Assembly: GCA_021324255.1 (NCBI GenBank)
Contig: JAJPJL010000051.1
Location: forward strand, 1 to 60,613
Direction: 5' to 3'
DNA: 60,613 bases
DNA from: Bacillota bacterium
GTDB taxonomy: Bacteria > Sysuimicrobiota > Sysuimicrobiia > Sysuimicrobiales > Segetimicrobiaceae
Made by a program: the position numbers and the translations under genes. Positions 1 through 60,613 of the stretch are shown piece by piece. Numbering within the stretch: position 1 is the stretch's first letter; every line of letters begins with the position of its first letter. The notes under the pieces are model-generated. The model saw only the letters and a program-made list of their open reading frames with translations. It did not search any database and was not told the origin of the DNA.

Positions 1-819
1 AACGACGCACGACGCTTGCGGAATACGCCCGGCATCAAAGTGGTCTCGCCGAGCGTTCTGGCGCGCATCATCGGATTGTGGCCGAACCTGCGGGCGGAGC
101 ACCTCAAACAGCTTCGGGTCCGCGAGGCGTTGAGTCTCGCGGCAGACCGTCAGCGTATGGTTGATGAGATCGCGTTCGGCGAGGGAGCCGTTGCACGCGG
201 GCCGATTGCCAGTACGTCGCCCTACTTTGATTCGAGCCTACCCGTCATCCACCGCGATGTCGCTGCCGCGAACAAGCTGCTCGACGAAGCCGGGCTGAAA
301 CGTGGTGCGGACGGTACTCGCTTCACGGTGCGGTTGCGGCACGTCGCATCTCTCGACACGTTCGCCAAAACGGCGCAGATCCTGAAGGAAAACTACGCCG
401 ATGTCGGCGTGCGCGTCGATATCATCGCTGCCGAAGTCACTACGACGCTCACGGCGATCTTCGTCAATTCCGACTTCGATGTCGCCGTGTACTCCGCGCC
501 CATGGGGCCGGAGCCGGGTCTAGCCCTGACGCAATATCTCAGTTCCCAGGGGCTGACGAAGGCATTCTTCTCAAACGCTCCGGGCTATCAGAACCTTCGC
601 GTCGACCAACTCATAGCCGAGTCGGTCGCGACGATCGACCCGACGAAGCGGGCCGCCATTTACCGGGAGATCCAGCGTATGATCATGGTCGATCTCCCCG
701 TCATTCCGCTGTGGGAGCCGCGATTTCTCACGGCGTACCGGACCGACTTCGAGAATGTGTTTACGCAGCCCGACGATCGCTACATCAACTTCACCCGTAC
801 GTGGCACCGATCTCGATGA
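1..819 (+). CDS. Peptide-type ABC transporter substrate-binding protein, family 5 (5' end outside window)
   Basis: This is the C-terminal part, about 272 residues, of an extracellular solute-binding protein of family 5 (DppA/OppA/NikA type). The frame is open through base 1, so the start and signal peptide lie outside the window. Supporting segments are the helix with AAANKLLDEAGLKRG, the central RVDIIAAEV strand and the late QRMIMVDLPVIPLWEP segment, all usual in the last third of this family. Two DppB/DppC-type permeases follow on the same strand, 28 bases downstream, which supports the assignment. The family captures peptides, nickel or other small solutes outside the membrane; the substrate cannot be read from this fragment. 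Confidence 0.88.
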   Translation, partial: NDARRLRNTPGIKVVSPSVLARIIGLWPNLRAEHLKQLRVREALSLAADRQRMVDEIAFGEGAVARGPIASTSPYFDSSLPVIHRDVAAANKLLDEAGLKRGADGTRFTVRLRHVASLDTFAKTAQILKENYADVGVRVDIIAAEVTTTLTAIFVNSDFDVAVYSAPMGPEPGLALTQYLSSQGLTKAFFSNAPGYQNLRVDQLIAESVATIDPTKRAAIYREIQRMIMVDLPVIPLWEPRFLTAYRTDFENVFTQPDDRYINFTRTWHRSR

Positions 820-847
820 CGCGTCATTGCGCTAGCGTCGCAACCGC

Positions 848-1807
848 ATGAGCCGGTACTGGGGGCGCAGGTTACTGCAGGCGATCCCCCTGTCGCTTGG
901 TGTTGTTGTCTTGACCTTTGTCCTCATTCATGCAGCACCCGGCGATCCCGTCGCAACGTTGGCCGGCGAGCAGTCGACGGCTCAGTACCAGGCCCAGCTT
1001 CGGCATGATCTGGGACTGGATCGGCCGCTGTACGTGCAACTGGTCCGGTATGTGGCCGCCATCGTCCGCGGCAACCTCGGTTACTCGTTTACGTTCGGCC
1101 AGCCTGTGCTCGCGCTGATCCTCGCGCGCACGCCGGCGACCCTCCTCCTCATGGCCACGGCGCTCGTCATTTCCACGATCCTGGGCGTGGCGCTGGGCGT
1201 GGAAACGGCGACGCACGCGAGATCGCCATGGTGGAATCTCGCCTCGGTCGCGGCGGCCATCGCCTACAGCCTGCCGGCGTTTTGGGTGGGTGAGATCCTC
1301 ATCCTCATTTTCGCCGTGCAGTTCCGGTGGCTGCCCATCGTGGGCATGACGTCCCTCGAAGGCTACTCTGGACTCGCGCACTGGCTCGACCTCGGTCGTC
1401 ACCTGGTGCTGCCGACACTGACGCTCGTGAGTTTCAATCTCGCGCTCTTTGCGCGGTTGACGCGCGCCTCGATGCTTGAGGTATTGGCCCAAGAGTACGT
1501 TGTCGTGGCGCGTGCCAAGGGACTGACGCCGCGAAACGTCGTCTACAAGCACGCGCTTCGAAGCGCGCTGCTGCCGGTGATCACGATCGTCGGGCTCAAC
1601 CTCGGCACGATGCTCGCGGGTTTCGTCCTCGTGGAGACGGTCTTCGGGTGGCCGGGGTTGGGGCGGCTCACGTTCGACGCCGTCGGCGCTCGAGACTATC
1701 CGGTGATCAGCGGGTTGTTTCTCTTGACCTCGGAAGCGGTGATCGCCGCGAACCTGCTGACCGATCTCCTCTACGGGATCGTGGATCCTCGGGTTCGCTA
1801 CGCGTAG
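848..1807 (+). CDS. Peptide-type ABC transporter permease (DppB/OppB family)
   Basis: A 319-residue inner-membrane permease. It opens with the family's cytoplasmic start and first helix (RRLLQAIPLSLGVVVLTFVL) followed by the HAAPGDP motif. A large periplasmic loop comes next, then a BPD_transp_1 domain with about five helices. The cytoplasmic EAA loop is visible as EYVVVARAKGLTPRNVVYKH, where it would dock an ATPase. Length is normal for DppB. It lies 28 bases after the binding protein and 7 bases before the second permease, so the three are one transcription unit. No strong Shine-Dalgarno sequence precedes the ATG. Confidence 0.93.
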   Translation: MSRYWGRRLLQAIPLSLGVVVLTFVLIHAAPGDPVATLAGEQSTAQYQAQLRHDLGLDRPLYVQLVRYVAAIVRGNLGYSFTFGQPVLALILARTPATLLLMATALVISTILGVALGVETATHARSPWWNLASVAAAIAYSLPAFWVGEILILIFAVQFRWLPIVGMTSLEGYSGLAHWLDLGRHLVLPTLTLVSFNLALFARLTRASMLEVLAQEYVVVARAKGLTPRNVVYKHALRSALLPVITIVGLNLGTMLAGFVLVETVFGWPGLGRLTFDAVGARDYPVISGLFLLTSEAVIAANLLTDLLYGIVDPRVRYA

Positions 1808-1814
1808 CCTCGGG

Positions 1815-2642
1815 ATGCCGCGCCGCAGGGCACCCTATCTCAGGAGCCGCCCCGCGATGTTGGGAGGGTCGATCGTGGCTCTGCTCGCCCTTGCGGCTCT
1901 GTGTGCGCCGCTCCTGACCCCATACGATCCCTTGCGGCGCGGTGGGCTCGCTCTACTCGCGCCCCGCGCGGGCCACTGGTTTGGCACGGACGATCTGGGG
2001 CGCGATACGTTCACCCAGGTCCTCTACGGGATGCGCGTCTCGCTGATGATCGGAGTCACCTCCGCCGCCACGGCGGTCGTGATTGGCGTGCTCGTGGGCG
2101 CATGTGCGGGCTACTTCGGCGGCGCGGCCGACGATGTGTTGATGCGGCTGACTGAACTCTTCCAGGTGATCCCCCGCATTTTTCTGCTGATCCTGATGGT
2201 GGCACTGCTCGGTCAACGGCTGGTTGTCATCACCACGGCGATCGGTGTGTTGAGTTGGCCCGGCACGGCCCGACTCGTGCGGGCCGAATTTCTCTCGCGC
2301 CGGGAAGCCGAGTATGTGATGGCAGCTCGGGCGATCGGCGCGGGCGCGGCACGGATCATCTTCCGCCAGATCCTCCCGAATTCGCTCGCGCCCGTGGTGG
2401 TGAACGGCTCGCTGCTCGTAGGCGGCGCGATTCTCCTCGAGGCCGGCCTCGCATTCTTCGGCTTGGGTGATCAGAACACCATCAGTCTCGGGCAGATGAT
2501 CTATGCTGCGTTTCCGCTCATGCGCGATGCCTGGTGGGCCAGCTTGTTCCCCGGGCTCTTTCTTTCGCTTATCGTGGTGGCGTTCAATCTGGTTGGCGAC
2601 GGGTTGAACGAGATGTTCAATCCGCGCGCACTCCCGCGGTAG
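1815..2642 (+). CDS. Peptide-type ABC transporter permease (DppC/OppC family)
   Basis: A 275-residue partner permease of the DppC/OppC family. It has an N-terminal helix followed by the family segment HWFGTDDLGRDTFTQVLYGM (about residues 54-73), then the transmembrane domain with EAA loop EYVMAARAIGAGAARIIFRQ. The C-terminal LEAGLAFFGLG motif is also typical. It starts 7 bases after the first permease. No ATPase genes follow; the next gene encodes a DUF4392 enzyme. The ATPases must lie upstream of the window or be shared with another system. The start could be slightly downstream, because the first 15 residues are poorly conserved in the family. Confidence 0.93.
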   Translation: MPRRRAPYLRSRPAMLGGSIVALLALAALCAPLLTPYDPLRRGGLALLAPRAGHWFGTDDLGRDTFTQVLYGMRVSLMIGVTSAATAVVIGVLVGACAGYFGGAADDVLMRLTELFQVIPRIFLLILMVALLGQRLVVITTAIGVLSWPGTARLVRAEFLSRREAEYVMAARAIGAGAARIIFRQILPNSLAPVVVNGSLLVGGAILLEAGLAFFGLGDQNTISLGQMIYAAFPLMRDAWWASLFPGLFLSLIVVAFNLVGDGLNEMFNPRALPR

Positions 2643-2677
2643 GGCGGTATCGGACAACACGGGTTAGGAGGAACGGC

Positions 2678-3676
2678 ATGGCCGACATCACGTACGCGGA
2701 GGCCGTGGATGCGTTGATCTCGGCGGCGATTCGGCCGAAGAAGGCCGCGTTGCCCAACGAAACTCTGTGCGCGCTCCACGCCGCCGGGGCGGCGCTTGTC
2801 ACGGAGGCCATGCCGCTCGCGGCGGCCCGCCGCCTGGTCGACGCAGCGTGTCCAGGCCGATGGATAATGTTTCTCACCGGCGTGTACGATCCGATCGCGC
2901 TGCCATTTGGAGAGACCGACGGTCCACCCGGCGTCGCGATTTTGGCGCGGGCGGTCGACGGGCTCGGCGCGAAGCCGGTTGTCATCTGCGAAGAACCTAT
3001 CACGAGAAGTGTCGAACTCACGTCCATTGCGGCCAGGCTGCTTCCCGTGCGGGACCCCGAGCATGCTCGCCGTAAGGCGCACACCGTGCTGCTCGAGCCG
3101 TTTCCGGTGGCTTCTCTCGAAGCGTCGCAGCAGCAGGCCCGCGAGTTGCTAGCACGCTACGAACCGGCGGCCATTGTCGCGATCGAGCGACTTGGGTGGA
3201 ATGTCAAGCGCCGCTACCATTACGCCGGCGGCACGGCGCTCCCGCAGCAAGCGTACGTGGAGTGTATCGTGGAGGCGGCTCGTGCGGCCGGCATCCCGAC
3301 GCTCGCGGTGGGAGACGGCGGCAATGAGATCGGGATGGGCAGCATTCTCGAGCGCGTGCACGAAGTCGTTCCCGCGGGCCGACGATGCCAGTGTGCGTGC
3401 AACGCCGGCACGGCCTGCACCGTTCCGGCCGACACGCTCGTAGTGGCGAACACGTCAAATCTCGGCGCCTACGGGATTGCGGCCTGCATGAGCTTGCTGC
3501 TGGACCGCGCCGATCTGATCCACGATCGCTCCATGGAGGTGCGGCTGCTCGACGCCGCAGCCGCGGCCAAATGCATGGATGGTGGGTTTGTTTCTCCGAG
3601 TGTAGACGGCGGGGAAGATTCATCACTGGCCGTGGTCGAGCTCCTTCATCGAGTTGTCGACTTTGCATGCCGATAG
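2678..3676 (+). CDS. DUF4392 protein, D-glutamate cyclase-like
   Basis: A 332-residue protein matching the DUF4392 / D-glutamate cyclase C-terminal domain family. The best signatures are GDGGNEIGMGSI (around residue 211), a Cys-rich stretch RRCQCACNAGTACTVP, and TSNLGAYGIAACM. Characterised relatives convert D-glutamate to 5-oxo-D-proline. The ATG at 2678 is chosen because TAGGAGG (2665-2671) sits 6 bases before it; the frame stays open upstream but overlaps the permease in another frame. It is 35 bases after the permease, so it is probably co-transcribed with the peptide transporter. Inference: the operon may handle D-amino-acid-containing peptides such as cell-wall fragments. Confidence 0.82.
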   Translation: MADITYAEAVDALISAAIRPKKAALPNETLCALHAAGAALVTEAMPLAAARRLVDAACPGRWIMFLTGVYDPIALPFGETDGPPGVAILARAVDGLGAKPVVICEEPITRSVELTSIAARLLPVRDPEHARRKAHTVLLEPFPVASLEASQQQARELLARYEPAAIVAIERLGWNVKRRYHYAGGTALPQQAYVECIVEAARAAGIPTLAVGDGGNEIGMGSILERVHEVVPAGRRCQCACNAGTACTVPADTLVVANTSNLGAYGIAACMSLLLDRADLIHDRSMEVRLLDAAAAAKCMDGGFVSPSVDGGEDSSLAVVELLHRVVDFACR

Positions 3677-4003
3677 CCAGAGCCGGCTCCGCGAGCGAGG
3701 CTCACGATAGAGGAGCCCAGGTTCAAACCGTGCCGTGCTCATGGGCGAATCACTTCCCAACCGTAGCGCGCTCTTCTCAAGAGGAGGGCGGCCGGCGCGC
3801 TCCGTGTCCACGGACAATGGCCAGGGCGTGACCTTATACCACCCATCCCGCCGCGTGCCCCTCACGCGTCGCCCAAAGCGCGTGGTGCGACACGATCCCC
3901 TGCGAGTAGGAGCGCCGTCCATCCACGAGTAACGTGGCGAGCGAATCTAGAGCGCGGTTTTGGCCGGCAAACACTAATGAATGGGGCAACAACAAAGTTC
4001 GCG
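3677..4003. other. Intergenic region, 327 bp
   Basis: The stretch lies between the convergent DUF4392 gene (plus) and Uma2 gene (minus). No frame has a Shine-Dalgarno-supported start or a recognisable protein. It contains short inverted repeats, including GAGCC / GGCTC at about 3691-3713 and CTCTT / AAGAG at about 3771-3785, but none is followed by a T-tract. Confidence 0.5.
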
Positions 4004-4597
4004 TCACGCTATGAAGATCGACTTGAGATCGAGCACCAACCCCGGCAACTCCGGAGCGAGCGACAGTGTCGCGTATTGGTCGAAGGATGTCTCGGTCATG
4101 TCATGTCCCGGTTGGCGCTGGATCGTGCGGGGCCGGTAAGTGTAGACCACGCGATTCTGTGGGTCGATGAGCACGGCAATCCGCGCGCCGTTGATCAAAT
4201 ATGCCTGCATCTTGGCGTGGAGATCGCCGATCCGATCGCTTGGTGACGCGACCTCGAACACGGCATCCGGGCAGAGCGGCGGAAATCCTTCTTGCTCACT
4301 CGCCGACAGCTGGTCCCACCGCTCGCGCGCAACCCAGGAGGCGTCTGGGGACAGCAGCGATCCGTCACCGAGCCGGAAACCTGCGGAGGAGTCAAAGACT
4401 ACGCCCTCTGTTGTACGGTTCCAGTCACGCAGCTGCCCGAACACTTCACCGCTGCAGCGGCTGCTCTTGCCGCCCGCCGGCGTCACGATCAGCTCTCCCT
4501 TTGCGCTGCGCTCAAACTGGTACCCTGGGTTGTAGCGGGAAAGCGCCAGGATCTCATCGTCAGTCACCGGGTGCGGTTGCTTAAGGGTGATCGCCAT
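4004..4597 (-). CDS. Uma2 family (DUF820) putative restriction-endonuclease-fold protein
   Basis: A 197-residue protein of the Uma2 family, which has a PD-(D/E)XK nuclease-like fold and unknown physiological role. Visible motifs are the N-terminal VTDDEILALSRYNPGYQFE, the Asp of LLSPDASWV, the core CPDAVFEVASPSD with its Asp and Glu, and DLHAKMQAYLINGARIAVLIDP, all in the usual order. The GAGGAGAGGGG run just upstream of the ATG is a good ribosome-binding site. The gene is monocistronic and has its own promoter-like element with an adjoining palindrome. Uma2 genes are abundant in cyanobacteria, Chloroflexi and actinobacteria and often spread horizontally. Confidence 0.9.
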   Translation of the reverse strand: MAITLKQPHPVTDDEILALSRYNPGYQFERSAKGELIVTPAGGKSSRCSGEVFGQLRDWNRTTEGVVFDSSAGFRLGDGSLLSPDASWVARERWDQLSASEQEGFPPLCPDAVFEVASPSDRIGDLHAKMQAYLINGARIAVLIDPQNRVVYTYRPRTIQRQPGHDMTETSFDQYATLSLAPELPGLVLDLKSIFIA

Positions 4598-4629
4598 GGG
4601 CGCCCCTCTCCTCTGAGCGTGTCCGCTGC

Positions 4630-4656
4630 TATAGTATCATCTCTGGGGTCCCCAGA
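4630..4656 (-). promoter_or_regulatory. Extended -10 promoter with adjoining palindrome, upstream of the Uma2 gene
   Basis: On the minus strand TGATACTAT matches an extended -10 (TGn plus TATAAT-like TACTAT, 4631-4636), 34 bases before the start codon. Directly upstream, 4642-4656 is the palindrome TCTGGGG-T-CCCCAGA with perfect 7-bp arms. It reaches into the -35 position, where a repressor would block polymerase. No good -35 hexamer is present. Confidence 0.45.
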
Positions 4657-4659
4657 AGG

Positions 4660-5122
4660 CTTGACCGGACTTGGGTTGCCAGATGAATCAAGTCTTTAGG
4701 CCGCCCGTCCGACATGATGGCACCACCGGTCGATAACGCGGTCGAGTTTGTCAAACCGCGGCGCAACGGGGCGGTGTCTGGTCCTGCTGCTGGGGCCATG
4801 GTGAGCGCGAGCCCTGAACACAGGATGCGTGGGTGCACTCTTCGGATGAACACGGCGATGCGCGGGCCAAGCGGGACCGTCAGCGCCGAAGAGGCGAAGG
4901 GCGCGCCACGATGCCGTTGGAAGAAGTCGACGACTCCGGCTTCGCCGTCGCGGCGCTCCAAACGCCGTCGTGCATGCTCCGGCTGGCATAGGGAACCCGG
5001 GCGGTGAGCGTGAACCTAGACCGCGCCGGGGGGTCCGGTTCGTGACTCCGCGATCCGCGGTGCGCCCGGTGGAGACCGGCGCGGCGCGCCCCTAAGGCTG
5101 CGGAAGGGCGGGAGGCCAGCGG
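4660..5122. other. Intergenic region between Uma2 promoter and threonine synthase
   Basis: About 460 bp between divergent genes. No frame carries a convincing start or a recognisable protein on either strand. The final bases contain the GGGAGG element (5109-5114) that serves as ribosome-binding site for the threonine synthase GTG. Confidence 0.5.
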
Positions 5123-6373
5123 GTGAGCTACTACACGCATCTTGAGTGTTGCGAGTGCGGACGGACGCACCCGACCGATCGATGGCTCGGCGTGTGCTCG
5201 TGCGGTCGCAGCCTGTTCGCGCGATACGATCTCCCGCGCATCCGGGCCGAGGTGCGCCGCGAGTCGCTCATGCACCGTCCGCCGACGATGTGGCGGTACC
5301 GCGAGTTCATGCCGCTTGGCCGGGACGAGCCCGTCGTAACCTTGGGCGAAGGCTATACACCTCTGGTTCCGCTGGGCACGGTGGGACCTGCCGGCGGGCT
5401 CCACCGGTTGTTCCTGAAGGACGAGGGCCGCAATCCCACGGGTGTCTTCAAGGCGCGCGGGGCGTCGGTCGGCGTGTCCAAGGCCCGATCGCTCGGCGTA
5501 CGACGGCTCATCGTGCCGACGGTCGGGAGCGGCGGCTCCGCCTGGGCGGCCTACGGGGCGCGCGCCGGCCTCGAGGTCGCCGTGACGATGCCCGTCAGTG
5601 ACGCGCCGATGATCGCGCGGAAGGACTGCGTCGCGACCGGAGCCCGCGTCATCTTGATCGATGGAACCACCACCGATCTGTTCCGGATGAGCCAGCGGGC
5701 CGCCGACCGGTACGGCTGGACGCCCATCATCGCGCTCCGCGAGCCGTTCCGAGTGGAGGGGAAGAAGACGATGGGGTTCGAGCTGGCGGAGCAGTTTGGA
5801 TGGGAGCTTCCCGACGTGGTGCTGTATCCGACCGGCGGCGGCGTCGGACTCATCGGGATGTGGAAGGCGTTTGAGGAGTTGCAGGCGGTTGGCTGGATTG
5901 GCTCGAAGCGCCCGCGCCTGGTCGCCGTGCAGGCGGCCGGATGTGCGCCGGTCGTCCGTGCGTTCGACGCGGGCGCCGACGCGTGCGAGCCCTGGGAGCG
6001 GATGGATACCGTCGTGCCGGGTGTGAAAGTCGCCAAAGCATTTGCCGACCGGCTCATTCTCAAGGCCATCCGCGCCACGGGCGGGGCTGCCGTGGCGATC
6101 GAGGATGCGGAGACGCTCGCGACGCAACGTCGTCTGGCGCTCGAGGAGGGGCTGTATATTTCCCCCGAGGGGGCGATGACGGTGGCTGCGGGGTTTCGCC
6201 TGCGCGATGGCGGAGCGATCAAGGCACACGAGACGATCGTGGCGTTCAACACGGCTGCGGGCATGCGGTATCCGCACTTGGTCCGGGACGACCTGCCGGT
6301 CGTTCGGGCCGGCGACGAGATCGTGCTCGCCGAATCTCCGAGAAGCGACCGCGTGGCACCGGCAACCGGGTGA
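5123..6373 (+). CDS. thrC: Threonine synthase-like PLP enzyme with N-terminal zinc ribbon
   Basis: A 416-residue fold-type II PLP enzyme. Threonine synthase converts O-phospho-L-homoserine to threonine. An N-terminal zinc ribbon has Cys9/Cys12 and Cys25/Cys27. The PLP lysine is in NPTGVFKARG (about Lys110), the substrate-loop motif is VGSGGSAWAAYGARAG, and the phosphate-binding glycine loop is YPTGGGVGLIGMWKA. The GTG start follows GGGAGG. The downstream amino-acid permease starts 32 bases after the stop, and an in-frame GTG for it even overlaps the stop codon, so the two are probably one operon. Pairing with an exporter or importer leaves a catabolic threonine/serine-type lyase possible. Confidence 0.85.
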   Translation: MSYYTHLECCECGRTHPTDRWLGVCSCGRSLFARYDLPRIRAEVRRESLMHRPPTMWRYREFMPLGRDEPVVTLGEGYTPLVPLGTVGPAGGLHRLFLKDEGRNPTGVFKARGASVGVSKARSLGVRRLIVPTVGSGGSAWAAYGARAGLEVAVTMPVSDAPMIARKDCVATGARVILIDGTTTDLFRMSQRAADRYGWTPIIALREPFRVEGKKTMGFELAEQFGWELPDVVLYPTGGGVGLIGMWKAFEELQAVGWIGSKRPRLVAVQAAGCAPVVRAFDAGADACEPWERMDTVVPGVKVAKAFADRLILKAIRATGGAAVAIEDAETLATQRRLALEEGLYISPEGAMTVAAGFRLRDGGAIKAHETIVAFNTAAGMRYPHLVRDDLPVVRAGDEIVLAESPRSDRVAPATG

Positions 6374-6405
6374 GCGTCCGCACGTCGTCCAGTCCGGGGG
6401 GAGCG

Positions 6406-7899
6406 ATGGCTACGACGTCGCAGTCCGGTCAGCACTACCGCTTGGCAAAGGCCGTTGGCGTGTTCGTGATCATGGCCTCTGCGCTGTCGCACGAGTACGG
6501 CGTCACGGTCAACTTCGCCGCGACGCAGGCGCTGAGCGTGTACCCGCTCGTCCAAGGTCTCGTTCCGTGGGCCATGCTGGCCGCGGGAATCGTGTTGATC
6601 CCGAAGGTCTATCTCTACATGCGGTTCTCGCGCTACGCTCCCCGCGCCGGCTCGGTGTATGTCTGGATCGGCCGCAGCCTCAGCCTCCCTGTGAGCTTCG
6701 TGCTCGACTTCCTCAACTGGGTGTCGCTCACCGCCGCCATGGGCTTCATCGCCTTTGCCTTTGGCACGTTCCTTGGGCAGGCGCTCAAGTCCGCGGGGAT
6801 CCCCGCCGGCGGCGTTTTTCTCACACCGGCCGGCCACATCGTGCTCGGCGCGGCGCTGATCTGGGCGATCTACTGGGCCCACGTTTCGGGTGTCGGTCTC
6901 TACGGCATGTTGGTGACGGTGTTCTTCTGGATCATCGCCGCCTCCGCGCTCTTGATCGTGGGGTACGGATTCGCGACGCCGCCCGAGCACTTCATCCGGC
7001 TTGCGCAACTCAAGACCGGTGTCACGATCACACCGCCGTCATCGACGCCGGCTCCCTCGGTAGCCGCATTTCTCGCCGTCACGGGGCTCCTGGTGGCCGC
7101 GTACGGCGGGTTGAACGGCGCGCCCGCGTTGGGCGGCGAGGCGCGCGACGCCGAGCGGACGGTCCCCCTCGGTTTGGTGTTGGGATGGCTCGCCGCACTC
7201 GTGCTCTACACGCTGGTCGTCGCCGCGCTCTTTCACGCCGCGCCCTGGTGGGCGGTCGTCGCCCTGCTGCAAAACCACCAGGGTGGTCTGGCCACGGCCC
7301 CGGGTCTGATCAGCCTGACAGCCCCGCCCGTGCTCGGCGTGCTCCTCTCGCTGGCCGTCGCCTTGATCGTCGCCAAGACCGCCGTCCCACAGATGCTCGT
7401 CTGCTCGCGCCTCGTGTTTGCATGGGCCGAGGATGGCTTGTTTCCGGCGGCGTTTCTCCACACGTCGCCCCGAAAGGCGCCGGACGCCGCGCTTCGCCTC
7501 ACCGCGGGGCTGGCGACCGTGTTTATGTTGCAGTCCGCGCTCGTTGGCTGGGCGATCGCGATTGTGATTCGGGCGATGGTCATTCTCATTGTCCTCGGCG
7601 TCGTGGCGATCGGCGCGTTGAACCTCCATTACAATGGCCGGTTCCGCGGCGTCGCGTGGGCTGAAGGGGTAGGGACCGGCCCGGGCGTCGTCGTGGCGGC
7701 CCTGGCCGCCCTCGTCGTGTCGGTCGTGCTGTTGCGCAGCACCGCGATCGTGCCCCATACGGCGGTGGTGTTCCAACCGGTCTTTCAAGGCGTGATCGCG
7801 GCGCTCATCGGCGCCGGGATCTACGCGGCGGCACACGCGAGCGCCGAACGCCGGGGGTTCAGCCTGGCACAAGTGGCGGCCGAGCTGCCAACCGAGTAG
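6406..7899 (+). CDS. APC-superfamily amino-acid permease
   Basis: A 497-residue membrane protein with about 12 hydrophobic segments. The first helix carries GVFVIMASALSHEYGVTVNF, and a consensus-like GLNGAPALGGEARDAERTVP segment sits around residue 235, corresponding to the APC motif where permeases carry a conserved E(A/T)xxP-type stretch. ATG 6406 is preceded by GGGGGGAG (6396-6403); an alternative in-frame GTG at 6370 overlaps the thrC stop. It probably moves an amino acid or amine across the inner membrane in step with the upstream PLP enzyme. Substrate is unknown. Confidence 0.82.
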   Translation: MATTSQSGQHYRLAKAVGVFVIMASALSHEYGVTVNFAATQALSVYPLVQGLVPWAMLAAGIVLIPKVYLYMRFSRYAPRAGSVYVWIGRSLSLPVSFVLDFLNWVSLTAAMGFIAFAFGTFLGQALKSAGIPAGGVFLTPAGHIVLGAALIWAIYWAHVSGVGLYGMLVTVFFWIIAASALLIVGYGFATPPEHFIRLAQLKTGVTITPPSSTPAPSVAAFLAVTGLLVAAYGGLNGAPALGGEARDAERTVPLGLVLGWLAALVLYTLVVAALFHAAPWWAVVALLQNHQGGLATAPGLISLTAPPVLGVLLSLAVALIVAKTAVPQMLVCSRLVFAWAEDGLFPAAFLHTSPRKAPDAALRLTAGLATVFMLQSALVGWAIAIVIRAMVILIVLGVVAIGALNLHYNGRFRGVAWAEGVGTGPGVVVAALAALVVSVVLLRSTAIVPHTAVVFQPVFQGVIAALIGAGIYAAAHASAERRGFSLAQVAAELPTE

Positions 7900-8148
7900 A
7901 CGTCGTGTTGCCGGCGGCGTCACCGCGGCTCAGAGGCGGGCAATCGCAGGACGGTGTCCGATGGCGGGGTCTCGTGCTGCCGACGGCGGGATGGCCGCGG
8001 TGGATGACCGTGTAATGGTGACGTGTGACGCGCAGTGGCCTGCACGGTTTCACCGGGGAGAGCGACGCTTCGCCCTGCCGCGGGAGCCATGGGCGTGGCC
8101 GTCGCGCACAGCGGCAGTACCATTGTGGATGCGGGTTCGCGCGTGATC

Positions 8149-9327
8149 ATGCGCGCGCGGGTGAACTGCGTCGACGCGGACACCGTCGAAGGGTCGGTGG
8201 AGCCGACGTTTGTGCGCCGTGGCAGGAGGACGCGAAAGCCGGTTGAGCCCGGCCGCCGAGGGCCCGGAAGACGGCCGGTGTTGCTGCTGTGCGCCGTTCT
8301 CGCGCTGGCCGTGGCGTGGCCGCCACCGCGCGCCGGGGCTCATGCCGACGGGGTCAGCATCACGCTGCCGCTGCCGGACGTCCGCGCGAACCTGGCCCGC
8401 GGGTTCGAGTTCTACGTGTCGGTGGGCGGCGGGTTACCCCACCGCGTGCTCGTCGACACCGGCTCGACCGGGGTGGTTGTTCCCCGCGGCGCCCTCGGAC
8501 CCCGGGCCGTCGAGCTCGGGCGGCGCGGCCGGGTCGAGTATACGAGTTCCGGGAAGGTCTTCGAGGGAACGTACGTGCGCGCGCCGCTCACGCTCAATGT
8601 CGGCTCGTCGGGCGACGAGCAGCCGCGCGTGGAGACCCTGCCGGTCGAGGTGTTGGCAATCGACCGCCAGACCTGTGCGCCGGGCTACCCGCGGTGCACG
8701 ATCGACGCCGATCTGAGCCGTGTGGGGATGCTCGGCGTGGGGTTCGACCGCGATACGGGATCGCCGGCGCAGAACCCGTTCCTCCAACTCGCCGACGTCC
8801 GCGCCGGGCGCATGGCCCCCGGCTACATCATCGCCGCGGACCACATCACGCTCGGTATCACGGCCGGCGACACGGCGGGGTTCCGTTACATCGATCTGCG
8901 GAGAAGCGCGGTGCGCGTGGATGACTGGTCGGCCGCGCCCGGATGCTATGGGTTCCCGGAGGTGGCCGGCTTCGGGTATGCGTGCGGCACGATCCTGGTG
9001 GATACCGGCATCAGCGGCATGATTCTGCGGATGCCGCCCAGCCGGCGCCCACCGGCTCTGAGCCCCGGCGGACCCGGCGGTCAGCGGGCGTGGTTGCCCT
9101 CCGGCACCGTGGTCAGCGTCGTCGCTCCGTCGCCGGAGGGGCCGGTGCTTCAGTACCGGTTTGCGTACGCTCCGTCGCCGCACCCGGTGCCGCCCATCGC
9201 GCCGACGTCGATCCGGTGGTCGAGCCTGGGCGACACGATCTTCGTCAACACCGGGCGAGACGTGCTCGCCGTGTACGACTATCTTTACGATGCTGGGCGC
9301 GGCCGGATCGGCTTCAGGCGGCGATAG
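8149..9327 (+). CDS. Secreted aspartyl-protease-like protein (pepsin/retropepsin fold)
   Basis: About 392 residues. A hydrophobic signal segment (LLLCAVLALAVAW) ends in an Ala-rich cleavage-like site near residue 64. Two aspartyl-protease-style motifs follow at the spacing of a two-lobed protease: VLVDTGSTGVVVP (Asp103) and ILVDTGISGMIL (Asp285). A Cys-rich central part (CAPGYPRCTID, CYGFPEVAGFGYACG) could form disulfides. The start is uncertain: ATG 8149 gives a long positively charged N-terminus, while GTG 8278 would begin right at the hydrophobic stretch. It stands alone after the permease operon. Proteolytic activity is inferred from the two DTG motifs; the second, DTGIS, deviates from DTGS/DTGT. 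Confidence 0.65.
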   Translation: MRARVNCVDADTVEGSVEPTFVRRGRRTRKPVEPGRRGPGRRPVLLLCAVLALAVAWPPPRAGAHADGVSITLPLPDVRANLARGFEFYVSVGGGLPHRVLVDTGSTGVVVPRGALGPRAVELGRRGRVEYTSSGKVFEGTYVRAPLTLNVGSSGDEQPRVETLPVEVLAIDRQTCAPGYPRCTIDADLSRVGMLGVGFDRDTGSPAQNPFLQLADVRAGRMAPGYIIAADHITLGITAGDTAGFRYIDLRRSAVRVDDWSAAPGCYGFPEVAGFGYACGTILVDTGISGMILRMPPSRRPPALSPGGPGGQRAWLPSGTVVSVVAPSPEGPVLQYRFAYAPSPHPVPPIAPTSIRWSSLGDTIFVNTGRDVLAVYDYLYDAGRGRIGFRRR

Positions 9328-9383
9328 CGTCGAGGCGGCTCACGCGGCAGGGATCAGGGCGCGGCCCCAAGGACGTCCACTCT

Positions 9384-9535
9384 CGTAAGCGCACAGGAGG
9401 ACTGCGATGCGCGATCGGTCGGCGACGACCCTGGAGAACCTCCCGCAGGGCGATGGCAGCCTCGCGATCCCGGAGGTTGCACGGGGACATGAGCGGCCGC
9501 ACGGAGATCACGCCGCCGAAAACGCCGGCCCGGCG
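9384..9535 (+). pseudogene. serS: Frameshifted C-terminal remnant of seryl-tRNA synthetase
   Basis: Three short translated segments line up with the conserved end of SerRS once two compensating frame changes are allowed. The first reads TGGLRCAIGR (compare the family NGSGLAIGR). The second, in the next frame, reads LENLPQGDGSLAIPEV (compare LENYQQADGSVVVPEV). The third, back in the first frame, reads LHGDMSGRTEI (compare LRPYMGGRTEI). The rest of the gene is absent: the upstream DNA belongs to the aspartyl-protease gene. An ATG at 9407 with AGGAGG six bases upstream opens a 48-codon frame through the middle segment and ends TGATG on the next gene. A small expressed peptide is therefore an alternative reading. 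Confidence 0.5.
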
Positions 9536-9552
9536 CTGAGGACGGCCGGCTG

Positions 9553-10684
9553 ATGCGGCGCTACGATGCGATCGTCGCCGGCGTCGGCGGCATGGGCAGC
9601 GCCGCCGTCTACCATGTGGCCCGCCGGGGCAGGTCCGTGCTCGGGCTCGAGCAGTTCGACATCCCCCACGACCGCGGCTCGTCCCACGGCATCAACCGCA
9701 TCATCCGGCTGGCGTACTGGGAGCACCCGTCGTACGTGCCGCTGCTGCGCCGGGCCTACGAGCTGTGGCGCGAACTGGAGAACCGCGCGCAGGAACGCCT
9801 CCTGATCATCACGGGAGGCATCGACGCGGGGCCGGAAGACTCCCCGACGGTGAAAGGCTCGCTCTTGTCCTGCGCCGTCCACCACCTGCCGCACGAGACG
9901 CTGACGGCCGCCGAACTGCACCGGCGCTTCCCCGGCTACCGGTTATCGCGCGACATGGTCGCGGTGTACCAGCCGGACGGCGGCTTCGTGATGTCGGAGC
10001 GCGCGATCGTCGCGCACGTGATGGCCGCAGGCGCTCGGCGCGGAGGTGCGTGCGCGGGAGCCGGTGCTGCACTGGGAACCCGACCGCGACGGCGTGCGTG
10101 TGCGCACGCCGCAGGGAACGTACGCGGCAGCACGGCTGATCATCACCGTCGGCCCGTGGGCCGGGGACCTCGTGCCGTCGCTCGCGACGAGAGCCGTCCC
10201 GGAGCGGCAGGTGCTGCTGTGGGCGCAGCCGCTCAGGCCGGAGCGCTTCCAGCCTGCCACGTTCCCCGTGTTCAATATGGAAAGCCCCGAAGGCCGCTTC
10301 TACGGATTTCCCGTCTACGGCGTCCCGGGGTTCAAGATCGGCAAGTACCACCACCGTCTGGAGCGCACGGACCCGGGCGCGGTCGACCGCGAGATCCACC
10401 CCGAGGACGAGATGGTGCTGCGAGAAGGCATCCGCCGCTACTTCCCCGACGCCGACGGCCCGACGATGGCGATGAAGACATGTCTGTTCACGAACACCCC
10501 GGACGAGCACTTCATCCTCGACCGGCACCCCGAGCATCCCAACGTCGCGATCGCGGCCGGCTTCTCCGGCCACGGCTACAAGTTCTGCAGCGTCGTCGGG
10601 GAGATCATGGCCGATCTCGCGCTCGGGGGCCGCAGTGCGTTCGATCTGAGCCTGTTCGAAATCCGGCGCTTCACCGCGACGTAG
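9553..10684 (+). pseudogene. Sarcosine / N-methyl-L-tryptophan oxidase-like FAD enzyme, broken by one frameshift
   Basis: The two halves together form a full-length MSOX/MTOX-type amine oxidase of about 377 residues, which would demethylate N-methyl amino acids and make peroxide. The first half has the FAD motif GVGGMGSAAVYHVARRG and SSHGINRIIRLAYWEHPSY. It goes out of frame near 10026-10030. The second half continues one frame over as QALGAEVRAREPVLHWEP. It holds the covalent-flavin cysteine in MKTCLFTNTPDEHF and the closing GFSGHGYKFCSVVGEI. A one-base gain or two-base loss explains the break, so it may be a recent mutation or a sequencing or assembly error. The start ATG overlaps the upstream small frame as TGATG. 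Confidence 0.8.
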
Positions 10685-10866
10685 CGGCGGCCATTGGGCA
10701 CTCGGGTTGCGCCGCGCAACGCGGCCGAATCCCGCCGGCCAACTGGGGCCGTGGGAATCTCGTGGTATGTACCCCGCTCGCACCGTCCGTTCGGGCGGCA
10801 AAGCCCCTGACGCCCGTGCCCGCCCGCGGCGTGATGAAGGTGCTCGCGACACCGGCCCGCCTTGCG

Positions 10867-11688
10867 CTACCGGAATCCGCTGAAAGCGATGCCCTCGGTG
10901 ATGTGCCGCCGGAAGAACAGAAAGACCGCGATGATCGGAATCGCGCTCACGGTGGCGCCGGCGGTGATCGCGCCATAGTCGATCGTGTACCGCTGTTGGA
11001 AGAATGCCAGGCCGACTTCCATCGTGTACATGTCCTGCGAGCTCGCGATGATGAGCGGCCAGATGAAGGCCGTCCACGCCTGGATCGCCGCGAAGATCGC
11101 CACGGCCGCCATGGCCGACACGGCGGCCGGGACCGCGATCCGCACGAAGATCCGCCACTCGGACGCGCCGTCGATCCGCGCGGCGTCCAGCAATTCGTCG
11201 GGCAACGCGGTGCGGAAATACTGCCGCATGATGAACACGCCGAAGCTCATCACGAGATAGGGTGCGACCATCCCAGGATAGGTGTTGATCCAGTGCCAGT
11301 CGCGCATGGTCAAGTACAGCGGCACCATGTACGTCTCTAGCGGCAGAATCGCGGTCGCGAGGAACAGCATGAAGATCGCCGTGTCGCCGGGGAACCGGAA
11401 CTTGCCGAAGACATATCCTGCCGCCGTCGATGTGGCCACGATGACCCCGGTAGACATCGCCGTGACGATGAGGCTGTTGAGGAAGAACCGCGCGAACGGC
11501 GCCGTCTGGAAGGCCCGCACGTAATTGAGCACCGTGGGCGCACGGGGCACGAGGTGCGGAGGAAAGGCCAGGATTTCGGGCGCCGGCTTGAACGACGTGC
11601 CGAGCATCCACAGGAACGGGAAGACCATGACGACCGCCCAGGCAATCAGCAGCGCGTGTGTCACGCCGAGCTGCAGGCGGGCGCCCAT
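10867..11688 (-). CDS. Sugar ABC transporter permease (MalG/LacG-like)
   Basis: A 273-residue inner-membrane permease with about six helices. It starts with the family's LLIAWAVVMVFPFLWMLGTSFK. The EAA loop is ELLDAARIDGASEWRIFVRI, and the C-terminus ends FRRHITEGIAFSGF(R), the usual end of carbohydrate permeases of the MalG family. Its ATG overlaps the stop of the MalF-like gene as TGATG, so translation is coupled. It is the last gene of a three-gene minus-strand operon. No ATPase is encoded here; such systems often share one MsiK-type ATPase. Confidence 0.94.
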   Translation of the reverse strand: MGARLQLGVTHALLIAWAVVMVFPFLWMLGTSFKPAPEILAFPPHLVPRAPTVLNYVRAFQTAPFARFFLNSLIVTAMSTGVIVATSTAAGYVFGKFRFPGDTAIFMLFLATAILPLETYMVPLYLTMRDWHWINTYPGMVAPYLVMSFGVFIMRQYFRTALPDELLDAARIDGASEWRIFVRIAVPAAVSAMAAVAIFAAIQAWTAFIWPLIIASSQDMYTMEVGLAFFQQRYTIDYGAITAGATVSAIPIIAVFLFFRRHITEGIAFSGFR

Positions 11689-12620
11689 CAGGTCCGGCTC
11701 CGCAGCACCCGGAACTGCACCAGCGTGAGCGCGAGCACGATCGCAAAGAAGACCGTCGCTTCCGCCGAGGCGTAGCCCATCCGGTAGTATCGGAAGGCGT
11801 TCTCGAAGATGTCGTAGATCAGCACGCGCACCACGCTGCCGGGCGACCCCTGAATGTCGGCCGCCATGATGTACACTTGCGTAAACACGTTGTACGCGCC
11901 GATGGTGGAGATGACGGTGACGAGCAGCACCGTCGGCATCAAGAGCGGCAGCGTGAGGGACCGGAAGAACCGCCAGCCGGTCGCGCCGTCGATTAGCCCG
12001 GCCTCGGTGTATTCGGCGGGAATCGCGCGCAGCCCGATGATGAACAGGACCATGTTATAGCCGAGCGTCTTCCACACGGACATGATGATCACGGCCCACA
12101 GCGTGGTCCGCGGCTCGAGCAGCCATCCCACCGGCGGGATGCCGAGGAGCGACAGCAGGTAGTTCAGGACGCCGTACCGCGCGTCGTAGATCCACTTCCA
12201 GACGACCGCCTCGGGCACCGTTGGCGTGATAAACGGCAGAAAGTAGATCAGTTGATAGGCGCCCTCGAATCGCAGCCGCCGGGCGAGCGGCAACGCGACC
12301 AGCAGCGCAAGCACCACGCTGGCGGCGACCGTCATGGCCGCAAACGCGGTCGTGTTGGACAGCGCCAGCTGGAAGTTGGCATCGGCCAGCAGCGTGCGAA
12401 AATTCTCCAGGCCGACGTACGGCTTGACGCGCGAGATCAGGTCCCAGCTGAATACCGACAGCCGCAGCGTCTGGACGATCGGGATGACGCGGAAGATCAG
12501 GAAGAACGCCGTGGGAACCAGCAGCATCCCGTAGCAGAACACGTAACGGGATAGCGCCACGCGGCTGACCGTCCTTCGCCGGGCCGCGGCGGCCGGAATG
12601 CCGGGCGTGTGGCATGTCAT
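11688..12620 (-). CDS. Sugar ABC transporter permease (MalF/LacF-like)
   Basis: A 310-residue permease, the partner of the MalG-like protein. Early segments FRVIPIVQTLRLSVFSWD and VGLENFRTLL are typical of MalF/UgpA relatives, and the EAA loop reads EYTEAGLIDGATGWRFFRSL. It lies 79 bases after the binding-protein gene and overlaps the next permease by one base. The first 20 or so residues are unusually polar, so the true start could be a GTG a little downstream. Confidence 0.93.
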   Translation of the reverse strand: MTCHTPGIPAAAARRRTVSRVALSRYVFCYGMLLVPTAFFLIFRVIPIVQTLRLSVFSWDLISRVKPYVGLENFRTLLADANFQLALSNTTAFAAMTVAASVVLALLVALPLARRLRFEGAYQLIYFLPFITPTVPEAVVWKWIYDARYGVLNYLLSLLGIPPVGWLLEPRTTLWAVIIMSVWKTLGYNMVLFIIGLRAIPAEYTEAGLIDGATGWRFFRSLTLPLLMPTVLLVTVISTIGAYNVFTQVYIMAADIQGSPGSVVRVLIYDIFENAFRYYRMGYASAEATVFFAIVLALTLVQFRVLRSRT

Positions 12621-12699
12621 GGTGGCCGGCGGCGTACCGGCCGAGGGGAGCGCCTCCGCGGCCCGCGGCGCTCCCGGAGACTGGCCGCGATTCCAACTG

Positions 12700-14013
12700 T
12701 TAGGGGGCGTAGATCCCGTCCCTCCTGAGAATGCTGTTGGTCTCGTCGGCGGCCGCGTGCAGCGTGCGCGCGATGCCGTCCGGGTTGTTGGCGAGGCTCT
12801 TGTCGCGATAGGCGGCGACGAGCCGGTCGGCCAGCTTGGTCTCGATCTCGTCGAAGTCCTTGAGCGCCGGCATCGACCAGTACACGAAATCCTTGTTCTG
12901 GAACAGGAACGCCTTGTACTGCGGAATCTTGACCAGCACCGGGTCGTAGTTGACGTCTTGGCGCAGCGGAATCCAGCCGACGTCCTGCAGTAGCTGGCGC
13001 TCGTACTGCGGCTGCGTCAGGAACTTGATGAAATCCCAGGCGGTCGAGGCGTTTTTCGAGCCCTGCGGCACGTACAGGTTCACGGGGTTGAAGATCGTGC
13101 CCCACCGTTTGTCGCGGGGCATCGGCGCCGCCATGTACTTCAGGGACGGCGCGTTCTTCGCCACATCCCCGACCACCCACGATTCCCGCTGGAACATCGC
13201 CGTCTGCCCGAGTTCGAGCGCCTCGGCATCGTGCTTGATGTCAAAGCTGTCGAACGGGGTCACGTAGAGCGCGTCGATGTACATCTTGAGCGTCGCACGG
13301 CCGGCGTCGTTGTCGTAGCCGGCGTGGCACTTGCCCTGCGCGTTGCAGGTCAGGATCTCCGCGCCGCGCGGCCACGCCAGGATCGCCCACTTTTCTGCGA
13401 CGCCGCTGCCGGCGCCGAAGAGACGGAGGCTCCAGCCGCTCCGGGTGATGCGGCCCTGGGCGTCCTTCTTGACGAGCTTCCTGGCGTCTGCGACCATCTC
13501 ATCCATCGTCCGCGGCGGTCCGGCGATCCCGGCCCCTCGAAACATGTCGGTGTTGTAAAAGATGGCGCCGATGCCCGCGAACCATGGCACGCCGTACACG
13601 TCCGGGCCGACCGTCGCGTGATGCTGCGCCGCGGCGCCGAAGCTGCGGCTGCGCACGAACGACGCGATCTCCGGCGGCGCCTTGGCGATGAGTCCCGCAT
13701 CGATGTAGCGGAAGACCGTCGTGTCGTCGACCTCCAGCACGTCGCCCGCGGTGTCCGCCGGCAGCGAGGCCGCGAGTTTCCGCTCGTAGTCCCGCAACTG
13801 CGTCGCGAGCACGGTCGTGTGCACGTTCGGGTGAGCGCGATCGTAATCCGCGGCCGCCCGCTGGTACACCGGCACGATCTCCGGGAAACCGCCCCAGACC
13901 GATAGGTTGACCGTCGCCGCCGCACCCCCCGGCGCCGCGGCCATGCCGAGCCCCGCCGCGGCGACGGCGACCGCGATCCCTACGCGGCGGATCTGGTGCC
14001 ACACTCGTCGCAT
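12700..14013 (-). CDS. Sugar ABC transporter substrate-binding protein (family 1)
   Basis: A 437-residue secreted binding protein. It has a twin-Arg-containing hydrophobic signal (MRRVWHQIRRVGIAVAVAAAG), then the family-1 opening VNLSVWGGFPEIVPVYQRAA. Later family segments include GVPWFAGIGAIFYNTDMF, the MDEMVADARKL helix and AMFQRESWVVGD. The ATG at 14013 is preferred over the one at 14019 because AGGGGG ends seven bases before it and only one base before the other. It is the first gene of the operon with the two permeases. The ligand is probably a sugar or glycerol-type solute. Confidence 0.92.
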   Translation of the reverse strand: MRRVWHQIRRVGIAVAVAAAGLGMAAAPGGAAATVNLSVWGGFPEIVPVYQRAAADYDRAHPNVHTTVLATQLRDYERKLAASLPADTAGDVLEVDDTTVFRYIDAGLIAKAPPEIASFVRSRSFGAAAQHHATVGPDVYGVPWFAGIGAIFYNTDMFRGAGIAGPPRTMDEMVADARKLVKKDAQGRITRSGWSLRLFGAGSGVAEKWAILAWPRGAEILTCNAQGKCHAGYDNDAGRATLKMYIDALYVTPFDSFDIKHDAEALELGQTAMFQRESWVVGDVAKNAPSLKYMAAPMPRDKRWGTIFNPVNLYVPQGSKNASTAWDFIKFLTQPQYERQLLQDVGWIPLRQDVNYDPVLVKIPQYKAFLFQNKDFVYWSMPALKDFDEIETKLADRLVAAYRDKSLANNPDGIARTLHAAADETNSILRRDGIYAP

Positions 14014-14019
14014 CTGCAT

Positions 14020-14378
14020 TCCCCCTTAGCGCGGCCTGCGAATTCGGGTGCCGTATGCTGCGACATCGCGCCGGTCGAAGCCGGTCGCGGCATTCACGCG
14101 CGCGGGCGAGCAACGGCTGCGTGACGGACACGGGTGGTGAGCTCCCGCGACGCCCGCCCAGCGTCTCATGCACGCCTTCGGCGATTCCTCACGCGTTCCT
14201 TCGCTCCTCGGACGGCGCCGTGGCGCCGCGCGCCTCCGGCGCAACACGGAGCCACGGACGCGGCCGAGGATCGGCACTCGCCGAGTCGCACGCGGCTGAG
14301 CCAGGGTCCCACGGTGCTGCTTACGCGTCTCCTTCGGTACCGGCGATGATCTGAGAGGGGCGGCTCGCTACGAAGACG
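14020..14378. other. Intergenic region between sugar ABC operon and VapBC pair
   Basis: About 360 bp upstream of divergent genes. I see no gene-like frame with a ribosome-binding site. The sugar-operon promoter must lie here on the minus strand, but no near-consensus -35/-10 pair stands out. Confidence 0.45.
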
Positions 14379-14407
14379 CCTGGCCGGCGGGGCCACCGCC
14401 GGCCAGG
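14379..14407. repeat. Perfect 12-bp inverted repeat (hairpin) upstream of VapBC
   Basis: Left arm CCTGGCCGGCGG (14379-14390), loop GGCCA, right arm CCGCCGGCCAGG (14396-14407). It would form a very stable hairpin but is not followed by a T-tract in either direction, so it is not a standard intrinsic terminator. It ends 15 bases before the extended -10 of the VapBC promoter and so covers the -35 region. Confidence 0.7.
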
Positions 14408-14422
14408 CAAGGCGCGTTTGTG

Positions 14423-14431
14423 TGATACAAT
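14423..14431 (+). promoter_or_regulatory. Extended -10 promoter element for VapBC
   Basis: TGATACAAT matches TGn plus a -10 hexamer (TACAAT, one mismatch to TATAAT), 36 bases before the antitoxin ATG. There is no good -35; the expected place lies in the right arm of the adjacent hairpin. Confidence 0.45.
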
Positions 14432-14467
14432 AACCTGTGCTCGGTAATACGACATCGGAGGCAGTTC

Positions 14468-14710
14468 ATGCCAAAGAGCGTGCGGTTCCCGGAGGCCCTC
14501 GAAGTCCGCCTGGCACGCACCGCCGAGCTCGAGCGGGTGTCCACGTCCACGTTGATCCGCCGGGCCGTTGAACGGTACTGCGATACCGTCTTGTCCGGCA
14601 GCACGCGCGAGCGCCTGGCCGACGTCATCGGCACCGTGCAGTCGACCGGAGGACGGGCCCGCCGGTCCGGCGCAGCATTCCGCCGCCTCCTCCGGAAGCG
14701 GCGCGGATGA
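14468..14710 (+). CDS. Ribbon-helix-helix antitoxin (VapB-like)
   Basis: An 80-residue protein. Its N-terminus KSVRFPEALEVRLARTAELE followed by VSTSTLIRRAVERYCD is a ribbon-helix-helix DNA-binding fold of the CopG/Arc type. The basic C-terminal tail would bind the toxin. GGAGG (14457-14461) lies six bases before the ATG. The stop overlaps the toxin start as ATGA, the usual antitoxin-first arrangement. It probably represses its own promoter together with the PIN toxin. Confidence 0.85.
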   Translation: MPKSVRFPEALEVRLARTAELERVSTSTLIRRAVERYCDTVLSGSTRERLADVIGTVQSTGGRARRSGAAFRRLLRKRRG

Positions 14711-15117
14711 TCCTGACGGACGCCGGACCGCTCGTCGCGATCATCGACAAGGGCGAGCCGGACCACCCGCGGTGCGTTGCGGCCTTGGAGACTATCGCGC
14801 TCCCCTTGGTGACGACGTGGCCGGTGTTTACCGAGGCGATGTATCTGCTCGGTGACGCCGGCGGATGGGCTGCGCAGGAACGCTTGTGGCGCCTCCGGGA
14901 TCGCGGCGACCTCGAGCTGGTTGACCTGCCATCGTCCCTCGTTTCTAGGTCAAGCGCCCTCATGCACAAGTATCACAACGTCCCGATGGATCTTGCCGAC
15001 GCGACGTTGGTTGCCCTCGCCGAAGCGCGCGGGTGGACACACGTGTTCACCCTCGACTCCCATTTCCACGCATACCGCCTTTCGAGCCGCCGGCGGTTCA
15101 CACTTCTTCCCGCCTGA
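14707..15117 (+). CDS. PIN-domain ribonuclease toxin (VapC-like)
   Basis: A 136-residue PIN-domain protein with all four acidic active-site positions in order. They are Asp5 in ILTDAGPLVAIID, the Glu in FTEAMYLLG, the first Asp of MDLADATLVALAE, and the Asp in FTLDSHFHAYR. VapC toxins are Mg-dependent RNases, often cutting tRNA or rRNA. It overlaps the antitoxin by four bases and is translationally coupled to it. Length is normal and no residue appears lost, so it should be active. Confidence 0.9.
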   Translation: MILTDAGPLVAIIDKGEPDHPRCVAALETIALPLVTTWPVFTEAMYLLGDAGGWAAQERLWRLRDRGDLELVDLPSSLVSRSSALMHKYHNVPMDLADATLVALAEARGWTHVFTLDSHFHAYRLSSRRRFTLLPA

Positions 15118-15374
15118 GCCGAATCGGCCGGCCCGCGACCGGGCACGCGGCAGCCGTCCATTGTGTCGTCGCGCGTGCCGCCGGGTCCTCGTTTCCACGA
15201 CCGTCGTGTCGACGCGCGCGCGGCCGCCGTACTTGCCCGCGAGTTTCAGCCGCCAGCGACCGGCGACCAGCCGGACGTTGATTTCCGCGCCGGCGCCAAA
15301 GCGCCGGGCGGTGGACCGGCATGCACGGCCCACCACCCGGACAACTTTTTCGGGGTCGCGACAGACCCCGCGGC
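15118..15374. other. Intergenic region with a coding-like minus-strand fragment
   Basis: Between the convergent PIN and VOC genes. The minus strand from about 15372 to 15200 has G/C-rich third codon positions and reads as a plausible peptide (for example AEINVRLVAGRWRLKLAGKY). It has no own ribosome-binding site and runs on into the PIN gene on the opposite strand. It may be a gene remnant; I do not recognise a family. Confidence 0.3.
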
Positions 15375-16157
15375 TTACTTGGGCTTGAAGATCGCGAACA
15401 CCGCGCCCTGACCGTCCTGACAGACGGCGAACCGGCCGGTGTTCGGAATATCCGTGGGCGGCATGAGAATCTTGGCGCCCAGGTCTCCCGCCTTTTTGAC
15501 CGTGGCATCGCAGTCCGAGACGCCGAAGTACGTCAGCCAGTGGGGCGGAACATCCTTGAGCCGCGGGGGCCGCGCCATCATCCCGCCGACCCGCGTGTCG
15601 CCCACCTTGAAGATCGTGTACGTGCTGCCCCCGCCCATGTCGACCTGGTCCGCGGTCCACCCAAAGACGGCTTTATAGAACCGGGCGGCGGCCTCGGTGT
15701 CCGGCGTCATGAGCTCGTTCCAGCACATCGCGCCGGTCTCATTGACGACGTCGGCGCCGGGGTGCGTTTTGGCTTGCCAGAGCGCGAAGTGCGCGCCGGC
15801 AGGGTCCTGCAACGTTGCCATCCGGCCCGCGTCCATGACGTCCATCACGGCCATCTGCACCCGGCCGCCGGCCTGTGCCGCCTTCTTGGCGACGTCGTCC
15901 GCGCTGGTCACGTTGACGAACGGCAGCCAGTGCGGCGGCGCGCCATGCGCAATCGCCTCCTTCGGCAGCGCGGCGAGGCCGCCGACGCTCTTTCCCTTCG
16001 ACCGGATGAACGTGTACGTCATCTCCGGACCGGCGGGAATTTCCTCGAACTCCCACCCGAACACGCTCCCGTAGAAGCGCTTGGCCGCCGCGGTATCGGT
16101 CGTTCCGAGCTGCGCCCACGAAAAGACGCCGTGCGCGTACTTGGTCGTTGTCGCCAC
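15375..16157 (-). CDS. VOC family protein with two glyoxalase-like domains
   Basis: A 260-residue protein made of two tandem VOC half-modules. The first covers about residues 8-125 (FSWAQLGTTDTAAAKRFYGSVFGWEFE). The second covers about 140-258 (CWNELMTPDTEAAARFYKAVFGWTAD). Each ends with the family's ADVxDPAG/QDGQGAVFAIF type strand. VOC enzymes use a divalent metal in lactone, epoxide or thiol chemistry; this subtype (CFP-30/hydroxylase-like) is mostly uncharacterised. The start is GTG 16157, with AAGGAGG six bases upstream. It is a single gene with no functional partner nearby. Confidence 0.9.
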   Translation of the reverse strand: MATTTKYAHGVFSWAQLGTTDTAAAKRFYGSVFGWEFEEIPAGPEMTYTFIRSKGKSVGGLAALPKEAIAHGAPPHWLPFVNVTSADDVAKKAAQAGGRVQMAVMDVMDAGRMATLQDPAGAHFALWQAKTHPGADVVNETGAMCWNELMTPDTEAAARFYKAVFGWTADQVDMGGGSTYTIFKVGDTRVGGMMARPPRLKDVPPHWLTYFGVSDCDATVKKAGDLGAKILMPPTDIPNTGRFAVCQDGQGAVFAIFKPK

Positions 16158-16668
16158 GTCACACCTCCTTCGTTCGTCGACCTGTAGTCGAGCGACCGGC
16201 TGGAAATCGACACCTCCTCCGGCAAGAATCTGGTCAACCTGGGCTTCCTGCGGACGGGCGGGCGCCCGCCGTCCTGCAAGGGCGCCCGTGGCCAGGCTAA
16301 CGGCCGACGCGGTAGCACTCAGTGCTTCGTTCGTATCTCACTCCTACGGTCAAGGTGAATGGGGATGGCATCTCCTCTCCGCCGACGGGCGCCCGCGCCG
16401 TGACCGTCCCACGGTATGACCGTGCCCGAGCACGAGGGCGCCAACCGGGCCGCCGTCCCCGAGTTCGGGGGACGCATCCTACGCGGCCGTTGCGCAACGC
16501 CGGCTTGCCGGCAACCTCCCTCGGAGTTGCGCCCGTCCCTGTCCCCATGCGCTGCAAATTGCGGCCCTCTTTGCATTTTCATCATGCCTGCTAAGGTAAG
16601 GCGAGGTCGTTTAGCGCTGTGCAACCGGCAGTCTTCGGCTGCGCGGACGTCGACTCGGGGGGTGACGA
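16158..16668. other. Divergent intergenic region, 511 bp
   Basis: Lies between the VOC gene (minus) and the XRE-TPR gene (plus). No supported gene is seen. A near-palindrome at 16252-16274 (arms GGACGGGCGGGC and GCCCGCCGTCC, one-base mismatch in length) could form a cruciform. The last bases hold GGGGGG (16655-16660), the ribosome-binding site of the regulator. Confidence 0.5.
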
Positions 16669-17787
16669 GTGGGTTCGGTGCCGCTCGCGGAGCGTGTTCG
16701 CCAGGCGCGGCTCGCGGCAGGGTTGACGCAGGCGCAGCTGGCCGGCGGAGAGGTGGCGGTCCGCACGATTTCGCGCATCGAGCGCGGGCACGTGCGCGCG
16801 TCGCCGCGCGTCCTCGCCTACATCGCCGGGCGCGTCGGGCGCCCCGTGCGGTACTTTGTCGACGACGCTGTGCCGCCGCCGGATACGCTGGAGCTGGACT
16901 ACCTGCTCGCGCGCGGCACGGCGCGGCGTCTCAGCGGGGACCTCGATGGCGCCCGCCGGCTCTTTGCCGCGGCGTCGGCCCTCGCGGCTCGCTCCGGCGA
17001 TCAGGCCCGCCACGCGCTCGCCCGCCTGGAATGCCTCGCCCTCGACATCGAGCGCAATCACGGGCCGGAGCACGCCGCCGCCTTGTCCCGGGCGCAGGCC
17101 GAGGCCGCGCGCTTCGGTCACGCCGAGGCGGTGGCGCGAAGCTACGTCGAACTGGCGGCGGTCCTCGAACACCAGGACCTCGAGGACGAGGCGCGGGCGG
17201 CGCTCGACGCCGCCTCGCGGGTGCTCGACGGCCGCTTCCCAGACGTTGCGATGCTCATCGCGGCGGCTCGGATCCGCATCGCCGTCGCGGCGGGCCGCGA
17301 TACAGATCAGCCCGCCCGCGACCTCGAGGTGCTGGGGCGCGCCTGCGATCCCCGGAGCCTGGCCGATGCCCACGAGACCACGGCGGAGCGCGCGCATGCC
17401 GGCGGCCGGATCGGTGAGGCGCTCGCGGCCGCGCAGCACGCGCTGGCGCTGCGCCGGTGCATCACCGCCAAGACGCATGAGGCGAACGCGCGCTCCTGCC
17501 TGGCGCACGTGGCACGCCGGTCCGGCCGCACGGACGATGCGATCACCCAGCTGATGGCCGCGTCTGCGCTCGCTCGGGAGGTCGAGGATCGACTGATGGA
17601 AGTGGAGAGTCTCGTCAGCCTGTGCGGTCTCCACGCCCGGGCGGGCAATATCCGCGACGCGGCCCGAACGCTCGAGGAAGCGCGAGCTGCATTTCTGCGC
17701 GCCGCTGACGAACGCCCGCCGGTCTGCGCGACGCCGTGCGCATCCACGGCCGGCGCAGGCGACAGCGAAGGCCGGCGGGACGGGTGA
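16669..17787 (+). CDS. XRE-family transcriptional regulator with TPR-like repeats
   Basis: A 372-residue protein. Residues 5-60 are a Cro/CI helix-turn-helix (LAERVRQARLAAGLTQAQLA, then TISRIERGHVRASPRVL). The remainder is a run of Ala/Leu/Arg-rich helical pairs with TPR character, for example GDLDGARRLFAAASALAARSGD and GRIGEALAAAQHALALRRC. This RRNPP-like architecture senses a peptide or partner protein through the repeats and regulates DNA through the HTH. The GTG start is supported by the G-run 8 bases upstream. The target is unknown; nearest genes are the divergent VOC gene and the downstream hydrolase. Confidence 0.8.
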   Translation: MGSVPLAERVRQARLAAGLTQAQLAGGEVAVRTISRIERGHVRASPRVLAYIAGRVGRPVRYFVDDAVPPPDTLELDYLLARGTARRLSGDLDGARRLFAAASALAARSGDQARHALARLECLALDIERNHGPEHAAALSRAQAEAARFGHAEAVARSYVELAAVLEHQDLEDEARAALDAASRVLDGRFPDVAMLIAAARIRIAVAAGRDTDQPARDLEVLGRACDPRSLADAHETTAERAHAGGRIGEALAAAQHALALRRCITAKTHEANARSCLAHVARRSGRTDDAITQLMAASALAREVEDRLMEVESLVSLCGLHARAGNIRDAARTLEEARAAFLRAADERPPVCATPCASTAGAGDSEGRRDG

Positions 17788-18010
17788 CGCCGAACCGGCG
17801 CGTTCGTCCATGATGCTGAGTAGGGCCTGCCGCACGTTCTCGCCGCGTGATCCTTTGGGGTCGAACGAAGCGTAACGATCGTGTAGACCCGGCAGGGCGG
17901 GATCGTACGCGGCCCGAAACCGGCCCTGGGCTCGTGATTCGATGGGTGGCGTTGTAGCGAGAAGCGGCGCCACAAGCCTCGGAACGCATTTCCATAGGAG
18001 GTAGCCGCAC
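17788..18010. other. Intergenic region with a coding-like minus-strand fragment
   Basis: 222 bp. On the minus strand, about 17930 to 17795, codon usage is protein-like and reads as LHDRYASFDPKGSRGENVR within a longer open frame that runs into the XRE gene. It has no start or ribosome-binding site of its own and may be a fragment of a lost gene of unknown family. The TAGGAGG ribosome-binding site of the next gene is at 17996-18002. Confidence 0.3.
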
Positions 18011-18985
18011 ATGGATGGGGATTCCGATCAGCCCGGCGGCCCGGCGGTGAGCCTTACCGACCTGGGACGGTATGTGGTCGAGGAATGGGCGGAAGAGTAT
18101 CGGGAGGGCCACCTCAGCCGTCGCGAGCTTCTGCGCCGTATCGGCGTCTTTGCGGGTGGAGCGGCGCTGGCCGCGCCCATCCTGAGCATGCTCGGGGTCG
18201 CGGCGTCGCCGGACGAGTTGGCGGCGGCCGCGGCATCTCCGGCGCCGCCGCTTGCGGCGCAGACGCCCATCGTGGCGCCGGACGATCCAGCGATCCACGC
18301 AGCGATGACCACCTATCCGTCGGGGAACGTCTCCGTGATCGCGTACCTCGTGCAGCCGGCGGGCAAACCGACGGCTCCAGGGGTGATCGTGATCCACGAG
18401 AATCGCGGGCTGCTGGCGCATCACATGGACGTGGCGCGGCGCGTCGCGAAGCTCGGCTACGTTGCGCTCGCCCCCGACCTGGCGTCCCCCATCGGCGGCA
18501 CCGCGAAGTACCAGGATCTCGCACAGGTCTCGACGTTTCTCGGCCAGACGCCGCCCGAGCAACTCGTCGCGATGCTCGACGCGGGGGTGCGCCATCTCGG
18601 AAGCCTCCCCGGCGTGCGGCGAGACCGGCTCGGCGCGATGGGCTTTTGCTTCGGCGGCGGGCTGACCTGGCGGCTGGCCATGGAAAATGGGGACCTCGCG
18701 GCGATCGTCCCGTTCTACGGCGCTAACCCGCCGTCGCTGGACGGCGTGGCGCGCATCCGCGGCGCGGTGCTCGCGTTCTACGGCGCGCTGGACGCGCGGG
18801 TCGACGCCGGTATCCCGGCGATGCGGGCGGCGTTGCAGCAGGCGCACGTCACGTTCGAGATGGTGGTGGAGCCCAACGCCGGCCACGCGTTCTTCAACGA
18901 CACCGGGCCCGCCTACAACCGCGCCGCCGCGGCCGATGCCTGGTCCAAGACGGCGGCATGGTTCGCCAAGTACCTCGGCGCGTGA
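18011..18985 (+). CDS. Dienelactone hydrolase family protein, exported
   Basis: A 324-residue alpha/beta hydrolase. About residues 37-66 carry a Tat-like signal (SRRELLRRIGVFAGGAALAA), and the domain starts near 95. The DLH catalytic triad is visible: Cys213 in GFCFGGGLTW, an Asp in YGALDARVD, and a His in NAGHAFFND. The oxyanion-side segment VIHENRGLLAHHMDVARRVA is the family's N-terminal signature. Such enzymes open lactones or ester-like bonds; carboxymethylenebutenolidase is the classic member. TAGGAGG precedes the ATG. The N-terminal cytoplasmic helix before the signal resembles a family seen in actinobacteria and Chloroflexi. Confidence 0.9.
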   Translation: MDGDSDQPGGPAVSLTDLGRYVVEEWAEEYREGHLSRRELLRRIGVFAGGAALAAPILSMLGVAASPDELAAAAASPAPPLAAQTPIVAPDDPAIHAAMTTYPSGNVSVIAYLVQPAGKPTAPGVIVIHENRGLLAHHMDVARRVAKLGYVALAPDLASPIGGTAKYQDLAQVSTFLGQTPPEQLVAMLDAGVRHLGSLPGVRRDRLGAMGFCFGGGLTWRLAMENGDLAAIVPFYGANPPSLDGVARIRGAVLAFYGALDARVDAGIPAMRAALQQAHVTFEMVVEPNAGHAFFNDTGPAYNRAAAADAWSKTAAWFAKYLGA

Positions 18986-19135
18986 CCGCGGCCGCACGCC
19001 CTGCCGTGGGACGCCGCGGCGCGGGCGGACGGCGCAGGCGCCCGGGCTCGGGGCGCTCTACGCAGGGCCCGGGCGCGCGCCCCGCGAATGCGACAGCGGG
19101 GTGCATCAGCCGGGACCCCCGGCTCGGAGGGGACG

Positions 19136-19678
19136 ATGGTCGTGCTCGCTCGCCTGGGGATGGCCGCGTGCATCGTGCTCGCCATCGCCGGCATCGCCCG
19201 TGCGCAACTGGGCGCGGACGACTTCCTGATCGTGCCCGGGCAGCGGATCGGGCCGGTGCGGGTGGGCATGGCGCTCACGGACGCGGAGACGCGCATGGGC
19301 GCGCCCAAGTCCGCGTTCCCGGCCGCGAACAACCAGGGGACCATCAACACCTGGTTCGCCACGGTCCGTAACCGCGACGGCACGATGTCGATGGGGAGTA
19401 CCGGCGGGCTGTACGCGGTTGTGGATGCCGCGGGCGTGATCCGGCAGGCCGGCGTCCATTACGATCCGCGCTTCGTCACCGCCACGCACCTGCACACGGG
19501 CGTCTCGGAGGCGGCCGTGCGCAGCGCGCTGGGCGAGCCCTCCAACGTGTACAACGAGCACGGGTACCATGAGCTGGCCTATGTGATGGCCGGCATCACG
19601 TTCTCCGTGGTCGATGATCGCAAGACCCGCGGGTATCAGAGCGTCTACGAAATCGTCGTGTACGCGCCGCAACACTGA
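19136..19678 (+). CDS. Small secreted protein of unknown function
   Basis: 180 residues. A signal peptide (LARLGMAACIVLAIAGIARA) is followed by a mature domain with two similar halves. The first has IVPGQRIGPVRVGMALTDAE then MGAPKS; the second has THLHTGVSEAAVRSALGEPS. This pattern, a short helix before a G(A/E)P turn, recalls BamE/SmpA-type or DUF-type periplasmic domains, but I do not recognise a specific family. ATG 19136 is chosen because GGAGGGG ends just upstream; the frame is open further back without a signal peptide. Confidence 0.7.
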   Translation: MVVLARLGMAACIVLAIAGIARAQLGADDFLIVPGQRIGPVRVGMALTDAETRMGAPKSAFPAANNQGTINTWFATVRNRDGTMSMGSTGGLYAVVDAAGVIRQAGVHYDPRFVTATHLHTGVSEAAVRSALGEPSNVYNEHGYHELAYVMAGITFSVVDDRKTRGYQSVYEIVVYAPQH

Positions 19679-19749
19679 CGAGGTCCGGACATCATCACGC
19701 CGGGCCCCGCCAACGCGGCGCAGCCGCAGGCCGACCGGGGGACCGAGCG

Positions 19750-20739
19750 ATGCCCAAGCTCAGGTTTGGGATTTGGCTGCCCACCTACGCGTGGCCGGAC
19801 CCGGATCCGGCGCGGCTGCCGCGGCTCACCGAGACGATTGCCAAGTGTCAGCAGTCGAACCTGGACATCTGGGTCATCGATCACCTGCTCACGGCTCCCG
19901 GCCTCTATGGACTCGCCTGGCTTGAGCCGATGAGCGTGCTCACCTACGCGGCGGCGCTCACCACGACCGTGCGGCTCGCGACCGGCATCCTGGTGCTGCC
20001 GATCCGGCACCCCGTGATGTTGGCCAAGGAGATCGCGACGCTCGCCCACCTCTCCAACGGCCGGTTTGTGTTCGGCATCGGCCCCGGCTGGCACGCCGCG
20101 GAGTTTCGCGCGACCGGTTCGCGCGTCGAGGAGCGGGGCGGGCGGACCGACGAGATGCTGGATGCGGTGACCCTGCTCCTGAGCCGGCCCAACGCGAGCT
20201 ATCACGGCCGGTACTATCACTTCGAGGAGGTGACGATCGACCCGCGGCCCCCGAAGCTCCCGGAGATGTGGGCGTCCGGAGGCGGGCGGATTCCCGACCC
20301 GGGGGAGCACGACGTGCCGTTCATCGCAAGGCCCGTGCTCGAGCGCATCGTGCGGTGCGGGCACTGGCTCTCGCGGTGCTCCGGCACGCAGGACTGGGTC
20401 AAGCGCGATTGGGCCGCGATCCAGGCGCATGCGAGGACCAAGGGAGTGGACCCGTCGGCGATCACGTTCGGACACTGCAATTTCGTGCATCTCGTGGAGA
20501 CGGACGATCACGCGGCGGCCGTCGAAGCGTCGCGGGAGCCGTTTCTCCGGGTCATGGGCGCGCACCGCTCCTACGACCACCTGCAGCAATGCTACATGAT
20601 CGGCAGCATCGATCACATCAACGCGCGGATCGCCGACCTCGTGGGGGCCGGCCTGCAATACCTCGTCCTGGGCCCGGTCACGGACGATCCGCGGCAGATC
20701 GACCTCCTCGTCCGTCACGTGGTGCGGGCGTTTGCCTAG
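19750..20739 (+). CDS. LLM-class flavin-dependent oxidoreductase (luciferase-like)
   Basis: A 329-residue bacterial-luciferase-like TIM barrel. The N-terminus KLRFGIWLPTYAWPDPDP is typical. The central VRLATGILVLPIRHPVMLAKE and SNGRFVFGIGPGWHAAEF segments are the family's flavin-site strands. Members use FMN or F420 to oxidise small molecules, many of them heteroatom compounds. Here a C-rich stretch (RCGHWLSRCSGTQDW) sits in the variable region. GGGGGA precedes the ATG. It is followed on the same strand, after 168 bases, by the molybdenum hydroxylase gene. Confidence 0.9.
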   Translation: MPKLRFGIWLPTYAWPDPDPARLPRLTETIAKCQQSNLDIWVIDHLLTAPGLYGLAWLEPMSVLTYAAALTTTVRLATGILVLPIRHPVMLAKEIATLAHLSNGRFVFGIGPGWHAAEFRATGSRVEERGGRTDEMLDAVTLLLSRPNASYHGRYYHFEEVTIDPRPPKLPEMWASGGGRIPDPGEHDVPFIARPVLERIVRCGHWLSRCSGTQDWVKRDWAAIQAHARTKGVDPSAITFGHCNFVHLVETDDHAAAVEASREPFLRVMGAHRSYDHLQQCYMIGSIDHINARIADLVGAGLQYLVLGPVTDDPRQIDLLVRHVVRAFA

Positions 20740-20907
20740 GGCGGCGTCCTCGCGTTGAGGGCACGTCCTGGGGGCGCGCCGTCGATGTTCGGCGAGAGGA
20801 GATGGGCGGGCCCGGCCGCGAGCCCCCGCCGGAGCTCGACGGTTCACGTCGTGCGGCGGCGCCGCCAGAGCCCTTCGCGGACGTAGCGCCGTGCCGCGCG
20901 AACCCCG

Positions 20908-23259
20908 ATGAGCACCAGGTATGTGGGCGCGGCCGTGCCCCGTCGCGAGGACCGCCGGCTCCTCGCCGGCGGTCGCTTTGTGGACGATCTTCGCGTCGAC
21001 GGGTGTCTGCACGCGGTCCTGTTTCGCAGCACCCAGGCGCACGCGCGGCTCCGAGCCGTCGACTTGACGCGCGCGCGGGCCCACCCAGCGGTGGTGGCCT
21101 GCTACGCGGCCGCTGACCTGGCCGGGTCATTGCGGCCGCTCCCCGCCGTGGGGATGCCGCCCGCGCCGCTCGCGGCGCGCGTGGACTTTCATCTCCGGAC
21201 GGCGCACCAGCCGTCGCTGGCCTCCGGCAAGGTGCGCTACGTGGGGGAGCCGGTCGCCGCGGTCGTCGCGACGCGACGCGATGCGGCGGAGGACGCGCTC
21301 GCGTCGATCCACGCGGACTACGATCCGCTGCCGCCCGTCGTCGACGTCGAGCAGGGCCTCCGCGCCGGCGCACCCCGCATCCACGATGAGTGGGCGGACA
21401 ACGTCGCGGTGGCCTTTGCCGTCACGGTCGGCGATCCGGCGCAGGCGTTTCGGGACGCTCCGGTGCGGCTTCGCGAGCGGTTCAAGGTGCCGCGCTCCAC
21501 GGGGCTGCCCATGGAGCCGCGCGGGATCCTGGCCGACCCGGACCCGCTCGGTGGCGGCGTGACCGTCTGGGCGTCGACCCAGGTGCCGCACCTCCTGCAA
21601 CGGGCGCTCACGGAGGCGCTCGGCTTGCCGGCCCGGCGGGTGCGGGTAGCGGCCCCCGATGTCGGCGGCGGGTTCGGGACGAAATGCTCGGTCTATCCGG
21701 AAGATATCCTCATCCCCGTGATCGCGGTGCGGCTCGGGAAGCCGGTCAAATGGATCGAGACGCGGCGCGAACACCTGCAGAGCGCCACGCATTCCCGGGA
21801 GCAGTGGCACGAGGCCGAGATCGCCGCGTCCGCCGAGGGCACGATCCTGGGATTCCGGGACCGGTTTCTTCTCGACCAGGGGGCGTACAATCCATGGGGC
21901 ATCGTGCAGCCCTACAACACGATCGCGCACATGCTGGGACCGTACCGCGTGCGGCACGCGGCGTTCGAGGCCCGCTCCGTCGTGACCAACAAGACGCCGC
22001 ACGCGCCGTACCGGGGCGCCGGCCGCCCCGAGGCCGTGTTTGTCATGGAACGCATGCTCGAGCTGCTGGCGCGCCGCCTGGGGGTCGATGCCGCGGCGCT
22101 CCGCCGCCGCAACACGATCCGCCGGGACGAGATGCCGTACGATGTCGGGCTCCTCTACCGCGACGGCAACGGGCTGGTCTACGACAGCGGCGACTTCGCC
22201 GGCACGCTGGAGCGCGCCCTCGAGACGCTCGATTACGAGGCGTGCCGCCGCGAGCAGCGTGAACTGCGCGCGCGGGGCGTGTACCGGGGCATCGGCATCG
22301 CCGCGTACGTCGAGGGGACCGGCGTGGGGCCGTATGAGAGCGCCGCCGTCCGGCTCGACACGTCCGGCCACGTGACCGTGGCGACGGGCGCGTGCTCGCA
22401 GGGCCAGGGGCACGAGACAACGTTCGCCCAGATCGCCGCGGACGCGCTGGCCGTCGGCCTGGAGGACGTCACCGTGGTCGGCGGCGACACGCGCGAGGTA
22501 CCGGCCGGCGTGGGGACGTTCGCGAGCCGGAGTCTCGTCGTCGCCGGCAACGCGGTCGCCGAGGCGGCCCGGATGGTGCGGCACAAGCTGCTGCGGGCGG
22601 CGGCCACGCTCCTGGAGGCGCGCGAGGCCGATCTCGACCTCGCCGCGGGGCGCGTCGTGGTGCGCGGCACCGGTCGCGGGTTGCCGCTCGCCGGAATCGT
22701 GCAGCAGAGCCTCCCCACGTTCCAGGGGGCCGTGGTCGCGGACCCCGTCTTCGAAGCCTCAGCGTATCAGACGGTGCCGACCGTCACCTACGCCAGCGCC
22801 GCGCACGCGGCGCTCGTTGAGGTCGATCCGGAGACGGGCGCCGTCCGGGTGCTCCGCTACGTCGTCGCCCACGACTGCGGGCGGGTCGTGCATCCCAAGA
22901 TCGTCGAAGGGCAGATTCACGGCGGGGTCGCGCAGGGACTGGGGGGCGGTCTCGCCGAGCACCTCGTCTACGACGCCCACGGTCAACTCCTCACCGGCTC
23001 GCTCATGGACTACGCGCTGCCGCGGGCACGCGACGTGCCGCGGCTCGAGACGGTCCACCTGGACGTCCCGTCGCCGCGCAATCCCCTCGGGGTCAAAGGC
23101 GTGGGCGAAGGCGGCGCGATCGCGCCGCCCGCCGCGCTCGCCAACGCCGTCGAGGACGCCCTGGCGCCGTTTGGGGTGCGCATCACCGAAGGCCCCGTGA
23201 CGCCGCCCCGTGTCGTCGCGCTGGTGCGAGCGGCCCGGCGACAGGCCCCGGAGGCCTGA
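20908..23259 (+). CDS. Xanthine dehydrogenase family molybdopterin-binding subunit
   Basis: A 783-residue large subunit of a molybdenum hydroxylase. The N-terminus VPRREDRRLLAGGRFVDDLR and HARLRAVDLTRAR are standard. Cofactor-binding motifs are GGGFGTKCSVYPEDILIP, APYRGAGRPEAVFVMERML and GQGHETTFAQIAADAL. The catalytic Glu is in VKGVGEGGAIAPPAAL. The AYRCSFR signature of form I CO dehydrogenase is absent (PYRGAGR instead), so CO oxidation is unlikely and hydroxylation of an aldehyde or N-heterocycle is more likely. No small 2Fe-2S or medium FAD subunit gene is adjacent, which is unusual. Confidence 0.92.
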   Translation: MSTRYVGAAVPRREDRRLLAGGRFVDDLRVDGCLHAVLFRSTQAHARLRAVDLTRARAHPAVVACYAAADLAGSLRPLPAVGMPPAPLAARVDFHLRTAHQPSLASGKVRYVGEPVAAVVATRRDAAEDALASIHADYDPLPPVVDVEQGLRAGAPRIHDEWADNVAVAFAVTVGDPAQAFRDAPVRLRERFKVPRSTGLPMEPRGILADPDPLGGGVTVWASTQVPHLLQRALTEALGLPARRVRVAAPDVGGGFGTKCSVYPEDILIPVIAVRLGKPVKWIETRREHLQSATHSREQWHEAEIAASAEGTILGFRDRFLLDQGAYNPWGIVQPYNTIAHMLGPYRVRHAAFEARSVVTNKTPHAPYRGAGRPEAVFVMERMLELLARRLGVDAAALRRRNTIRRDEMPYDVGLLYRDGNGLVYDSGDFAGTLERALETLDYEACRREQRELRARGVYRGIGIAAYVEGTGVGPYESAAVRLDTSGHVTVATGACSQGQGHETTFAQIAADALAVGLEDVTVVGGDTREVPAGVGTFASRSLVVAGNAVAEAARMVRHKLLRAAATLLEAREADLDLAAGRVVVRGTGRGLPLAGIVQQSLPTFQGAVVADPVFEASAYQTVPTVTYASAAHAALVEVDPETGAVRVLRYVVAHDCGRVVHPKIVEGQIHGGVAQGLGGGLAEHLVYDAHGQLLTGSLMDYALPRARDVPRLETVHLDVPSPRNPLGVKGVGEGGAIAPPAALANAVEDALAPFGVRITEGPVTPPRVVALVRAARRQAPEA

Positions 23260-23294
23260 CCGGACACACATCGTCGAACACGGAAGACACGGAG

Positions 23295-24077
23295 CTAGCC
23301 CCCGTGCGTGAACGACGGATAGAGCGTCATGCCGCCGTCTACGACCACGGTGGTGCCCGTGACATACCCCGCCGCCTCCGAGGCGAGCACGACGACCATC
23401 CGCGCAACGTCGTCCGGCTGCCCCATCCGGCCCATTGGAATCTTGCTCAGCAGGTCCGCGCGCGTCGCGGGGTTCTCCCACACGCTGGCATTGATCGGCG
23501 TCTGGATGGCGCCCGGCGCGACCGCGACCACCCGCACGCCGTGCGGCGCGGCCTCCTGCGCGAGCGTCTTGGTCAGCATGCCGAGCCCGGCCTTGCTGGC
23601 CGTGTACGCGGAGTACCCGGTCCACGGGATGACCTCGTGCACGGAGGTGAGATTGACCACCACGCCCGACCGCTGGGGGATCATCCGCCGCAGCGCCTCG
23701 CGCGCGCACGCGTAGGCGCCCTCGAGGTTGATCGCCAGCACCTTGCGCCACTCATCCGGCGGATACTCCCACCCCACGGCGCGCGGTCCGTCGACGCCGG
23801 CATTGTTGACCAGGACGTCCACGCCGCCCCAGGCGCGGTCGATCGCCGCGAAGAGCTGCGCCACCTGGGTCCCGTCGGATACGTCCGCCGCGGCCGCGAA
23901 CGCCTGACCTCCGGCGTGCGTGATGTCGTTGACCACGCCTTCGGCCGCCTCCGGGTGGACAACGTAGTTCACGCACACGCGGGCCCCCGCACCCGCGAGC
24001 CCACGAGCGATCGCCTCGCCGATCCCAGAGTTTGCGCCGGTCACCACGGCGCGCTTGCCGTCGAGTCGGATCTGCAC
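23295..24077 (-). CDS. SDR family oxidoreductase (glucose 1-dehydrogenase-like)
   Basis: A 260-residue classical short-chain dehydrogenase. Visible are the cofactor motif TGANSGIGEAIARG, the NNAG motif, a Ser (LTSVHEV) and the YSAYTASKAG catalytic Tyr-Lys. The C-terminal VTGTTVVVDGGMTLYP is also typical. It reduces or oxidises an alcohol or ketone with NAD(P). The start is ambiguous: GTG 24077 lies 12 bases after GGAGG, while GTG 24086 lies only three bases after it. It is convergent with the molybdenum hydroxylase and divergent from the nitrilase-like gene. Confidence 0.92.
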   Translation of the reverse strand: MQIRLDGKRAVVTGANSGIGEAIARGLAGAGARVCVNYVVHPEAAEGVVNDITHAGGQAFAAAADVSDGTQVAQLFAAIDRAWGGVDVLVNNAGVDGPRAVGWEYPPDEWRKVLAINLEGAYACAREALRRMIPQRSGVVVNLTSVHEVIPWTGYSAYTASKAGLGMLTKTLAQEAAPHGVRVVAVAPGAIQTPINASVWENPATRADLLSKIPMGRMGQPDDVARMVVVLASEAAGYVTGTTVVVDGGMTLYPSFTHGG

Positions 24078-24270
24078 GGGTATCACGCTCCTCCCTCGAT
24101 CGTGCGCATCGCTGTTCTCGTCCGCGCCGGCGCTCCCTGCGTCCTTGGCCGCCGGTGGGCGCTCGGCCGCCGTCGCCTCACCCGGGGAACCCAGGTGCGC
24201 ACGTCGAAGCACGCCACGGGCGCCCGCGCCCGAGGGGGGCGCGGGGCAGGGCGGCCCGGGAGGTGGTCTC

Positions 24271-25188
24271 GTGGGCGGCACCGACGGCCGGCGGTCGGGC
24301 TTCCGCTTGGCGGTGATCCAACCGCTGGCCCACCGGCCGCCGGAGGATGAACGGAACGTGGCGGACGCGGTGCGCCACGTCGAGGCGGCGGCGCGCGAGG
24401 GTGCCGCCGTGGTGGCGTTTCCCGAGACGTACCCGGGCCCATGGCGCATGCCCCGGCGCTTCGACCCCACGGATGCCATGGTCGACGCCGCCAGGCGGTG
24501 CGGCGTGTACGTTCAGTTCGGGACGCTTGAGCCGATCGGCGGCGACACCCGTCGCGCGCACAATGTGCTCCTCCTGGCGCGGCCGGACGGGGCTGCCCCG
24601 GGCCGGTACCGGCGGACGCACCCGCCCGGCCCGTGGATCTACACCGGCGGCGCCTACTGGGAATTCGAGTACGTGCCCGGTGACGACTTCCCGGTGTTCG
24701 AGACCGAGCACGGGGTATTCGGCCTGGCGATGTGCAGCGAGGTCTACATGCCGGAAGTGGCGCGGGCGCTCGCATTGCGGGGCGCGGAGGTGATCTTCCT
24801 TCCGGCGGGCGTCGACAAGGAACGCCTCTGGCCGACGTGGCGCCATCTCATCTGGGCCCGTGCGATCGAGAACCTCGCCGTCGTCACCACGACCCAGAAC
24901 CTCTTCGCGCCCGCGCAGCGCGGGCTTGCCATGGTGGCGACCCCGGAGCAGGTGGTCTTCGAGGCGACCGTCGCGGGGATGTTTCTCGTGGACGTGACGC
25001 TCGACCGGGTGCGCGAGCTTCGAGCGCAGGAGGATCGCGTCGAGTCGCAGCGGACGAACGCGGCCAAGGCGGGCGTCCTGAGCCAGTGGCAGCGCCCGGA
25101 GCTATACGGCGCTATCCTGCCGCGGCCTGGGACCCTGGCCCCGGTCCCACGGGCGGCGCTGGCCGAGCGGCGACCACGACGCGCCTGA
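24271..25188 (+). CDS. Nitrilase/CN-hydrolase family protein with Lys-to-Arg change in the catalytic triad
   Basis: A 305-residue protein of the carbon-nitrogen hydrolase fold. The triad Glu is Glu52 (AFPETYPG) and the nucleophile is Cys155 (LAMCSEVYMPE). The catalytic Lys, usually in Y(R/K)KxH, is replaced by Arg115 in RYRRTHPP. The family hydrolyses nitriles or amides; the Lys holds the tetrahedral intermediate, so Arg may lower or alter activity. GTG 24271 is chosen because GGGAGG ends seven bases upstream and the domain starts within 12 residues. The gene begins the plus-strand run that includes the NitT/TauT transporter, but a cytochrome oxidase remnant separates them. Confidence 0.85.
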   Translation: MGGTDGRRSGFRLAVIQPLAHRPPEDERNVADAVRHVEAAAREGAAVVAFPETYPGPWRMPRRFDPTDAMVDAARRCGVYVQFGTLEPIGGDTRRAHNVLLLARPDGAAPGRYRRTHPPGPWIYTGGAYWEFEYVPGDDFPVFETEHGVFGLAMCSEVYMPEVARALALRGAEVIFLPAGVDKERLWPTWRHLIWARAIENLAVVTTTQNLFAPAQRGLAMVATPEQVVFEATVAGMFLVDVTLDRVRELRAQEDRVESQRTNAAKAGVLSQWQRPELYGAILPRPGTLAPVPRAALAERRPRRA

Positions 25189-25336
25189 CCGGGCGCGCGC
25201 GGCCGCGATTGCGCGGCCCGCGGCACCGGCGAGGCGGCCGCGCCCTGGCTGCCGGCATCCGTGCCGGGTGACGCGGCGATGCGGGCGGGGCCACGTGGCC
25301 GCGCGGTATGGCCGCCGGCCGGCCACGGCGGCGGCG

Positions 25337-25785
25337 TCAACGGCGGTCCGTACCGGCGCCGGCCGGGACCAGCCGGATCGTCTGCGGCACGTAGTCGTCC
25401 GCGGCGTCCGGGAGACTGTAGTCGTACGGCCAGCGGTAGACGACCGGCAGCGAGGGCCCCAATTGCCGTGCGGCGGTGGAGTCGGCGCGACCCACTCCAG
25501 CGAGTTGGCGCGCCACGGGTTGGCCCCCGCCGCCGGACCGTACCTGAGACTCCACAGGAAGTTGAACACGAACACGAGTTGCGCCGCCCCGAGCACGAAC
25601 GCCGACAGCGACATGAACACGTCGATCGGGCCCGTGTGCGAGAGGAACGGGTACGACGTCGTCGCGTAGAGCCGCCGGTCGTTGGAGTGAAGCCCGATGA
25701 AGTGCATCGGGTAGAACGTGCCGTAGATGCCGAGAAACGTGAGGGCGAAGTGGATCTTGCCGAGCGTCTCGTTCATCATCCGCCG
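25337..25785 (-). pseudogene. ctaD: C-terminal fragment of cytochrome c oxidase subunit I, truncated and frameshifted
   Basis: The minus strand encodes the last three or so helices of a haem-copper oxidase subunit I. The first piece begins RMMNETLGKIHFALTFLGIY and continues with FYPMHFIGLHSNDRRLYATT and ANSLEWVAPTPPPHGNW. Near 25455-25460 the frame shifts by one within GGCCCC. The second piece continues with LPVVYRWPYDYSLPDAADDY and then VPQTIRLVPA, the normal C-terminus. The haem-binding N-terminal two thirds are missing; the DNA upstream belongs to other genes. No other cytochrome oxidase gene is present, so this is a relic, not a working gene. Confidence 0.82.
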
Positions 25786-25937
25786 TGGGCGCGGCCGGCA
25801 CCGTGGCGGGGGGCGGCTTCGGATTCGCTCGCCGTCGCGCGCCGCGCGACCGTGACCCAGGATGTTGGGGACCGCGCGGCGTAACAGCCGGTGGCCGCGT
25901 CGCGCGGGCACCGGGGCGCACTGCGGGGAGGCACACG

Positions 25938-26729
25938 GTGATCGTATCAGAGGGGCATTCCGAACCGGCGGTCTCCATCGCGCTTCGCGGCGTGTCGATG
26001 ACCTTCGATCGCGGCGGGGAGCCGCTCGAGGTGCTGCGGCACGTGACGCTGGAGATCCGCCGCGGCGAGTTCGTGTCGCTGCTCGGCCCGTCCGGCTGCG
26101 GCAAGTCGACGCTCCTGCGTGCCGTCGCGGACATCCTCTCGCCCACCGAAGGGACGATCGAGGTCCTCGGTCGCTCCCCCGGCGGGGCCCGGCGGGACCG
26201 GGCCTTGGGCATGGTGTTTCAGCAGCCGGTCCTGCTGCCGTGGCTGTCGGTCGAGGACAACGTGGCGTTGCCGCTTCGGATCGGCGGATGGGGCAAGCGG
26301 CATCCCTCGGGGCCGGCGCCCGCGGCGCTCCTCGCCCTGGTGGGGTTGCAGGGGTTCGAGCGCGTGCGCCCCGCGCAGTTGTCCGGCGGCATGCAGCAGC
26401 GCGCCGCGATCGCCCGCGCGTTGGTGAGCGATCCTCCGATCCTCTTGATGGACGAGCCGTTCGGGGCGCTCGACGCGATCACGCGGGACCGGCTCAACGA
26501 GGAGTTGCTGCGCATCTGGACGGAGACGCGGCGCACGATCCTGTTCGTGACGCACAGCATCCCCGAGGCCGTGTACCTGTCGTCCCGCGTCGTCGTGCTG
26601 TCGCCCCGCCCCGCGGAGATCCGCCGGGTGGTGGAAGTCGGCATGGGCTATCCTCGCCATCCGCGGATGCGCGACACCGGGGAATTCACCCGCGTGACCG
26701 CGGCGCTGCGGGAGGCGCTCGAGCACTGA
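25938..26729 (+). CDS. NitT/TauT-type ABC transporter ATP-binding protein
   Basis: A 263-residue ATPase of the SsuB/TauB/NrtD family. It shows Walker A GPSGCGKSTLL, Q-loop FQQPVLLPWLSV, signature LSGGMQQRAAIARAL, Walker B ILLMDEPFGALD and the H-loop VTHSIPEAV. It powers import of an anion, sulfonate, thiamine precursor or aromatic acid through the permease encoded next. GTG 25938 follows GGGGAGG by six bases. Its stop overlaps the permease start as TGATG. Confidence 0.94.
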   Translation: MIVSEGHSEPAVSIALRGVSMTFDRGGEPLEVLRHVTLEIRRGEFVSLLGPSGCGKSTLLRAVADILSPTEGTIEVLGRSPGGARRDRALGMVFQQPVLLPWLSVEDNVALPLRIGGWGKRHPSGPAPAALLALVGLQGFERVRPAQLSGGMQQRAAIARALVSDPPILLMDEPFGALDAITRDRLNEELLRIWTETRRTILFVTHSIPEAVYLSSRVVVLSPRPAEIRRVVEVGMGYPRHPRMRDTGEFTRVTAALREALEH

Positions 26730-27577
26730 TGGCGTCGGCGGACCGGCCGCCGCTGGGCGCCCACGTCGCCGGACCGGCCGCGACGCGCGGGCGCCGGACG
26801 GCGCGGGGGGCGGAGTCCCCGTGGCGCCGGCACGCGATCGCGGTCGCCACCATGGCCGCCGTCATCGCCGGCTGGCAGGCGATCATCGTCGTGTTTCACG
26901 TGCCCACGTACATCGCGCCGTCGCCCGTGCAGGTGGCTCAGGCCCTCCGGACGGAGGCGCGGACGCTCCTCGTCAACACGTGGCCCACCCTGGTCGAGAC
27001 CATCGCGGGGTTCGTGCTCGGCAACCTCGTGGCCGTCGCGGCCGCCGTGGGATTCGTGCATAACCGGACGTTCCGGCACAGCGTGTACCCGCTCGCGGTG
27101 ACGGTGCGGACGCTGCCGATCGTCGCGATCAGCCCGATCCTCGTGCTGCTGTTGGGTAACGGCTACGCGCCGAAGATCGCGATCGCCGCGCTCATCACGT
27201 TCTTTCCCACCCTCGTCAACATGGCGGATGGGCTCGACGCCGTGGACGCGCAGGCGCTCGAGCTGATGCGGGTGCTGTCGGCGAGCCGGTGGGAAGTGTT
27301 CCGGTACCTGCGGTGGCCGACGTCGCTTCCATACCTGTTCTCCGCGCTCCGGATCGCGAGCACGGCCGCGCTGCTCGGCGCGATCGTCGGCGAGTGGATC
27401 GGGTCCAACGCCGGGCTCGGCTACCTCATCGTGGCGGCGACCTACGACTACCGGACGCCGCTGCTGTACGCGACGATGACCGTGGCGTCGGTGCTGGCGC
27501 TCCTCTTGTTCAACCTGGTCTCCATCATCGAGCACTACGCCGTCTCGTGGCGGGCGACGCATGTCCGGCCGGATTGA
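26729..27577 (+). CDS. NitT/TauT-type ABC transporter permease
   Basis: A 282-residue permease with about six helices. After a polar, Arg-rich N-terminus of some 30 residues come the first helix (VATMAAVIAGWQAIIVVF) and the family segment VPTYIAPSPVQVAQAL. The EAA loop is seen as QALELMRVLSASRWEVFRYL, and GEWIGSNAGLGYLI is the C-terminal family motif (SsuC/TauC). The ATG overlaps the ATPase stop by one base. The matching binding protein is encoded after three enzyme genes, at 31059. Confidence 0.93.
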   Translation: MASADRPPLGAHVAGPAATRGRRTARGAESPWRRHAIAVATMAAVIAGWQAIIVVFHVPTYIAPSPVQVAQALRTEARTLLVNTWPTLVETIAGFVLGNLVAVAAAVGFVHNRTFRHSVYPLAVTVRTLPIVAISPILVLLLGNGYAPKIAIAALITFFPTLVNMADGLDAVDAQALELMRVLSASRWEVFRYLRWPTSLPYLFSALRIASTAALLGAIVGEWIGSNAGLGYLIVAATYDYRTPLLYATMTVASVLALLLFNLVSIIEHYAVSWRATHVRPD

Positions 27578-27643
27578 GCGAGGCCGACCGATGCCGTGCC
27601 GGATCACCGTGACGCACCGGGACGGAGGCGGGAGGAGGGCACG

Positions 27644-28987
27644 ATGAGCGTGGTGCGTGAGCCGGCGCAGGACGTCCCCGTGGTGGCCGACGCCGATGTG
27701 GTGGTGGTCGGGGGAGGGCCGGCCGGCTTGGCCGCCGCGGTCGCCGCGGCTCGTGCGGGAGCCGGCACGCTGCTCCTGGAGCGGTACGGGTACCTCGGCG
27801 GGATGGCGTCCGGAGGGATGGTGCTCCTGCTCGCGGACATGTCCGGGCACACCAAGCGGACCGTCGCGGGCATCGCCTACGAGATGCTGCAGCGGCTCGT
27901 GTCCGCCGGCGGGGCCGTCGCGCCCCCGGAGGAGGACTGTTTCAGCCACGACCCCGAGGTGTGGTGGCGCTGGGCGCGGTGGGGCTTCGAGGATTTCTAC
28001 GCGCGCACCAAACCTCTGCCCACGACCTATGCGGGCGCCTTCGACCCCGAGGCGTGGAAGCAGGTGTCGTTCCAGATGGCCCGCGAGGCCGGCGTGACGC
28101 TCCGCATGCACTCGTGGTTCTCGCGCGCCATCGTCGAGGAGGGTCGCGTCCGCGCGGCGATCGTGGAAACCAAGGCGGGCCGGCAGGCGGTCAGGGGACG
28201 CGTGTTCATCGACGCCAGCGGCGACGGCGACCTCTACGCGTCTGCCGGCGCGCCGTTCGAGCACGGACGGTACATGGTGAGCCTGGTCCACCGCCTGGCC
28301 GCGGTGGACGTGGACCGCGCCATCGCGTTTGAGCGGGCTCATCCCGATGAGGCGCGGACGCTGAACGCCGAGGTCAAGCGCATGCTCGGCGGCTCCTGGG
28401 ATTTTTGGTGGCTGCGGACGCCGCGCGAGGGCGTGATCTGGTGCAACTGCCCGCATCTCGGCGGACTCGACGCGCTCTCGGTCGAGGACCTGACCTTTCT
28501 CGAGATCGACGCGCGTGAACGATTCGTGCGCGGCATCGCGTGGCTGCGCGCGCACATGCCGGGATTCGAGCGCGCCTACATCCTGGATGCGTCGCCCCAG
28601 GCGGGCGTGCGGCAGACGCGGGTCCTCCAAGGCGAGTACGTCATGACCAAGGACGACGTGCTGGGGGGCCGCCGGTTTCCCGACGTGATCGGCCGCGGGC
28701 GCGACTACTTCATGCCGTATCGCTCCCTCCTGCCCGTCGGCGTCGGCGGGTTGTTGGTGGCCGGGCGGTGCTTCTCCGCCGCCCCGGACGCCCAGCGGTC
28801 GGCGCGCGAGATCGGACCGTGCATGGTCATGGGCGAGGCCGCGGGCGTGGCCGCGGCCATGGCGGCGGATGCCGGCATCGAGCCCCGCGCGGTCGACGTG
28901 GCCGCGCTGCAGCGCCGGCTCATCGCCGCCGGCGCGGATTTGGGACTCGAAGAGCAGCCCGCGGGCGCGGCGCCCGGAGGGCGCTAG
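27644..28987 (+). CDS. FAD-dependent oxidoreductase (FAD_oxidored family)
   Basis: A 447-residue flavoprotein. It opens with ADVVVVGGGPAGLAAAVAAA and the LLERYGYLGGMASGGMV segment characteristic of the FAD_oxidored family. Further motifs are GRVFIDASGDGDLYASAGAP and the C-terminal FAD contact VGGLLVAGRCFSAAPDAQRS. GGAGGAGGG lies upstream of ATG 27644. It is 66 bases after the permease and one base before the enoyl-CoA hydratase, so it belongs to the same operon. It probably oxidises an intermediate of the imported compound; the substrate is unknown. Confidence 0.88.
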   Translation: MSVVREPAQDVPVVADADVVVVGGGPAGLAAAVAAARAGAGTLLLERYGYLGGMASGGMVLLLADMSGHTKRTVAGIAYEMLQRLVSAGGAVAPPEEDCFSHDPEVWWRWARWGFEDFYARTKPLPTTYAGAFDPEAWKQVSFQMAREAGVTLRMHSWFSRAIVEEGRVRAAIVETKAGRQAVRGRVFIDASGDGDLYASAGAPFEHGRYMVSLVHRLAAVDVDRAIAFERAHPDEARTLNAEVKRMLGGSWDFWWLRTPREGVIWCNCPHLGGLDALSVEDLTFLEIDARERFVRGIAWLRAHMPGFERAYILDASPQAGVRQTRVLQGEYVMTKDDVLGGRRFPDVIGRGRDYFMPYRSLLPVGVGGLLVAGRCFSAAPDAQRSAREIGPCMVMGEAAGVAAAMAADAGIEPRAVDVAALQRRLIAAGADLGLEEQPAGAAPGGR

Positions 28988-28988
28988 C

Positions 28989-29789
28989 ATGCCGGCCGAG
29001 GCGTTCACCGACGCGGGCATCCGGTACGAGCGGGACGGCGCGGTCGCCCGGGTGACGATCGACCGGCCCCAGGTGCTCAACGCGCTCAACCAGGCCGCGC
29101 ACCATGCGCTCGGCCGGGCGTGGGACCACGTGCGCGACGACACCGATGTGCGCGTGGCCATCCTCACCGGCGCAGGGTCGCGCGCGTTCTCGGCCGGCGC
29201 GGACATGAAGGACCCGGGCGAGGCGAGCGGCCTCGCCTACCTCGGCCGGGCGCTCCCCCTCGGGGCGGGGAACCTGTCGCTGCGCCGGGACCTGCTGAAG
29301 CCGGTGATCGCGGCCGTGAACGGCCTGGCGCTCGGCGGGGGGTTCGAGCTGGCGCTCGCGTGCGACCTGATCATCGCGGCCGACCATGCCGAATTCGGCT
29401 TTCCAGAGCCCCGGGTCGGGCGCATGGCGATGGACGGCGGCATCGCCATGCTCGCGCGGCAGGTCCCCCTCAAGCTGGCGATGGGCTTGCTCCTAACCGG
29501 GCGGCGCCTCGGCGCGCGGCACGGCCTCGCCGCGGGGTTCGTCAATGAAGTCGTGCCGGCGGCCGATCTCCGCGCGGCGGCGGACCGATGGGCCGCGGAC
29601 GTGATCGCTTGCGCGCCGCTCGCCGTCGAGGCGACCAAGCAGCTCGCGATGGCGGCACTCGATCTGCCGCTCCCGGTCGCCGCGCGCTGGTTTCCGCGCC
29701 GGGTCCTCGACGCGCTCGGCTCGGAGGACGGCGACGAGGGCGTGCGCGCGTTTCGCGAGAAGCGGCCGCCGCGGTGGAGTGGGCGATGA
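28989..29789 (+). CDS. Enoyl-CoA hydratase/isomerase family protein
   Basis: A 266-residue crotonase-fold protein. Motifs are VTIDRPQVLNALN, the CoA-anchoring SAGADMKDP, the oxyanion-hole glycines in GLALGGGFELALACDL, and DHAEFGFPEPRVGRM with a Glu at the usual position for hydration. It adds water to an enoyl-CoA or carries out a related step. It starts one base after the FAD oxidoreductase and its stop overlaps the CoA-transferase start as ATGA, so the three are translated together. Confidence 0.93.
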   Translation: MPAEAFTDAGIRYERDGAVARVTIDRPQVLNALNQAAHHALGRAWDHVRDDTDVRVAILTGAGSRAFSAGADMKDPGEASGLAYLGRALPLGAGNLSLRRDLLKPVIAAVNGLALGGGFELALACDLIIAADHAEFGFPEPRVGRMAMDGGIAMLARQVPLKLAMGLLLTGRRLGARHGLAAGFVNEVVPAADLRAAADRWAADVIACAPLAVEATKQLAMAALDLPLPVAARWFPRRVLDALGSEDGDEGVRAFREKRPPRWSGR

Positions 29790-30973
29790 CCCCGCGGGAT
29801 CCGATGCCGCTCGACGGCGTGCGCGTGCTGGACTTCACGCAGATCACGCTCGGGCCGCTGGCCACGCAGATGCTCGGCGACTTCGGCGCCGACGTGATCA
29901 AGATCGAGCGGCCCGGCGTCGGGGACTACACCCGCGCGACGCTGCCCGTTCCCAGCGGGGAGAGCTATATCTTTCTCGCGACCAATCGGAACAAACGCGC
30001 GCTCACGGTCGACCTGCGCCGGCCCGCCGGGCGGGCGCTCGCCGTGCGCCTCGTCCGCGGGGCGGACATCCTCGTCCACAACTTCCGGCCCGGCACGATG
30101 GAGCGGCTCGGGCTCGGGTACGAGACGCTGCGCGAGATCAACCCGCGGCTGATCTACGCCGTGGGGACCGGGTACGGCCTCACCGGGCCCTACCAATCCA
30201 AGGGTGGCCAGGACGTCCTCGCGCAGGCGCTCGGCGGCGCGCTGCTCCGGCGCGCCGAGCCCGACGCGCCGCCGGAACCGTTCAGCACCGCGGTCTGCGA
30301 CTGCGCCGCCGGCATGCTGCTCGTGCAGGGCATCCTGCTCGCCCTGCTGGCGCGCGAGCGGACCGGGAACGGCCAGCTCGTCACGTCGTCCCTGCTCGAC
30401 GCCATGCTCTTTATGCAGCAGCAGGAAGCGACGGCGTGGCTCAACGCCCGGCAGGTCGTCAACTGGATCGCGCTCCCGCGCAACGGCACGTTCCGGACCA
30501 AGGACGGCAAATGGATCGTGCTGATCGGCGCGTTCAAGGCGGATCCGCTCGGCGACATCTCCCGGGCGCTCGACCTCGGCCCGCTCGGCGAGGATCCCCG
30601 CTTCGCGACGGACGACGCGCAACAAGCGCACCGGGCCGAGCTGCAGGCGATCCTGCGCCGCCGGTTCGGAGAATTGACGCAGGCCGAGGCCCTCGAGCGG
30701 TTGGAGCGGGAGGACGTGCTGTGCGCGCCCGTCCGCTCGCTCGGCGAAGCCCTCGAGGATCCGCAGGTCGCGCACAACGGGATGCGCATGGACGTGGCGC
30801 ATCCGCGGCTCGGCCGCTTCGAGACGGTCGGGGTGCCGGTGAAGCTCTGGGACACGCCCGCCCGCGTGCGGCGGCACCCGCCCGATCTCGGCGAACACAC
30901 GCGGGAAATCCTGGTGGAAGCGGGGTATGGCGCGGACGAGATCGATGCCCTGATCCGCGACGGCGTGGTCTGA
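29786..30973 (+). CDS. CaiB/BaiF family (class III) CoA transferase
   Basis: A 395-residue class III CoA transferase. The N-terminus LDGVRVLDFTQITLGPLATQ and QMLGDFGADVIKIERP are diagnostic. The catalytic Asp sits in AVCDCAAGMLLVQGILLAL, close to the family's DxxxG site. It would activate a carboxylic acid as CoA thioester for the hydratase encoded just upstream, with which it overlaps by four bases. Length is typical. The acid substrate is unknown. Confidence 0.93.
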   Translation: MTPRDPMPLDGVRVLDFTQITLGPLATQMLGDFGADVIKIERPGVGDYTRATLPVPSGESYIFLATNRNKRALTVDLRRPAGRALAVRLVRGADILVHNFRPGTMERLGLGYETLREINPRLIYAVGTGYGLTGPYQSKGGQDVLAQALGGALLRRAEPDAPPEPFSTAVCDCAAGMLLVQGILLALLARERTGNGQLVTSSLLDAMLFMQQQEATAWLNARQVVNWIALPRNGTFRTKDGKWIVLIGAFKADPLGDISRALDLGPLGEDPRFATDDAQQAHRAELQAILRRRFGELTQAEALERLEREDVLCAPVRSLGEALEDPQVAHNGMRMDVAHPRLGRFETVGVPVKLWDTPARVRRHPPDLGEHTREILVEAGYGADEIDALIRDGVV

Positions 30974-31058
30974 GGCCTCAAGCCGCGGAGGCGTCCGGGC
31001 GTACCCGGGGGCGGTCGGGGCGGGGACGGAGCATGAAGACGCAACAGGGGGTGGGGAG

Positions 31059-32111
31059 ATGGGACGAGACCGCATCACGCTTCTCGGGCAGCCGATGAGC
31101 CGGCGCAGGCTCCTCTCGGGAGGCGGTGCGCTCGCCCTGGTCGCGGCCGGCGGCCAGGTTCCGGGACTGCTTCGGGGCGCCGCGGCGCAGGGGACGGCCG
31201 CGCTCTCCGAGCAGCTCGGGTGGCTGGCCAATTCGCAGATGGCCGGCGACTTCGTGGCGAACGCCAAGGGATATTTCAAGGACGCGGGGCTCGACGTGAA
31301 GCTCCAGCCAGGCGGGCCGAACATCGATCCCATCCAGGTCGTCGCGGGCGGCGGCGTGCCGATGGGGAACGTGTCGTCGGTCGCCGTCCTCGTCAACGCG
31401 CGCAGCCGGGGCCTCCCGGTCAAGGCGTTCGCGACCGTGCTGCAAAAGCACCCGTTTGCCTTCATCTTCCTCACCAAGTCGGGTATCCGTACGCCGCGGG
31501 ACTTCGCCGGAAAGACGATCGGCATCCAGGCGACGGCGCGGCCGCTGCTCGCCGCGGTGCTGGCGAAGTATCAGATCCCCGAGGACAAGGTCAAGGTGCT
31601 GTTTGTCGGGGGGGATACGCGCCCGCTCGTGACCGGGCAGGTGGACGTGATCACGGGCTGGATCATCGACGCCCCGCAGATCGAGGCGGTGCGCCAGGCG
31701 GGGAACTTCAGCTACTTCCCGTTGTGGGATCTCGGGATCCGCCTGTACGCCTACACGTATTTTACGACCGACCGGGTGCTCGGCGAGCGCAAGGACGTGC
31801 TCGTGCGGTTCGTCCAGGCGAGCGCCCGCGGCTGGCTCTACGCGGCCGCGCACCCCGACGAGGCCGTGGACGACGTGCTCAGGGCCACGACGGGACTGGA
31901 CCGCCGGCTCGAACTCCAGACGTGGAAGAACGAGATTCCCTACATGTACTCTCCGCTCACGAAGCAAGCGGGATGGGGCGCGATGGACCCCAAGGTGTGG
32001 GCGCAGATCAGCGATACCTACTACGGGCTCAAGCAGATCGCCAGCCCGGTCGCGCCGGCGGACGTGATGACCACCGAGATCGTGGAGATGGCCAAGACGC
32101 CGAAGGTCTAG
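31059..32111 (+). CDS. NitT/TauT-type ABC transporter substrate-binding protein (NMT1/THI5-like)
   Basis: A 350-residue secreted binding protein with a twin-arginine-like leader (MSRRRLLSGGGALALVAAGG). Mature domain: SEQLGWLANSQMAGDFVANA opening, then GGPNIDPIQVVAGGGVPMGN, then FAGKTIGIQATARPLLAAVL and DVITGWIIDAPQ. This is the SsuA/THI5-like group, which binds sulfonates, pyrimidine thiamine precursors, riboflavin or aromatic acids. It completes the transporter whose ATPase and permease are at 25938-27577. Its stop overlaps the stop of the convergent amidohydrolase by four bases (CTAG). Confidence 0.92.
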   Translation: MGRDRITLLGQPMSRRRLLSGGGALALVAAGGQVPGLLRGAAAQGTAALSEQLGWLANSQMAGDFVANAKGYFKDAGLDVKLQPGGPNIDPIQVVAGGGVPMGNVSSVAVLVNARSRGLPVKAFATVLQKHPFAFIFLTKSGIRTPRDFAGKTIGIQATARPLLAAVLAKYQIPEDKVKVLFVGGDTRPLVTGQVDVITGWIIDAPQIEAVRQAGNFSYFPLWDLGIRLYAYTYFTTDRVLGERKDVLVRFVQASARGWLYAAAHPDEAVDDVLRATTGLDRRLELQTWKNEIPYMYSPLTKQAGWGAMDPKVWAQISDTYYGLKQIASPVAPADVMTTEIVEMAKTPKV

Positions 32112-33445
32112 CCGCGGGCGCGCGGGTCACGGGGCGCGGCGCCGAGGCGCCGCCAGATGCGGGTGGTCTCCTCGCGCAGCGCCGCCGTATCGACGTGCAC
32201 CGGCCGCCGGTCGCGCACGAGGCGCCGTCCGTCCACCCAGACGTGGCGCACGTCCTGGCCCTTGGCGGCGTAGACGAGGTTCGCGGCCACGTCGTGCCAT
32301 GGGTGGAGGTGCAGTTCGTCCATGGCCAGCGCCACGATGTCCGCGCGCTTCCCCGGCTCGAGGCTGCCGCAGACGTCGGCCAGCCCCAGTGCGCGCGCGC
32401 CGTCGACGGTGGCCATCTCGAGCAGACGCGCCGCCGGGATCGCGGCCGCGTCGTCCGCGGCGACCTTGCCGAGCAACCCGGCGGTCTTCATCTCGTCGAA
32501 GAGATCCATGGTGTTGTTCGTCGGGGCCCAGTCAGTGCCGAGCGCGACGCCCACGCCGGCCGCCAGCATCGCGGCGACCGGCGCGATGCGCGCCTCGATC
32601 TTGGCGTTGCTCGCCGGACAGTGCGCCACCCACGTGCCGGTGGCGGCGAGCAGCGCGATCTCGCCGGCGCCGAGGTAGAGACAGTGGGCGGCCACGACAT
32701 CCGGGCCCAGGATGCCGTGGCCATGAAGGCAATGGACGGCCCCGGCGTATCCCCGAGCCCGCACCGTCGCGAGCTCGAGGTCCGACTGCGCGCAGTGGAT
32801 ATAGATCCTCGCCCCGCTGTCGCCGGCGAGCGCCCGCACCTGCCGCAGGAGCGCGTCCGAGCACGTATCCGGAGCGTGCGGCCCGAGCCCGGCGTGGACC
32901 CGCGCGCGCGGATCGGTGCCCCAACGGGCGAGCACCCGGCGCGCCCGCTCCAGCTCCAGCGGCCGGTCGATGTCGTGCAGCGTGTGCGCGACCACCGCGC
33001 GGATGCCGGCGGCGTCCAACGCCTCCGCCATCACATCCATGGATCCGCCCCGATCCGCGATCGTCGTGACGCCGTTCAGCAGCATCTCGACCGCGCCCAC
33101 GAGCGCGCCGTGGTAGTAGTCCTCCGGGCGCGCGCGCTCGAGATGCGGGAGCGCGTACCGGGCGGGCGCCCACCCGCTGCGTGGCCGGTCTTCGGCGAGG
33201 CCGCGGTACAGCCCCATCGCCGTGTGGGTGTGCGCGTTCACGAGCCCGGGCATGAGCAGCAGGCCGCGGCAGTCGACGCGAATGTCCGCGGGCTCGACGC
33301 GCACGCCCGATGCCGCGCCGACGTACGCGATCACCGGCCCGTCGAGCACGATCGCCGCGTCGGCGATGAGGTCGCGCCGGGCGTTCATCGTCAGGACCGT
33401 GCCGCCCGTCAAGACCTGGCGCGCTGCTGTCGGGGATCCCGTCAT
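32108..33445 (-). CDS. Amidohydrolase, SAH/MTA deaminase or TrzN/AtzB-like
   Basis: A 445-residue metal-dependent hydrolase. The first metal site is PGLVNAHTHTAMGLYRGLAED. Further ligands are in YIHCAQSDLELA and VAAHCLYLG, and the closing Asp is in VALGTDWAPTNNTMDLFDEM, followed by LEPGKRADIVALAM. Relatives deaminate S-adenosylhomocysteine or 5'-methylthioadenosine, or dechlorinate/deaminate triazines. ATG 33445 is chosen because the domain begins soon after it. Facing the transporter operon tail to tail, it may act on the same N-containing compound. Family membership is firm; substrate is inference. Confidence 0.9.
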   Translation of the reverse strand: MTGSPTAARQVLTGGTVLTMNARRDLIADAAIVLDGPVIAYVGAASGVRVEPADIRVDCRGLLLMPGLVNAHTHTAMGLYRGLAEDRPRSGWAPARYALPHLERARPEDYYHGALVGAVEMLLNGVTTIADRGGSMDVMAEALDAAGIRAVVAHTLHDIDRPLELERARRVLARWGTDPRARVHAGLGPHAPDTCSDALLRQVRALAGDSGARIYIHCAQSDLELATVRARGYAGAVHCLHGHGILGPDVVAAHCLYLGAGEIALLAATGTWVAHCPASNAKIEARIAPVAAMLAAGVGVALGTDWAPTNNTMDLFDEMKTAGLLGKVAADDAAAIPAARLLEMATVDGARALGLADVCGSLEPGKRADIVALAMDELHLHPWHDVAANLVYAAKGQDVRHVWVDGRRLVRDRRPVHVDTAALREETTRIWRRLGAAPRDPRARG

Positions 33446-33543
33446 GGCGTTGTGTCCGCGACGTCGTACGGGCCCGGCTGGTCGGGCTCGAGACGGACGG
33501 TGCCGTGGATTCCTATCCACAGGACCGTATCCACACTATCAAC

Positions 33544-33562
33544 ATTTCCGGCGAACGGAAAT
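33544..33562. repeat. Perfect 7-bp inverted repeat upstream of the amidohydrolase
   Basis: ATTTCCG, five-base spacer GCGAA, CGGAAAT. It lies about 100 bases upstream of the amidohydrolase start and could be an operator for a dimeric regulator. No regulator gene is adjacent. Confidence 0.45.
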
Positions 33563-33949
33563 TCCCGATTGCGCCGCGAGTCCGATGATGATAGTAAAGG
33601 ACACGGAGGCGCAAGTCGACTGGCGAAGTAGCCGATTCAAACGTTCGCGCGCGTGGACGCCGAGAGCCGGTCGGACGTACTTCGGGGGTAACTCCGGAGA
33701 ACAGTGGCGGGCGGTAGGCACCGGCGGCGGGGACCGAAGACGGTGGAAAGCCAGCGGGCGAGCGCCTCCCGATTTCCACAACTCACAGTCGGCGGACGCC
33801 GTCGCATGGCGAGAGAGAGGTAGCTCCTCGGAGCCAACCCGGCTTGACTTGCGGCGGCTCCGCCGCTTCGCTGCCACGCCCCCTTCGATCCTCGTCGCGA
33901 GCGCGCGCACGGCCGGTGACGCCGGTGGGCTCCGCCCACGGCGCTTGAT

Positions 33950-33958
33950 TGCTATACT
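33950..33958 (+). promoter_or_regulatory. Extended -10 promoter for the small protein gene
   Basis: TGCTATACT (TGn plus TATACT) has five of six -10 matches. The -35 position is occupied by the right arm of the hairpin GTGGGC-TCC-GCCCAC (33925-33939). The start codon lies about 115 bases downstream, leaving a substantial 5' leader. Confidence 0.45.
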
Positions 33959-34074
33959 GAAGCCCGAGGCGCCGCCCGGCCGCGCGCCTATGCAACACCA
34001 AACCTACCCGCTCAGTCTCGAACCCGTAACCGAGATCGCGCGTGCGTGAGCGCCGTGTTCATTCCGGAGGTGGG

Positions 34075-34284
34075 ATGATGTGGCTCGCCGTGGGGGACGA
34101 GCGTACGCTGATCAACCTGGACCACGTCCGGCAGGTGGCGGTCGAGGGCGCCGGCCTGACCGTCACCTTTTCCACCGGCGAGAAAGTGACGGTCCTGTCG
34201 TTTGCCAGTGAGGCCGACGCCAAGGCCACGCTCCGGCACGTGTCCAACGAGCTCATGACGACCAACCTCCGCAGCGTACGCTGA
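34075..34284 (+). CDS. Small protein of unknown function, 69 residues
   Basis: A compact protein with a strand-rich pattern: MMWLAVGDERTLINLDHVRQ, then VAVEGAGLTVTFSTGEKVTV and a final helix. This alternating pattern suggests a small beta-barrel or PH-like fold that might bind nucleic acid or protein, but no family is recognised. GGAGG (34066-34070) sits four bases before ATG 34075 and seven before ATG 34078, so either Met may be used. It is a monocistronic gene with its own extended -10 promoter, 225 bases before a diguanylate cyclase gene. Confidence 0.7.
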   Translation: MMWLAVGDERTLINLDHVRQVAVEGAGLTVTFSTGEKVTVLSFASEADAKATLRHVSNELMTTNLRSVR

Positions 34285-34509
34285 CGCGACCCGGCCGCGG
34301 CCCCTCGCCGTCCGCGCCCCCCGGGCCCGGCAAACACCGGCACGCTCGCGTTCTCGAATCGTCTACCGTCCTTCACCGGCAGCCTTCGCGAGGCGATCCC
34401 CCAGTGCCGCGGCGTCTGACGCGGGCATCCATCCACGTGGGCGGGGTCTTGCGCCGGGCCAAGATGGGCACGGTAGCGAGGGGAGACGCTGCACCGGGGG
34501 AGTCACCGC

Positions 34510-35559
34510 ATGCCGAGACCTTCCGCCGTTCGTTCCACACGCCCAGGCCGCGCGCACGCCGCGCCGGATCGCGCGCTGTTGTTTCTGGCGCGCCTGGCCA
34601 ACGACCTCGCCGTCGTCCATTCCTTACCCACGCTCCTGGAGCGCGTGATGCTCGCGCTCCACGAGGAGACAGGGTTTGACTCCTGCACGGTCGCGCTCCT
34701 CGACGAGCGCATGCCGCGCACGCTCACCATTCGCGCGGCCTCCGGGTTGTGGGCGCGGTCCCGCGGGGCGACGTTGCCCCGAGACAAAGGGGTGCACGGC
34801 ACGGTGATGGACCGAAAGCTGCCGCTCCTCGTCTCGAATTTGTCGGCCGACACCGGCGTTCCGGCGCGCACGCGCAAGCCGCGGTCGGGTATCTACGCCC
34901 CGTTGGTCGTCAACGACCGCGCCGTCGGTGTGCTCGCGGCGTACGCCCCGCGCCCGGGCGCGTTCACGGAGTCGGATCTGAGCCTGCTCACGGTGGTCGG
35001 CCGCTATCTGGCCGGTGCGGTCGAGGTCGCGCGGCTCGGCGAACAAGTGAAGCAGCTCGCCGCCACGGACGCGCTCACGGGGCTGGCGAACCGGCAGAGC
35101 TTTCTGGATCATGTCACATCGGAGATCGCGCGTAACCGGCGGACGGGGCGGCACCTCAGCGTCGTGCTGCTGGACGTGGACGGCTTCGAGATCATCAACA
35201 GCGTGCACGGCCACGCGGCGGGTGACGAACTGCTGGCCCGGGTCGCCGAGCTCCTGACGCGGTGCGTCCGCGCCTCGGATCTCGTGGCCCGATGGGGCGG
35301 CGACGAGTTCGGCCTGCTCCGCCCGGAGACGAGCGCGGCGCAGGGCGAGCGGCTCGTGGCGCGCCTGCGGCCGCTCAAGCTCACCGTGCCGCACATGGGC
35401 TCGGCCGGATCCTACGCCAGCGTGTCGTGCGGACTGGCGACCTGGCCCAAGGACGCGCAGACGTCGGAGGGGTTGGTGCGGGAGGCCGACAACCGGCTGC
35501 GCAAGGCGAAGCGGCTGCTCGGCCGGAACGGCGCGCGGCACCTTGGCCGCCGCGCGTAG
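34510..35559 (+). CDS. GAF-GGDEF diguanylate cyclase
   Basis: A 349-residue signalling enzyme. Residues 20-175 form a GAF sensor domain (LPTLLERVMLALHEETGFDS, then GVLAAYAPRPGAFTESDLSL). A short helix leads to the GGDEF domain (DALTGLANRQSFLDHV), with the intact active-site GGDEF at 263-267. The RxxD inhibitory site (RASD) sits five residues upstream, so product inhibition by c-di-GMP is expected. It makes c-di-GMP from GTP in the cytoplasm. GGGGGAG precedes the ATG by 8 bases. No EAL or HD-GYP phosphodiesterase is present in the window. Confidence 0.95.
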   Translation: MPRPSAVRSTRPGRAHAAPDRALLFLARLANDLAVVHSLPTLLERVMLALHEETGFDSCTVALLDERMPRTLTIRAASGLWARSRGATLPRDKGVHGTVMDRKLPLLVSNLSADTGVPARTRKPRSGIYAPLVVNDRAVGVLAAYAPRPGAFTESDLSLLTVVGRYLAGAVEVARLGEQVKQLAATDALTGLANRQSFLDHVTSEIARNRRTGRHLSVVLLDVDGFEIINSVHGHAAGDELLARVAELLTRCVRASDLVARWGGDEFGLLRPETSAAQGERLVARLRPLKLTVPHMGSAGSYASVSCGLATWPKDAQTSEGLVREADNRLRKAKRLLGRNGARHLGRRA

Positions 35560-35624
35560 CGAGGCGGCCCGACCGTCCGCCCGGAGGCGGAGCGATCAGG
35601 CCGCCAGCCGATCGCGTGCCATCG

Positions 35625-35693
35625 CTATTGGAGAATCAGATGGCCGGTCGCCCACATCGCGACCCCGACGAGGAGAAGCAGCGCAAGCAACAT
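35625..35693 (-). CDS. Candidate 22-residue single-helix membrane peptide
   Basis: An ATG at 35693 is preceded by GAGGAGG with nine bases of spacing. The reading frame is 22 codons and almost wholly hydrophobic: it starts MLLALLLLVGVAMW and ends in a short Gly-His-Leu tail. It would cross the membrane once, like the small regulatory membrane peptides of enteric bacteria. Translation is supported by the strong ribosome-binding site; conservation is not testable here. It is convergent with the diguanylate cyclase. Confidence 0.4.
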   Translation of the reverse strand: MLLALLLLVGVAMWATGHLILQ

Positions 35694-35896
35694 GATGTGG
35701 CACCTCCTCTCCGCACGTACTACCGCACTTCTATTGTGCCCATCCCGCTGAGCCGCCGCGCGAAGAAACGGTGTGAATGTTGTGAAGAGTCGATGAACAC
35801 GCCCGCCGCGAGGGGGGCGGGCAACCACGGGCGGCGACGCCATGTCTTGCGCGTCGTTGATGCGCCGATGGGGATCCGGTGCCGCGGATCCGTGTC

Positions 35897-36301
35897 CTAT
35901 CCGAACGTCGCGCCGCGTCTCCGCCGCGGCAGCGCGCGCGCCGGCGGCGGCGCGGGCGTGACCGTGCCGCCGGGACGCAGCGCCACGGCCTGCGGCTCCT
36001 GCTCCCTCGCGGCGTCGGCGTCGCGAAAGACGTAGACCGCGGCGAACCCGCCGGGCAGCGCCTCCACGATCGCGGTGCCGGCCCGCTGCCGGCGCCAGTA
36101 TTCCTCCGGCACGTCGGCCAGCGAATCGAACGTCCGGAGCGGCCATAGCGGCGCCCCGTAGTGATCGCCCGTCACGGCCAGCATCCAGTCGCGATTCAGC
36201 TGGCGTGCGCCTATGATCGCCTCGCGCTCGTGGTCGAAGGGACCGGCCACGGGCCGGCCGTCGGGCGTTTCAATCCACCAGTAGCGTCGTATCCTCGGCA
36301 T
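35897..36301 (-). CDS. Hypothetical protein, 134 residues
   Basis: Soluble protein of unknown family. The first half is well structured (MPRIRRYWWIETPDGRPVAG, then REAIIGARQLNRDWMLAVTG). It ends in a Pro/Arg-rich, probably disordered tail. The Trp-rich start and alternation of strands and helices hint at a small alpha/beta fold. ATG 36301 is chosen because the polar N-terminal extension in front of it has no ribosome-binding site. It follows the VWA gene on the same strand after 126 bases. Confidence 0.6.
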   Translation of the reverse strand: MPRIRRYWWIETPDGRPVAGPFDHEREAIIGARQLNRDWMLAVTGDHYGAPLWPLRTFDSLADVPEEYWRRQRAGTAIVEALPGGFAAVYVFRDADAAREQEPQAVALRPGGTVTPAPPPARALPRRRRGATFG

Positions 36302-36427
36302 CACGCGCCTCGCGCTCCTTGCGCCGCCGCTGTTGATGTTTCCCCCGCACCACGCGGGGTCGATCACATCGCGCGCGGCCGGGCGCCGAATTCGTCGCGG
36401 CGATCGAGGCCGCGACGGCGGGCGGGA

Positions 36428-37408
36428 TCAGAAGATGCGGTCCTTGCGGTGCGACGAGAGGAGGGCGACGAGCAGCAGCACCGCCGCGGCGAGCGAGGCC
36501 GGACCGCTGACCTCGGTCGGCCGCCAGGGCCACGCGACGGCGCGCCCGAGGGTCCGGTACACACGGACCAGTTCCGGCGCGGACGTGGCGCGGTAATAGG
36601 CGCCCCCGGTCGTGGCCGCGATGTCCCGCAGCCCTTGCTCGTCGAGCGGCTCCGTTGCCGCAGCGGTGGTCCCGATCCCCACGGTATAGACCTTGACCCG
36701 GAGCCGCCGGGCGACCAGCGCCGCGTCCGCCGGGCTGGTGCCCGTGTTGTTCTCGCCGTCGGTCAGCAGCACCACCGCCGCGGGCGGCAACTGGTCCGGG
36801 TCCGCGGGTGCCTGGCCCGCGGACGGCGCGGCGCTCCGTCCACCGCCGGGCGCGCGTTCGCGGCCCGGCAGGGCGTACACGGCGGCCAGGATGCCGTCCC
36901 CGATGGCGGTGGCGGACTGGGTGGCGAGCCGGTCGATCGCCCCCGCGAGCGCCGCGTGATGCGTGGTCGGCACCGCCACGAGCGTGGCGCGATCGCTAAA
37001 GGACACGAGCCCCACTTTGGCCCGCGGCGGGAGCGCCTGGATAAACTGCTTCGCCGCGCGCTTCGCCGCGCCGAGCCGGGTTGGCTCGATGTCGCGCATG
37101 TCCATGCTCCCGCTCACGTCGATGCAGAGCATGACGGACGTTTGATCATCCGGGTACGGGACGGAGGCGACCGGCCGCGCCACCGAGAGGATGACGGTCG
37201 AGATCGCGCCCAGGTAGAGACCCGCCGGAACATGACGGTGCCATTGCGGCCCGCCGGCGGCGGCCGCCTGGGCGACGAGGCCGAGGCTGGAGAACCGCAC
37301 GTATTGACGCGCGGACCGCCGCGATCGCCAGATGTACGCCGCGGCGAGCACCGCGACGACCGGGTACAAGCCGAACGCCGCTGGCCAGAGAAACGTCACG
37401 GTCGTCAC
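36428..37408 (-). CDS. VWA domain membrane protein (BatA-like)
   Basis: A 326-residue membrane-anchored von Willebrand factor A protein. It has an N-terminal hydrophobic segment (AAFGLYPVVAVLAAAYIW), a second helix near residue 65 and the VWA domain with the MIDAS motif CIDVSGSMD. A later metal residue lies in LLTDGENNTGTSPAD. A C-terminal helix (SLAAAVLLLVALLSS) closes it. BatA-type proteins usually sit beside a MoxR AAA ATPase and a DUF58 protein; neither is visible here, so it is an orphan. Adhesion or chaperone-like assembly roles are proposed for the family. Confidence 0.88.
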   Translation of the reverse strand: MTTVTFLWPAAFGLYPVVAVLAAAYIWRSRRSARQYVRFSSLGLVAQAAAAGGPQWHRHVPAGLYLGAISTVILSVARPVASVPYPDDQTSVMLCIDVSGSMDMRDIEPTRLGAAKRAAKQFIQALPPRAKVGLVSFSDRATLVAVPTTHHAALAGAIDRLATQSATAIGDGILAAVYALPGRERAPGGGRSAAPSAGQAPADPDQLPPAAVVLLTDGENNTGTSPADAALVARRLRVKVYTVGIGTTAAATEPLDEQGLRDIAATTGGAYYRATSAPELVRVYRTLGRAVAWPWRPTEVSGPASLAAAVLLLVALLSSHRKDRIF

Positions 37409-37806
37409 CTTCCTGAGCGATGGCGCGGGCGATCCGCTTGACGCATGAAGGCTGCCGGCGCATCAAGACGGCGTGAGGGCCGTCATCGCGTCACGAACCA
37501 ACCGTGCAGGCCGCGTACGCAGGGGAGAACGGGCGCTTCCGGCGGCCTACCACCGCGCCCGAAGCACGGTCGTGTGTCGGACTCCACAGACATACTTACC
37601 CCGCCGCGGCGAACTCGAAGCGCCGCGCGGTACACCCAATCGCGGATGTGGTTCGTCTCGCGTGCGGGCGGCGATGATTACGGAGCGGGGTGCCGTCCCG
37701 AGCGGGCGCCGGCCGCGGACGTCAACACACTCCGTCCGTCAACGGCCTGGACCGCGCGGCGGCCGCGGCCGCTCCGGGATCGTGCGAGGCGTGCGGCGCG
37801 GGGTGA
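37409..37806. other. Intergenic region, 398 bp
   Basis: Between the VWA gene and the aminotransferase gene, both on the minus strand. Frames are open by composition only; none has a supported start or recognisable motif. Promoter for the VWA gene is expected here but not obvious. Confidence 0.45.
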
Positions 37807-39162
37807 TTACGCGGGCAACACGTCCCGGAGCTGCCGCACGGCGCCCTCGAGCGCGTCGACGGTGCGGCGCACGTCGTCCCGCCCGTGCGCGGCGCTGATA
37901 AAACCGCCCATCCCAAACACGTGCACGCCGCGCATCAGCAGCGCCACCGTGAGCGGCGCCACGTGCGGGAGGGCCCGCTGCCCTTTGAGGGCGTGGGGCG
38001 GCAGCGCGAGCGCGCTCTCCGGATCGCCCGGCGTGATGCGCCGGTCGAACGCCAGGTGAAACCCCGAGGAGAAGCCGTACGCTGCGCCGTGCACGCCGAG
38101 ACGGCCCAACACGCCGTTGAGCTCCGCGCGCAGCGTGGCCGCCGTCCGGTCGCACGCAGCCTGCACCGCGCCGTCGCGGATGAGATCGAGGCAGGCCACC
38201 CCGGACGCGGCGGACAGGGGGTTCGCGTTGTACGTGCCGGGATGCTGGATCTTGCGGCGATTCCCGCCCGGCAGGCCGATCGGCTCGAGGAGGTCGCGCC
38301 GGCCGGCCACGGCCCCGCCGGGCAGGCCGCCGGCGAGGATCTTGGCCATCGTGACGAGATCCGCGGTCACCCCGGACGCCTGCTGCATCCCGCCGGGCGC
38401 GACACGGAATCCCGTGATGACCTCATCGAAGATGAGACACACTCCGTGCGTGGCGGTGAGGCGGCGGAGGTCCGCGAGGAAGCCCGCGGGCAGCGGCACC
38501 GTGCCCCACGACGCGCCGCTCGGTTCGACGATCACCGCCGCCACGTCGGGGTCGCTCTCGAGCGTCCGTTCCACCGCGCTCAACTCCGGCGGCAGGACGA
38601 TGGTGTCGGCCGCGATCGATACGGGAACGCCCGGCGGCACCGCGTCCCACGGCGGCGACTGGCCCGGCGCCACGGCGTCATGCCACCCATGGAAGTGGCC
38701 GCGGAACTTGACGAGCTTCGACCGCCCGGTGGCGGCCCGCGCCACCCGCAGCGCGAGCATGGTCGCTTCCGTTCCCGAACTCGTAAACCGCACCAGGTCC
38801 GCGCCCGGCACCAAGCGGTGAACGCGCTCCGCCCAGGCGATCTCCAGCAGGTGGTTCGCGCCGTGGTGCGTGCCCAGGGCGATCTGCCGCCGCACCGCGT
38901 CCACCACCGCGGGATGGGCGTGCCCCAGGATCAGCGCGCCGTGCCCCATCGCATAGTCGACGTACTCGTGCCCGTCGAGATCCCACTTCCGCGCGCCTTC
39001 GGCCCGCTCCACGTACGGCAGGAACGGGGCCAGCGCCCGGTTGTCGTGGGTCAGGCCGCCCGGCAGGACCCGGCCCGCCCGCGCAAACGCCTCGCGCGAG
39101 CGCGGATGCGCGTCCACGTAGGCCTGCATCAACTCGGTCTCGGTCGTCTGGGTCTCAGGCAC
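37807..39162 (-). CDS. Class III aminotransferase (glutamate-1-semialdehyde aminomutase-like)
   Basis: A 451-residue fold-type I PLP enzyme. Family segments are VDYAMGHGALILGHAHPAVV, the PLP phosphate site SSGTEATMLALRVARAATGR, the Asp pair in CLIFDEVITGFRV and the PLP lysine in TMAKILAGGLPGGAVAG. The gene is not beside haem genes, so it is more likely an aminotransferase for an amino ketone or amino acid than a haem-pathway aminomutase. GTG 39162 with AAGGAG ten bases upstream is the best start. It is divergent from an SDR gene 98 bases away. Confidence 0.88.
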   Translation of the reverse strand: MPETQTTETELMQAYVDAHPRSREAFARAGRVLPGGLTHDNRALAPFLPYVERAEGARKWDLDGHEYVDYAMGHGALILGHAHPAVVDAVRRQIALGTHHGANHLLEIAWAERVHRLVPGADLVRFTSSGTEATMLALRVARAATGRSKLVKFRGHFHGWHDAVAPGQSPPWDAVPPGVPVSIAADTIVLPPELSAVERTLESDPDVAAVIVEPSGASWGTVPLPAGFLADLRRLTATHGVCLIFDEVITGFRVAPGGMQQASGVTADLVTMAKILAGGLPGGAVAGRRDLLEPIGLPGGNRRKIQHPGTYNANPLSAASGVACLDLIRDGAVQAACDRTAATLRAELNGVLGRLGVHGAAYGFSSGFHLAFDRRITPGDPESALALPPHALKGQRALPHVAPLTVALLMRGVHVFGMGGFISAAHGRDDVRRTVDALEGAVRQLRDVLPA

Positions 39163-39260
39163 GGCAGCTGCGCTCCTTGTACGAGGCACGCGGCGCACCG
39201 GGGGACGGGGGGCCCGCGCGTGCAGAAGTATTTGCCGTTCCCACAGCGAAACTCCTGTCC

Positions 39261-40052
39261 ATGGACTACGGGCGGATGTTTCGGCTGGACGGCAAGGTGG
39301 CGGTCGTGATCGGCGGCGGTTCTGGCATCGGCCGCGCCTCGTCGCAGGCGCTCGCCGCGCAGGGCGCGACCGTCGCGGTGGCCGATCTCAACGCCGACGG
39401 CGCTCGGGCGACCGCCGCGTTGATCGAGGAGGCGGGCGGGCGCGCCGAGGCGCACCAGGTCGACATCGCGCAGGAGGACGGCGTCGGGCGGCTGTTCGCG
39501 CAGCTCGCGGCGCGCCACGCGTCGCTCGATGTGGCCGTGGTGACGCCGGGCATCAACGTGCGGAAGCCGATCCTGGCCTACACCGCCGAAGAGCTCGATC
39601 GCGTCCTCGCGGTCAATCTCAAGGGCACTTTTTACGTGCTGCGCGAGGCGGGCCGGCGCATGGCGGAGCAGGGGCGCGGCAGCATCATCGCCCTTGCGTC
39701 GATTCGCGCCCAAACCGTGGAGCCGGGGCAGAGCGTGTACGCGGCGACCAAGGCGGGCATTGTGCTGTTGTGCCGCGCCCTCGCGGCCGAGCTGGGTCCG
39801 CGCGGGGTGCGGGTCAACGCCGTCGCCCCCGGCGCCGTGGAGACGCCGCTGACGAGCCAGATCAAAAGCCACCCTGAATGGCACCGCGCGTATGCCGAGA
39901 AGTCCGTCTTCCACCGGTGGGCGGCGCCCGACGAGATGGCCGGTCCCGTGGTCTTCCTGGCATCCGACGCCGCGAGCTTTGTCACCGGTTCGCTCCTCTT
40001 CGCGGACGGGGGCTGGACCGCCGTGGACGGCCGGTTCACCCCGCCGCTGTAG
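39261..40052 (+). CDS. SDR family oxidoreductase
   Basis: A 263-residue classical short-chain dehydrogenase: IGGGSGIGRASSQALAAQGA (the usual TGxxxGIG has Ile in place of Thr), ADLNADGARATA, then TPGIN where NNAG is normal, a Ser (LASIRAQT) and YAATKAGI. The change of NNAG to TPGI removes the structural Asn; such variants occur but may alter activity. The C-terminus VTGSLLFADGGWTAVDG is standard. No strong ribosome-binding site precedes ATG 39261. It precedes the GlcD-type oxidase by 47 bases and probably shares an operon with it. Confidence 0.88.
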   Translation: MDYGRMFRLDGKVAVVIGGGSGIGRASSQALAAQGATVAVADLNADGARATAALIEEAGGRAEAHQVDIAQEDGVGRLFAQLAARHASLDVAVVTPGINVRKPILAYTAEELDRVLAVNLKGTFYVLREAGRRMAEQGRGSIIALASIRAQTVEPGQSVYAATKAGIVLLCRALAAELGPRGVRVNAVAPGAVETPLTSQIKSHPEWHRAYAEKSVFHRWAAPDEMAGPVVFLASDAASFVTGSLLFADGGWTAVDGRFTPPL

Positions 40053-40099
40053 CGCGCGGGCGGCGGCACCGCGCAGGCCTGTGACGTGAGCGCACGACC

Positions 40100-41614
40100 G
40101 TGCACGAGGCCGAGCGCGGGGTGACCGCCGGGGAGCCCTCGCCCGAGGCCCTCGCCGCCGCCCGCGTCGCCATCCCCTCCCGCGACGCTGTGGTGCGCGA
40201 GCTCGGCGCGGTGGTGGGCGCGCCGTACGTCCTGGCGAGCCCCGGCGACGTGTTCGCGTACGAGTACGACGCGTCCAATATCACGGCCGCGCCGGATCTC
40301 GTCGTGCTGCCGGGGAGCGCGGCCGAGGTCTCGGCCGTGCTGCGGGTGGCCGCGCGCCACGGGCTGCCCGTCGTGCCGCGCGGCGCGGGCACCGGGATCG
40401 CCGCGGGCGCGCTGCCGATCACGGGCGGCCTCGTGGTGGGCCTCAATCGCATGAACCGCATCCTGGAGGTCGACCTCGACAACCGCGTGGCCGTGGTGGA
40501 GCCCGGCGTGACCAACATCGACATCACGCACGCGGTCGAGGACCGCGGCTACCTGTACGCGCCCGACCCGAGCAGCCAGTACGCCAGCAGCATCGGCGGC
40601 AACGTGGCGCACAACGCGGGCGGTCCGCATACGATCGCCTACGGGGTGACGACGAACCACGTCCTCGGGCTCGAACTGGCGCTCGCGGACGGCGGCCTCG
40701 TCCGCCTCGGCGCATCGGGTCCCGACGCCCCGGGCCTGGATCTGGTGGGCCTCGTCGTCGGCGCCGAAGGGACCTTCGGCATCGTCACCCGCGTGTGGGT
40801 GCGCCTCCTGCACCGGCGGGAAGACGTCGTGACGCTGCTCGCGGTGTTTGACGACCTCGGCACCGCCGGCGAGGCGGTGACCGAGATCATCGGGCGCGGG
40901 GTCGGTCCCGTGGCCCTCGAGATGATGGACCGCAACGCGATCCAGGTGATCGAGCCGTTCGTGCACGCGGGCTATCCGCTGGACGCGGAAGCCGTGCTCC
41001 TGATCGAGGTGGAGGGGCTCCGCGAGGTGCTGCCGCGGGCGAGCGCGATGGTGGACGGCATCTGCCGGGGCCACGGCGCGCGCGAGGTCCGCGTGGCGCG
41101 CGCGGAGGCGGAGCGCGCGGCGCTGTGGCTGGGCCGCAAGGCGGCGTTTGGCACGCTCGGCCGGATCGCGATCAACTACTATCTCCACGACGCGGTCGTG
41201 CCGCGGTCGCGACTGCCCGAGGTGCTCCGGGGCGTCCAGCAGATCGCCGCGCGCGAGCGGTTGACGCTGGTCAACATGTTCCACGCCGGGGACGGGAATC
41301 TCCACCCGCTGATCGTGTTCGACGCACGGGTGCCGGGCGAGACGGAGCGCGTGATCCGGGCCGGGGAGGAGATGCTGCGCCTGTGCGTGGACGCCGGCGA
41401 CACCATCACCGGCGAGCACGGGGTGGGGTTTGAGAAGAACAACTACATGCCGTGGGTCTACACTGACGCGGACCTGCGCGCGATGCGCGCGGTCAAGACC
41501 GTGTTCGATCCGGACGGCCGGATGAACCCGTGGAAGATGTTTCCGACCCCCGTATCGTACGCGCAGCTGCTCTCGCCGCGCCGCCGGCCCGCGGCGGGCG
41601 GCGCGTGGACGTAG
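40100..41614 (+). CDS. FAD-linked oxidase, glycolate oxidase GlcD-like
   Basis: A 504-residue FAD_binding_4 plus FAD-oxidase C-terminal protein. The FAD domain shows VVPRGAGTGIAAGALPITGG and YASSIGGNVAHNAGGPHTIA. The C-terminal domain shows NMFHAGDGNLHPLIVFD and the cofactor-facing GEHGVGFEK. Relatives oxidise glycolate, D-lactate or D-2-hydroxy acids. GlcE and GlcF partners are not in the window, so it may act as a single-subunit dehydrogenase. The start is a GTG with no clear ribosome-binding site. It is followed 19 bases later by a serine hydrolase gene. Confidence 0.92.
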   Translation: MHEAERGVTAGEPSPEALAAARVAIPSRDAVVRELGAVVGAPYVLASPGDVFAYEYDASNITAAPDLVVLPGSAAEVSAVLRVAARHGLPVVPRGAGTGIAAGALPITGGLVVGLNRMNRILEVDLDNRVAVVEPGVTNIDITHAVEDRGYLYAPDPSSQYASSIGGNVAHNAGGPHTIAYGVTTNHVLGLELALADGGLVRLGASGPDAPGLDLVGLVVGAEGTFGIVTRVWVRLLHRREDVVTLLAVFDDLGTAGEAVTEIIGRGVGPVALEMMDRNAIQVIEPFVHAGYPLDAEAVLLIEVEGLREVLPRASAMVDGICRGHGAREVRVARAEAERAALWLGRKAAFGTLGRIAINYYLHDAVVPRSRLPEVLRGVQQIAARERLTLVNMFHAGDGNLHPLIVFDARVPGETERVIRAGEEMLRLCVDAGDTITGEHGVGFEKNNYMPWVYTDADLRAMRAVKTVFDPDGRMNPWKMFPTPVSYAQLLSPRRRPAAGGAWT

Positions 41615-41633
41615 CCGGACCGGCGCCTCCCTG

Positions 41634-42746
41634 ATGGAGCGCGGGTTTCTCCGCACACGCGAGGTCATCGCGCGGGGCATCGCCGGCGGCGAGCATCCGG
41701 GCCTGCAACTCTACGTCAGCGTGGGCGGCGCGCCGCGGATTGACGAGGCGTTCGGCGAGACGCGCCCGGGGGTTCCCCTGACGCGGGACACGCTCCTCCC
41801 GTGGTTGTCGGCGGGGAAGCCCGTGGCGGCGCTCGCGATCGCGCGGCTGTGGGAGCAGGGCGCCCTCGAGCTCGATGACCCGGTCGTGCGGTTCCTCCCC
41901 GAGTTCGGGGCCCACGGCAAGGCGGCCATCACCATCCGGCATCTGCTGACGCATACCGGCGGGTTTCGCGGGGGGCTTGCCCCCGAACCGGGCGCCGCGT
42001 GGGACGAGATCATCACGAGGATTTGCGCCGCGCGGCCGGAACCGCGGTGGCCGCCCGGCCGGCGGGCCGGGTACCATGGCTGGACGAGCTGGTATGTGCT
42101 GGCGGAGATCGTGGGCCGGTGCGGCGGGCGCGAGTACAGCCGGGTGGTCCGGGAGGACATCTTCGGCCCCGCGGGGATGGGGGATTCGTGGATTGGGATC
42201 CCCGCCACGGAGCGCGCCGCCTACGGCGACCGGCTCGGCGGGCTCTACGATACGAGCGGCGGCGCGGCCCGTCCGAGTGAGGCCGATGCCGAGGCACGGG
42301 GGCAGACGTATCAGCCCGGCGGGAGTGGCCGCGGCCCGGCGCGTGAACTCGGCCGCTTCTACGAGGTGCTGCGCGCGCGGGGACGGTGGGGCGGCGCGAC
42401 CATCGCGCGGCCGCAGACAATCGAGGCGCTCGCGGCGCGCCATCGCGCGGGGCTGTTTGACGAGACGTTTCGCTGCGTCATGGATTGGGGGCTCGGATTC
42501 ATCCTGGACTCCAAGATGCACGGCGCCGCGATTCCCTACGGCTACGGGCCGTACGCGTCGCCGCGCACGTTCGGGCACAGCGGCCGGGAATCGTCCTGCG
42601 CGTTTTGTGACCCGGAGCACGACCTCGTCGTCGCGTGGGTCGCGAACGGGATGCCGGGCGAGCCGCGGCATCAGGCGCGGGTCCGTGCGCTCCATGCCGC
42701 GATCTACGAGGACCTGGGGCTCACAGACGGCGGCTGCGCTGCGTGA
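41634..42746 (+). CDS. Serine hydrolase, beta-lactamase/penicillin-binding-protein C family
   Basis: A 370-residue protein of the class C beta-lactamase-like group. The nucleophile motif SxxK is Ser59-Ala-Gly-Lys62 (WLSAGKPVAALAI). A Tyr of the YxN-like motif is in YHGWTSWYVLAEI, and ARELGRFYEVL and FGHSGRESSCAFCDPE fill the later family positions, the last in place of HxG. No signal peptide is seen, so it is probably a cytoplasmic esterase or peptidase rather than a resistance enzyme. It follows the GlcD-like gene closely. Confidence 0.88.
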   Translation: MERGFLRTREVIARGIAGGEHPGLQLYVSVGGAPRIDEAFGETRPGVPLTRDTLLPWLSAGKPVAALAIARLWEQGALELDDPVVRFLPEFGAHGKAAITIRHLLTHTGGFRGGLAPEPGAAWDEIITRICAARPEPRWPPGRRAGYHGWTSWYVLAEIVGRCGGREYSRVVREDIFGPAGMGDSWIGIPATERAAYGDRLGGLYDTSGGAARPSEADAEARGQTYQPGGSGRGPARELGRFYEVLRARGRWGGATIARPQTIEALAARHRAGLFDETFRCVMDWGLGFILDSKMHGAAIPYGYGPYASPRTFGHSGRESSCAFCDPEHDLVVAWVANGMPGEPRHQARVRALHAAIYEDLGLTDGGCAA

Positions 42747-42792
42747 CCTTGCCGCCACGGCACGGGTGCGGTACCGTGTGGGAGGCATGGGC

Positions 42793-43362
42793 ATGCGGCG
42801 CGTCGTGGTCGTCGGCACGAGCGGGTCGGGCAAGACAACAGTGGCCCGGGAGCTCTCGCAGCGATTGGGTGTGCCCCACCTCGAGCTCGACGCGCTGCAT
42901 TGGGCCCCCGGGTGGACGGAGACGCCGACCGACGTCCTCCGGATGCGCGTGGCCCGCGCGCTCGACGCGCCGGGCTGGGTGGTCGACGGCAACTACGCGA
43001 AGGTGCGCGATCTCGTCTGGCCGCGCGCCGACACGGTCGTCTGGCTGGACTATCCGCTCGCCGTCGTGCTGCGACAGGTCATCGGACGGACCGTGCGGCG
43101 CATGCTCGCGCGGGAGGAGCTGTGGAGCGGCAACCGCGAGCGGCTCCGGACGGCGTTGAGCCGCAACTCGATCATCCTCTGGGCCCTGCAGACGCACGGC
43201 CCGAACCGCCGTCAGTACACGGCGGCGTTCCGGCGACCGGAGTGGGCGCACCTCCACGTCGTACGGCTGCGGTCGCCGGGCGAGACGCGCCGGTGGCTTT
43301 CGAGGTCGGTCGATCGGCGCGGTGACGCCGGCAACCCGAGCGACCACGAACACCGCGCTTGA
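42793..43362 (+). CDS. Small P-loop kinase-like protein (adenylate kinase / FlaR-type topology modulation family)
   Basis: A 189-residue P-loop NTPase. Walker A is GTSGSGKTT at residues 8-16, preceded by a strand MRRVVVVG. Following it, LGVPHLELDALHWAPGWTET and WVVDGNYAKVRDLVWPRADT are diagnostic of the FlaR/adenylate-kinase-like 'topology modulation' family. A basic lid region with RRMLAREELWSGNRERLR follows. It phosphorylates an unknown small substrate. ATG 42793 is preferred over ATG 42787 because GGAGG ends seven bases before it. Confidence 0.87.
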   Translation: MRRVVVVGTSGSGKTTVARELSQRLGVPHLELDALHWAPGWTETPTDVLRMRVARALDAPGWVVDGNYAKVRDLVWPRADTVVWLDYPLAVVLRQVIGRTVRRMLAREELWSGNRERLRTALSRNSIILWALQTHGPNRRQYTAAFRRPEWAHLHVVRLRSPGETRRWLSRSVDRRGDAGNPSDHEHRA

Positions 43363-43447
43363 TTACGGTGACCATGTCACGATATCGTGTAATCACCGAC
43401 GCGAAGCGGGGTGGGGGAGTGGCGAGGGTCCGGAGCCACGCGCGCTC

Positions 43448-45922
43448 ATGGGGCACGTTCGCGTGTCGGGCCGCGCGCTATCGGAGGCCGTACCGCGAGC
43501 CGGTCTGGACCCGCCGCCCGCGTTCTCAGCGCTCGTGCCCGGCGTAACGGCATGCCCGATCGAGCGCGTGCACGCGTGGAGCGCCACGCCGGAGGGGATG
43601 GTCCTGTCCTGTGTCGCCGGGCGGGTCTGGTGCGCGACAGTACGCCTGACGCCGTGGGCTCCGAACATCATCCGCTATCGTCTGACCGCAGGCCCGCACG
43701 CAGGCGCGCCCGCGCCGGCGTACCCGATTCGGGATCCCGACCCCAACGTCGGCCACGAGATCCGTGAAACCGCGGCGGGGTGGCGGTTAGAAACCGACGC
43801 GCTCGTGCTGGAAATCGGCCGGACCCCGTGGACGCTGGCGTACCGGACGGGCGAAGGCCGGCCGCTGACCCGGCAGGTCGCCGACGACGTGAACCTCGGC
43901 GGGGACGTGCTGGGGCCGGCGCCGGGGTTTGAGCTGGACGGAGCCTCGCAGGATCCTGCGCGTCAGGCGCGGCGCGGCTTCGAGACGCTGCTGTTGGACC
44001 CCCACGACCACTGGTATGGGTTCGGGGAAAAGTTCACGGACCTGGACAAGCGCGGGCAGACGATCGACGTGTGGCAGGAAAACGCGGCCGGCGCGCGCAC
44101 CGGGGCCGCGTACAAAAACATCCCGCTCATGATGACCCCGCGCGGCTACGGGGTCTTCGTCAACTCGACGGCCCGGGTGACCTGCTGGATGGGGTCGCGG
44201 TCGACGCGCACGTGGAGCCTGGCGGTGCCCGGGGACACCGTCGAGTACTTTTTCATCGCCGGGACGCTCGCGGAGATCCTCGAGTCCTACGCCCGACTCA
44301 CCGGGTTTCCGCCGGTCCCGCCGCGGTGGTCGTTTGGACTCTGGGCGTCGACGTCGTTCGTGCCGATCGACCAGGCGCAGGTCGGCGCGCGGGCGCGCCG
44401 GCTCCGGCGTGAGGGGATCCCGGCCGACGTCGTGCACCTCGATGCCACGTGGCAGCGTGCGGAAGAACGTTCGGATCTCCGCTGGGACCCCGAGGCGTTT
44501 CCCGACCCGGCGCGGCTGATCAGTGACCTGCACGGCCTGGGATACAAGGTCTCGCTGTGGGAGAACCCCTACGTCTCCATTCACAGTTCCTTGTTCCAGG
44601 AAGGGGCGGCCCGCGGCTACTTTCTTCGCCGGCCGGATGGCTCCGTGTACACGCCGCAGATCGGTTCAGGCGCGGGAGGCCGCCGGTACCCGCTGTGCGC
44701 GATCGTCGACTTTACCAACCCCGCGGCGGCGGAGTGGTTTCGAGCGCTGCACGCGCCGCTGCTCGAGGCCGGCGTGGACACGTTCAAGACGGACTTCGGC
44801 GAGGAGATCCCGGTCGACGCGGTCTTCCACAACGGACGCACCGGCGCCGAGATGCGCAACATGTACGCGCGCCTGTACCAGGAGCTCGTGTTCACCATGC
44901 TCCGAGAGCGCCACGGGGTCGCCGTCATCTGGGCCCGCGCGGCGTGCCCGGGCGCGCAGCAGTTCCCGGTGCATTGGTCCGGGGATCCGCACTGCACCTA
45001 CGAGGACATGGCGGCGACGCTCCGGGGCGGCCTCAGCGCGGGCATGTCCGGCGTCGCGTTCTGGAGCCACGACATCGGTGGGTTCTATGGGACGCCCACT
45101 CCGGATCTGTACGTGCGGTGGGCGCAGTTCGGCCTGTTGTCGGGACACGCGCGCTACCACGGGACGACCGTGCGCGACCCGTGGGCGTTCGGCGACGACA
45201 TCCTTGCGATCTTTCGCCGGTATGCCGTTCTGCGGTCGCGCCTCGTGCCATACCTCTACACGTACGCCTGCTGCGCCGCGGAGACGGGACTCCCGCTCAT
45301 GCGCCCGCTCGTGCTGCGTTACCAGGACGATCCGGCGACGTACGGGATCGACCTGCAGTATCTGCTCGGCGACGAGCTGCTCATCGCGCCCGTGTTCGAT
45401 CCCGACGGCCGCGTGGCCGCCTACCTGCCGCGCGGGCGATGGACGGATTTCTGGACGGGCGAGGTGATCCAGGGGCCCTGCGCGATCCGGCGGCTCGCTC
45501 CGCGTGACGTCCTGCCGGTCTACGTGAGGGAGAACAGTCTGGTGCCGCTGGGGCCGCCCCTGCAGTACGCCGGTGAGCGCCCCTGCGACCCGCTCACGGT
45601 GGAGGCCTACGTCACGGCCGAAGCGCGGTTCACCCTGCGGGGCGAGGACGAACAGCTGCCGCTGACCGTACGGCGCGAGGGGCCGGCGTTCGACTTCGAG
45701 GCGGGCGCCGCGGCCGCCACGTACACCGTGCGATTCCACGGCGCCGGGGACGCGGCCGCGGCGACGGCGGACGGGAGGCCGCTTGCTCGGGTGGCTGATC
45801 CAGCCGAGCTCGACCGGATCTCCGAGGGGTGGGTTGTCGCGTCCGGGGTCGTCACCGTCAAGGCCCGTGCGAGGCGCATACGCCTGGCGGGTTGCCCCGA
45901 GTTCCCCGCGGCGCCATCGTGA
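43448..45922 (+). CDS. Glycoside hydrolase family 31, alpha-xylosidase-like
   Basis: An 824-residue GH31 enzyme. An N-terminal beta-sandwich is followed by the catalytic barrel and C-terminal sheet domains. The nucleophile is Asp449 in FKTDFGEEIP, and the acid/base is Asp513 in HWSGDPHCTYEDM. FWSHDIGGFYG follows as in YicI-type alpha-xylosidases. These release alpha-xylose from xyloglucan-type oligosaccharides; an alpha-glucosidase specificity is possible. No signal peptide is seen, so action is intracellular on imported sugars. ATG 43448 has only a weak ribosome-binding site, so the start is uncertain. It is convergent with the sugar ABC operon. Confidence 0.9.
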   Translation: MGHVRVSGRALSEAVPRAGLDPPPAFSALVPGVTACPIERVHAWSATPEGMVLSCVAGRVWCATVRLTPWAPNIIRYRLTAGPHAGAPAPAYPIRDPDPNVGHEIRETAAGWRLETDALVLEIGRTPWTLAYRTGEGRPLTRQVADDVNLGGDVLGPAPGFELDGASQDPARQARRGFETLLLDPHDHWYGFGEKFTDLDKRGQTIDVWQENAAGARTGAAYKNIPLMMTPRGYGVFVNSTARVTCWMGSRSTRTWSLAVPGDTVEYFFIAGTLAEILESYARLTGFPPVPPRWSFGLWASTSFVPIDQAQVGARARRLRREGIPADVVHLDATWQRAEERSDLRWDPEAFPDPARLISDLHGLGYKVSLWENPYVSIHSSLFQEGAARGYFLRRPDGSVYTPQIGSGAGGRRYPLCAIVDFTNPAAAEWFRALHAPLLEAGVDTFKTDFGEEIPVDAVFHNGRTGAEMRNMYARLYQELVFTMLRERHGVAVIWARAACPGAQQFPVHWSGDPHCTYEDMAATLRGGLSAGMSGVAFWSHDIGGFYGTPTPDLYVRWAQFGLLSGHARYHGTTVRDPWAFGDDILAIFRRYAVLRSRLVPYLYTYACCAAETGLPLMRPLVLRYQDDPATYGIDLQYLLGDELLIAPVFDPDGRVAAYLPRGRWTDFWTGEVIQGPCAIRRLAPRDVLPVYVRENSLVPLGPPLQYAGERPCDPLTVEAYVTAEARFTLRGEDEQLPLTVRREGPAFDFEAGAAAATYTVRFHGAGDAAAATADGRPLARVADPAELDRISEGWVVASGVVTVKARARRIRLAGCPEFPAAPS

Positions 45923-45955
45923 GGTACGCGCCTGCCGGTCCACCCACCGCGCGAC

Positions 45956-46777
45956 CTATCCCTTGACCGCCCCGAGCGTCAGGCCGCGGACGACGTGCCG
46001 CTGCAGCGCGAGGGTCAGGATCACGGTCGGGATCATGACGAGGACGGCGGCGGCGCTCATCTCGTTGTACAGAGGACCGACGTCGGTGTTGAACCCCGCG
46101 ATGACGACCGGCAGCGTCTTGGAGTGCACGCCCGACAGGATCAGCGCGAACAGGAACTCGTTCCAAGAGAGCAGGAACGCGAAGATGCCGGTCACGACGA
46201 GCCCCGGCGCCGCGAGCGGCAGGACGACGTCCCGAAACGCCCGGTACCGCGAGCACCCGTCCACAAATGCCGCTTCCTCGACGTCCCGGGGCACCTCGTC
46301 GAAGAAGCCGATCATGAGCCAGATCGTGAATGGCAGCGCGAAGGACACGTACGCGAGGATGAGCCCCGTGTAGGTGTCCAGGAGCCCCAGCCGCAGCATC
46401 ATGAGGAAGTACGGCACGACGAGTGCGATGCGCGGCACCATGCGGGTCATCAGGATCAGGAACCGAATCGTCGCGGCGCCCTTGAACGCGAAGCGCGAGA
46501 AGCCGTACGCGGCGAGCGCGCCGAGCCCCATGGCGCCGACGGTCGTGCCGGCAGCGACGGCGAGGCTGTTGGCGAAGTACTGCGCAAACGGCACCTCGAA
46601 GAGCACCTGCCGGTAGCTGTCCCAGACCGGCGGGACGAACCACCGCGGCGGTCTCAGGTATAGCTGCAGCTCCGTCTTCACGGACGCGGACAGCATCCAA
46701 AAGAGCGGGACGAGCGTCCACACCAGGACCGCCGCGGCGAGCAACGCCGTTCCGGCAGCGCGCACGCCCCGCTTCAT
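45956..46777 (-). CDS. Sugar ABC transporter permease (MalG-like)
   Basis: A 273-residue carbohydrate permease. The N-terminal helix AAAVLVWTLVPLFWMLSASV is standard. The EAA loop reads DVEEAAFVDGCSRYRAFRDV, and the C-terminus LQRHVVRGLTLGAVKG is the family end. Its start overlaps the upstream permease stop as ATGA. It is the third gene of a minus-strand operon (binding protein, MalF-like, MalG-like). Confidence 0.94.
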   Translation of the reverse strand: MKRGVRAAGTALLAAAVLVWTLVPLFWMLSASVKTELQLYLRPPRWFVPPVWDSYRQVLFEVPFAQYFANSLAVAAGTTVGAMGLGALAAYGFSRFAFKGAATIRFLILMTRMVPRIALVVPYFLMMLRLGLLDTYTGLILAYVSFALPFTIWLMIGFFDEVPRDVEEAAFVDGCSRYRAFRDVVLPLAAPGLVVTGIFAFLLSWNEFLFALILSGVHSKTLPVVIAGFNTDVGPLYNEMSAAAVLVMIPTVILTLALQRHVVRGLTLGAVKG

Positions 46778-47640
46778 GCGGCGCGCTCCCGCGCCAGCAG
46801 CCGCAGGAGCGCGAGCGACATCGCGGCCACGAGCACCAGCGTGAGGGTCGACAGCGCGCTCGCGAGCCCCACGCGTCCAAAGCCGAAGATTCGGTAGTTG
46901 AGCATCTGGATGGTTTCCGTGGCGGTTCCGGGACCGCCGGACGTCAACACGTAGAAGATGTCGAACTCCCGGAACGCATCCATGGCGCGGATGAGGACGG
47001 CGACGACCATGATGTACCGCAGCAGCGGCAGCGTGATGTGCCAGAACGTCTGCCACGCGCCGGCGCCGTCGACCATGGCCGCCTCGAAAAACTCATGTGG
47101 CTGGCTCACGATGCCCGCGTGGAGGACCAGGAACATAAAGGGGATCGTGCGCCACGCGTCCAGGAGGATGAGTGCGACCATGGCCAGCCCGGGATCGCTG
47201 AGCCACGGCGGTCCCGCGATGCCGATCCGGCGGAGGTAGTAATTGACGATGCCGAGATCCGGATGGAACATCAGCCGCCACATGGTGCCCGACACGACGG
47301 GGGTGATGAACAAGGGGAGCAGGATCACCGGTCGCACGAGATCGAAGACCCGCGCCCGCTGGGCGAACACGACAGCCAGGAAGAGGCCGGCGACGAGCTC
47401 GAGGCTCACGGCCCCCGCCATGAACACCGCGGAGACCGCCGTGTCGTGCGCCACCTGCGGGTCGGTCACCAGGCCCACGTAGTTGCCCAGCCCAATCAGG
47501 TGCGTCTCCGAGGGGCGCACCAGCCACCACGAGTACAGGCTGATCACGACCGCGTAGGCCAGCGGAAACAGATCGATCAGCAGCAGGAACGCAATGCCCG
47601 GAGCGAGCCACGGGAGTCCGCCCCGGGCATACCGCACCAT
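46774..47640 (-). CDS. Sugar ABC transporter permease (MalF-like)
   Basis: A 288-residue permease of the MalF/UgpA type. It starts with PGIAFLLLIDLFPLAYAVVI and has the family segment VIGLGNYVGLVTDPQVA-like region near residue 50. The EAA loop is EFFEAAMVDGAGAWQTFWHI. Seven bases separate it from the binding-protein stop; it overlaps the MalG-like gene by four. It forms the membrane channel with that partner. Confidence 0.94.
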   Translation of the reverse strand: MVRYARGGLPWLAPGIAFLLLIDLFPLAYAVVISLYSWWLVRPSETHLIGLGNYVGLVTDPQVAHDTAVSAVFMAGAVSLELVAGLFLAVVFAQRARVFDLVRPVILLPLFITPVVSGTMWRLMFHPDLGIVNYYLRRIGIAGPPWLSDPGLAMVALILLDAWRTIPFMFLVLHAGIVSQPHEFFEAAMVDGAGAWQTFWHITLPLLRYIMVVAVLIRAMDAFREFDIFYVLTSGGPGTATETIQMLNYRIFGFGRVGLASALSTLTLVLVAAMSLALLRLLARERAA

Positions 47641-47647
47641 CGCGGTC

Positions 47648-48901
47648 TTACTTCGCCATGATCCGCCCGAGGCTCGCGTCGAGCTCCTTCAGCCCGTCGG
47701 GAACCGAGATCGCGCCGGTGGAGATCTTAGCGGCCGCCTGGCGGAGCGCCTCCTGGATGTCGGGCCACTGGGGGACGCGCGTGCGCGACCGCGCGATCTT
47801 CAGGTTGGCCAGGAGCGCCGGGGCGTAGGGCAGGGCCGCGTCGACCTTGGGATCCTGCAGGACTGACACGCGGGGGCTGTGGATGGCGGACGACGTCGCG
47901 GGATAGAGCGCCGCCGTGGTGCCGAACTCCTTGCCGGTGATCCACTGCACGAACTTGGCCGCCGCGTCCTTATGCGAGGTCTTGGCGGCCACCCCGATCG
48001 TCCACACGCCGCGCATCGGATCCCGTCCCGCCGGCCCCTTCGGCATGAGAGCGTAGCCAAGCTTGCCGGCTACGGTGGAGTTTGCCGGGTCCTCCATCGG
48101 CCGGGCGCCCGACGCCCATTGGATCGCCATCACTGCCTTACCGAGTTGCACCGCCTTGTTCACATCGGCGAAGGAGTAGCTCTGGACGCTCGGCGGCGCG
48201 TACTTCAGGAGCTGCACGAACTCGCCGGCGCCGCGGCGGGCTTCCGGCGTTTCTGCGGACGGCCGGTCGTTCTTGTCCAGCACGTCGCCGCCATACGACC
48301 ACATGAGCAGCAGCATGTAAAGGCCGGTCTGCTGGTCGCTGCCCGCGGTGGTGACGATCCCGGCGACGCCCTTCGCAGGGTCGTTGAGCATTTGCGCATC
48401 GCGGAGCACGTCGTCCCAGGTGTCCGGGACCTTGAGGCCGCGCTGCTGAAAGACGTCCTTGCGGTAGATGAAGAGCTGCACGTTCGGGTCAACGGGAAGA
48501 GCGTACAACTTCCCGCGGTACCGTCCGGCCGCGACCGTGGACGGCACGAAGTCTCCGAGATCGATCTGCTTCGTGACGTCGTCGAGCGGGGCGAGGAAGT
48601 CGGCGAGCGCCGGAACCCACGGTTCGTCCATGAACAGCACGTCGTAGCGGTTCGCCGACGTCGACAGGGAGAGCAGTGTCTTCTTGTAGAGGTCGTCGTA
48701 CGGCGAGGCGTCGATCTGCACGTGGACGCCGGTCGACTGTTCGAACTTCGAGATGTTGGCGCGGAGCACGTCTTCCTTGTAGCCGGCGAGGAATGCCAGC
48801 GAGATGGTCTCCCCTGGGGCCGCCGCCACCGGCGCTCCGCCCACGGGGCCGATCAGGATCGCCGCGAGCACCATGCACGCGATCCGAACGCGGATGTTCA
48901 T
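47648..48901 (-). CDS. Sugar ABC transporter substrate-binding protein, copy 1
   Basis: A 417-residue family-1 binding protein with a signal peptide (ACMVLAAILIGPVGGAPVAA). The mature part begins ETISLAFLAGYKEDVLRANI and continues YDVLFMDEPWVPALADFLAP and LFIYRKDVFQQRGLKVPDTW. GGAGGG lies six bases before the ATG. It heads the operon with two permeases. Its strongest relative is the divergent copy at 49470, with 158 bases nearly identical. The ligand is most likely an arabinose- or xylose-containing oligosaccharide, given the enzyme genes on both sides. Confidence 0.93.
   Translation of the reverse strand: MNIRVRIACMVLAAILIGPVGGAPVAAAPGETISLAFLAGYKEDVLRANISKFEQSTGVHVQIDASPYDDLYKKTLLSLSTSANRYDVLFMDEPWVPALADFLAPLDDVTKQIDLGDFVPSTVAAGRYRGKLYALPVDPNVQLFIYRKDVFQQRGLKVPDTWDDVLRDAQMLNDPAKGVAGIVTTAGSDQQTGLYMLLLMWSYGGDVLDKNDRPSAETPEARRGAGEFVQLLKYAPPSVQSYSFADVNKAVQLGKAVMAIQWASGARPMEDPANSTVAGKLGYALMPKGPAGRDPMRGVWTIGVAAKTSHKDAAAKFVQWITGKEFGTTAALYPATSSAIHSPRVSVLQDPKVDAALPYAPALLANLKIARSRTRVPQWPDIQEALRQAAAKISTGAISVPDGLKELDASLGRIMAK
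48624..48781 (-). repeat. Inverted 158-bp repeat, left copy (inside binding protein copy 1)
   Basis: Read on the minus strand, this tract equals 49590-49747 on the plus strand with a single mismatch (CAC against CGC). Synonymous sites are as conserved as the rest, unlike the flanking parts of the two genes, which differ at many third positions. Confidence 0.95.
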
Positions 48902-49469
48902 CGCTGTCCCTCCTCGATATGGCGGTCATCGTTTGCGCGCTCGCGCGCTGGCGGGGAGTGGGACGGTCCGGCGGGCCTCTCATCGGATGACTCGCCGAAC
49001 CGGCATCCTGCGATTCCCATGCGCCGCGCGCGCCTTCGTCACGAGGACGGAGGTCCCGCCGTCCGCCCGTCCGGACCGCCCGCCAGTTCGGCCTCGTCGG
49101 GCCCGCGCCCCAGCGCCGCCCATCGGCGATGGCACGCGGCCCGGGATACGCGGTCACCCGGACCGCTCCCGGCAGCCGCCGGCGCAGCGGAGCGACCTGA
49201 GCCGGGACCGCGAGCCACGCACGAGAACGTCGCCTCGCGATCGCCGACCGTCTTCGCCAGTCTCCGCTCGATCGCCCACGTCTGGCGCACCGCACCGTCC
49301 CGTTGTCGGACGTATCGCACGCCGCACGGCACTTCGGAGAAAAAGCGGAGGGATAGTGTTCCCTGATGCCGTAGACGTTTCCTGTCTGCGTCGGCGACAC
49401 CCGCTGGTCGGGACGCGGGCGGCATCCCACGGTTCGATGTCGGCGTCCGCCACAGAAGGGGGTTCGTGC
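48902..49469. other. Divergent promoter region between the two sugar-binding protein genes
   Basis: 568 bp. No gene is supported on either strand. It must carry the promoters of both transporter genes. I see no near-consensus promoter, and no regulator gene is adjacent. AGAAGGGGG (49455-49463) is the ribosome-binding site of copy 2. Confidence 0.5.
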
Positions 49470-50720
49470 ATGCGCAGTCTGATGCGGCTGATCTGCGTCG
49501 GCCTGGTGGTCGCCGTGGCGGGTGCGGCGGCGGCCGCGCCGTTGTGGGCCGCCGCGGAGGAGACGATCTCGCTCGCATTTTCCGCCGGGTACAAGGAAGA
49601 CGTGCTCCGCGCCAACATCTCGAAGTTCGAACAGTCGACCGGCGTCCGCGTGCAGATCGACGCCTCGCCGTACGACGACCTCTACAAGAAGACACTGCTC
49701 TCCCTGTCGACGTCGGCGAACCGCTACGACGTGCTGTTCATGGACGAGTTGTGGGTGCCTGGCCTGGCGCGCTTTCTCATGCCGCTCGACGCGCTGGCGA
49801 AGCAGCTCGATGTCGCCGATTTTGCGCCCGCGGCCATGCAGGCTGGCGTCGTGCAAGGCCGGCTGTACGGCATCCCGGCAGACCCGAACGTGCAGCTGTT
49901 CATCTACCGCAAGGACGTCTTTCAGCAGCGCGGCCTCAAGGTCCCCGACACGTGGGACGAGGTGCTTCGCGACGCGCAAATGCTGAATGACCCGGCGAAG
50001 GGTGTCGCCGGGATTGTCACCACCGCAGGCGGCGACCTGCAAACCGCCCTCGACATGCTCCTCTTCATGTGGTCGTACGGCGGGGACGTGCTCGACCGCG
50101 ACGGCCGGGCGAGCGCCGACACCCCGGCGGTCCGACGAGGCGTGGACATGTTCCTGCAGTTGCTGAAGTATGCGCCGCCGGGAGTGCAGAGCTACTCGTA
50201 TCCGGACATCACCAAGACGATGCAGCTCGGCAGGGCGATGACGGCGATCCAGTGGGCCGGGGGCGCCCGGCCGATGGAGGACCCGGCGAACTCGACCGTG
50301 GCCGGCAAACTCGGATACGCGCTGATGCCGCGAGGCACGCAGCGGGCGCCCATGCGCGGTGTCTGGGTGATCGGCATCGCCGGCTCCACGCAGCACCGGG
50401 AGGCCGCATGGAAGTTTGCCCAGTGGGTGACTGGACGCGAGTTCGGGCTGGCCTCTGTGCTCTATCCGGCGAAGGCCGCCGCCATGCATAGCGCGCGCGT
50501 CTCCGTGCTCACCGATCCAAAGGTGGTCGCGACGCTACCCTACGCTCCGGCGCTCCTCGCCAACCTGCGCATCTCGCGCGCGCGGGCCCGCGTGCCGCAG
50601 TTTCCGGATATCCAAGAGGCAGTGCGCGAGGCCGCCGCCGGCATCACGACCGGCCGGACGCCCGTTCCCGACGGGCTCAAGGCGCTGGACGCGAGCATCA
50701 ACCGCGTCATGGCCAAGTAG
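49470..50720 (+). CDS. Sugar ABC transporter substrate-binding protein, copy 2
   Basis: A 416-residue binding protein, paralogue of copy 1 in the opposite orientation. The signal peptide is MRLICVGLVVAVAGAAAAA with the mature start around ETISLAFSAGYKEDVLRANI. It keeps all the same landmarks, such as LFIYRKDVFQQRGLKVPDTW and MEDPANSTVAGKLGYALMP. No permease follows; the GH127 gene starts one base after its stop. It probably delivers a second ligand to the permeases encoded on the minus strand. ATG 49470 follows AGAAGGGGG. Confidence 0.93.
   Translation: MRSLMRLICVGLVVAVAGAAAAAPLWAAAEETISLAFSAGYKEDVLRANISKFEQSTGVRVQIDASPYDDLYKKTLLSLSTSANRYDVLFMDELWVPGLARFLMPLDALAKQLDVADFAPAAMQAGVVQGRLYGIPADPNVQLFIYRKDVFQQRGLKVPDTWDEVLRDAQMLNDPAKGVAGIVTTAGGDLQTALDMLLFMWSYGGDVLDRDGRASADTPAVRRGVDMFLQLLKYAPPGVQSYSYPDITKTMQLGRAMTAIQWAGGARPMEDPANSTVAGKLGYALMPRGTQRAPMRGVWVIGIAGSTQHREAAWKFAQWVTGREFGLASVLYPAKAAAMHSARVSVLTDPKVVATLPYAPALLANLRISRARARVPQFPDIQEAVREAAAGITTGRTPVPDGLKALDASINRVMAK
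49590..49747 (+). repeat. Inverted 158-bp repeat, right copy (inside binding protein copy 2)
   Basis: Partner of 48624-48781. The arms are separated by 808 bases that include both start codons and the whole divergent promoter region, so recombination between them would invert that region. Confidence 0.95.
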
Positions 50721-50721
50721 G

Positions 50722-52668
50722 GTGGGGGTGTCGGTGCCGCCCGCAGCGGGCGCCGGGCCGGTCGACGTACGGCGCAGCCCCGCGGCGGTACTGCGGACGC
50801 TGGACGCGCGTGGCGTGGCGCTTGCGGGCGGCCTCTGGGGCGCGCGCCAATCGGTCAATCGCGACCGTGCACTGCCGCACGGGCTCAGGATGCTGGAGGC
50901 CGCGGGGAACCTCGACAATCTGCGGAGCGCGGCGGGACGGTCAGCGCGGCAGTACCGCGGGCCCGTGTTCATGGACTCGGACGTGTACAAGTGGCTCGAG
51001 GCCGCCTCGTACGAGGTCGCCCGCGCGCCGTCCGACAGCCTCACCGCGGCGATGCAACCGCTGATCGAGTTGGTGGCCGCGGCCCAACAGGAGGACGGTT
51101 ACGTCAATTCCTATTTCCAGGTCGCGGAACGGGGGCGGCGCTGGACCGATTTTGCGTACGGTCACGAGCTGTACTGCGCCGGGCATCTCTTCCAGGCCGC
51201 CGTGGCCCACCACCGCGCGACCGGGACCACACCTCTGCTCGGTATCGCCCGCCGGTTTGCGGACTACCTGTGCGCGACCTTCGGCGCGAACCGGCGGATC
51301 GGCGTGCCCGGCCACCCGGAAGTTGAGACCGCACTGGTGGAACTCTTCCGGGAAACCGGGGCCCGCGCCTACCTCGACCTCGCCGCGTTTTTCGTCGATC
51401 AGCGGGGGAGGGGATGGCTCGGTCCCGGGCGCTACAACAGTCCGGCGCATTATCAAGACCGTGTGCCGGTTCGCGAGTCCGCCGAGCTCGAGGGCCACGC
51501 CGTGCGGGCGCAGTACCTCACCGCCGGCGTCGCCGACCTGTACCTCGAAACGGCAGAGGCGGCGCTCCTCGACGCGGTCACCCGGCAGTGGAACGACCTC
51601 GTCACGCACAAGCTCTACATCACCGGGGCGGTCGGGTCGCGCCACCTGGCCGAGGCGGTCGGGCAGCCCTACGAACTGCCGAATGAGCTCGCGTACGGCG
51701 AGACCTGCGCGGCGATCGCGAGCTTCATGTGGAGCTGGCGTATGCTGTTGGCGACCGGCCAGAGCCGTTTCGCCGATCTCATGGAACGGACACTGTACAA
51801 CGGTATCCTGAGCGGGGTATCGCTTGACGGAGACCGGTATTTCTATGTGAATCCGCTCGCCAGCAACGGCCGCGACGAGCGCCTGAGCCGGGGTGGGTGC
51901 CGGCGGCAGGAGTGGCACCGGGTGGCGTGCTGCCCGCCGAACGTCATGCGGCTGCTGGCGTCGCTCGGCCACTACGTCGCGACCCGGGATGAGGGAGGAC
52001 TCCAGCTCCACCAGTACGCGGGGGCGCGCATCGCGGCCGATCCCCTCCCAGGGCGGTCCGTTGCGTTGCGCGTGGACACCGCGTACCCCTGGGACGGGCA
52101 GGTCACGGTGACGATCGAAGACAGTGCAGGGGCCCCGTGGCGGCTGCGCCTCCGCGTGCCCGGGTGGGCCGACGCCTGGGCCGTTCGAGTCAACGGCACG
52201 GCCGCCGACGTCATGCCGGACGGGGCCGGCTACGTCGGGCTCGATCGCCGCTGGCGGTCCGGGGATGTTGTCGACGTTGAGTGGCGGCTCACGCCCAGAT
52301 TTGTGGAGGCCCACCCTCACATCGAATCCGCATGGGGGTGCGTGGCGATTGAGCGCGGTCCGGTCGTCTACTGCCTCGAGCACGCCGACCATCCGCAGGT
52401 GTCGGTGTTCGACGTGGAGGCCGACACGAGCGCGCCGCTCAGGGCCGCGCACGTGCCGGATCTGCTCGGAGGCGTGACCGTGATTCGCGGGTCGGGGGCG
52501 GCCGTTGATACGTCGCCGTGGAACGGGCGTCTCTACGGGCCGCTCGGGACCAGCGCCGCGGCGGCGCGCCGGCCGATCGAGTTCGTGGCGATTCCGTACT
52601 ACGCCTGGGCCAACCGGGGCCCAGGCGCGATGCGCGTGTGGATTCCGAGGGCCGGGCGCGGTCTCTAG
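50722..52668 (+). CDS. Glycoside hydrolase family 127, beta-L-arabinofuranosidase-like
   Basis: A 648-residue DUF1680/GH127 protein. The zinc-cysteine site of characterised members is intact: Glu327 and Cys329 in YGETCAAIA, and Cys403-Cys404 in ACCPPNVMR, where one Cys is the nucleophile. Other landmarks are FMDSDVYKWLEAASYE, QQEDGYVNSYFQ and GHELYCAGHLFQAAVAHH. It releases L-arabinofuranose from beta-arabino-oligosaccharides. The GTG start lies one base after the binding-protein stop, so the two are translated together. There is no signal peptide, consistent with intracellular processing after uptake. Confidence 0.93.
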   Translation: MGVSVPPAAGAGPVDVRRSPAAVLRTLDARGVALAGGLWGARQSVNRDRALPHGLRMLEAAGNLDNLRSAAGRSARQYRGPVFMDSDVYKWLEAASYEVARAPSDSLTAAMQPLIELVAAAQQEDGYVNSYFQVAERGRRWTDFAYGHELYCAGHLFQAAVAHHRATGTTPLLGIARRFADYLCATFGANRRIGVPGHPEVETALVELFRETGARAYLDLAAFFVDQRGRGWLGPGRYNSPAHYQDRVPVRESAELEGHAVRAQYLTAGVADLYLETAEAALLDAVTRQWNDLVTHKLYITGAVGSRHLAEAVGQPYELPNELAYGETCAAIASFMWSWRMLLATGQSRFADLMERTLYNGILSGVSLDGDRYFYVNPLASNGRDERLSRGGCRRQEWHRVACCPPNVMRLLASLGHYVATRDEGGLQLHQYAGARIAADPLPGRSVALRVDTAYPWDGQVTVTIEDSAGAPWRLRLRVPGWADAWAVRVNGTAADVMPDGAGYVGLDRRWRSGDVVDVEWRLTPRFVEAHPHIESAWGCVAIERGPVVYCLEHADHPQVSVFDVEADTSAPLRAAHVPDLLGGVTVIRGSGAAVDTSPWNGRLYGPLGTSAAAARRPIEFVAIPYYAWANRGPGAMRVWIPRAGRGL

Positions 52669-52683
52669 GCCGGCATGCTCCCG

Positions 52684-54024
52684 CTAATGCGACGGGCTGT
52701 AGGGCACCGTGAACACCGCACCGGGTGGAGCCTGCGGCGCTTGCGGGGCGACGGGCGCCGGGGCGATCGCCGTGCTGAACACGAGGAGGGCGTTGCCGAC
52801 GGGCCGCTCGTGCCCGTCCGACGGTGAGTTGAGCACCGTCGGGGAGGGGCGCCCCGGGAACCGGGCCACCATCGTCACGGATCCGCCGCTATCGAAGGCC
52901 ATCGCCTCGTAGGCGCCAAGCCACCGCATGTACGCGGCGAGCTGCGGCTGGGTCAGCCCCATGCTCAGGCGGGGCTGGCGTCCGTCGGCGGCCACGAGCA
53001 GCAACGTGGCGCCGTCCTTCGACAGTCCCGCCGCGAGCACCGGGTTGCGGCGGTTTCGTTCGCGGGGCACCGGCGAGCTGGGATCGTCCACCGGGTACCC
53101 ATGTTCCACGAGGATCGGTCCGCCGCCAATGGCCATATGGAGGCCGCGCCAGTCCGGCGCGGTCGTGAGATGCACCTCGACGGCCATGCCGGCGGTGACG
53201 TGCTGCGCGAGCCACGCCGCCGCGTCGCCGCGCCCCACGAGCAGCAACACGCCCTTGGGAAACGGCGCGTAGTACGCCTGTTGCTGCCAGACCTGGCGTA
53301 CGGTGTACTGGAGTCCATCGTCCGGCGGCGGCGCAGCGATGAGTGAGGGCGAAGCGACCGTCCACCCGCGCCGGGTCTCCACGGGCGCGAGGTCGACGAC
53401 CGTTTGACGCACGCCCGGACCCGGCGCCGGGGCGCCGTATCCGCGGATGTTGGAAAACGCGACGATGCCGTCCGGCACGGTGCCGGTGTTGAATCCGGCG
53501 AGCCAGTACCTGGCGTTGATCGCCGGAAAGACCACGGATCCGTTCCACTCGAAGTGGGCGATGCGGAGGGTCCCATCCCGGCTCATCGCGAGGGCCGCCC
53601 ACCCGCTCGGGCTGCGTAGAAACCTGCCGTCACGCACGACGATGTTGAGCGGCATCCCCGAGTCGCCGATGTCGAAGAAGTCGCCGTTCACGCCCGCCAC
53701 CGCCCCGGCGCGCGCGACCATCGAGGATACGGTTTCGTCGGCGCTGATGAGCTGATCGTGCGCCAACCCCATCCCCAGCCGCACCGTCGGATCTGTGAGA
53801 TCGACGCGGAGATGGTACAGGCTCAGCGACCCGTCCGCGGTCGCCAACTGATAGCGGCTGTACGTGACGCCGGGGGCGACGCGGCTGGTGAAGCCTCGAG
53901 ACGACTTGATGGCGGGCCAGAGGGGTGGGGCACCCGCGAGCCCGGGACTCGAGGCCCACAGGAGCGCGAGCACCATCCACAGTGCGATGCCGGCGCGTCG
54001 ATAACGGCTACGGCGACCTATCAA
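52684..54024 (-). CDS. Phosphodiester glycosidase (NAGPA-domain) family protein, secreted
   Basis: A 446-residue secreted protein with a signal segment (IALWMVLALLWASSPGLAGA). The NAGPA/phosphodiester glycosidase domain follows. Landmarks are AGVNGDFFDIGDSGMPLNIV, HMAIGGGPILVEHGY and the active-site type AFDSGGSVTMVARFPGR. Bacterial members resemble the enzyme that uncovers mannose-6-phosphate and act on cell-surface glycans. The start is TTG at 54024; an internal ATG at 53976 lies within the signal peptide and is less likely. A Pro/Ala-rich tail ends the protein. It is convergent with the GH127 gene. Confidence 0.85.
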   Translation of the reverse strand: MIGRRSRYRRAGIALWMVLALLWASSPGLAGAPPLWPAIKSSRGFTSRVAPGVTYSRYQLATADGSLSLYHLRVDLTDPTVRLGMGLAHDQLISADETVSSMVARAGAVAGVNGDFFDIGDSGMPLNIVVRDGRFLRSPSGWAALAMSRDGTLRIAHFEWNGSVVFPAINARYWLAGFNTGTVPDGIVAFSNIRGYGAPAPGPGVRQTVVDLAPVETRRGWTVASPSLIAAPPPDDGLQYTVRQVWQQQAYYAPFPKGVLLLVGRGDAAAWLAQHVTAGMAVEVHLTTAPDWRGLHMAIGGGPILVEHGYPVDDPSSPVPRERNRRNPVLAAGLSKDGATLLLVAADGRQPRLSMGLTQPQLAAYMRWLGAYEAMAFDSGGSVTMVARFPGRPSPTVLNSPSDGHERPVGNALLVFSTAIAPAPVAPQAPQAPPGAVFTVPYSPSH

Positions 54025-54509
54025 CGGCGATGTGTCGCTCCGGTCCCTGGTGCGTCGGTTGTGCCGGTCGAGCGTCGGTCATGCAAAGTTTGATCGCGGT
54101 CGTTCGACGGACCGGCCGCGGTTCCTGCCGCCTTTCTCCGAAAGTTTGCCGGATTTTCGCCTGATGCGCGCGCGTCAGGCCGGACGCTGGGGGGACGGAG
54201 AGACTTGCCCGCGGTTTGACCTCTGCCCGCGGGGCCGGCGAGGTCGTGCGGCGGGGGAGGGGCCGTCGCCGCCTGCGAAGGCATCGGGGCCCAAGCCATC
54301 GGGGATCCGAGTCATCGCAACACAACCTTCATGGAACTCTTATAAAAACATCACGCCGATTTCATACCTTTGGGCCGCCGGAGTTCGGTCCGATACGCCG
54401 GCAATCCGGTCGCTCGGGGGGTGAGACATTCAAGGCATCTGCACGGCTCGGAATGGATAGCGCACTCGGGTGGCACGATCGAATTCCGCACTTCTCAAGG
54501 AGGTTGTCG
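54025..54509. other. Divergent intergenic region with hairpins and a -10-like site
   Basis: 485 bp between the secreted glycosidase (minus) and a small secreted protein (plus). Structured elements include a hairpin GCCTGA / TCAGGC around 54159-54180 and a TATAAA at 54341-54346 in a locally AT-rich patch. That patch would suit a promoter for the plus-strand gene, though no -35 fits. No riboswitch family fits well. Confidence 0.45.
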
Positions 54510-54851
54510 ATGAAGAGCGTTCAGCTCGTGGCGTTGGGTGTGCTCATCGGAGTGGTCAGCGTGCTTGGGCTCGGCGGTCTCAGCATCGCCGGCGCGCAGC
54601 AGCAGGGTCCGAGTCCGGCCGAGGCCCAGAAGCTCCTAGCTCAGGAGAAGGCCGTCTTGGATCAGATCTCGCAGCAATATACGCAGATGCAGCGTGACAT
54701 GAACTCGACGACGCAGATGCAGATGACGCCCACGGAGAAGGCCATGATGAAGCAGATCGAGCAGCTCGGGACGATGGTTCATATGCTCGTGGAGTCGAAC
54801 CAGAACCTCACCGATGCCCTGCAGATGATGATCGGCTCGAAGAACAAGTAG
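54510..54851 (+). CDS. Small secreted Gln/Met-rich helical protein
   Basis: 113 residues. A signal peptide (LVALGVLIGVVSVLGLGGLS ending near AGA) is followed by a mature part rich in Gln and Met. It reads like one long helix or coiled coil, for example KAVLDQISQQYTQMQRDMNS and MMKQIEQLGTMVHMLVESNQ. No family is recognised. AAGGAGG (54497-54503) sits six bases before the ATG. Periplasmic coiled-coil proteins of this size are often adaptors or metal-binding (Met-rich) proteins; here that is only a suggestion. A GC-rich hairpin follows its stop. Confidence 0.78.
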   Translation: MKSVQLVALGVLIGVVSVLGLGGLSIAGAQQQGPSPAEAQKLLAQEKAVLDQISQQYTQMQRDMNSTTQMQMTPTEKAMMKQIEQLGTMVHMLVESNQNLTDALQMMIGSKNK

Positions 54852-54867
54852 GGACCGCCGGCCTAAC

Positions 54868-54906
54868 CGCCCGGGGCCGGCCGCGGCCGGCCGGCCCCGG
54901 CGGGCG
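54868..54906. terminator. GC-rich hairpin between convergent genes
   Basis: Arms CGCCC-GGGGCCGG and CCGGCCCC-(GGC)-GGGCG pair over 13 bp with a three-base bulge around a short loop. It lies between the ends of two convergent genes and could terminate both, but no T-tract follows, so termination is inferred only from position. Confidence 0.4.
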
Positions 54907-54930
54907 CGCGGGCGGATCGGCGGGTCGCCA

Positions 54931-55698
54931 TTAGGCGCCGAGCTCACGCCGGGCGAAGGCGGCCAGATGATCCGAGAGGCGCTCTAAGACCGCGGCGCCG
55001 ATTTCCGGCGTGGCCGCCCGGGCGTCTCCCACGATGCCGTTGGGCGTCATCGCCCTCATGCCGCGCCGGAACAACTCGGACGTGTCGATCCGGCCCATGA
55101 GCCCGCGCTCGAGCCGATCGCGGGCAACCAGCGCGGGGTGCCGGGCCATCATGATCGAGGTCTCGGTCAGCTCGGCGTGGAGGGCGTCGACATCCTGGCG
55201 GGCTCCCAGCGCTTCCGCGGCGCCGTTCATGACCTGCATCATCTCGAGGAGCGCGGCCCGACCGGCATACGCGGCGATGCGCACGTTCCGGGCGGCGAAT
55301 TCGTCGCGCAGGCGCCTGGCGGCCTCCTCGAGCGCGTCGAAGTTGCCGCCGTGCGATGAGAACAACACGAAGTTAAGAAAGCCGTGCGGCGTAAGCGACC
55401 GCACGTACGCCATAACGGTCTGGATCAACGTCTCACGGGGGATCGACAGGCTTCCCGGGAATGCCAGGTGATGGTCCGAGCATCCCGGCCGGATGACCGG
55501 CGCCAGCAGCGCGTGCCCAAGCTTGCGGGCCACCCGCTCGCCGACCGCCTGCCCGATCGCCGTGTCGGTTACCGTCGGCAGGTGCGGGCCATGCTGCTCG
55601 ATCGACGCCACCACGATGACCACGGTGCGAACACCCGCCTCGAGCGCCGCCTGGACTTCCGGCCAGGACAGTTCTTCGAGGAGAACCGTGTCCTTCAT
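54931..55698 (-). CDS. Creatininase family amidohydrolase
   Basis: A 255-residue creatininase-fold hydrolase. The metal ligands are visible: Glu and His of VASIEQHGPHLP, Asp in VTDTAIGQAV, His in LFSSHGGNFDAL and Glu in DALHAELTETSIMM. The substrate of most family members is unknown; some open the ring of creatinine or formylated cofactors such as the F420 or MFT precursors (FAPy deformylase, MftE). The peptide-cleaving MftE role would need a mycofactocin cluster, which is absent here. It is a single gene. Confidence 0.9.
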   Translation of the reverse strand: MKDTVLLEELSWPEVQAALEAGVRTVVIVVASIEQHGPHLPTVTDTAIGQAVGERVARKLGHALLAPVIRPGCSDHHLAFPGSLSIPRETLIQTVMAYVRSLTPHGFLNFVLFSSHGGNFDALEEAARRLRDEFAARNVRIAAYAGRAALLEMMQVMNGAAEALGARQDVDALHAELTETSIMMARHPALVARDRLERGLMGRIDTSELFRRGMRAMTPNGIVGDARAATPEIGAAVLERLSDHLAAFARRELGA

Positions 55699-55771
55699 CT
55701 GGATCCCACCCTTTCGTCGAATTGGCGTCTTCGCGCGCGACGTGCGTCCGCGTGGCGTGAAGCGCGTTGGC

Positions 55772-56668
55772 CTACTCCGGAGTGCCGTGCCCGGAAGCGA
55801 TTTGCGCGACGCCCGCGGCGAGATTCTGAAACGCCTTGTCGAAATTCACGCCGCGGACGCCCCAGGCATAGTCGCGGTCCCGGTACCGCGTCTTCCACGA
55901 TCCCGCCCAGCCCGGCGCCGCCGGAACAAACTCGAGCGTCCCGGTCACGAGCGCCCAGTCGGCCGGCGGCGCCACATGGGGCGAGGGGAACCCGTCAGCC
56001 GTTACCCCCCAGCCCGCCAACTCGGCCTCCGTGGGGAAACGGACGCGCAGACCGAGCTCGCTGGCGCTCTCCTCGAGCGAGCCTCGTTGATCGGCACCGG
56101 CGGCCGTTTCCGCGCCGAGGACGTAGGCCGTGGTGACACCCCGCACGGCGAGCACCGGAACGATCATGGGCCGGTCCCCTCGCCAGGGCCGGTCGCCGAG
56201 GTCCGCCAGCAACCGGTCGATCATCGCGGGGACGAAGCGCACCGTGAGGTTGAACGGGCGGTCGTAGGTTCCCTGGTCATCGTGGATGTGGTACGCGGCG
56301 AGTTGATCCACGTAGTCAAAGGAGGCGATGAAGAGGTTTGCCTCGCGCGCGTATCGATCGACCCTCGGGTCGGCGGCAAGCCGTGGATTGCCGGAGGCTT
56401 TGACCAGCACCGTGCGCAGGCATCGGGCGAACCCGGCGTTCCGGTATCGCCGGTCGGAGCCCGTGACGACGACGGTGGCCTGATACATGCTGGAGAGATT
56501 TTGTGAGACGTAGGAGTATGGGGCATTTTCCGGCTTGGGCGGGTTGCCGGCGCCGACGAAACCGCCACCGGGCGCCCCCGGCGATGGGGCTGCCCCCACG
56601 GACAGCGCTACGACCATGCCCAGAACGACCGTGAGGACACGCCGCGTTGGCGCCCGCCGATCGGTCAT
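55772..56668 (-). CDS. DUF2066 secreted protein
   Basis: A 298-residue secreted protein. A signal peptide (RRVLTVVLGMVVALSVGAA) precedes a Gly/Pro linker and the domain. The first half matches DUF2066: ATVVVTGSDRRYRNAGFARC, then LVKASGNPRLAADPRV and FNLTVRFVPAMIDRLLAD. ATG 56668 is used because GGGGAGG lies six bases upstream. The function of DUF2066 is unknown. Its promoter shares the 150-bp divergent region with the first Xre antitoxin. Confidence 0.8.
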   Translation of the reverse strand: MTDRRAPTRRVLTVVLGMVVALSVGAAPSPGAPGGGFVGAGNPPKPENAPYSYVSQNLSSMYQATVVVTGSDRRYRNAGFARCLRTVLVKASGNPRLAADPRVDRYAREANLFIASFDYVDQLAAYHIHDDQGTYDRPFNLTVRFVPAMIDRLLADLGDRPWRGDRPMIVPVLAVRGVTTAYVLGAETAAGADQRGSLEESASELGLRVRFPTEAELAGWGVTADGFPSPHVAPPADWALVTGTLEFVPAAPGWAGSWKTRYRDRDYAWGVRGVNFDKAFQNLAAGVAQIASGHGTPE

Positions 56669-56784
56669 CGCAATCCTCCCCAAGCCGGTTGTCGCAGGCA
56701 TACACCTTGGTGGGTGTAACCGTCGTGTACGGTACCTATATCGCAGGAGGCCGGGGACTTACCTGCCCGGTGCTGCGAGAGTAG

Positions 56785-56828
56785 GTTGACAATCAGTTGA
56801 CTCATGGTTATCATCAGGTTATGAACGT
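56785..56828 (+). promoter_or_regulatory. Leaderless sigma-70-type promoter with four phased 11-bp repeats
   Basis: TTGACA (56786-56791), 17-bp spacer, TATCAT (56809-56814, one mismatch). The expected +1 falls on the ATG at 56821. The same bases fall into four consecutive 11-mers starting with GTT: GTTGACAATCA, GTTGACTCATG, GTTATCATCAG, GTTATGAACGT. They lie on one face of the helix, a likely operator for the antitoxin encoded downstream. Confidence 0.75.
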
Positions 56829-57621
56829 TGTCCTAGAAGGCGACCCCGACGCGTTGCGGGCGTGGGGTAGGGCGCAGGCCCCCGGCGCGGTATCCTGCCA
56901 CGAGGTTCTCGCCGCCGGGAGCCCCGCGAAAGCCCGGGCGTTCGCAGAGGCGGCGCTTGCGGTCGTCCACCGCGCCCTGATGCTTGTGGCGACCCCCGCG
57001 GCCGTGAACCCGTTGGAGTCGGCGTACCTCACCAAGCATCTCCACGACGCTGTGCCGGCCACCATCGTGTCACCGTGGACGGAGCTCGACGACGACTGCC
57101 GCGGCGCAGTGGCCCTTGAAGTCGCGCAGCGATGCCGGACGGTCACATTCTTTCGCGACGTCGCGCGCCCGATGGCGGCGCCGCCCCGAACGACCGTGAC
57201 CTCCGCTGACGCGCTCCGGCGATACTACCACCTCGTCGCATTTCTCGAGGGCATCGTGCTCGAAGATCTCGCGAACGAACCGCTTCAGGACGAATACCTC
57301 AACAAGGTGAGGCGCCTGCGGAGCGGTCTTGGGCTCACGACGGAAGACCTCGCCAAATTGCTGCGCATCACCAGGGCGGCGATCCACAAATGGACGCAGG
57401 GGAAGGGGGTATCCCTCGAGCTTCGCGCCCGCATCGACGAGTGGCTGGCCGTCCTCACGCGCCTCGAGAGTTACTGGCGCCCCGGCCTGCTGCCGTCCAT
57501 CCTGCGTCGGCATGGGCGCGGGCTCGGCGGCAAGAGACCCCTCGACGTGATGTTGCACGGCGGGGTCGACCGAGTCCTCGAATACTTTGACGCGTTGACG
57601 GACTACGGTGCCACCGCGTAG
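56821..57621 (+). CDS. Xre/MbcA/ParS-type antitoxin, module 1
   Basis: A 266-residue antitoxin. The N-terminal 150 residues are unusual (Ala-rich, unrelated to the known small antitoxins). A helix-turn-helix follows at about 165-190 (GLTTEDLAKLLRITRAAIHK). The C-terminal toxin-binding domain reads LTRLESYWRPGLLPSILRRH and GGKRPLDVMLHGGVDRVLEY, the MbcA/ParS/Xre signature. It neutralises the RES toxin encoded next and represses the promoter. Translation probably starts without a leader at ATG 56821; an upstream in-frame TTG (56797) lies before the predicted transcription start. Confidence 0.85.
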   Translation: MNVVLEGDPDALRAWGRAQAPGAVSCHEVLAAGSPAKARAFAEAALAVVHRALMLVATPAAVNPLESAYLTKHLHDAVPATIVSPWTELDDDCRGAVALEVAQRCRTVTFFRDVARPMAAPPRTTVTSADALRRYYHLVAFLEGIVLEDLANEPLQDEYLNKVRRLRSGLGLTTEDLAKLLRITRAAIHKWTQGKGVSLELRARIDEWLAVLTRLESYWRPGLLPSILRRHGRGLGGKRPLDVMLHGGVDRVLEYFDALTDYGATA

Positions 57622-58159
57622 GTGGTCGCCCCGCACGCGCGGGCCGTTCATCGCCACGGTGTACCGTTATATCCCGCACGCCGGCTCGGATCCGATGGAC
57701 GGCCGGCATTCGATGACGCGCGGCGGCCGATGGAACGCGCCGGGCAGTTTCCCCGTCGTCTACACCAACTGCTCCATAGACGTCGCGATCGTCAATCTGT
57801 GGCGACAATTTCGAAGCGAAGTCGGACAACCATGGGAGGTTGCCGAAGAGAAGCAGGCCGACCTCTACGAGATCGACCTCGACCAGCCCGGCCTGATAGA
57901 CGTCGTGTCGCCCGGCGGGATCGCCGGTATCGGGCTGCCGGCCGCGTACCCGGACGCGGCCCCGCGTTCGCTCACACAACGCATAGGCCGTCGCCTGCAC
58001 CAGGAGCGCCGGCCGGGCGTCTGGTGCATCTCGGCCGCACTTCGTTCCGGTCGGGAGATCGCGCTCTTCACGGATTATTGTGCGCCCGGTACGGTGCGCC
58101 GCCCGCCGAAACGCCTGCGCGAATGGTTTCCCGTACCCGACGAGTGGAAGACCCCATGA
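57608..58159 (+). CDS. RES-domain toxin, module 1
   Basis: A 183-residue RES-domain protein, overlapping the antitoxin by 14 bases. It carries YRYIPHAG (Arg-Tyr pair), GGRWNAPG and VVYTNCSIDVAIVN. RES toxins are ADP-ribosyltransferase-fold enzymes; MbcT degrades NAD and ParT modifies Prs. Here the residue 11 positions after the conserved Tyr, normally Glu, is Asn, so catalysis is in doubt. The GTG start has no ribosome-binding site of its own and relies on coupling. It is tail to tail with a second RES gene, overlapping it by 85 bases. Confidence 0.82.
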   Translation: MPPRRWSPRTRGPFIATVYRYIPHAGSDPMDGRHSMTRGGRWNAPGSFPVVYTNCSIDVAIVNLWRQFRSEVGQPWEVAEEKQADLYEIDLDQPGLIDVVSPGGIAGIGLPAAYPDAAPRSLTQRIGRRLHQERRPGVWCISAALRSGREIALFTDYCAPGTVRRPPKRLREWFPVPDEWKTP

Positions 58160-59022
58160 GGCGAACGTCTGATAGGCCTTGCTCCGCGGCAGGCGTGAAC
58201 CTCCGACCAAGGCGCGCCCTGGCAAGCGTTCCCGGCGTGGGCTGCCGCCGTCGCGCCTACCTTTCTAGGCATTATAATCGCCGTTATGTGATCTAGCCAT
58301 GTGTCAACGCCCGGGCCCGGCGCCTGTCTTCGGGCACCCGGTGTGCACCGTGGCCCGGTTCCGCGCGCGGGCGCGCGGTGACACCCGCGGTTGCGTTTGA
58401 GCACACGATGCCCGCCCTCCTCCCTGCCCGGGGCAGTCGCGGGCGTCATGGCGCCATCCCACGGTTTCCGGAGCCAAGAATCGTCGGCCCGGATCCGGCG
58501 CAGTTTGGGGACCGCCCCGTGACGCCGGTTCAGATTCGCCGGATACACGACCAGCTCACCCCAGCGCCGGTGGTCGCCGGTCCAAGCGTTCAAGCCGAGT
58601 CGAAGCATGGCCGCGCTGCGGCACACGATGCCGTGGTGGCCTGCGTCGTGCCATATGGTGGCGGCGTCACGACAGCGGCCGATTTCGACGCCGGCCGGAT
58701 ACTCGGGCGGAAAGCCGTTCGTCGCGATCCCTGGGCTGCTCGCCATGTCCACGACAACCCCTGCCCAGTCGATTTCCCACACGACCGGGCGCGCCGGCGG
58801 CTGCAGGTCCTCGAGCAGCATGCCGCCGCGCCGGAGGTTGTCGAGCGCCACGGCCCGGGCGACGCCTTCCGAGCAGCAACAATACAAGGCGGGAAACTCC
58901 GTTGTGTTCCACCGGTTCGCGGGCTGCCGCCAGCTGTAGGAGGTGTCGAGCGGGTCGCGCCAGGAGCGCCGCCCAACACGGTAGACGGGTACGTGCTGGT
59001 GGACCACGGTCGCGACGCTCAC
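58075..59022 (-). CDS. RES-domain toxin, module 2 (long C-terminal tail)
   Basis: A 315-residue open frame. Only the first 190 residues look like a RES domain: YRVGRRSWRDPL, ANRWNTTEF, ALYCCCSEGVARAVAL and VVWEIDWAG. The Glu expected 11 residues after the Tyr is Val here, as in module 1 where it is Asn. The remaining 125 residues are Arg/Gly/Pro-rich and overlap the other RES gene and an AT-rich patch, so the natural stop has probably been lost or the tail is untranslated. The start overlaps the antitoxin stop as ATGA, so the toxin follows its antitoxin. Confidence 0.75.
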   Translation of the reverse strand: MSVATVVHQHVPVYRVGRRSWRDPLDTSYSWRQPANRWNTTEFPALYCCCSEGVARAVALDNLRRGGMLLEDLQPPARPVVWEIDWAGVVVDMASSPGIATNGFPPEYPAGVEIGRCRDAATIWHDAGHHGIVCRSAAMLRLGLNAWTGDHRRWGELVVYPANLNRRHGAVPKLRRIRADDSWLRKPWDGAMTPATAPGREEGGHRVLKRNRGCHRAPARGTGPRCTPGARRQAPGPGVDTWLDHITAIIMPRKVGATAAAHAGNACQGAPWSEVHACRGARPIRRSPHGVFHSSGTGNHSRRRFGGRRTVPGAQ

Positions 59023-59774
59023 GCTGGCTGGTATGACAGGAGCGCGTCATAGGTGTCCGCGACCGCCCGGATGCGTCCCTCCAGGATCCGGTCCAGCGCG
59101 CGTTTGCCGTCGAACGCGTCGGCCGGCCGGCGTACCACCTCCGGGAGCCGCTCCGGCTGGAACATCTGCAGCAGGCGCCGCAGGCTGTCGTGCGCCTCAT
59201 CGATGGCGGCCAGATGATCCTCCGGCGTCCGGACCGCGCCGGTAGACCACCGGCGGGCCGACTCGCCCGACACCCCCAGCATCCGGCCCAGGTCGTCGTA
59301 GCTCAAGCGCAGATGCCGCTGGAGATCGGCGAGCGCGTGCTGGCTGCGATCCGACCGCCGTTGCTCCGCGAGCACCTCCATCGCGCTTGCCGCATACCCG
59401 GCGACGAGGTCCTCCTCCGCGGCGTCGCGCGGTCCGAGGGACTCCTCGATCCTCTCCACCGCGATCGGAACGTCTGAGACCGACGAAATCCACACCGCGG
59501 CCAGCCATCGCGACGCCGCATCGCGCTTCCCCCGCTTTGCCAGGAGGACGGCCAGCAGGCCCTGCTGGACGACCCACGACAGCGAGGCGCGGTCGGACCG
59601 CTCGTCGAGCCCCGCCTGGCGATTTAGGCGGATGGCAGCATGCATGATGCGCACGCAGGCGGCCCGCAGCACTACCTCGGTGGCGTGCCGCCGAAGCGAT
59701 CGCGTTGTTCCGGCCAGCGCCTGCCGGAACGCTTTGGCGGCGCGCGCCGCGTCGGGGGTGGGATGCGTGGCCAC
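59019..59774 (-). CDS. Xre/MbcA/ParS-type antitoxin, module 2
   Basis: A 251-residue protein built like the module 1 antitoxin. The N-terminal 150 residues are Ala/Arg-rich and different in sequence. A helix-turn-helix (LRLSYDDLGRMLGVSGESAR) follows. The toxin-binding end reads LRRLLQMFQPERLPEVVRRP then FDGKRALDRILEGRIRAVAD. GTG 59774 follows GGAGG. It overlaps the RES gene by four bases. A perfect palindrome sits in its promoter spacer, so autoregulation is likely. The pair is homologous to, but clearly distinct from, module 1. Confidence 0.85.
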   Translation of the reverse strand: MATHPTPDAARAAKAFRQALAGTTRSLRRHATEVVLRAACVRIMHAAIRLNRQAGLDERSDRASLSWVVQQGLLAVLLAKRGKRDAASRWLAAVWISSVSDVPIAVERIEESLGPRDAAEEDLVAGYAASAMEVLAEQRRSDRSQHALADLQRHLRLSYDDLGRMLGVSGESARRWSTGAVRTPEDHLAAIDEAHDSLRRLLQMFQPERLPEVVRRPADAFDGKRALDRILEGRIRAVADTYDALLSYQPA

Positions 59775-59791
59775 TGGGGTTGCCCTCCGGT

Positions 59792-59819
59792 ATTATCTTG
59801 CCACAAATGTGGCACACAA
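59792..59819 (-). promoter_or_regulatory. Promoter with a 14-bp palindrome filling the spacer (module 2)
   Basis: On the minus strand: -35-like TTGTGT (59814-59819), 16-bp spacer, -10 GATAAT (59792-59797). The spacer contains GCCACA-AA-TGTGGC (59800-59813), a perfect 6-bp inverted repeat. A dimer bound there would exclude polymerase. Confidence 0.6.
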
Positions 59820-59886
59820 TCAAACCACGAGGCCGTGCTGCATGGGCGCCGGCCGCGATTCAGAGTCGTCGGTGGCCACCGGGATG

Positions 59887-60360
59887 CTATGGCGCTTCGA
59901 GCCATGTCCGCGCCGCAACCGCCGAGTCCAGGCGCGTGAGGTTGACCAGCAGATCGAACCCGGAATCGAAACTCACAACCGCACGGTATCCGAGCTCCTC
60001 TGCCGCCACCGCGATCAGAGCGTCGTGAAAATTAAGGGCGCCCGCGGTCTTGCGCATGATCGCGACGCAGCGGTCGAACCAGTTGAGGACATGCGGGTAC
60101 AACCACGTCACCGACACCTTCGGAACGGCGTCGAGCAACAGGTCCGCGAAGTGTGTGAACGCCTCCGGCTGGCGCCGTTCCCGGCAGCGACGACCGAACA
60201 CCGTCAGCGCCTCATTGATGACGCAATCTGTGATGACGGTCGAGGCTCGCAGTTCCCTCAGCACGTGATGCACGTCGGCGGCATTCTCGTGCCACGTGTC
60301 GCGTCGATCGAAGAGCGCGACGAGGTAGTTGGAATCCAAACAGATGATCTCAGTCGTCAT
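59887..60360 (-). CDS. PIN-domain ribonuclease toxin (VapC-like), second pair
   Basis: A 157-residue PIN-domain protein. The acidic site residues are Asp in ICLDSNYLVALFD, Glu in CVINEALTVFG, Asp in FHDALIAVAAEEL and Asp in VVSFDSGFDLLV, all present. ATG 60360 is chosen by domain fit. Its first 11 bases overlap the upstream AbrB-type antitoxin, so they form an operon. Confidence 0.87.
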   Translation of the reverse strand: MTTEIICLDSNYLVALFDRRDTWHENAADVHHVLRELRASTVITDCVINEALTVFGRRCRERRQPEAFTHFADLLLDAVPKVSVTWLYPHVLNWFDRCVAIMRKTAGALNFHDALIAVAAEELGYRAVVSFDSGFDLLVNLTRLDSAVAARTWLEAP

Positions 60361-60598
60361 ACCGAGCAGCGTCGACGACGGCGTCTCCGCCGAGTGCGGC
60401 GCTACCCACCATCGCGTCGAATCGATCGGCGCCAACCGGTACGGCGACGGCCCGTCCCAGCGCAACCGGTTCCAAAACCACTTGACAGCCCTGTACGGTC
60501 ACTCTGAGTAGATCCCCCTCATGGAGAGCCAGGCGATCTCGTACGGAGGCCGGTAACGTCACTTGTCCTTTGCGCTTGAGGCGCACTATTCGGTCCAT
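60350..60598 (-). CDS. AbrB/MazE-type antitoxin for the second PIN toxin
   Basis: An 82-residue protein. The N-terminal part is a SpoVT-AbrB swapped-hairpin DNA-binding domain (VRLKRKGQVTLPASVRDRLA then LHEGDLLRVTVQG). The acidic, Ala/Asp-rich C-terminus would cover the toxin. ATG 60598 is chosen over GTG 60607 because GAGGTG ends six bases upstream. The promoter lies beyond the window edge. Confidence 0.85.
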   Translation of the reverse strand: MDRIVRLKRKGQVTLPASVRDRLALHEGDLLRVTVQGCQVVLEPVALGRAVAVPVGADRFDAMVGSAALGGDAVVDAARYDD

Positions 60599-60613
60599 AT
60601 GATCCACCTCTAA

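Follow-up and report, generated by a model that had tools for sequence, protein, structure and literature searches.

A near-identical inverted tract in two paralogous sugar-binding protein genes points to recent gene conversion

How do two divergently transcribed paralogues that are ~70% identical along most of their length come to share an almost perfect inverted repeat? The question is raised by two neighboring genes in the window analyzed here, a 60,613-nt stretch of contig JAJPJL010000051.1. Gene A (47648–48901, minus strand) encodes a protein of 417 aa and gene B (49470–50720, plus strand) a protein of 416 aa. The initial annotation placed the repeat at 48624–48781 in A (minus strand) and 49590–49747 in B (plus strand) with a single mismatch, and these arms proved exact: each matched the reverse complement of the other at 157 of 158 positions, covered codons 41–93 of its gene, and was separated from its partner by 808 bp. 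The 808-bp spacer (48782–49589) contains the divergent intergenic region, both gene starts, and the signal peptides, which were called by eye only.

Both genes encode solute-binding proteins, A being annotated as SBP_bac_1 of the extracellular sugar type. The domain PF01547 scored above the cut-off in both products (E = 7e-45 for A, 3e-38 for B) and two sugar permease genes with PF00528 lay alongside, 3' of A on the minus strand (46774–47640 and 45956–46792), as is characteristic of family 1 extracellular solute-binding proteins. Their structurally solved relatives were sugar-binding proteins (best match 5iai, E = 2e-43). The two proteins, 72% identical in amino acid sequence, are CUT1-type sugar-binding paralogues that diverged long ago. 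A GH31 enzyme gene (protein at 43322–45922) was also found near A together with the permeases, and a GH127 beta-L-arabinofuranosidase-like gene (50722–52668, plus strand, PF07944) directly followed B. Given these enzymes, the ligand of the system may reasonably be guessed to be an oligosaccharide of the plant type.

The tract consisted of two identical runs of 58 and 99 bases on either side of the single mismatch, which falls in codon 60 and makes it CAC (His) in A and CGC (Arg) in B. With this tract and a 65-bp candidate second tract set aside, A and B differed at 306 of 1028 aligned bases. When the codons of the pair were shuffled (n = 5000), the most similar 158-bp window still had 15 differences (mean 26.5), compared with the one observed. 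A GENECONV-like run test gave p ~0.001 both for all sites (18/20000) and for synonymous codons (13/20000), and permutation of the run score gave p < 0.0002. Many synonymous differences had been claimed beyond the tract, and outside it the mature genes indeed showed a dS of 0.99 between A and B. The gradual rise in divergence that had been described was not found: the edges were abrupt at both ends, with 0/39 differences (offsets 234–272) followed by 15/39. No third copy of the tract was detected in the 3.7-Mb draft genome, only those of A and B, so no third donor was seen.

To provide an ortholog control, we used the corresponding locus (L041) of a congeneric sister genome (G001). The locus was present in these two genomes only; a scan of genome contigs returned the same sister genome, and no close relative was found in the other 41 genomes searched from the order. 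The sister ortholog of A was 94% identical at the amino acid level. For B, the sister carried an in-frame 95-codon remnant (L041 10546–10833) in which the start to codon 60 was fused to the last ~35 codons, with about 963 bp (in-frame, about 321 codons) missing. This short open frame joins a signal peptide to a C-terminal end. The remnant is probably a pseudogene, an assembly gap being less likely, and apart from A no second B-like gene in the sister genome passed the search.

With this control, the tract could be compared with its surroundings. Within the tract, dS was 0.0 between A and B, 0.31 between A and sister A, and 0.31 between B and sister A; over the remainder of the mature genes, the corresponding values were 0.99, 0.35, and 0.90. 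Differences between A and B numbered 1/158 in the tract, while A and sister A differed at 13/158. The latter proportion was similar to that elsewhere in the gene (99/1031; Fisher p = 0.66), so the tract evolves at an ordinary rate. Purifying selection alone could in principle have held the segment alike in A and B, and the encoded segment does show conservation (four residues in codons 41–60 and none in codons 61–100 distinguish sister A from A). However, a dS of zero between the paralogues alongside a normal ortholog dS argues for conversion rather than selective constraint. We give purifying selection alone practically no credence, and as a cause it was refuted by the synonymous-site comparison. 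The dS pattern also implies that the tract copies of A and B share an ancestor younger than the species split.

Site patterns pointed in the same direction. Among three-way sites, 13 in the tract grouped A with B and one grouped A with sister A, whereas elsewhere 45 grouped A with B and 248 grouped A with sister A (Fisher p = 1e-9 versus the tract). None of the 46 ortholog-grouping four-way sites fell in the tract, compared with five of the eight paralogue-grouping sites. Thus paralogue identity exceeded ortholog identity in the tract, synonymous sites included, and sharp boundaries separated it from flanks with ortholog grouping. The recent gene conversion proposed in the initial annotation was therefore borne out once orthologs served as the yardstick. 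Judged from these sequences, the conversion is recent relative to the species split (1 versus 13 differences, an imprecise ratio).

Because the source assembly is a metagenome-type draft of 142 contigs, an assembly artefact in which one copy merely echoes the other has to be considered. Yet the two copies keep a real difference at codon 60, and the exact runs reach only 58 and 99 bp. The flanks and the open frame around each copy are distinct and diverged, and the gene layout is shared with the sister genome. We regard misassembly as very improbable. The tract identity is very probably the result of ordinary, though neat, gene conversion between paralogues after the species split, in a zone that was probably homogenized before, and no role as a switch is needed to account for it.

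The conversion probably proceeded as follows. Once the two species had separated, the inverted A and B genes would have undergone homologous recombination, most likely through RecA-dependent break repair, and about 160 bp (codons 41–93) would have been copied from one gene to the other without crossover. This would have left a sharp-edged tract almost free of mutations, and the inverted repeat would be a by-product of the conversion. The mismatch at codon 60 probably arose later through a change in B, because CAC is found in A and in both sister genes, although the copy of this codon in sister B sits at the deletion junction.

The simplest, if unproven, direction would be from A as donor to B as recipient, which is favored because A keeps normal ortholog divergence in the tract. 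Sites in the first 58 bp that could be polarized with the sister B remnant were divided, with two for A to B and two for B to A. The direction thus depends mainly on the ortholog divergence of A, since there is one sister genome and its B retains only 60 + ~35 codons.

The same zone was probably homogenized at least once earlier. In the comparable part of the tract, sister A and sister B differed at 4/58 positions, versus 74/228 outside (p = 3e-5). Five sites in this 58-bp part had A and B identical within each genome and different bases between genomes, and no site there grouped the orthologs. These patterns suggest that an earlier round of homogenization preceded the recent one.

A second, shorter tract was a candidate at 48426–48490 in A (minus strand) and 49881–49945 in B (plus strand), where A and B differed at 1/65 positions and A and sister A at 5/65. 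Permutation gave p of about 0.009 for all sites and 0.11 for synonymous sites only, and this segment is suggestive only of a weaker second conversion. The divergence between A and B was also below average at 48286–48472 and 49899–50085 (about codons 144–205), possibly reflecting older conversion.

Inverted arms around two gene starts also invite a different reading, and the initial annotation had raised a possible switch between two ligand-binding proteins. Recombination between the arms would then invert the 808-bp spacer in some cells of the population, swapping the promoters and signal peptides of A and B. The arms are inverted, their longest exact run is 99 bp, and the spacer is short; moreover, recombination between inverted gene copies in Salmonella can produce an inversion, seen in 8% of selected recombinants for inverted cassettes and in up to a quarter of tuf events (PMC8262849). 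The comparison with the sister genome spoke against such flipping. The spacer had the same orientation in both genomes, aligning to that of the sister in the forward direction with a score of 836 versus 461 when reversed. Gene starts were also paired with the same gene bodies: four-way sites 5' of the tract comprised 23 with ortholog pairing, two with paralogue grouping, and one with flipped pairing, and those 3' of the tract comprised 23, one, and zero, respectively. Both orientations were not seen, the only two genomes with the locus sharing a single one. An inversion fixed since the species split was likewise rejected by the start and body pairing and by the forward alignment of the spacer.

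Other features expected of a switch were not seen either. No invertase or recombinase gene was found among those window genes that were scanned around the locus, and the only serine recombinase (PF00239) found in the genome was on another contig (C52). The arms are ordinary coding sequence rather than a recombinase site. With a flip, A and B would trade promoters and their initial 40 codons, which essentially amount to the signal peptides, yet both would remain divergently transcribed, so there would be no choice between two ligand-binding bodies. B has been largely deleted in the sister, so the A–B pair is not conserved. The proposed switch thus found no support, and we consider it very improbable; inversion is possible in principle as a rare by-product of general recombination, as with tufA/tufB.

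The spacer does not have the look of a neat regulatory region. A promoter scan of the intergenic region (48902–49469) gave no sigma-70-like site, and this region contained an apparent decayed start of a minus-strand GH31 gene, nearly erased in the window. In the spacer of the sister genome (L041 10137–10379), a minus-strand GH31 remnant of 61 aa was 46% identical to the protein at 43322–45922 (E = 2e-14). Together with the largely deleted B of the sister, this remnant suggests a duplicated locus in decay more than a switch under maintenance.

Selection may instead have favored the converted tract. If A and B must dock on one permease pair, selection could keep this N-lobe segment alike while the ligand-binding parts diverge, with conversion as the means. 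The permease pair lies 3' of A and GH127 directly after B, and homogenization apparently occurred more than once. By alignment to MalE, the tract corresponds to about residues 15–63 in the N-lobe, which would fit docking; the segment also aligns with part of the ligand-binding side of MalE, which counts against it. Against shared docking also stand the loss of B in the sister and the tendency of conserved stretches, with their higher homology, to undergo conversion more often in any case. We consider shared docking unlikely.

Gene conversion between A and B resembles that between tufA and tufB in Salmonella, where homologous recombination likewise homogenizes inverted chromosomal paralogues and occasionally yields an inversion as well (PMC5485169; PMC8262849 and references therein). 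The two tuf genes, however, are almost identical and lie at a great distance from each other, whereas A and B are ~70% identical, less than 1 kb apart, and homogenized only over a short tract. The rRNA operons of E. coli (PMC8022953) likewise show non-reciprocal copying between repeats of one genome, but these are RNA genes of near-full identity, whereas A and B are diverged protein genes. Invertible promoters and other DNA inversions described in gut bacteria (PMC8748976, PMC10939037) share with our locus a promoter-bearing segment between inverted repeats; such flips are reported to use dedicated recombinases and defined repeat sites. In A and B, by contrast, each arm is a 158-bp piece of coding sequence, and flipping was not seen. 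A literature search turned up no relevant report of gene conversion in solute-binding proteins.

Together, the shared tract is real and well explained by conversion between A and B, a known kind of event. It provides a clean natural case, measured against an ortholog, of a short conversion tract in an uncultivated lineage, the paralogues involved being diverged, inverted, and closely spaced. Trees of such genes should be read with caution, as they mix two histories. Shared docking, if true, would show how a single transporter serves several binding proteins.

What the first reader, a model, noticed from the sequence alone, without database searches (positions are those of the whole stretch)
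56785..56828. Leaderless antitoxin promoter overlaid by four 11-bp phased repeats
TTGACA-N17-TATCAT places +1 on the antitoxin ATG, so the mRNA would have no leader. The same DNA falls into four consecutive 11-mers that each begin GTTG or GTTA, close to the helical repeat of 10.5 bp. A repressor could stack on one DNA face and cover -35, spacer, -10 and start codon together. This would couple repression and translation start unusually tightly.
Basis: partly seen in the sequence, partly recalled or inferred. Interest (0 to 1): 0.7.

Follow-up and report, generated by a model that had tools for sequence, protein, structure and literature searches.

The report
Four-repeat operator on leaderless antitoxin promoter
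The on-switch of a bacterial toxin-antitoxin gene pair appears to begin transcription exactly at the antitoxin's start codon and carries four evenly spaced copies of a short DNA word, kept in two distant relatives, that probably let the antitoxin sit on its own promoter and shut it off; each ingredient is known elsewhere, but this layout seems to be a new variant.

Summary
TTGACA (56786-56791), a 17-bp spacer and TATCAT (56809-56814) place +1 on the ATG at 56821. The same 44 bp (56785-56828) split into four 11-mers starting GTTG/GTTG/GTTA/GTTA. The gene is a diverged Xre (DUF2384-type) antitoxin, followed by a RES-domain toxin overlapping it by 14 nt. Among letters not fixed by promoter or start codon, 9 of 10 'GTTR' columns are invariant versus 1 of 14 others (P = 7e-5). 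The three-unit pattern, searched in 43 genomes of the order, hits almost only these three promoters. About 14 other RES modules in the order have leaders and mostly palindromic operators. Best reading: a head-to-tail operator for autorepression by the antitoxin or its toxin complex, laid over a leaderless sigma70-type promoter. Binding and transcription start are inferred, not shown. Leaderless self-repressed regulators, leaderless TA transcripts and a direct-repeat operator in this family (MbcA) are known: new variant of a known kind. 'Unusually tight coupling' of repression and translation is not supported.

The parts
56785..56795 (+). 11-bp unit 1, GTTGACAATCA (contains the -35)
   Evidence: orthologues GTTGACATTAG and ATTGACAGCTA
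56796..56806 (+). 11-bp unit 2, GTTGACTCATG (lies wholly in the promoter spacer; no promoter constraint on its GTTG)
   Evidence: orthologues GTTGTAATCTG and GTTGTTATGTA
56807..56817 (+). 11-bp unit 3, GTTATCATCAG (contains the -10)
   Evidence: orthologues GTTATCATTGA and GTTAAGCTCGA
56818..56828 (+). 11-bp unit 4, GTTATGAACGT (contains the start codon)
   Evidence: orthologues GTTGTGAGCGT and GTTGTGAACGT
56786..56791 (+). -35 hexamer TTGACA
   Evidence: TTGACA in both orthologues
56809..56814 (+). -10 hexamer TATCAT, 17-bp spacer
   Evidence: TATCAT and TAAGCT at the same place in the orthologues
56821..56821 (+). predicted +1, on the A of the antitoxin ATG (inferred from promoter spacing)
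   Evidence: same 6-nt gap from -10 to start codon in both orthologues
56821..57621 (+). Xre-type antitoxin, 266 aa: helical N-terminal domain (about 1-113), HTH (163-206), Xre/MbcA/ParS-type toxin-binding C-terminus
   Evidence: C-terminal half aligns with NatR Z 12.0, VPA0769 Z 10.3, MbcA Z 10.2
57608..58159 (+). RES-domain toxin, GTG start overlapping the antitoxin stop by 14 nt (same arrangement with ATG in both orthologues)
   Evidence: (PF08808, 2e-13)

Best explanation
The 44 bp is an autorepression operator made of four head-to-tail recognition words (consensus RGTTR, one per DNA turn) superimposed on a strong sigma70-type promoter whose transcript starts at the antitoxin start codon. 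Shown: the sequence, its conservation, its near-uniqueness to this module and the downstream Xre-RES operon. Inferred: the antitoxin, probably as a complex with the RES toxin, places one HTH in each successive major groove of the array and so covers -35, spacer, -10, +1 and start codon, excluding RNA polymerase. A complex with four HTHs (the 4:2 Xre-RES form known from relatives, whose two dimers are modelled about 20 bp apart) would fit four units at 11 bp and a 22-bp dimer-dimer step. When antitoxin falls the array is freed, and a leaderless mRNA is made that needs no Shine-Dalgarno site; the toxin is translated from an overlapping start and so probably depends on antitoxin translation.
For: Exact sequence and promoter. 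Conservation of the four units, -35, -10, spacing and start codon in both orthologues. In the orthologues an in-frame stop ends 3 or 9 nt upstream of the GTG, and protein conservation begins there, so the start codon is right. Free GTTR columns 9/10 invariant, other free columns 1/14. Pattern search in 43 genomes: the four-unit form hits this promoter, the G006 orthologue and one coding repeat; the three-unit form hits only the three promoters plus one other site. The downstream gene has an HTH and a fold like MbcA/NatR. The related subtype B modules also have lag 11 as best self-match, with TGTGGC words between -35 and -10. Literature: P. putida Xre-RES 4:2 complex represses its promoter, its dimer contacts two adjacent major grooves, and the second dimer is modelled about 20 bp away (PMC12204516); M. 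tuberculosis MbcA represses through what appears to be a direct repeat (PMC7291234).
Against: No binding, footprint or transcript data. HTH dimers have a two-fold axis and usually read inverted repeats; no dyad better than shuffles was found in the array, so head-to-tail reading needs an asymmetric assembly or flexible HTHs. Only three orthologues exist in the data. The recognition helix differs among the three (TRAAIHKW, SRTSVQKW, TPEATRKW) while the word is constant. In the G017 orthologue there is a second possible promoter upstream (TTGACA-N18-TACTCT), so a leadered transcript is possible there.
Confidence: 0.62

Rival explanations
1. The array is bound by a trans-acting OmpR/PhoB-type response regulator, which reads 11-bp direct repeats head to tail; the module would then answer to phosphate or another signal.
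For: 11-bp direct repeats are the classic layout for that family (own knowledge). The genome's pstS upstream region has pho-box-like repeats TTAACcgtctgCTAACA.
Against: The conserved core is RGTTR; the 'AC' of a pho box is kept only in unit 1, where the -35 demands it. The pattern is essentially confined to the three Xre-RES promoters, whereas a global regulator would have many sites. The two other GTTNAC pairs in the genome lie inside a coding sequence and upstream of an unrelated gene.
Confidence: 0.08
2. Promoter plus coincidence: the 11-bp phasing is a by-product of fixed promoter spacing and of the conserved first codons, with no separate operator here.
For: -35 to -10 (23 bp) and -10 to ATG (12 bp) put TTG, TA and RTG in near 11-bp register; MNV/MSV coding constrains the end of unit 4.
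Against: With those letters fixed, the remaining GTTR letters are still 10/10, 10/10 and 9/10 in the three sequences, shuffle P 8e-5 and 6e-4 for the orthologues; unit 2 has no promoter role and keeps GTTG in all three.
Confidence: 0.1
3. The repeats are read by the antitoxin, but the real transcript starts upstream and has a leader; leaderless expression is only apparent.
For: The genome as a whole shows only a small excess of leaderless-type promoters (5 TAnnnT at -12 for 959 candidate starts, about 2 at other positions) and a clear Shine-Dalgarno signal. The G017 orthologue has an alternative upstream promoter.
Against: No Shine-Dalgarno sequence in front of the start codon in any of the three orthologues; no other promoter-like site on either strand of the 300 bp scanned in the window; the -10-to-start distance is exactly 6 nt in all three.
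Confidence: 0.14
4. The phased GTT steps act through DNA shape (bending or flexibility of the promoter) rather than as protein recognition words.
For: Phased TT steps near the helical repeat can curve DNA (own knowledge); spacing is 11 bp.
Against: The conserved letters are a specific word with G and purine at fixed places, not interchangeable A/T runs; no A-tracts are present.
Confidence: 0.06

Closest known systems
P. putida Xre-RES (PMC12204516)
   Same: Xre antitoxin followed by RES toxin; autorepression through repeats in the promoter; two HTH dimers per complex, modelled about 20 bp apart on DNA.
   Different: Its main operator is an imperfect inverted repeat; no four-unit direct array over the start codon is described.
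M. tuberculosis MbcA-MbcT (PMC7291234)
   Same: Antitoxin with the same C-terminal fold; operator seems to be a direct repeat (two GACAAA, 12 bp apart); RES toxin detectably related to ours.
   Different: Two units with 18-bp period against four with 11-bp period; +1 lies 34 nt upstream of the start codon; no N-terminal extra domain.
AcuR of Rhodobacter sphaeroides, lambda cI, Tn1721 tetR (PMC3017554 and references in it)
   Same: Self-repressing regulator encoded in a leaderless transcript; transcription begins at the ATG.
   Different: Other DNA-binding families or only distantly related HTHs, not TA modules; no 11-bp direct-repeat array described there.
Leaderless toxin-antitoxin transcripts of M. 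tuberculosis (PMC8485053)
   Same: TA genes predominantly expressed as leaderless mRNA.
   Different: Different phylum and a genome where leaderless transcripts are about 25%; no shared operator.
Subtype B Xre-RES module in the same window (59774 to 58402, minus strand) and relatives
   Same: Operator words between -35 and -10 with 11-bp spacing (TGTGGCnCATT TGTGGCACACT).
   Different: Two units, each nearly palindromic; leader with Shine-Dalgarno site; start codon not covered.

Membership tests
Xre-RES type II toxin-antitoxin module | RES-domain protein as second gene | tested here: met
   PF08808 E 2e-13, above cut-off; phmmer hit to MbcT 6fkg_A, 8e-6
Xre-RES type II toxin-antitoxin module | Antitoxin with Xre-type HTH and Xre/MbcA/ParS toxin-binding C-terminus | tested here: met
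   Pfam hits lie below curated cut-offs (HTH_31 24.6 of 27 bits, PF09722 20.7 of 24.5), but the predicted fold of residues 152-263 matches NatR (Z 12.0, 110 aligned, rmsd 3.7) and MbcA (Z 10.2, 109 aligned, rmsd 3.8), well above unrelated rows
Xre-RES type II toxin-antitoxin module | Bicistronic, antitoxin first, tightly linked | tested here: met
   14-nt overlap in the window and same arrangement in both orthologues
Canonical NAD-consuming RES toxin | Conserved R-E-S catalytic residues of the toxin | tested here: not met
   Arg (GGRWN) and Tyr present, but Asn stands at the Glu position (MbcT E69) in all three orthologues; other subtypes in the order keep Glu or Asp. Ser not examined in detail
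Canonical NAD-consuming RES toxin | NAD-consuming toxicity neutralised by the antitoxin | not testable with these tools
   needs expression
Xre-RES autoregulation | Operator in the promoter bound by the antitoxin or complex | tested here: inconclusive
   conserved, module-specific repeats found; binding not testable
Leaderless mRNA | Transcript 5' end at the start codon | not testable with these tools
   predicted from promoter spacing; spacing conserved in three orthologues
Leaderless mRNA | No Shine-Dalgarno sequence before the start codon | tested here: met
   CAGGTTATG, TGAGTTGTG, CGAGTTGTG
OmpR/PhoB-type direct-repeat box | 11-bp direct repeats with the regulator's core word, present at several target genes | tested here: not met
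   spacing fits, but the pattern is confined to this module and its orthologues apart from isolated hits

The most novel reading that the evidence does not exclude
A small clade of Xre antitoxins with an added N-terminal domain reads a four-site, head-to-tail, one-per-turn direct-repeat operator, the last unit of which is built into its own start codon and first codons, so that promoter, operator, leaderless translation start and protein N-terminus share the same 44 bp. This would be a second mode of DNA reading in a family known mainly for palindromes.
Probability: 0.45. Interest if true: 0.6.

Novelty: new variant of a known kind. Interest (0 to 1): 0.45.

Why it matters
How Xre-RES complexes with four HTH domains use more than one DNA site is an open question (PMC12204516). 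A compact, conserved four-unit array matched to four HTHs would make it directly testable by footprinting and spacing mutants. It also suggests that a leaderless start codon can be part of an operator, which limits how promoter, operator and N-terminus can evolve.

Tried and rejected
Searches for more orthologues: relatives (193 genomes), order and class (43 each, the same genomes), genome contigs twice, viral contigs and plasmids; only G006 and G017 found (the genome-contig hit L014 is the G017 record). Profile search of PDB sequences with the antitoxin: no hit. Dyad search in the array: none better than shuffles. A look-alike promoter at G000:C57:43708 (TTGACAATAAGAAGTCTCCATGGTATCGTCTGGTTGTG) precedes no Xre-like gene and lacks unit 2. 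Pho-box hypothesis tested and disfavoured. Sigma region 2 resemblance of the N-terminal domain: best Z 6.6, below the level for helical bundles; not claimed. Literature searches for an 11-bp direct-repeat antitoxin operator and for a leaderless operator overlapping a start codon returned no paper, which says little given the library's limits.

Full report
WHAT IS THERE. The window lies on contig C48 of a 3.7-Mb genome, about 69% G+C in the 355 kb sampled. The G017 orthologue is a groundwater MAG labelled Armatimonadetes, of the same order. The promoter is exactly as described: TTGACA 56786, 17-bp spacer, TATCAT 56809, six bases, ATG 56821; it is the only promoter-like site in 300 bp on either strand. 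The 44 bp fall into GTTGACAATCA GTTGACTCATG GTTATCATCAG GTTATGAACGT. The gene is a 266-aa antitoxin with an Xre HTH and a toxin-binding C-terminus, whose predicted fold matches NatR, VPA0769 and MbcA. A RES toxin follows, overlapping by 14 nt.

CONSERVATION. Only two orthologues were found. G006 (another genus of the family, 55% identity) reads GTTGACATTAG GTTGTAATCTG GTTATCATTGA GTTGTGAGCGT; G017 (another family of the order, 46%) reads ATTGACAGCTA GTTGTTATGTA GTTAAGCTCGA GTTGTGAACGT. All three have TTGACA-N17-TAnnnT-N6-[A/G]TG. In the orthologues an in-frame stop lies just upstream of the GTG, and protein conservation begins at codons 2-3, so the start codon is secure. The toxin start overlaps the antitoxin stop in the same way in each.

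IS IT MORE THAN PROMOTER GEOMETRY? Promoter spacing itself puts TTG, TA and RTG near an 11-bp register, so I fixed the hexamers and everything from the start codon on, and tested only the other 24 columns. Lag-11 self-match is 0.55 against 0.30; P is 0.0025, 0.0008 and 0.0013 for the three promoters one by one, and 8e-5 for the two orthologues together allowing any lag from 6 to 16. Of ten free columns belonging to GTTR, nine are invariant; of fourteen other free columns, one is (Fisher P = 7e-5), with pairwise identity 29%, about random. So the word is held while its surroundings are saturated, which argues against recent transfer. Searching 43 genomes of the order, the four-unit pattern gives three places, two of them these promoters (0.03 expected); RGTTR x3 gives six places, five of them in these three promoters (0.5 expected).

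COMPARISON WITH OTHER RES MODULES. A RES search in the order gave 20 loci. I sorted those with a recognisable antitoxin into groups A (this one), B, C, D and E by antitoxin and promoter. B, which includes a second module in this window, has TGTGGC words at 11-bp spacing between -35 and -10, plus a leader; C has CTTGA...TCAAG dyads; D mixed dyads; E a long-span inverted repeat of TTGAC 44-47 bp apart. Lag 11 is the best self-match in all A and B promoters and in none of C, D, E. A alone has the start codon at +1 and a direct array without a dyad.

IS LEADERLESS EXPRESSION ODD HERE? In 187 selected genes the Shine-Dalgarno signal is clear, and TAnnnT at -12 shows only a slight excess (5 against about 2). 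Genome-wide, five sites fit the strict TTGAC-leaderless pattern, among them one before a HigB-like toxin gene and one before a winged-helix regulator-like gene (names given by eye). So leaderless genes are a minority here, and the layout is not unique to this gene. Elsewhere TA transcripts of M. tuberculosis are predominantly leaderless (PMC8485053), and self-repressing leaderless regulators include lambda cI, Tn1721 tetR and acuR (PMC3017554).

MECHANISM. Shown: sequence, conservation, near-uniqueness, operon. Inferred: autorepression by promoter occlusion. The P. putida complex has four Xre and two RES; a dimer contacts two adjacent major grooves, and the second dimer is modelled about 20 bp away (PMC12204516). 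Four HTHs at one per turn would fill 44 bp. That the words are direct rather than inverted is the unsolved part; the P. putida structure is itself asymmetric, and MbcA seems to use a direct repeat (PMC7291234). The leaderless mRNA probably serves to make antitoxin without a Shine-Dalgarno site. In acuR such a first gene is translated less than the genes after it (PMC3017554), so the overlapping toxin start may matter for balance. Placing the operator over the start codon does not by itself regulate translation.

VERDICT. New variant of a known kind.

Noticed in passing
window 57608-58159 (+); L063, L062: RES toxins of this subtype have Asn where MbcT has its conserved Glu69 and where other RES subtypes in the order have Glu or Asp; Arg and Tyr are kept. 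Activity may differ from canonical NAD-consuming RES toxins.
   Followed up: partly
window 59819-58402 (-): A second, distantly related Xre-RES module with palindromic TGTGCCACATTTGTGGCA operator between -35 and -10 and a Shine-Dalgarno leader; next to it an AbrB-like/PIN-domain-like pair by eye (60607 to 59887, minus strand), so the window end looks like a TA cluster.
   Followed up: partly
L068, L075, L077, L076: A further group of Xre-RES promoters has a long-span inverted repeat, CTTGACG/GGTTGAC at the -35 and its complement 44-47 bp downstream.
   Followed up: no
L012 around 1432-1480 (G017): Upstream of the array three GATTGAC words at 16-bp spacing, including the perfect dyad GATTGACAGTCAATC, with a possible second promoter.
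   Followed up: no
L052 around 1140-1290: Upstream of pstS, TTAAC/TTTAA repeats resembling a pho box (TTAACcgtctgCTAACA).
   Followed up: partly
window 56821-57160 (antitoxin residues 1-113): Extra helical N-terminal domain, apparently also in subtype B; weak structural resemblance to sigma factor region 2 (best Z 6.6; the top ten rows are sigma factors), below the level that can be trusted.
   Followed up: partly
L023: A HigB-like toxin gene with the same strict leaderless promoter geometry (TTGACG-N17-TAGAAT-N6-GTG).
   Followed up: no
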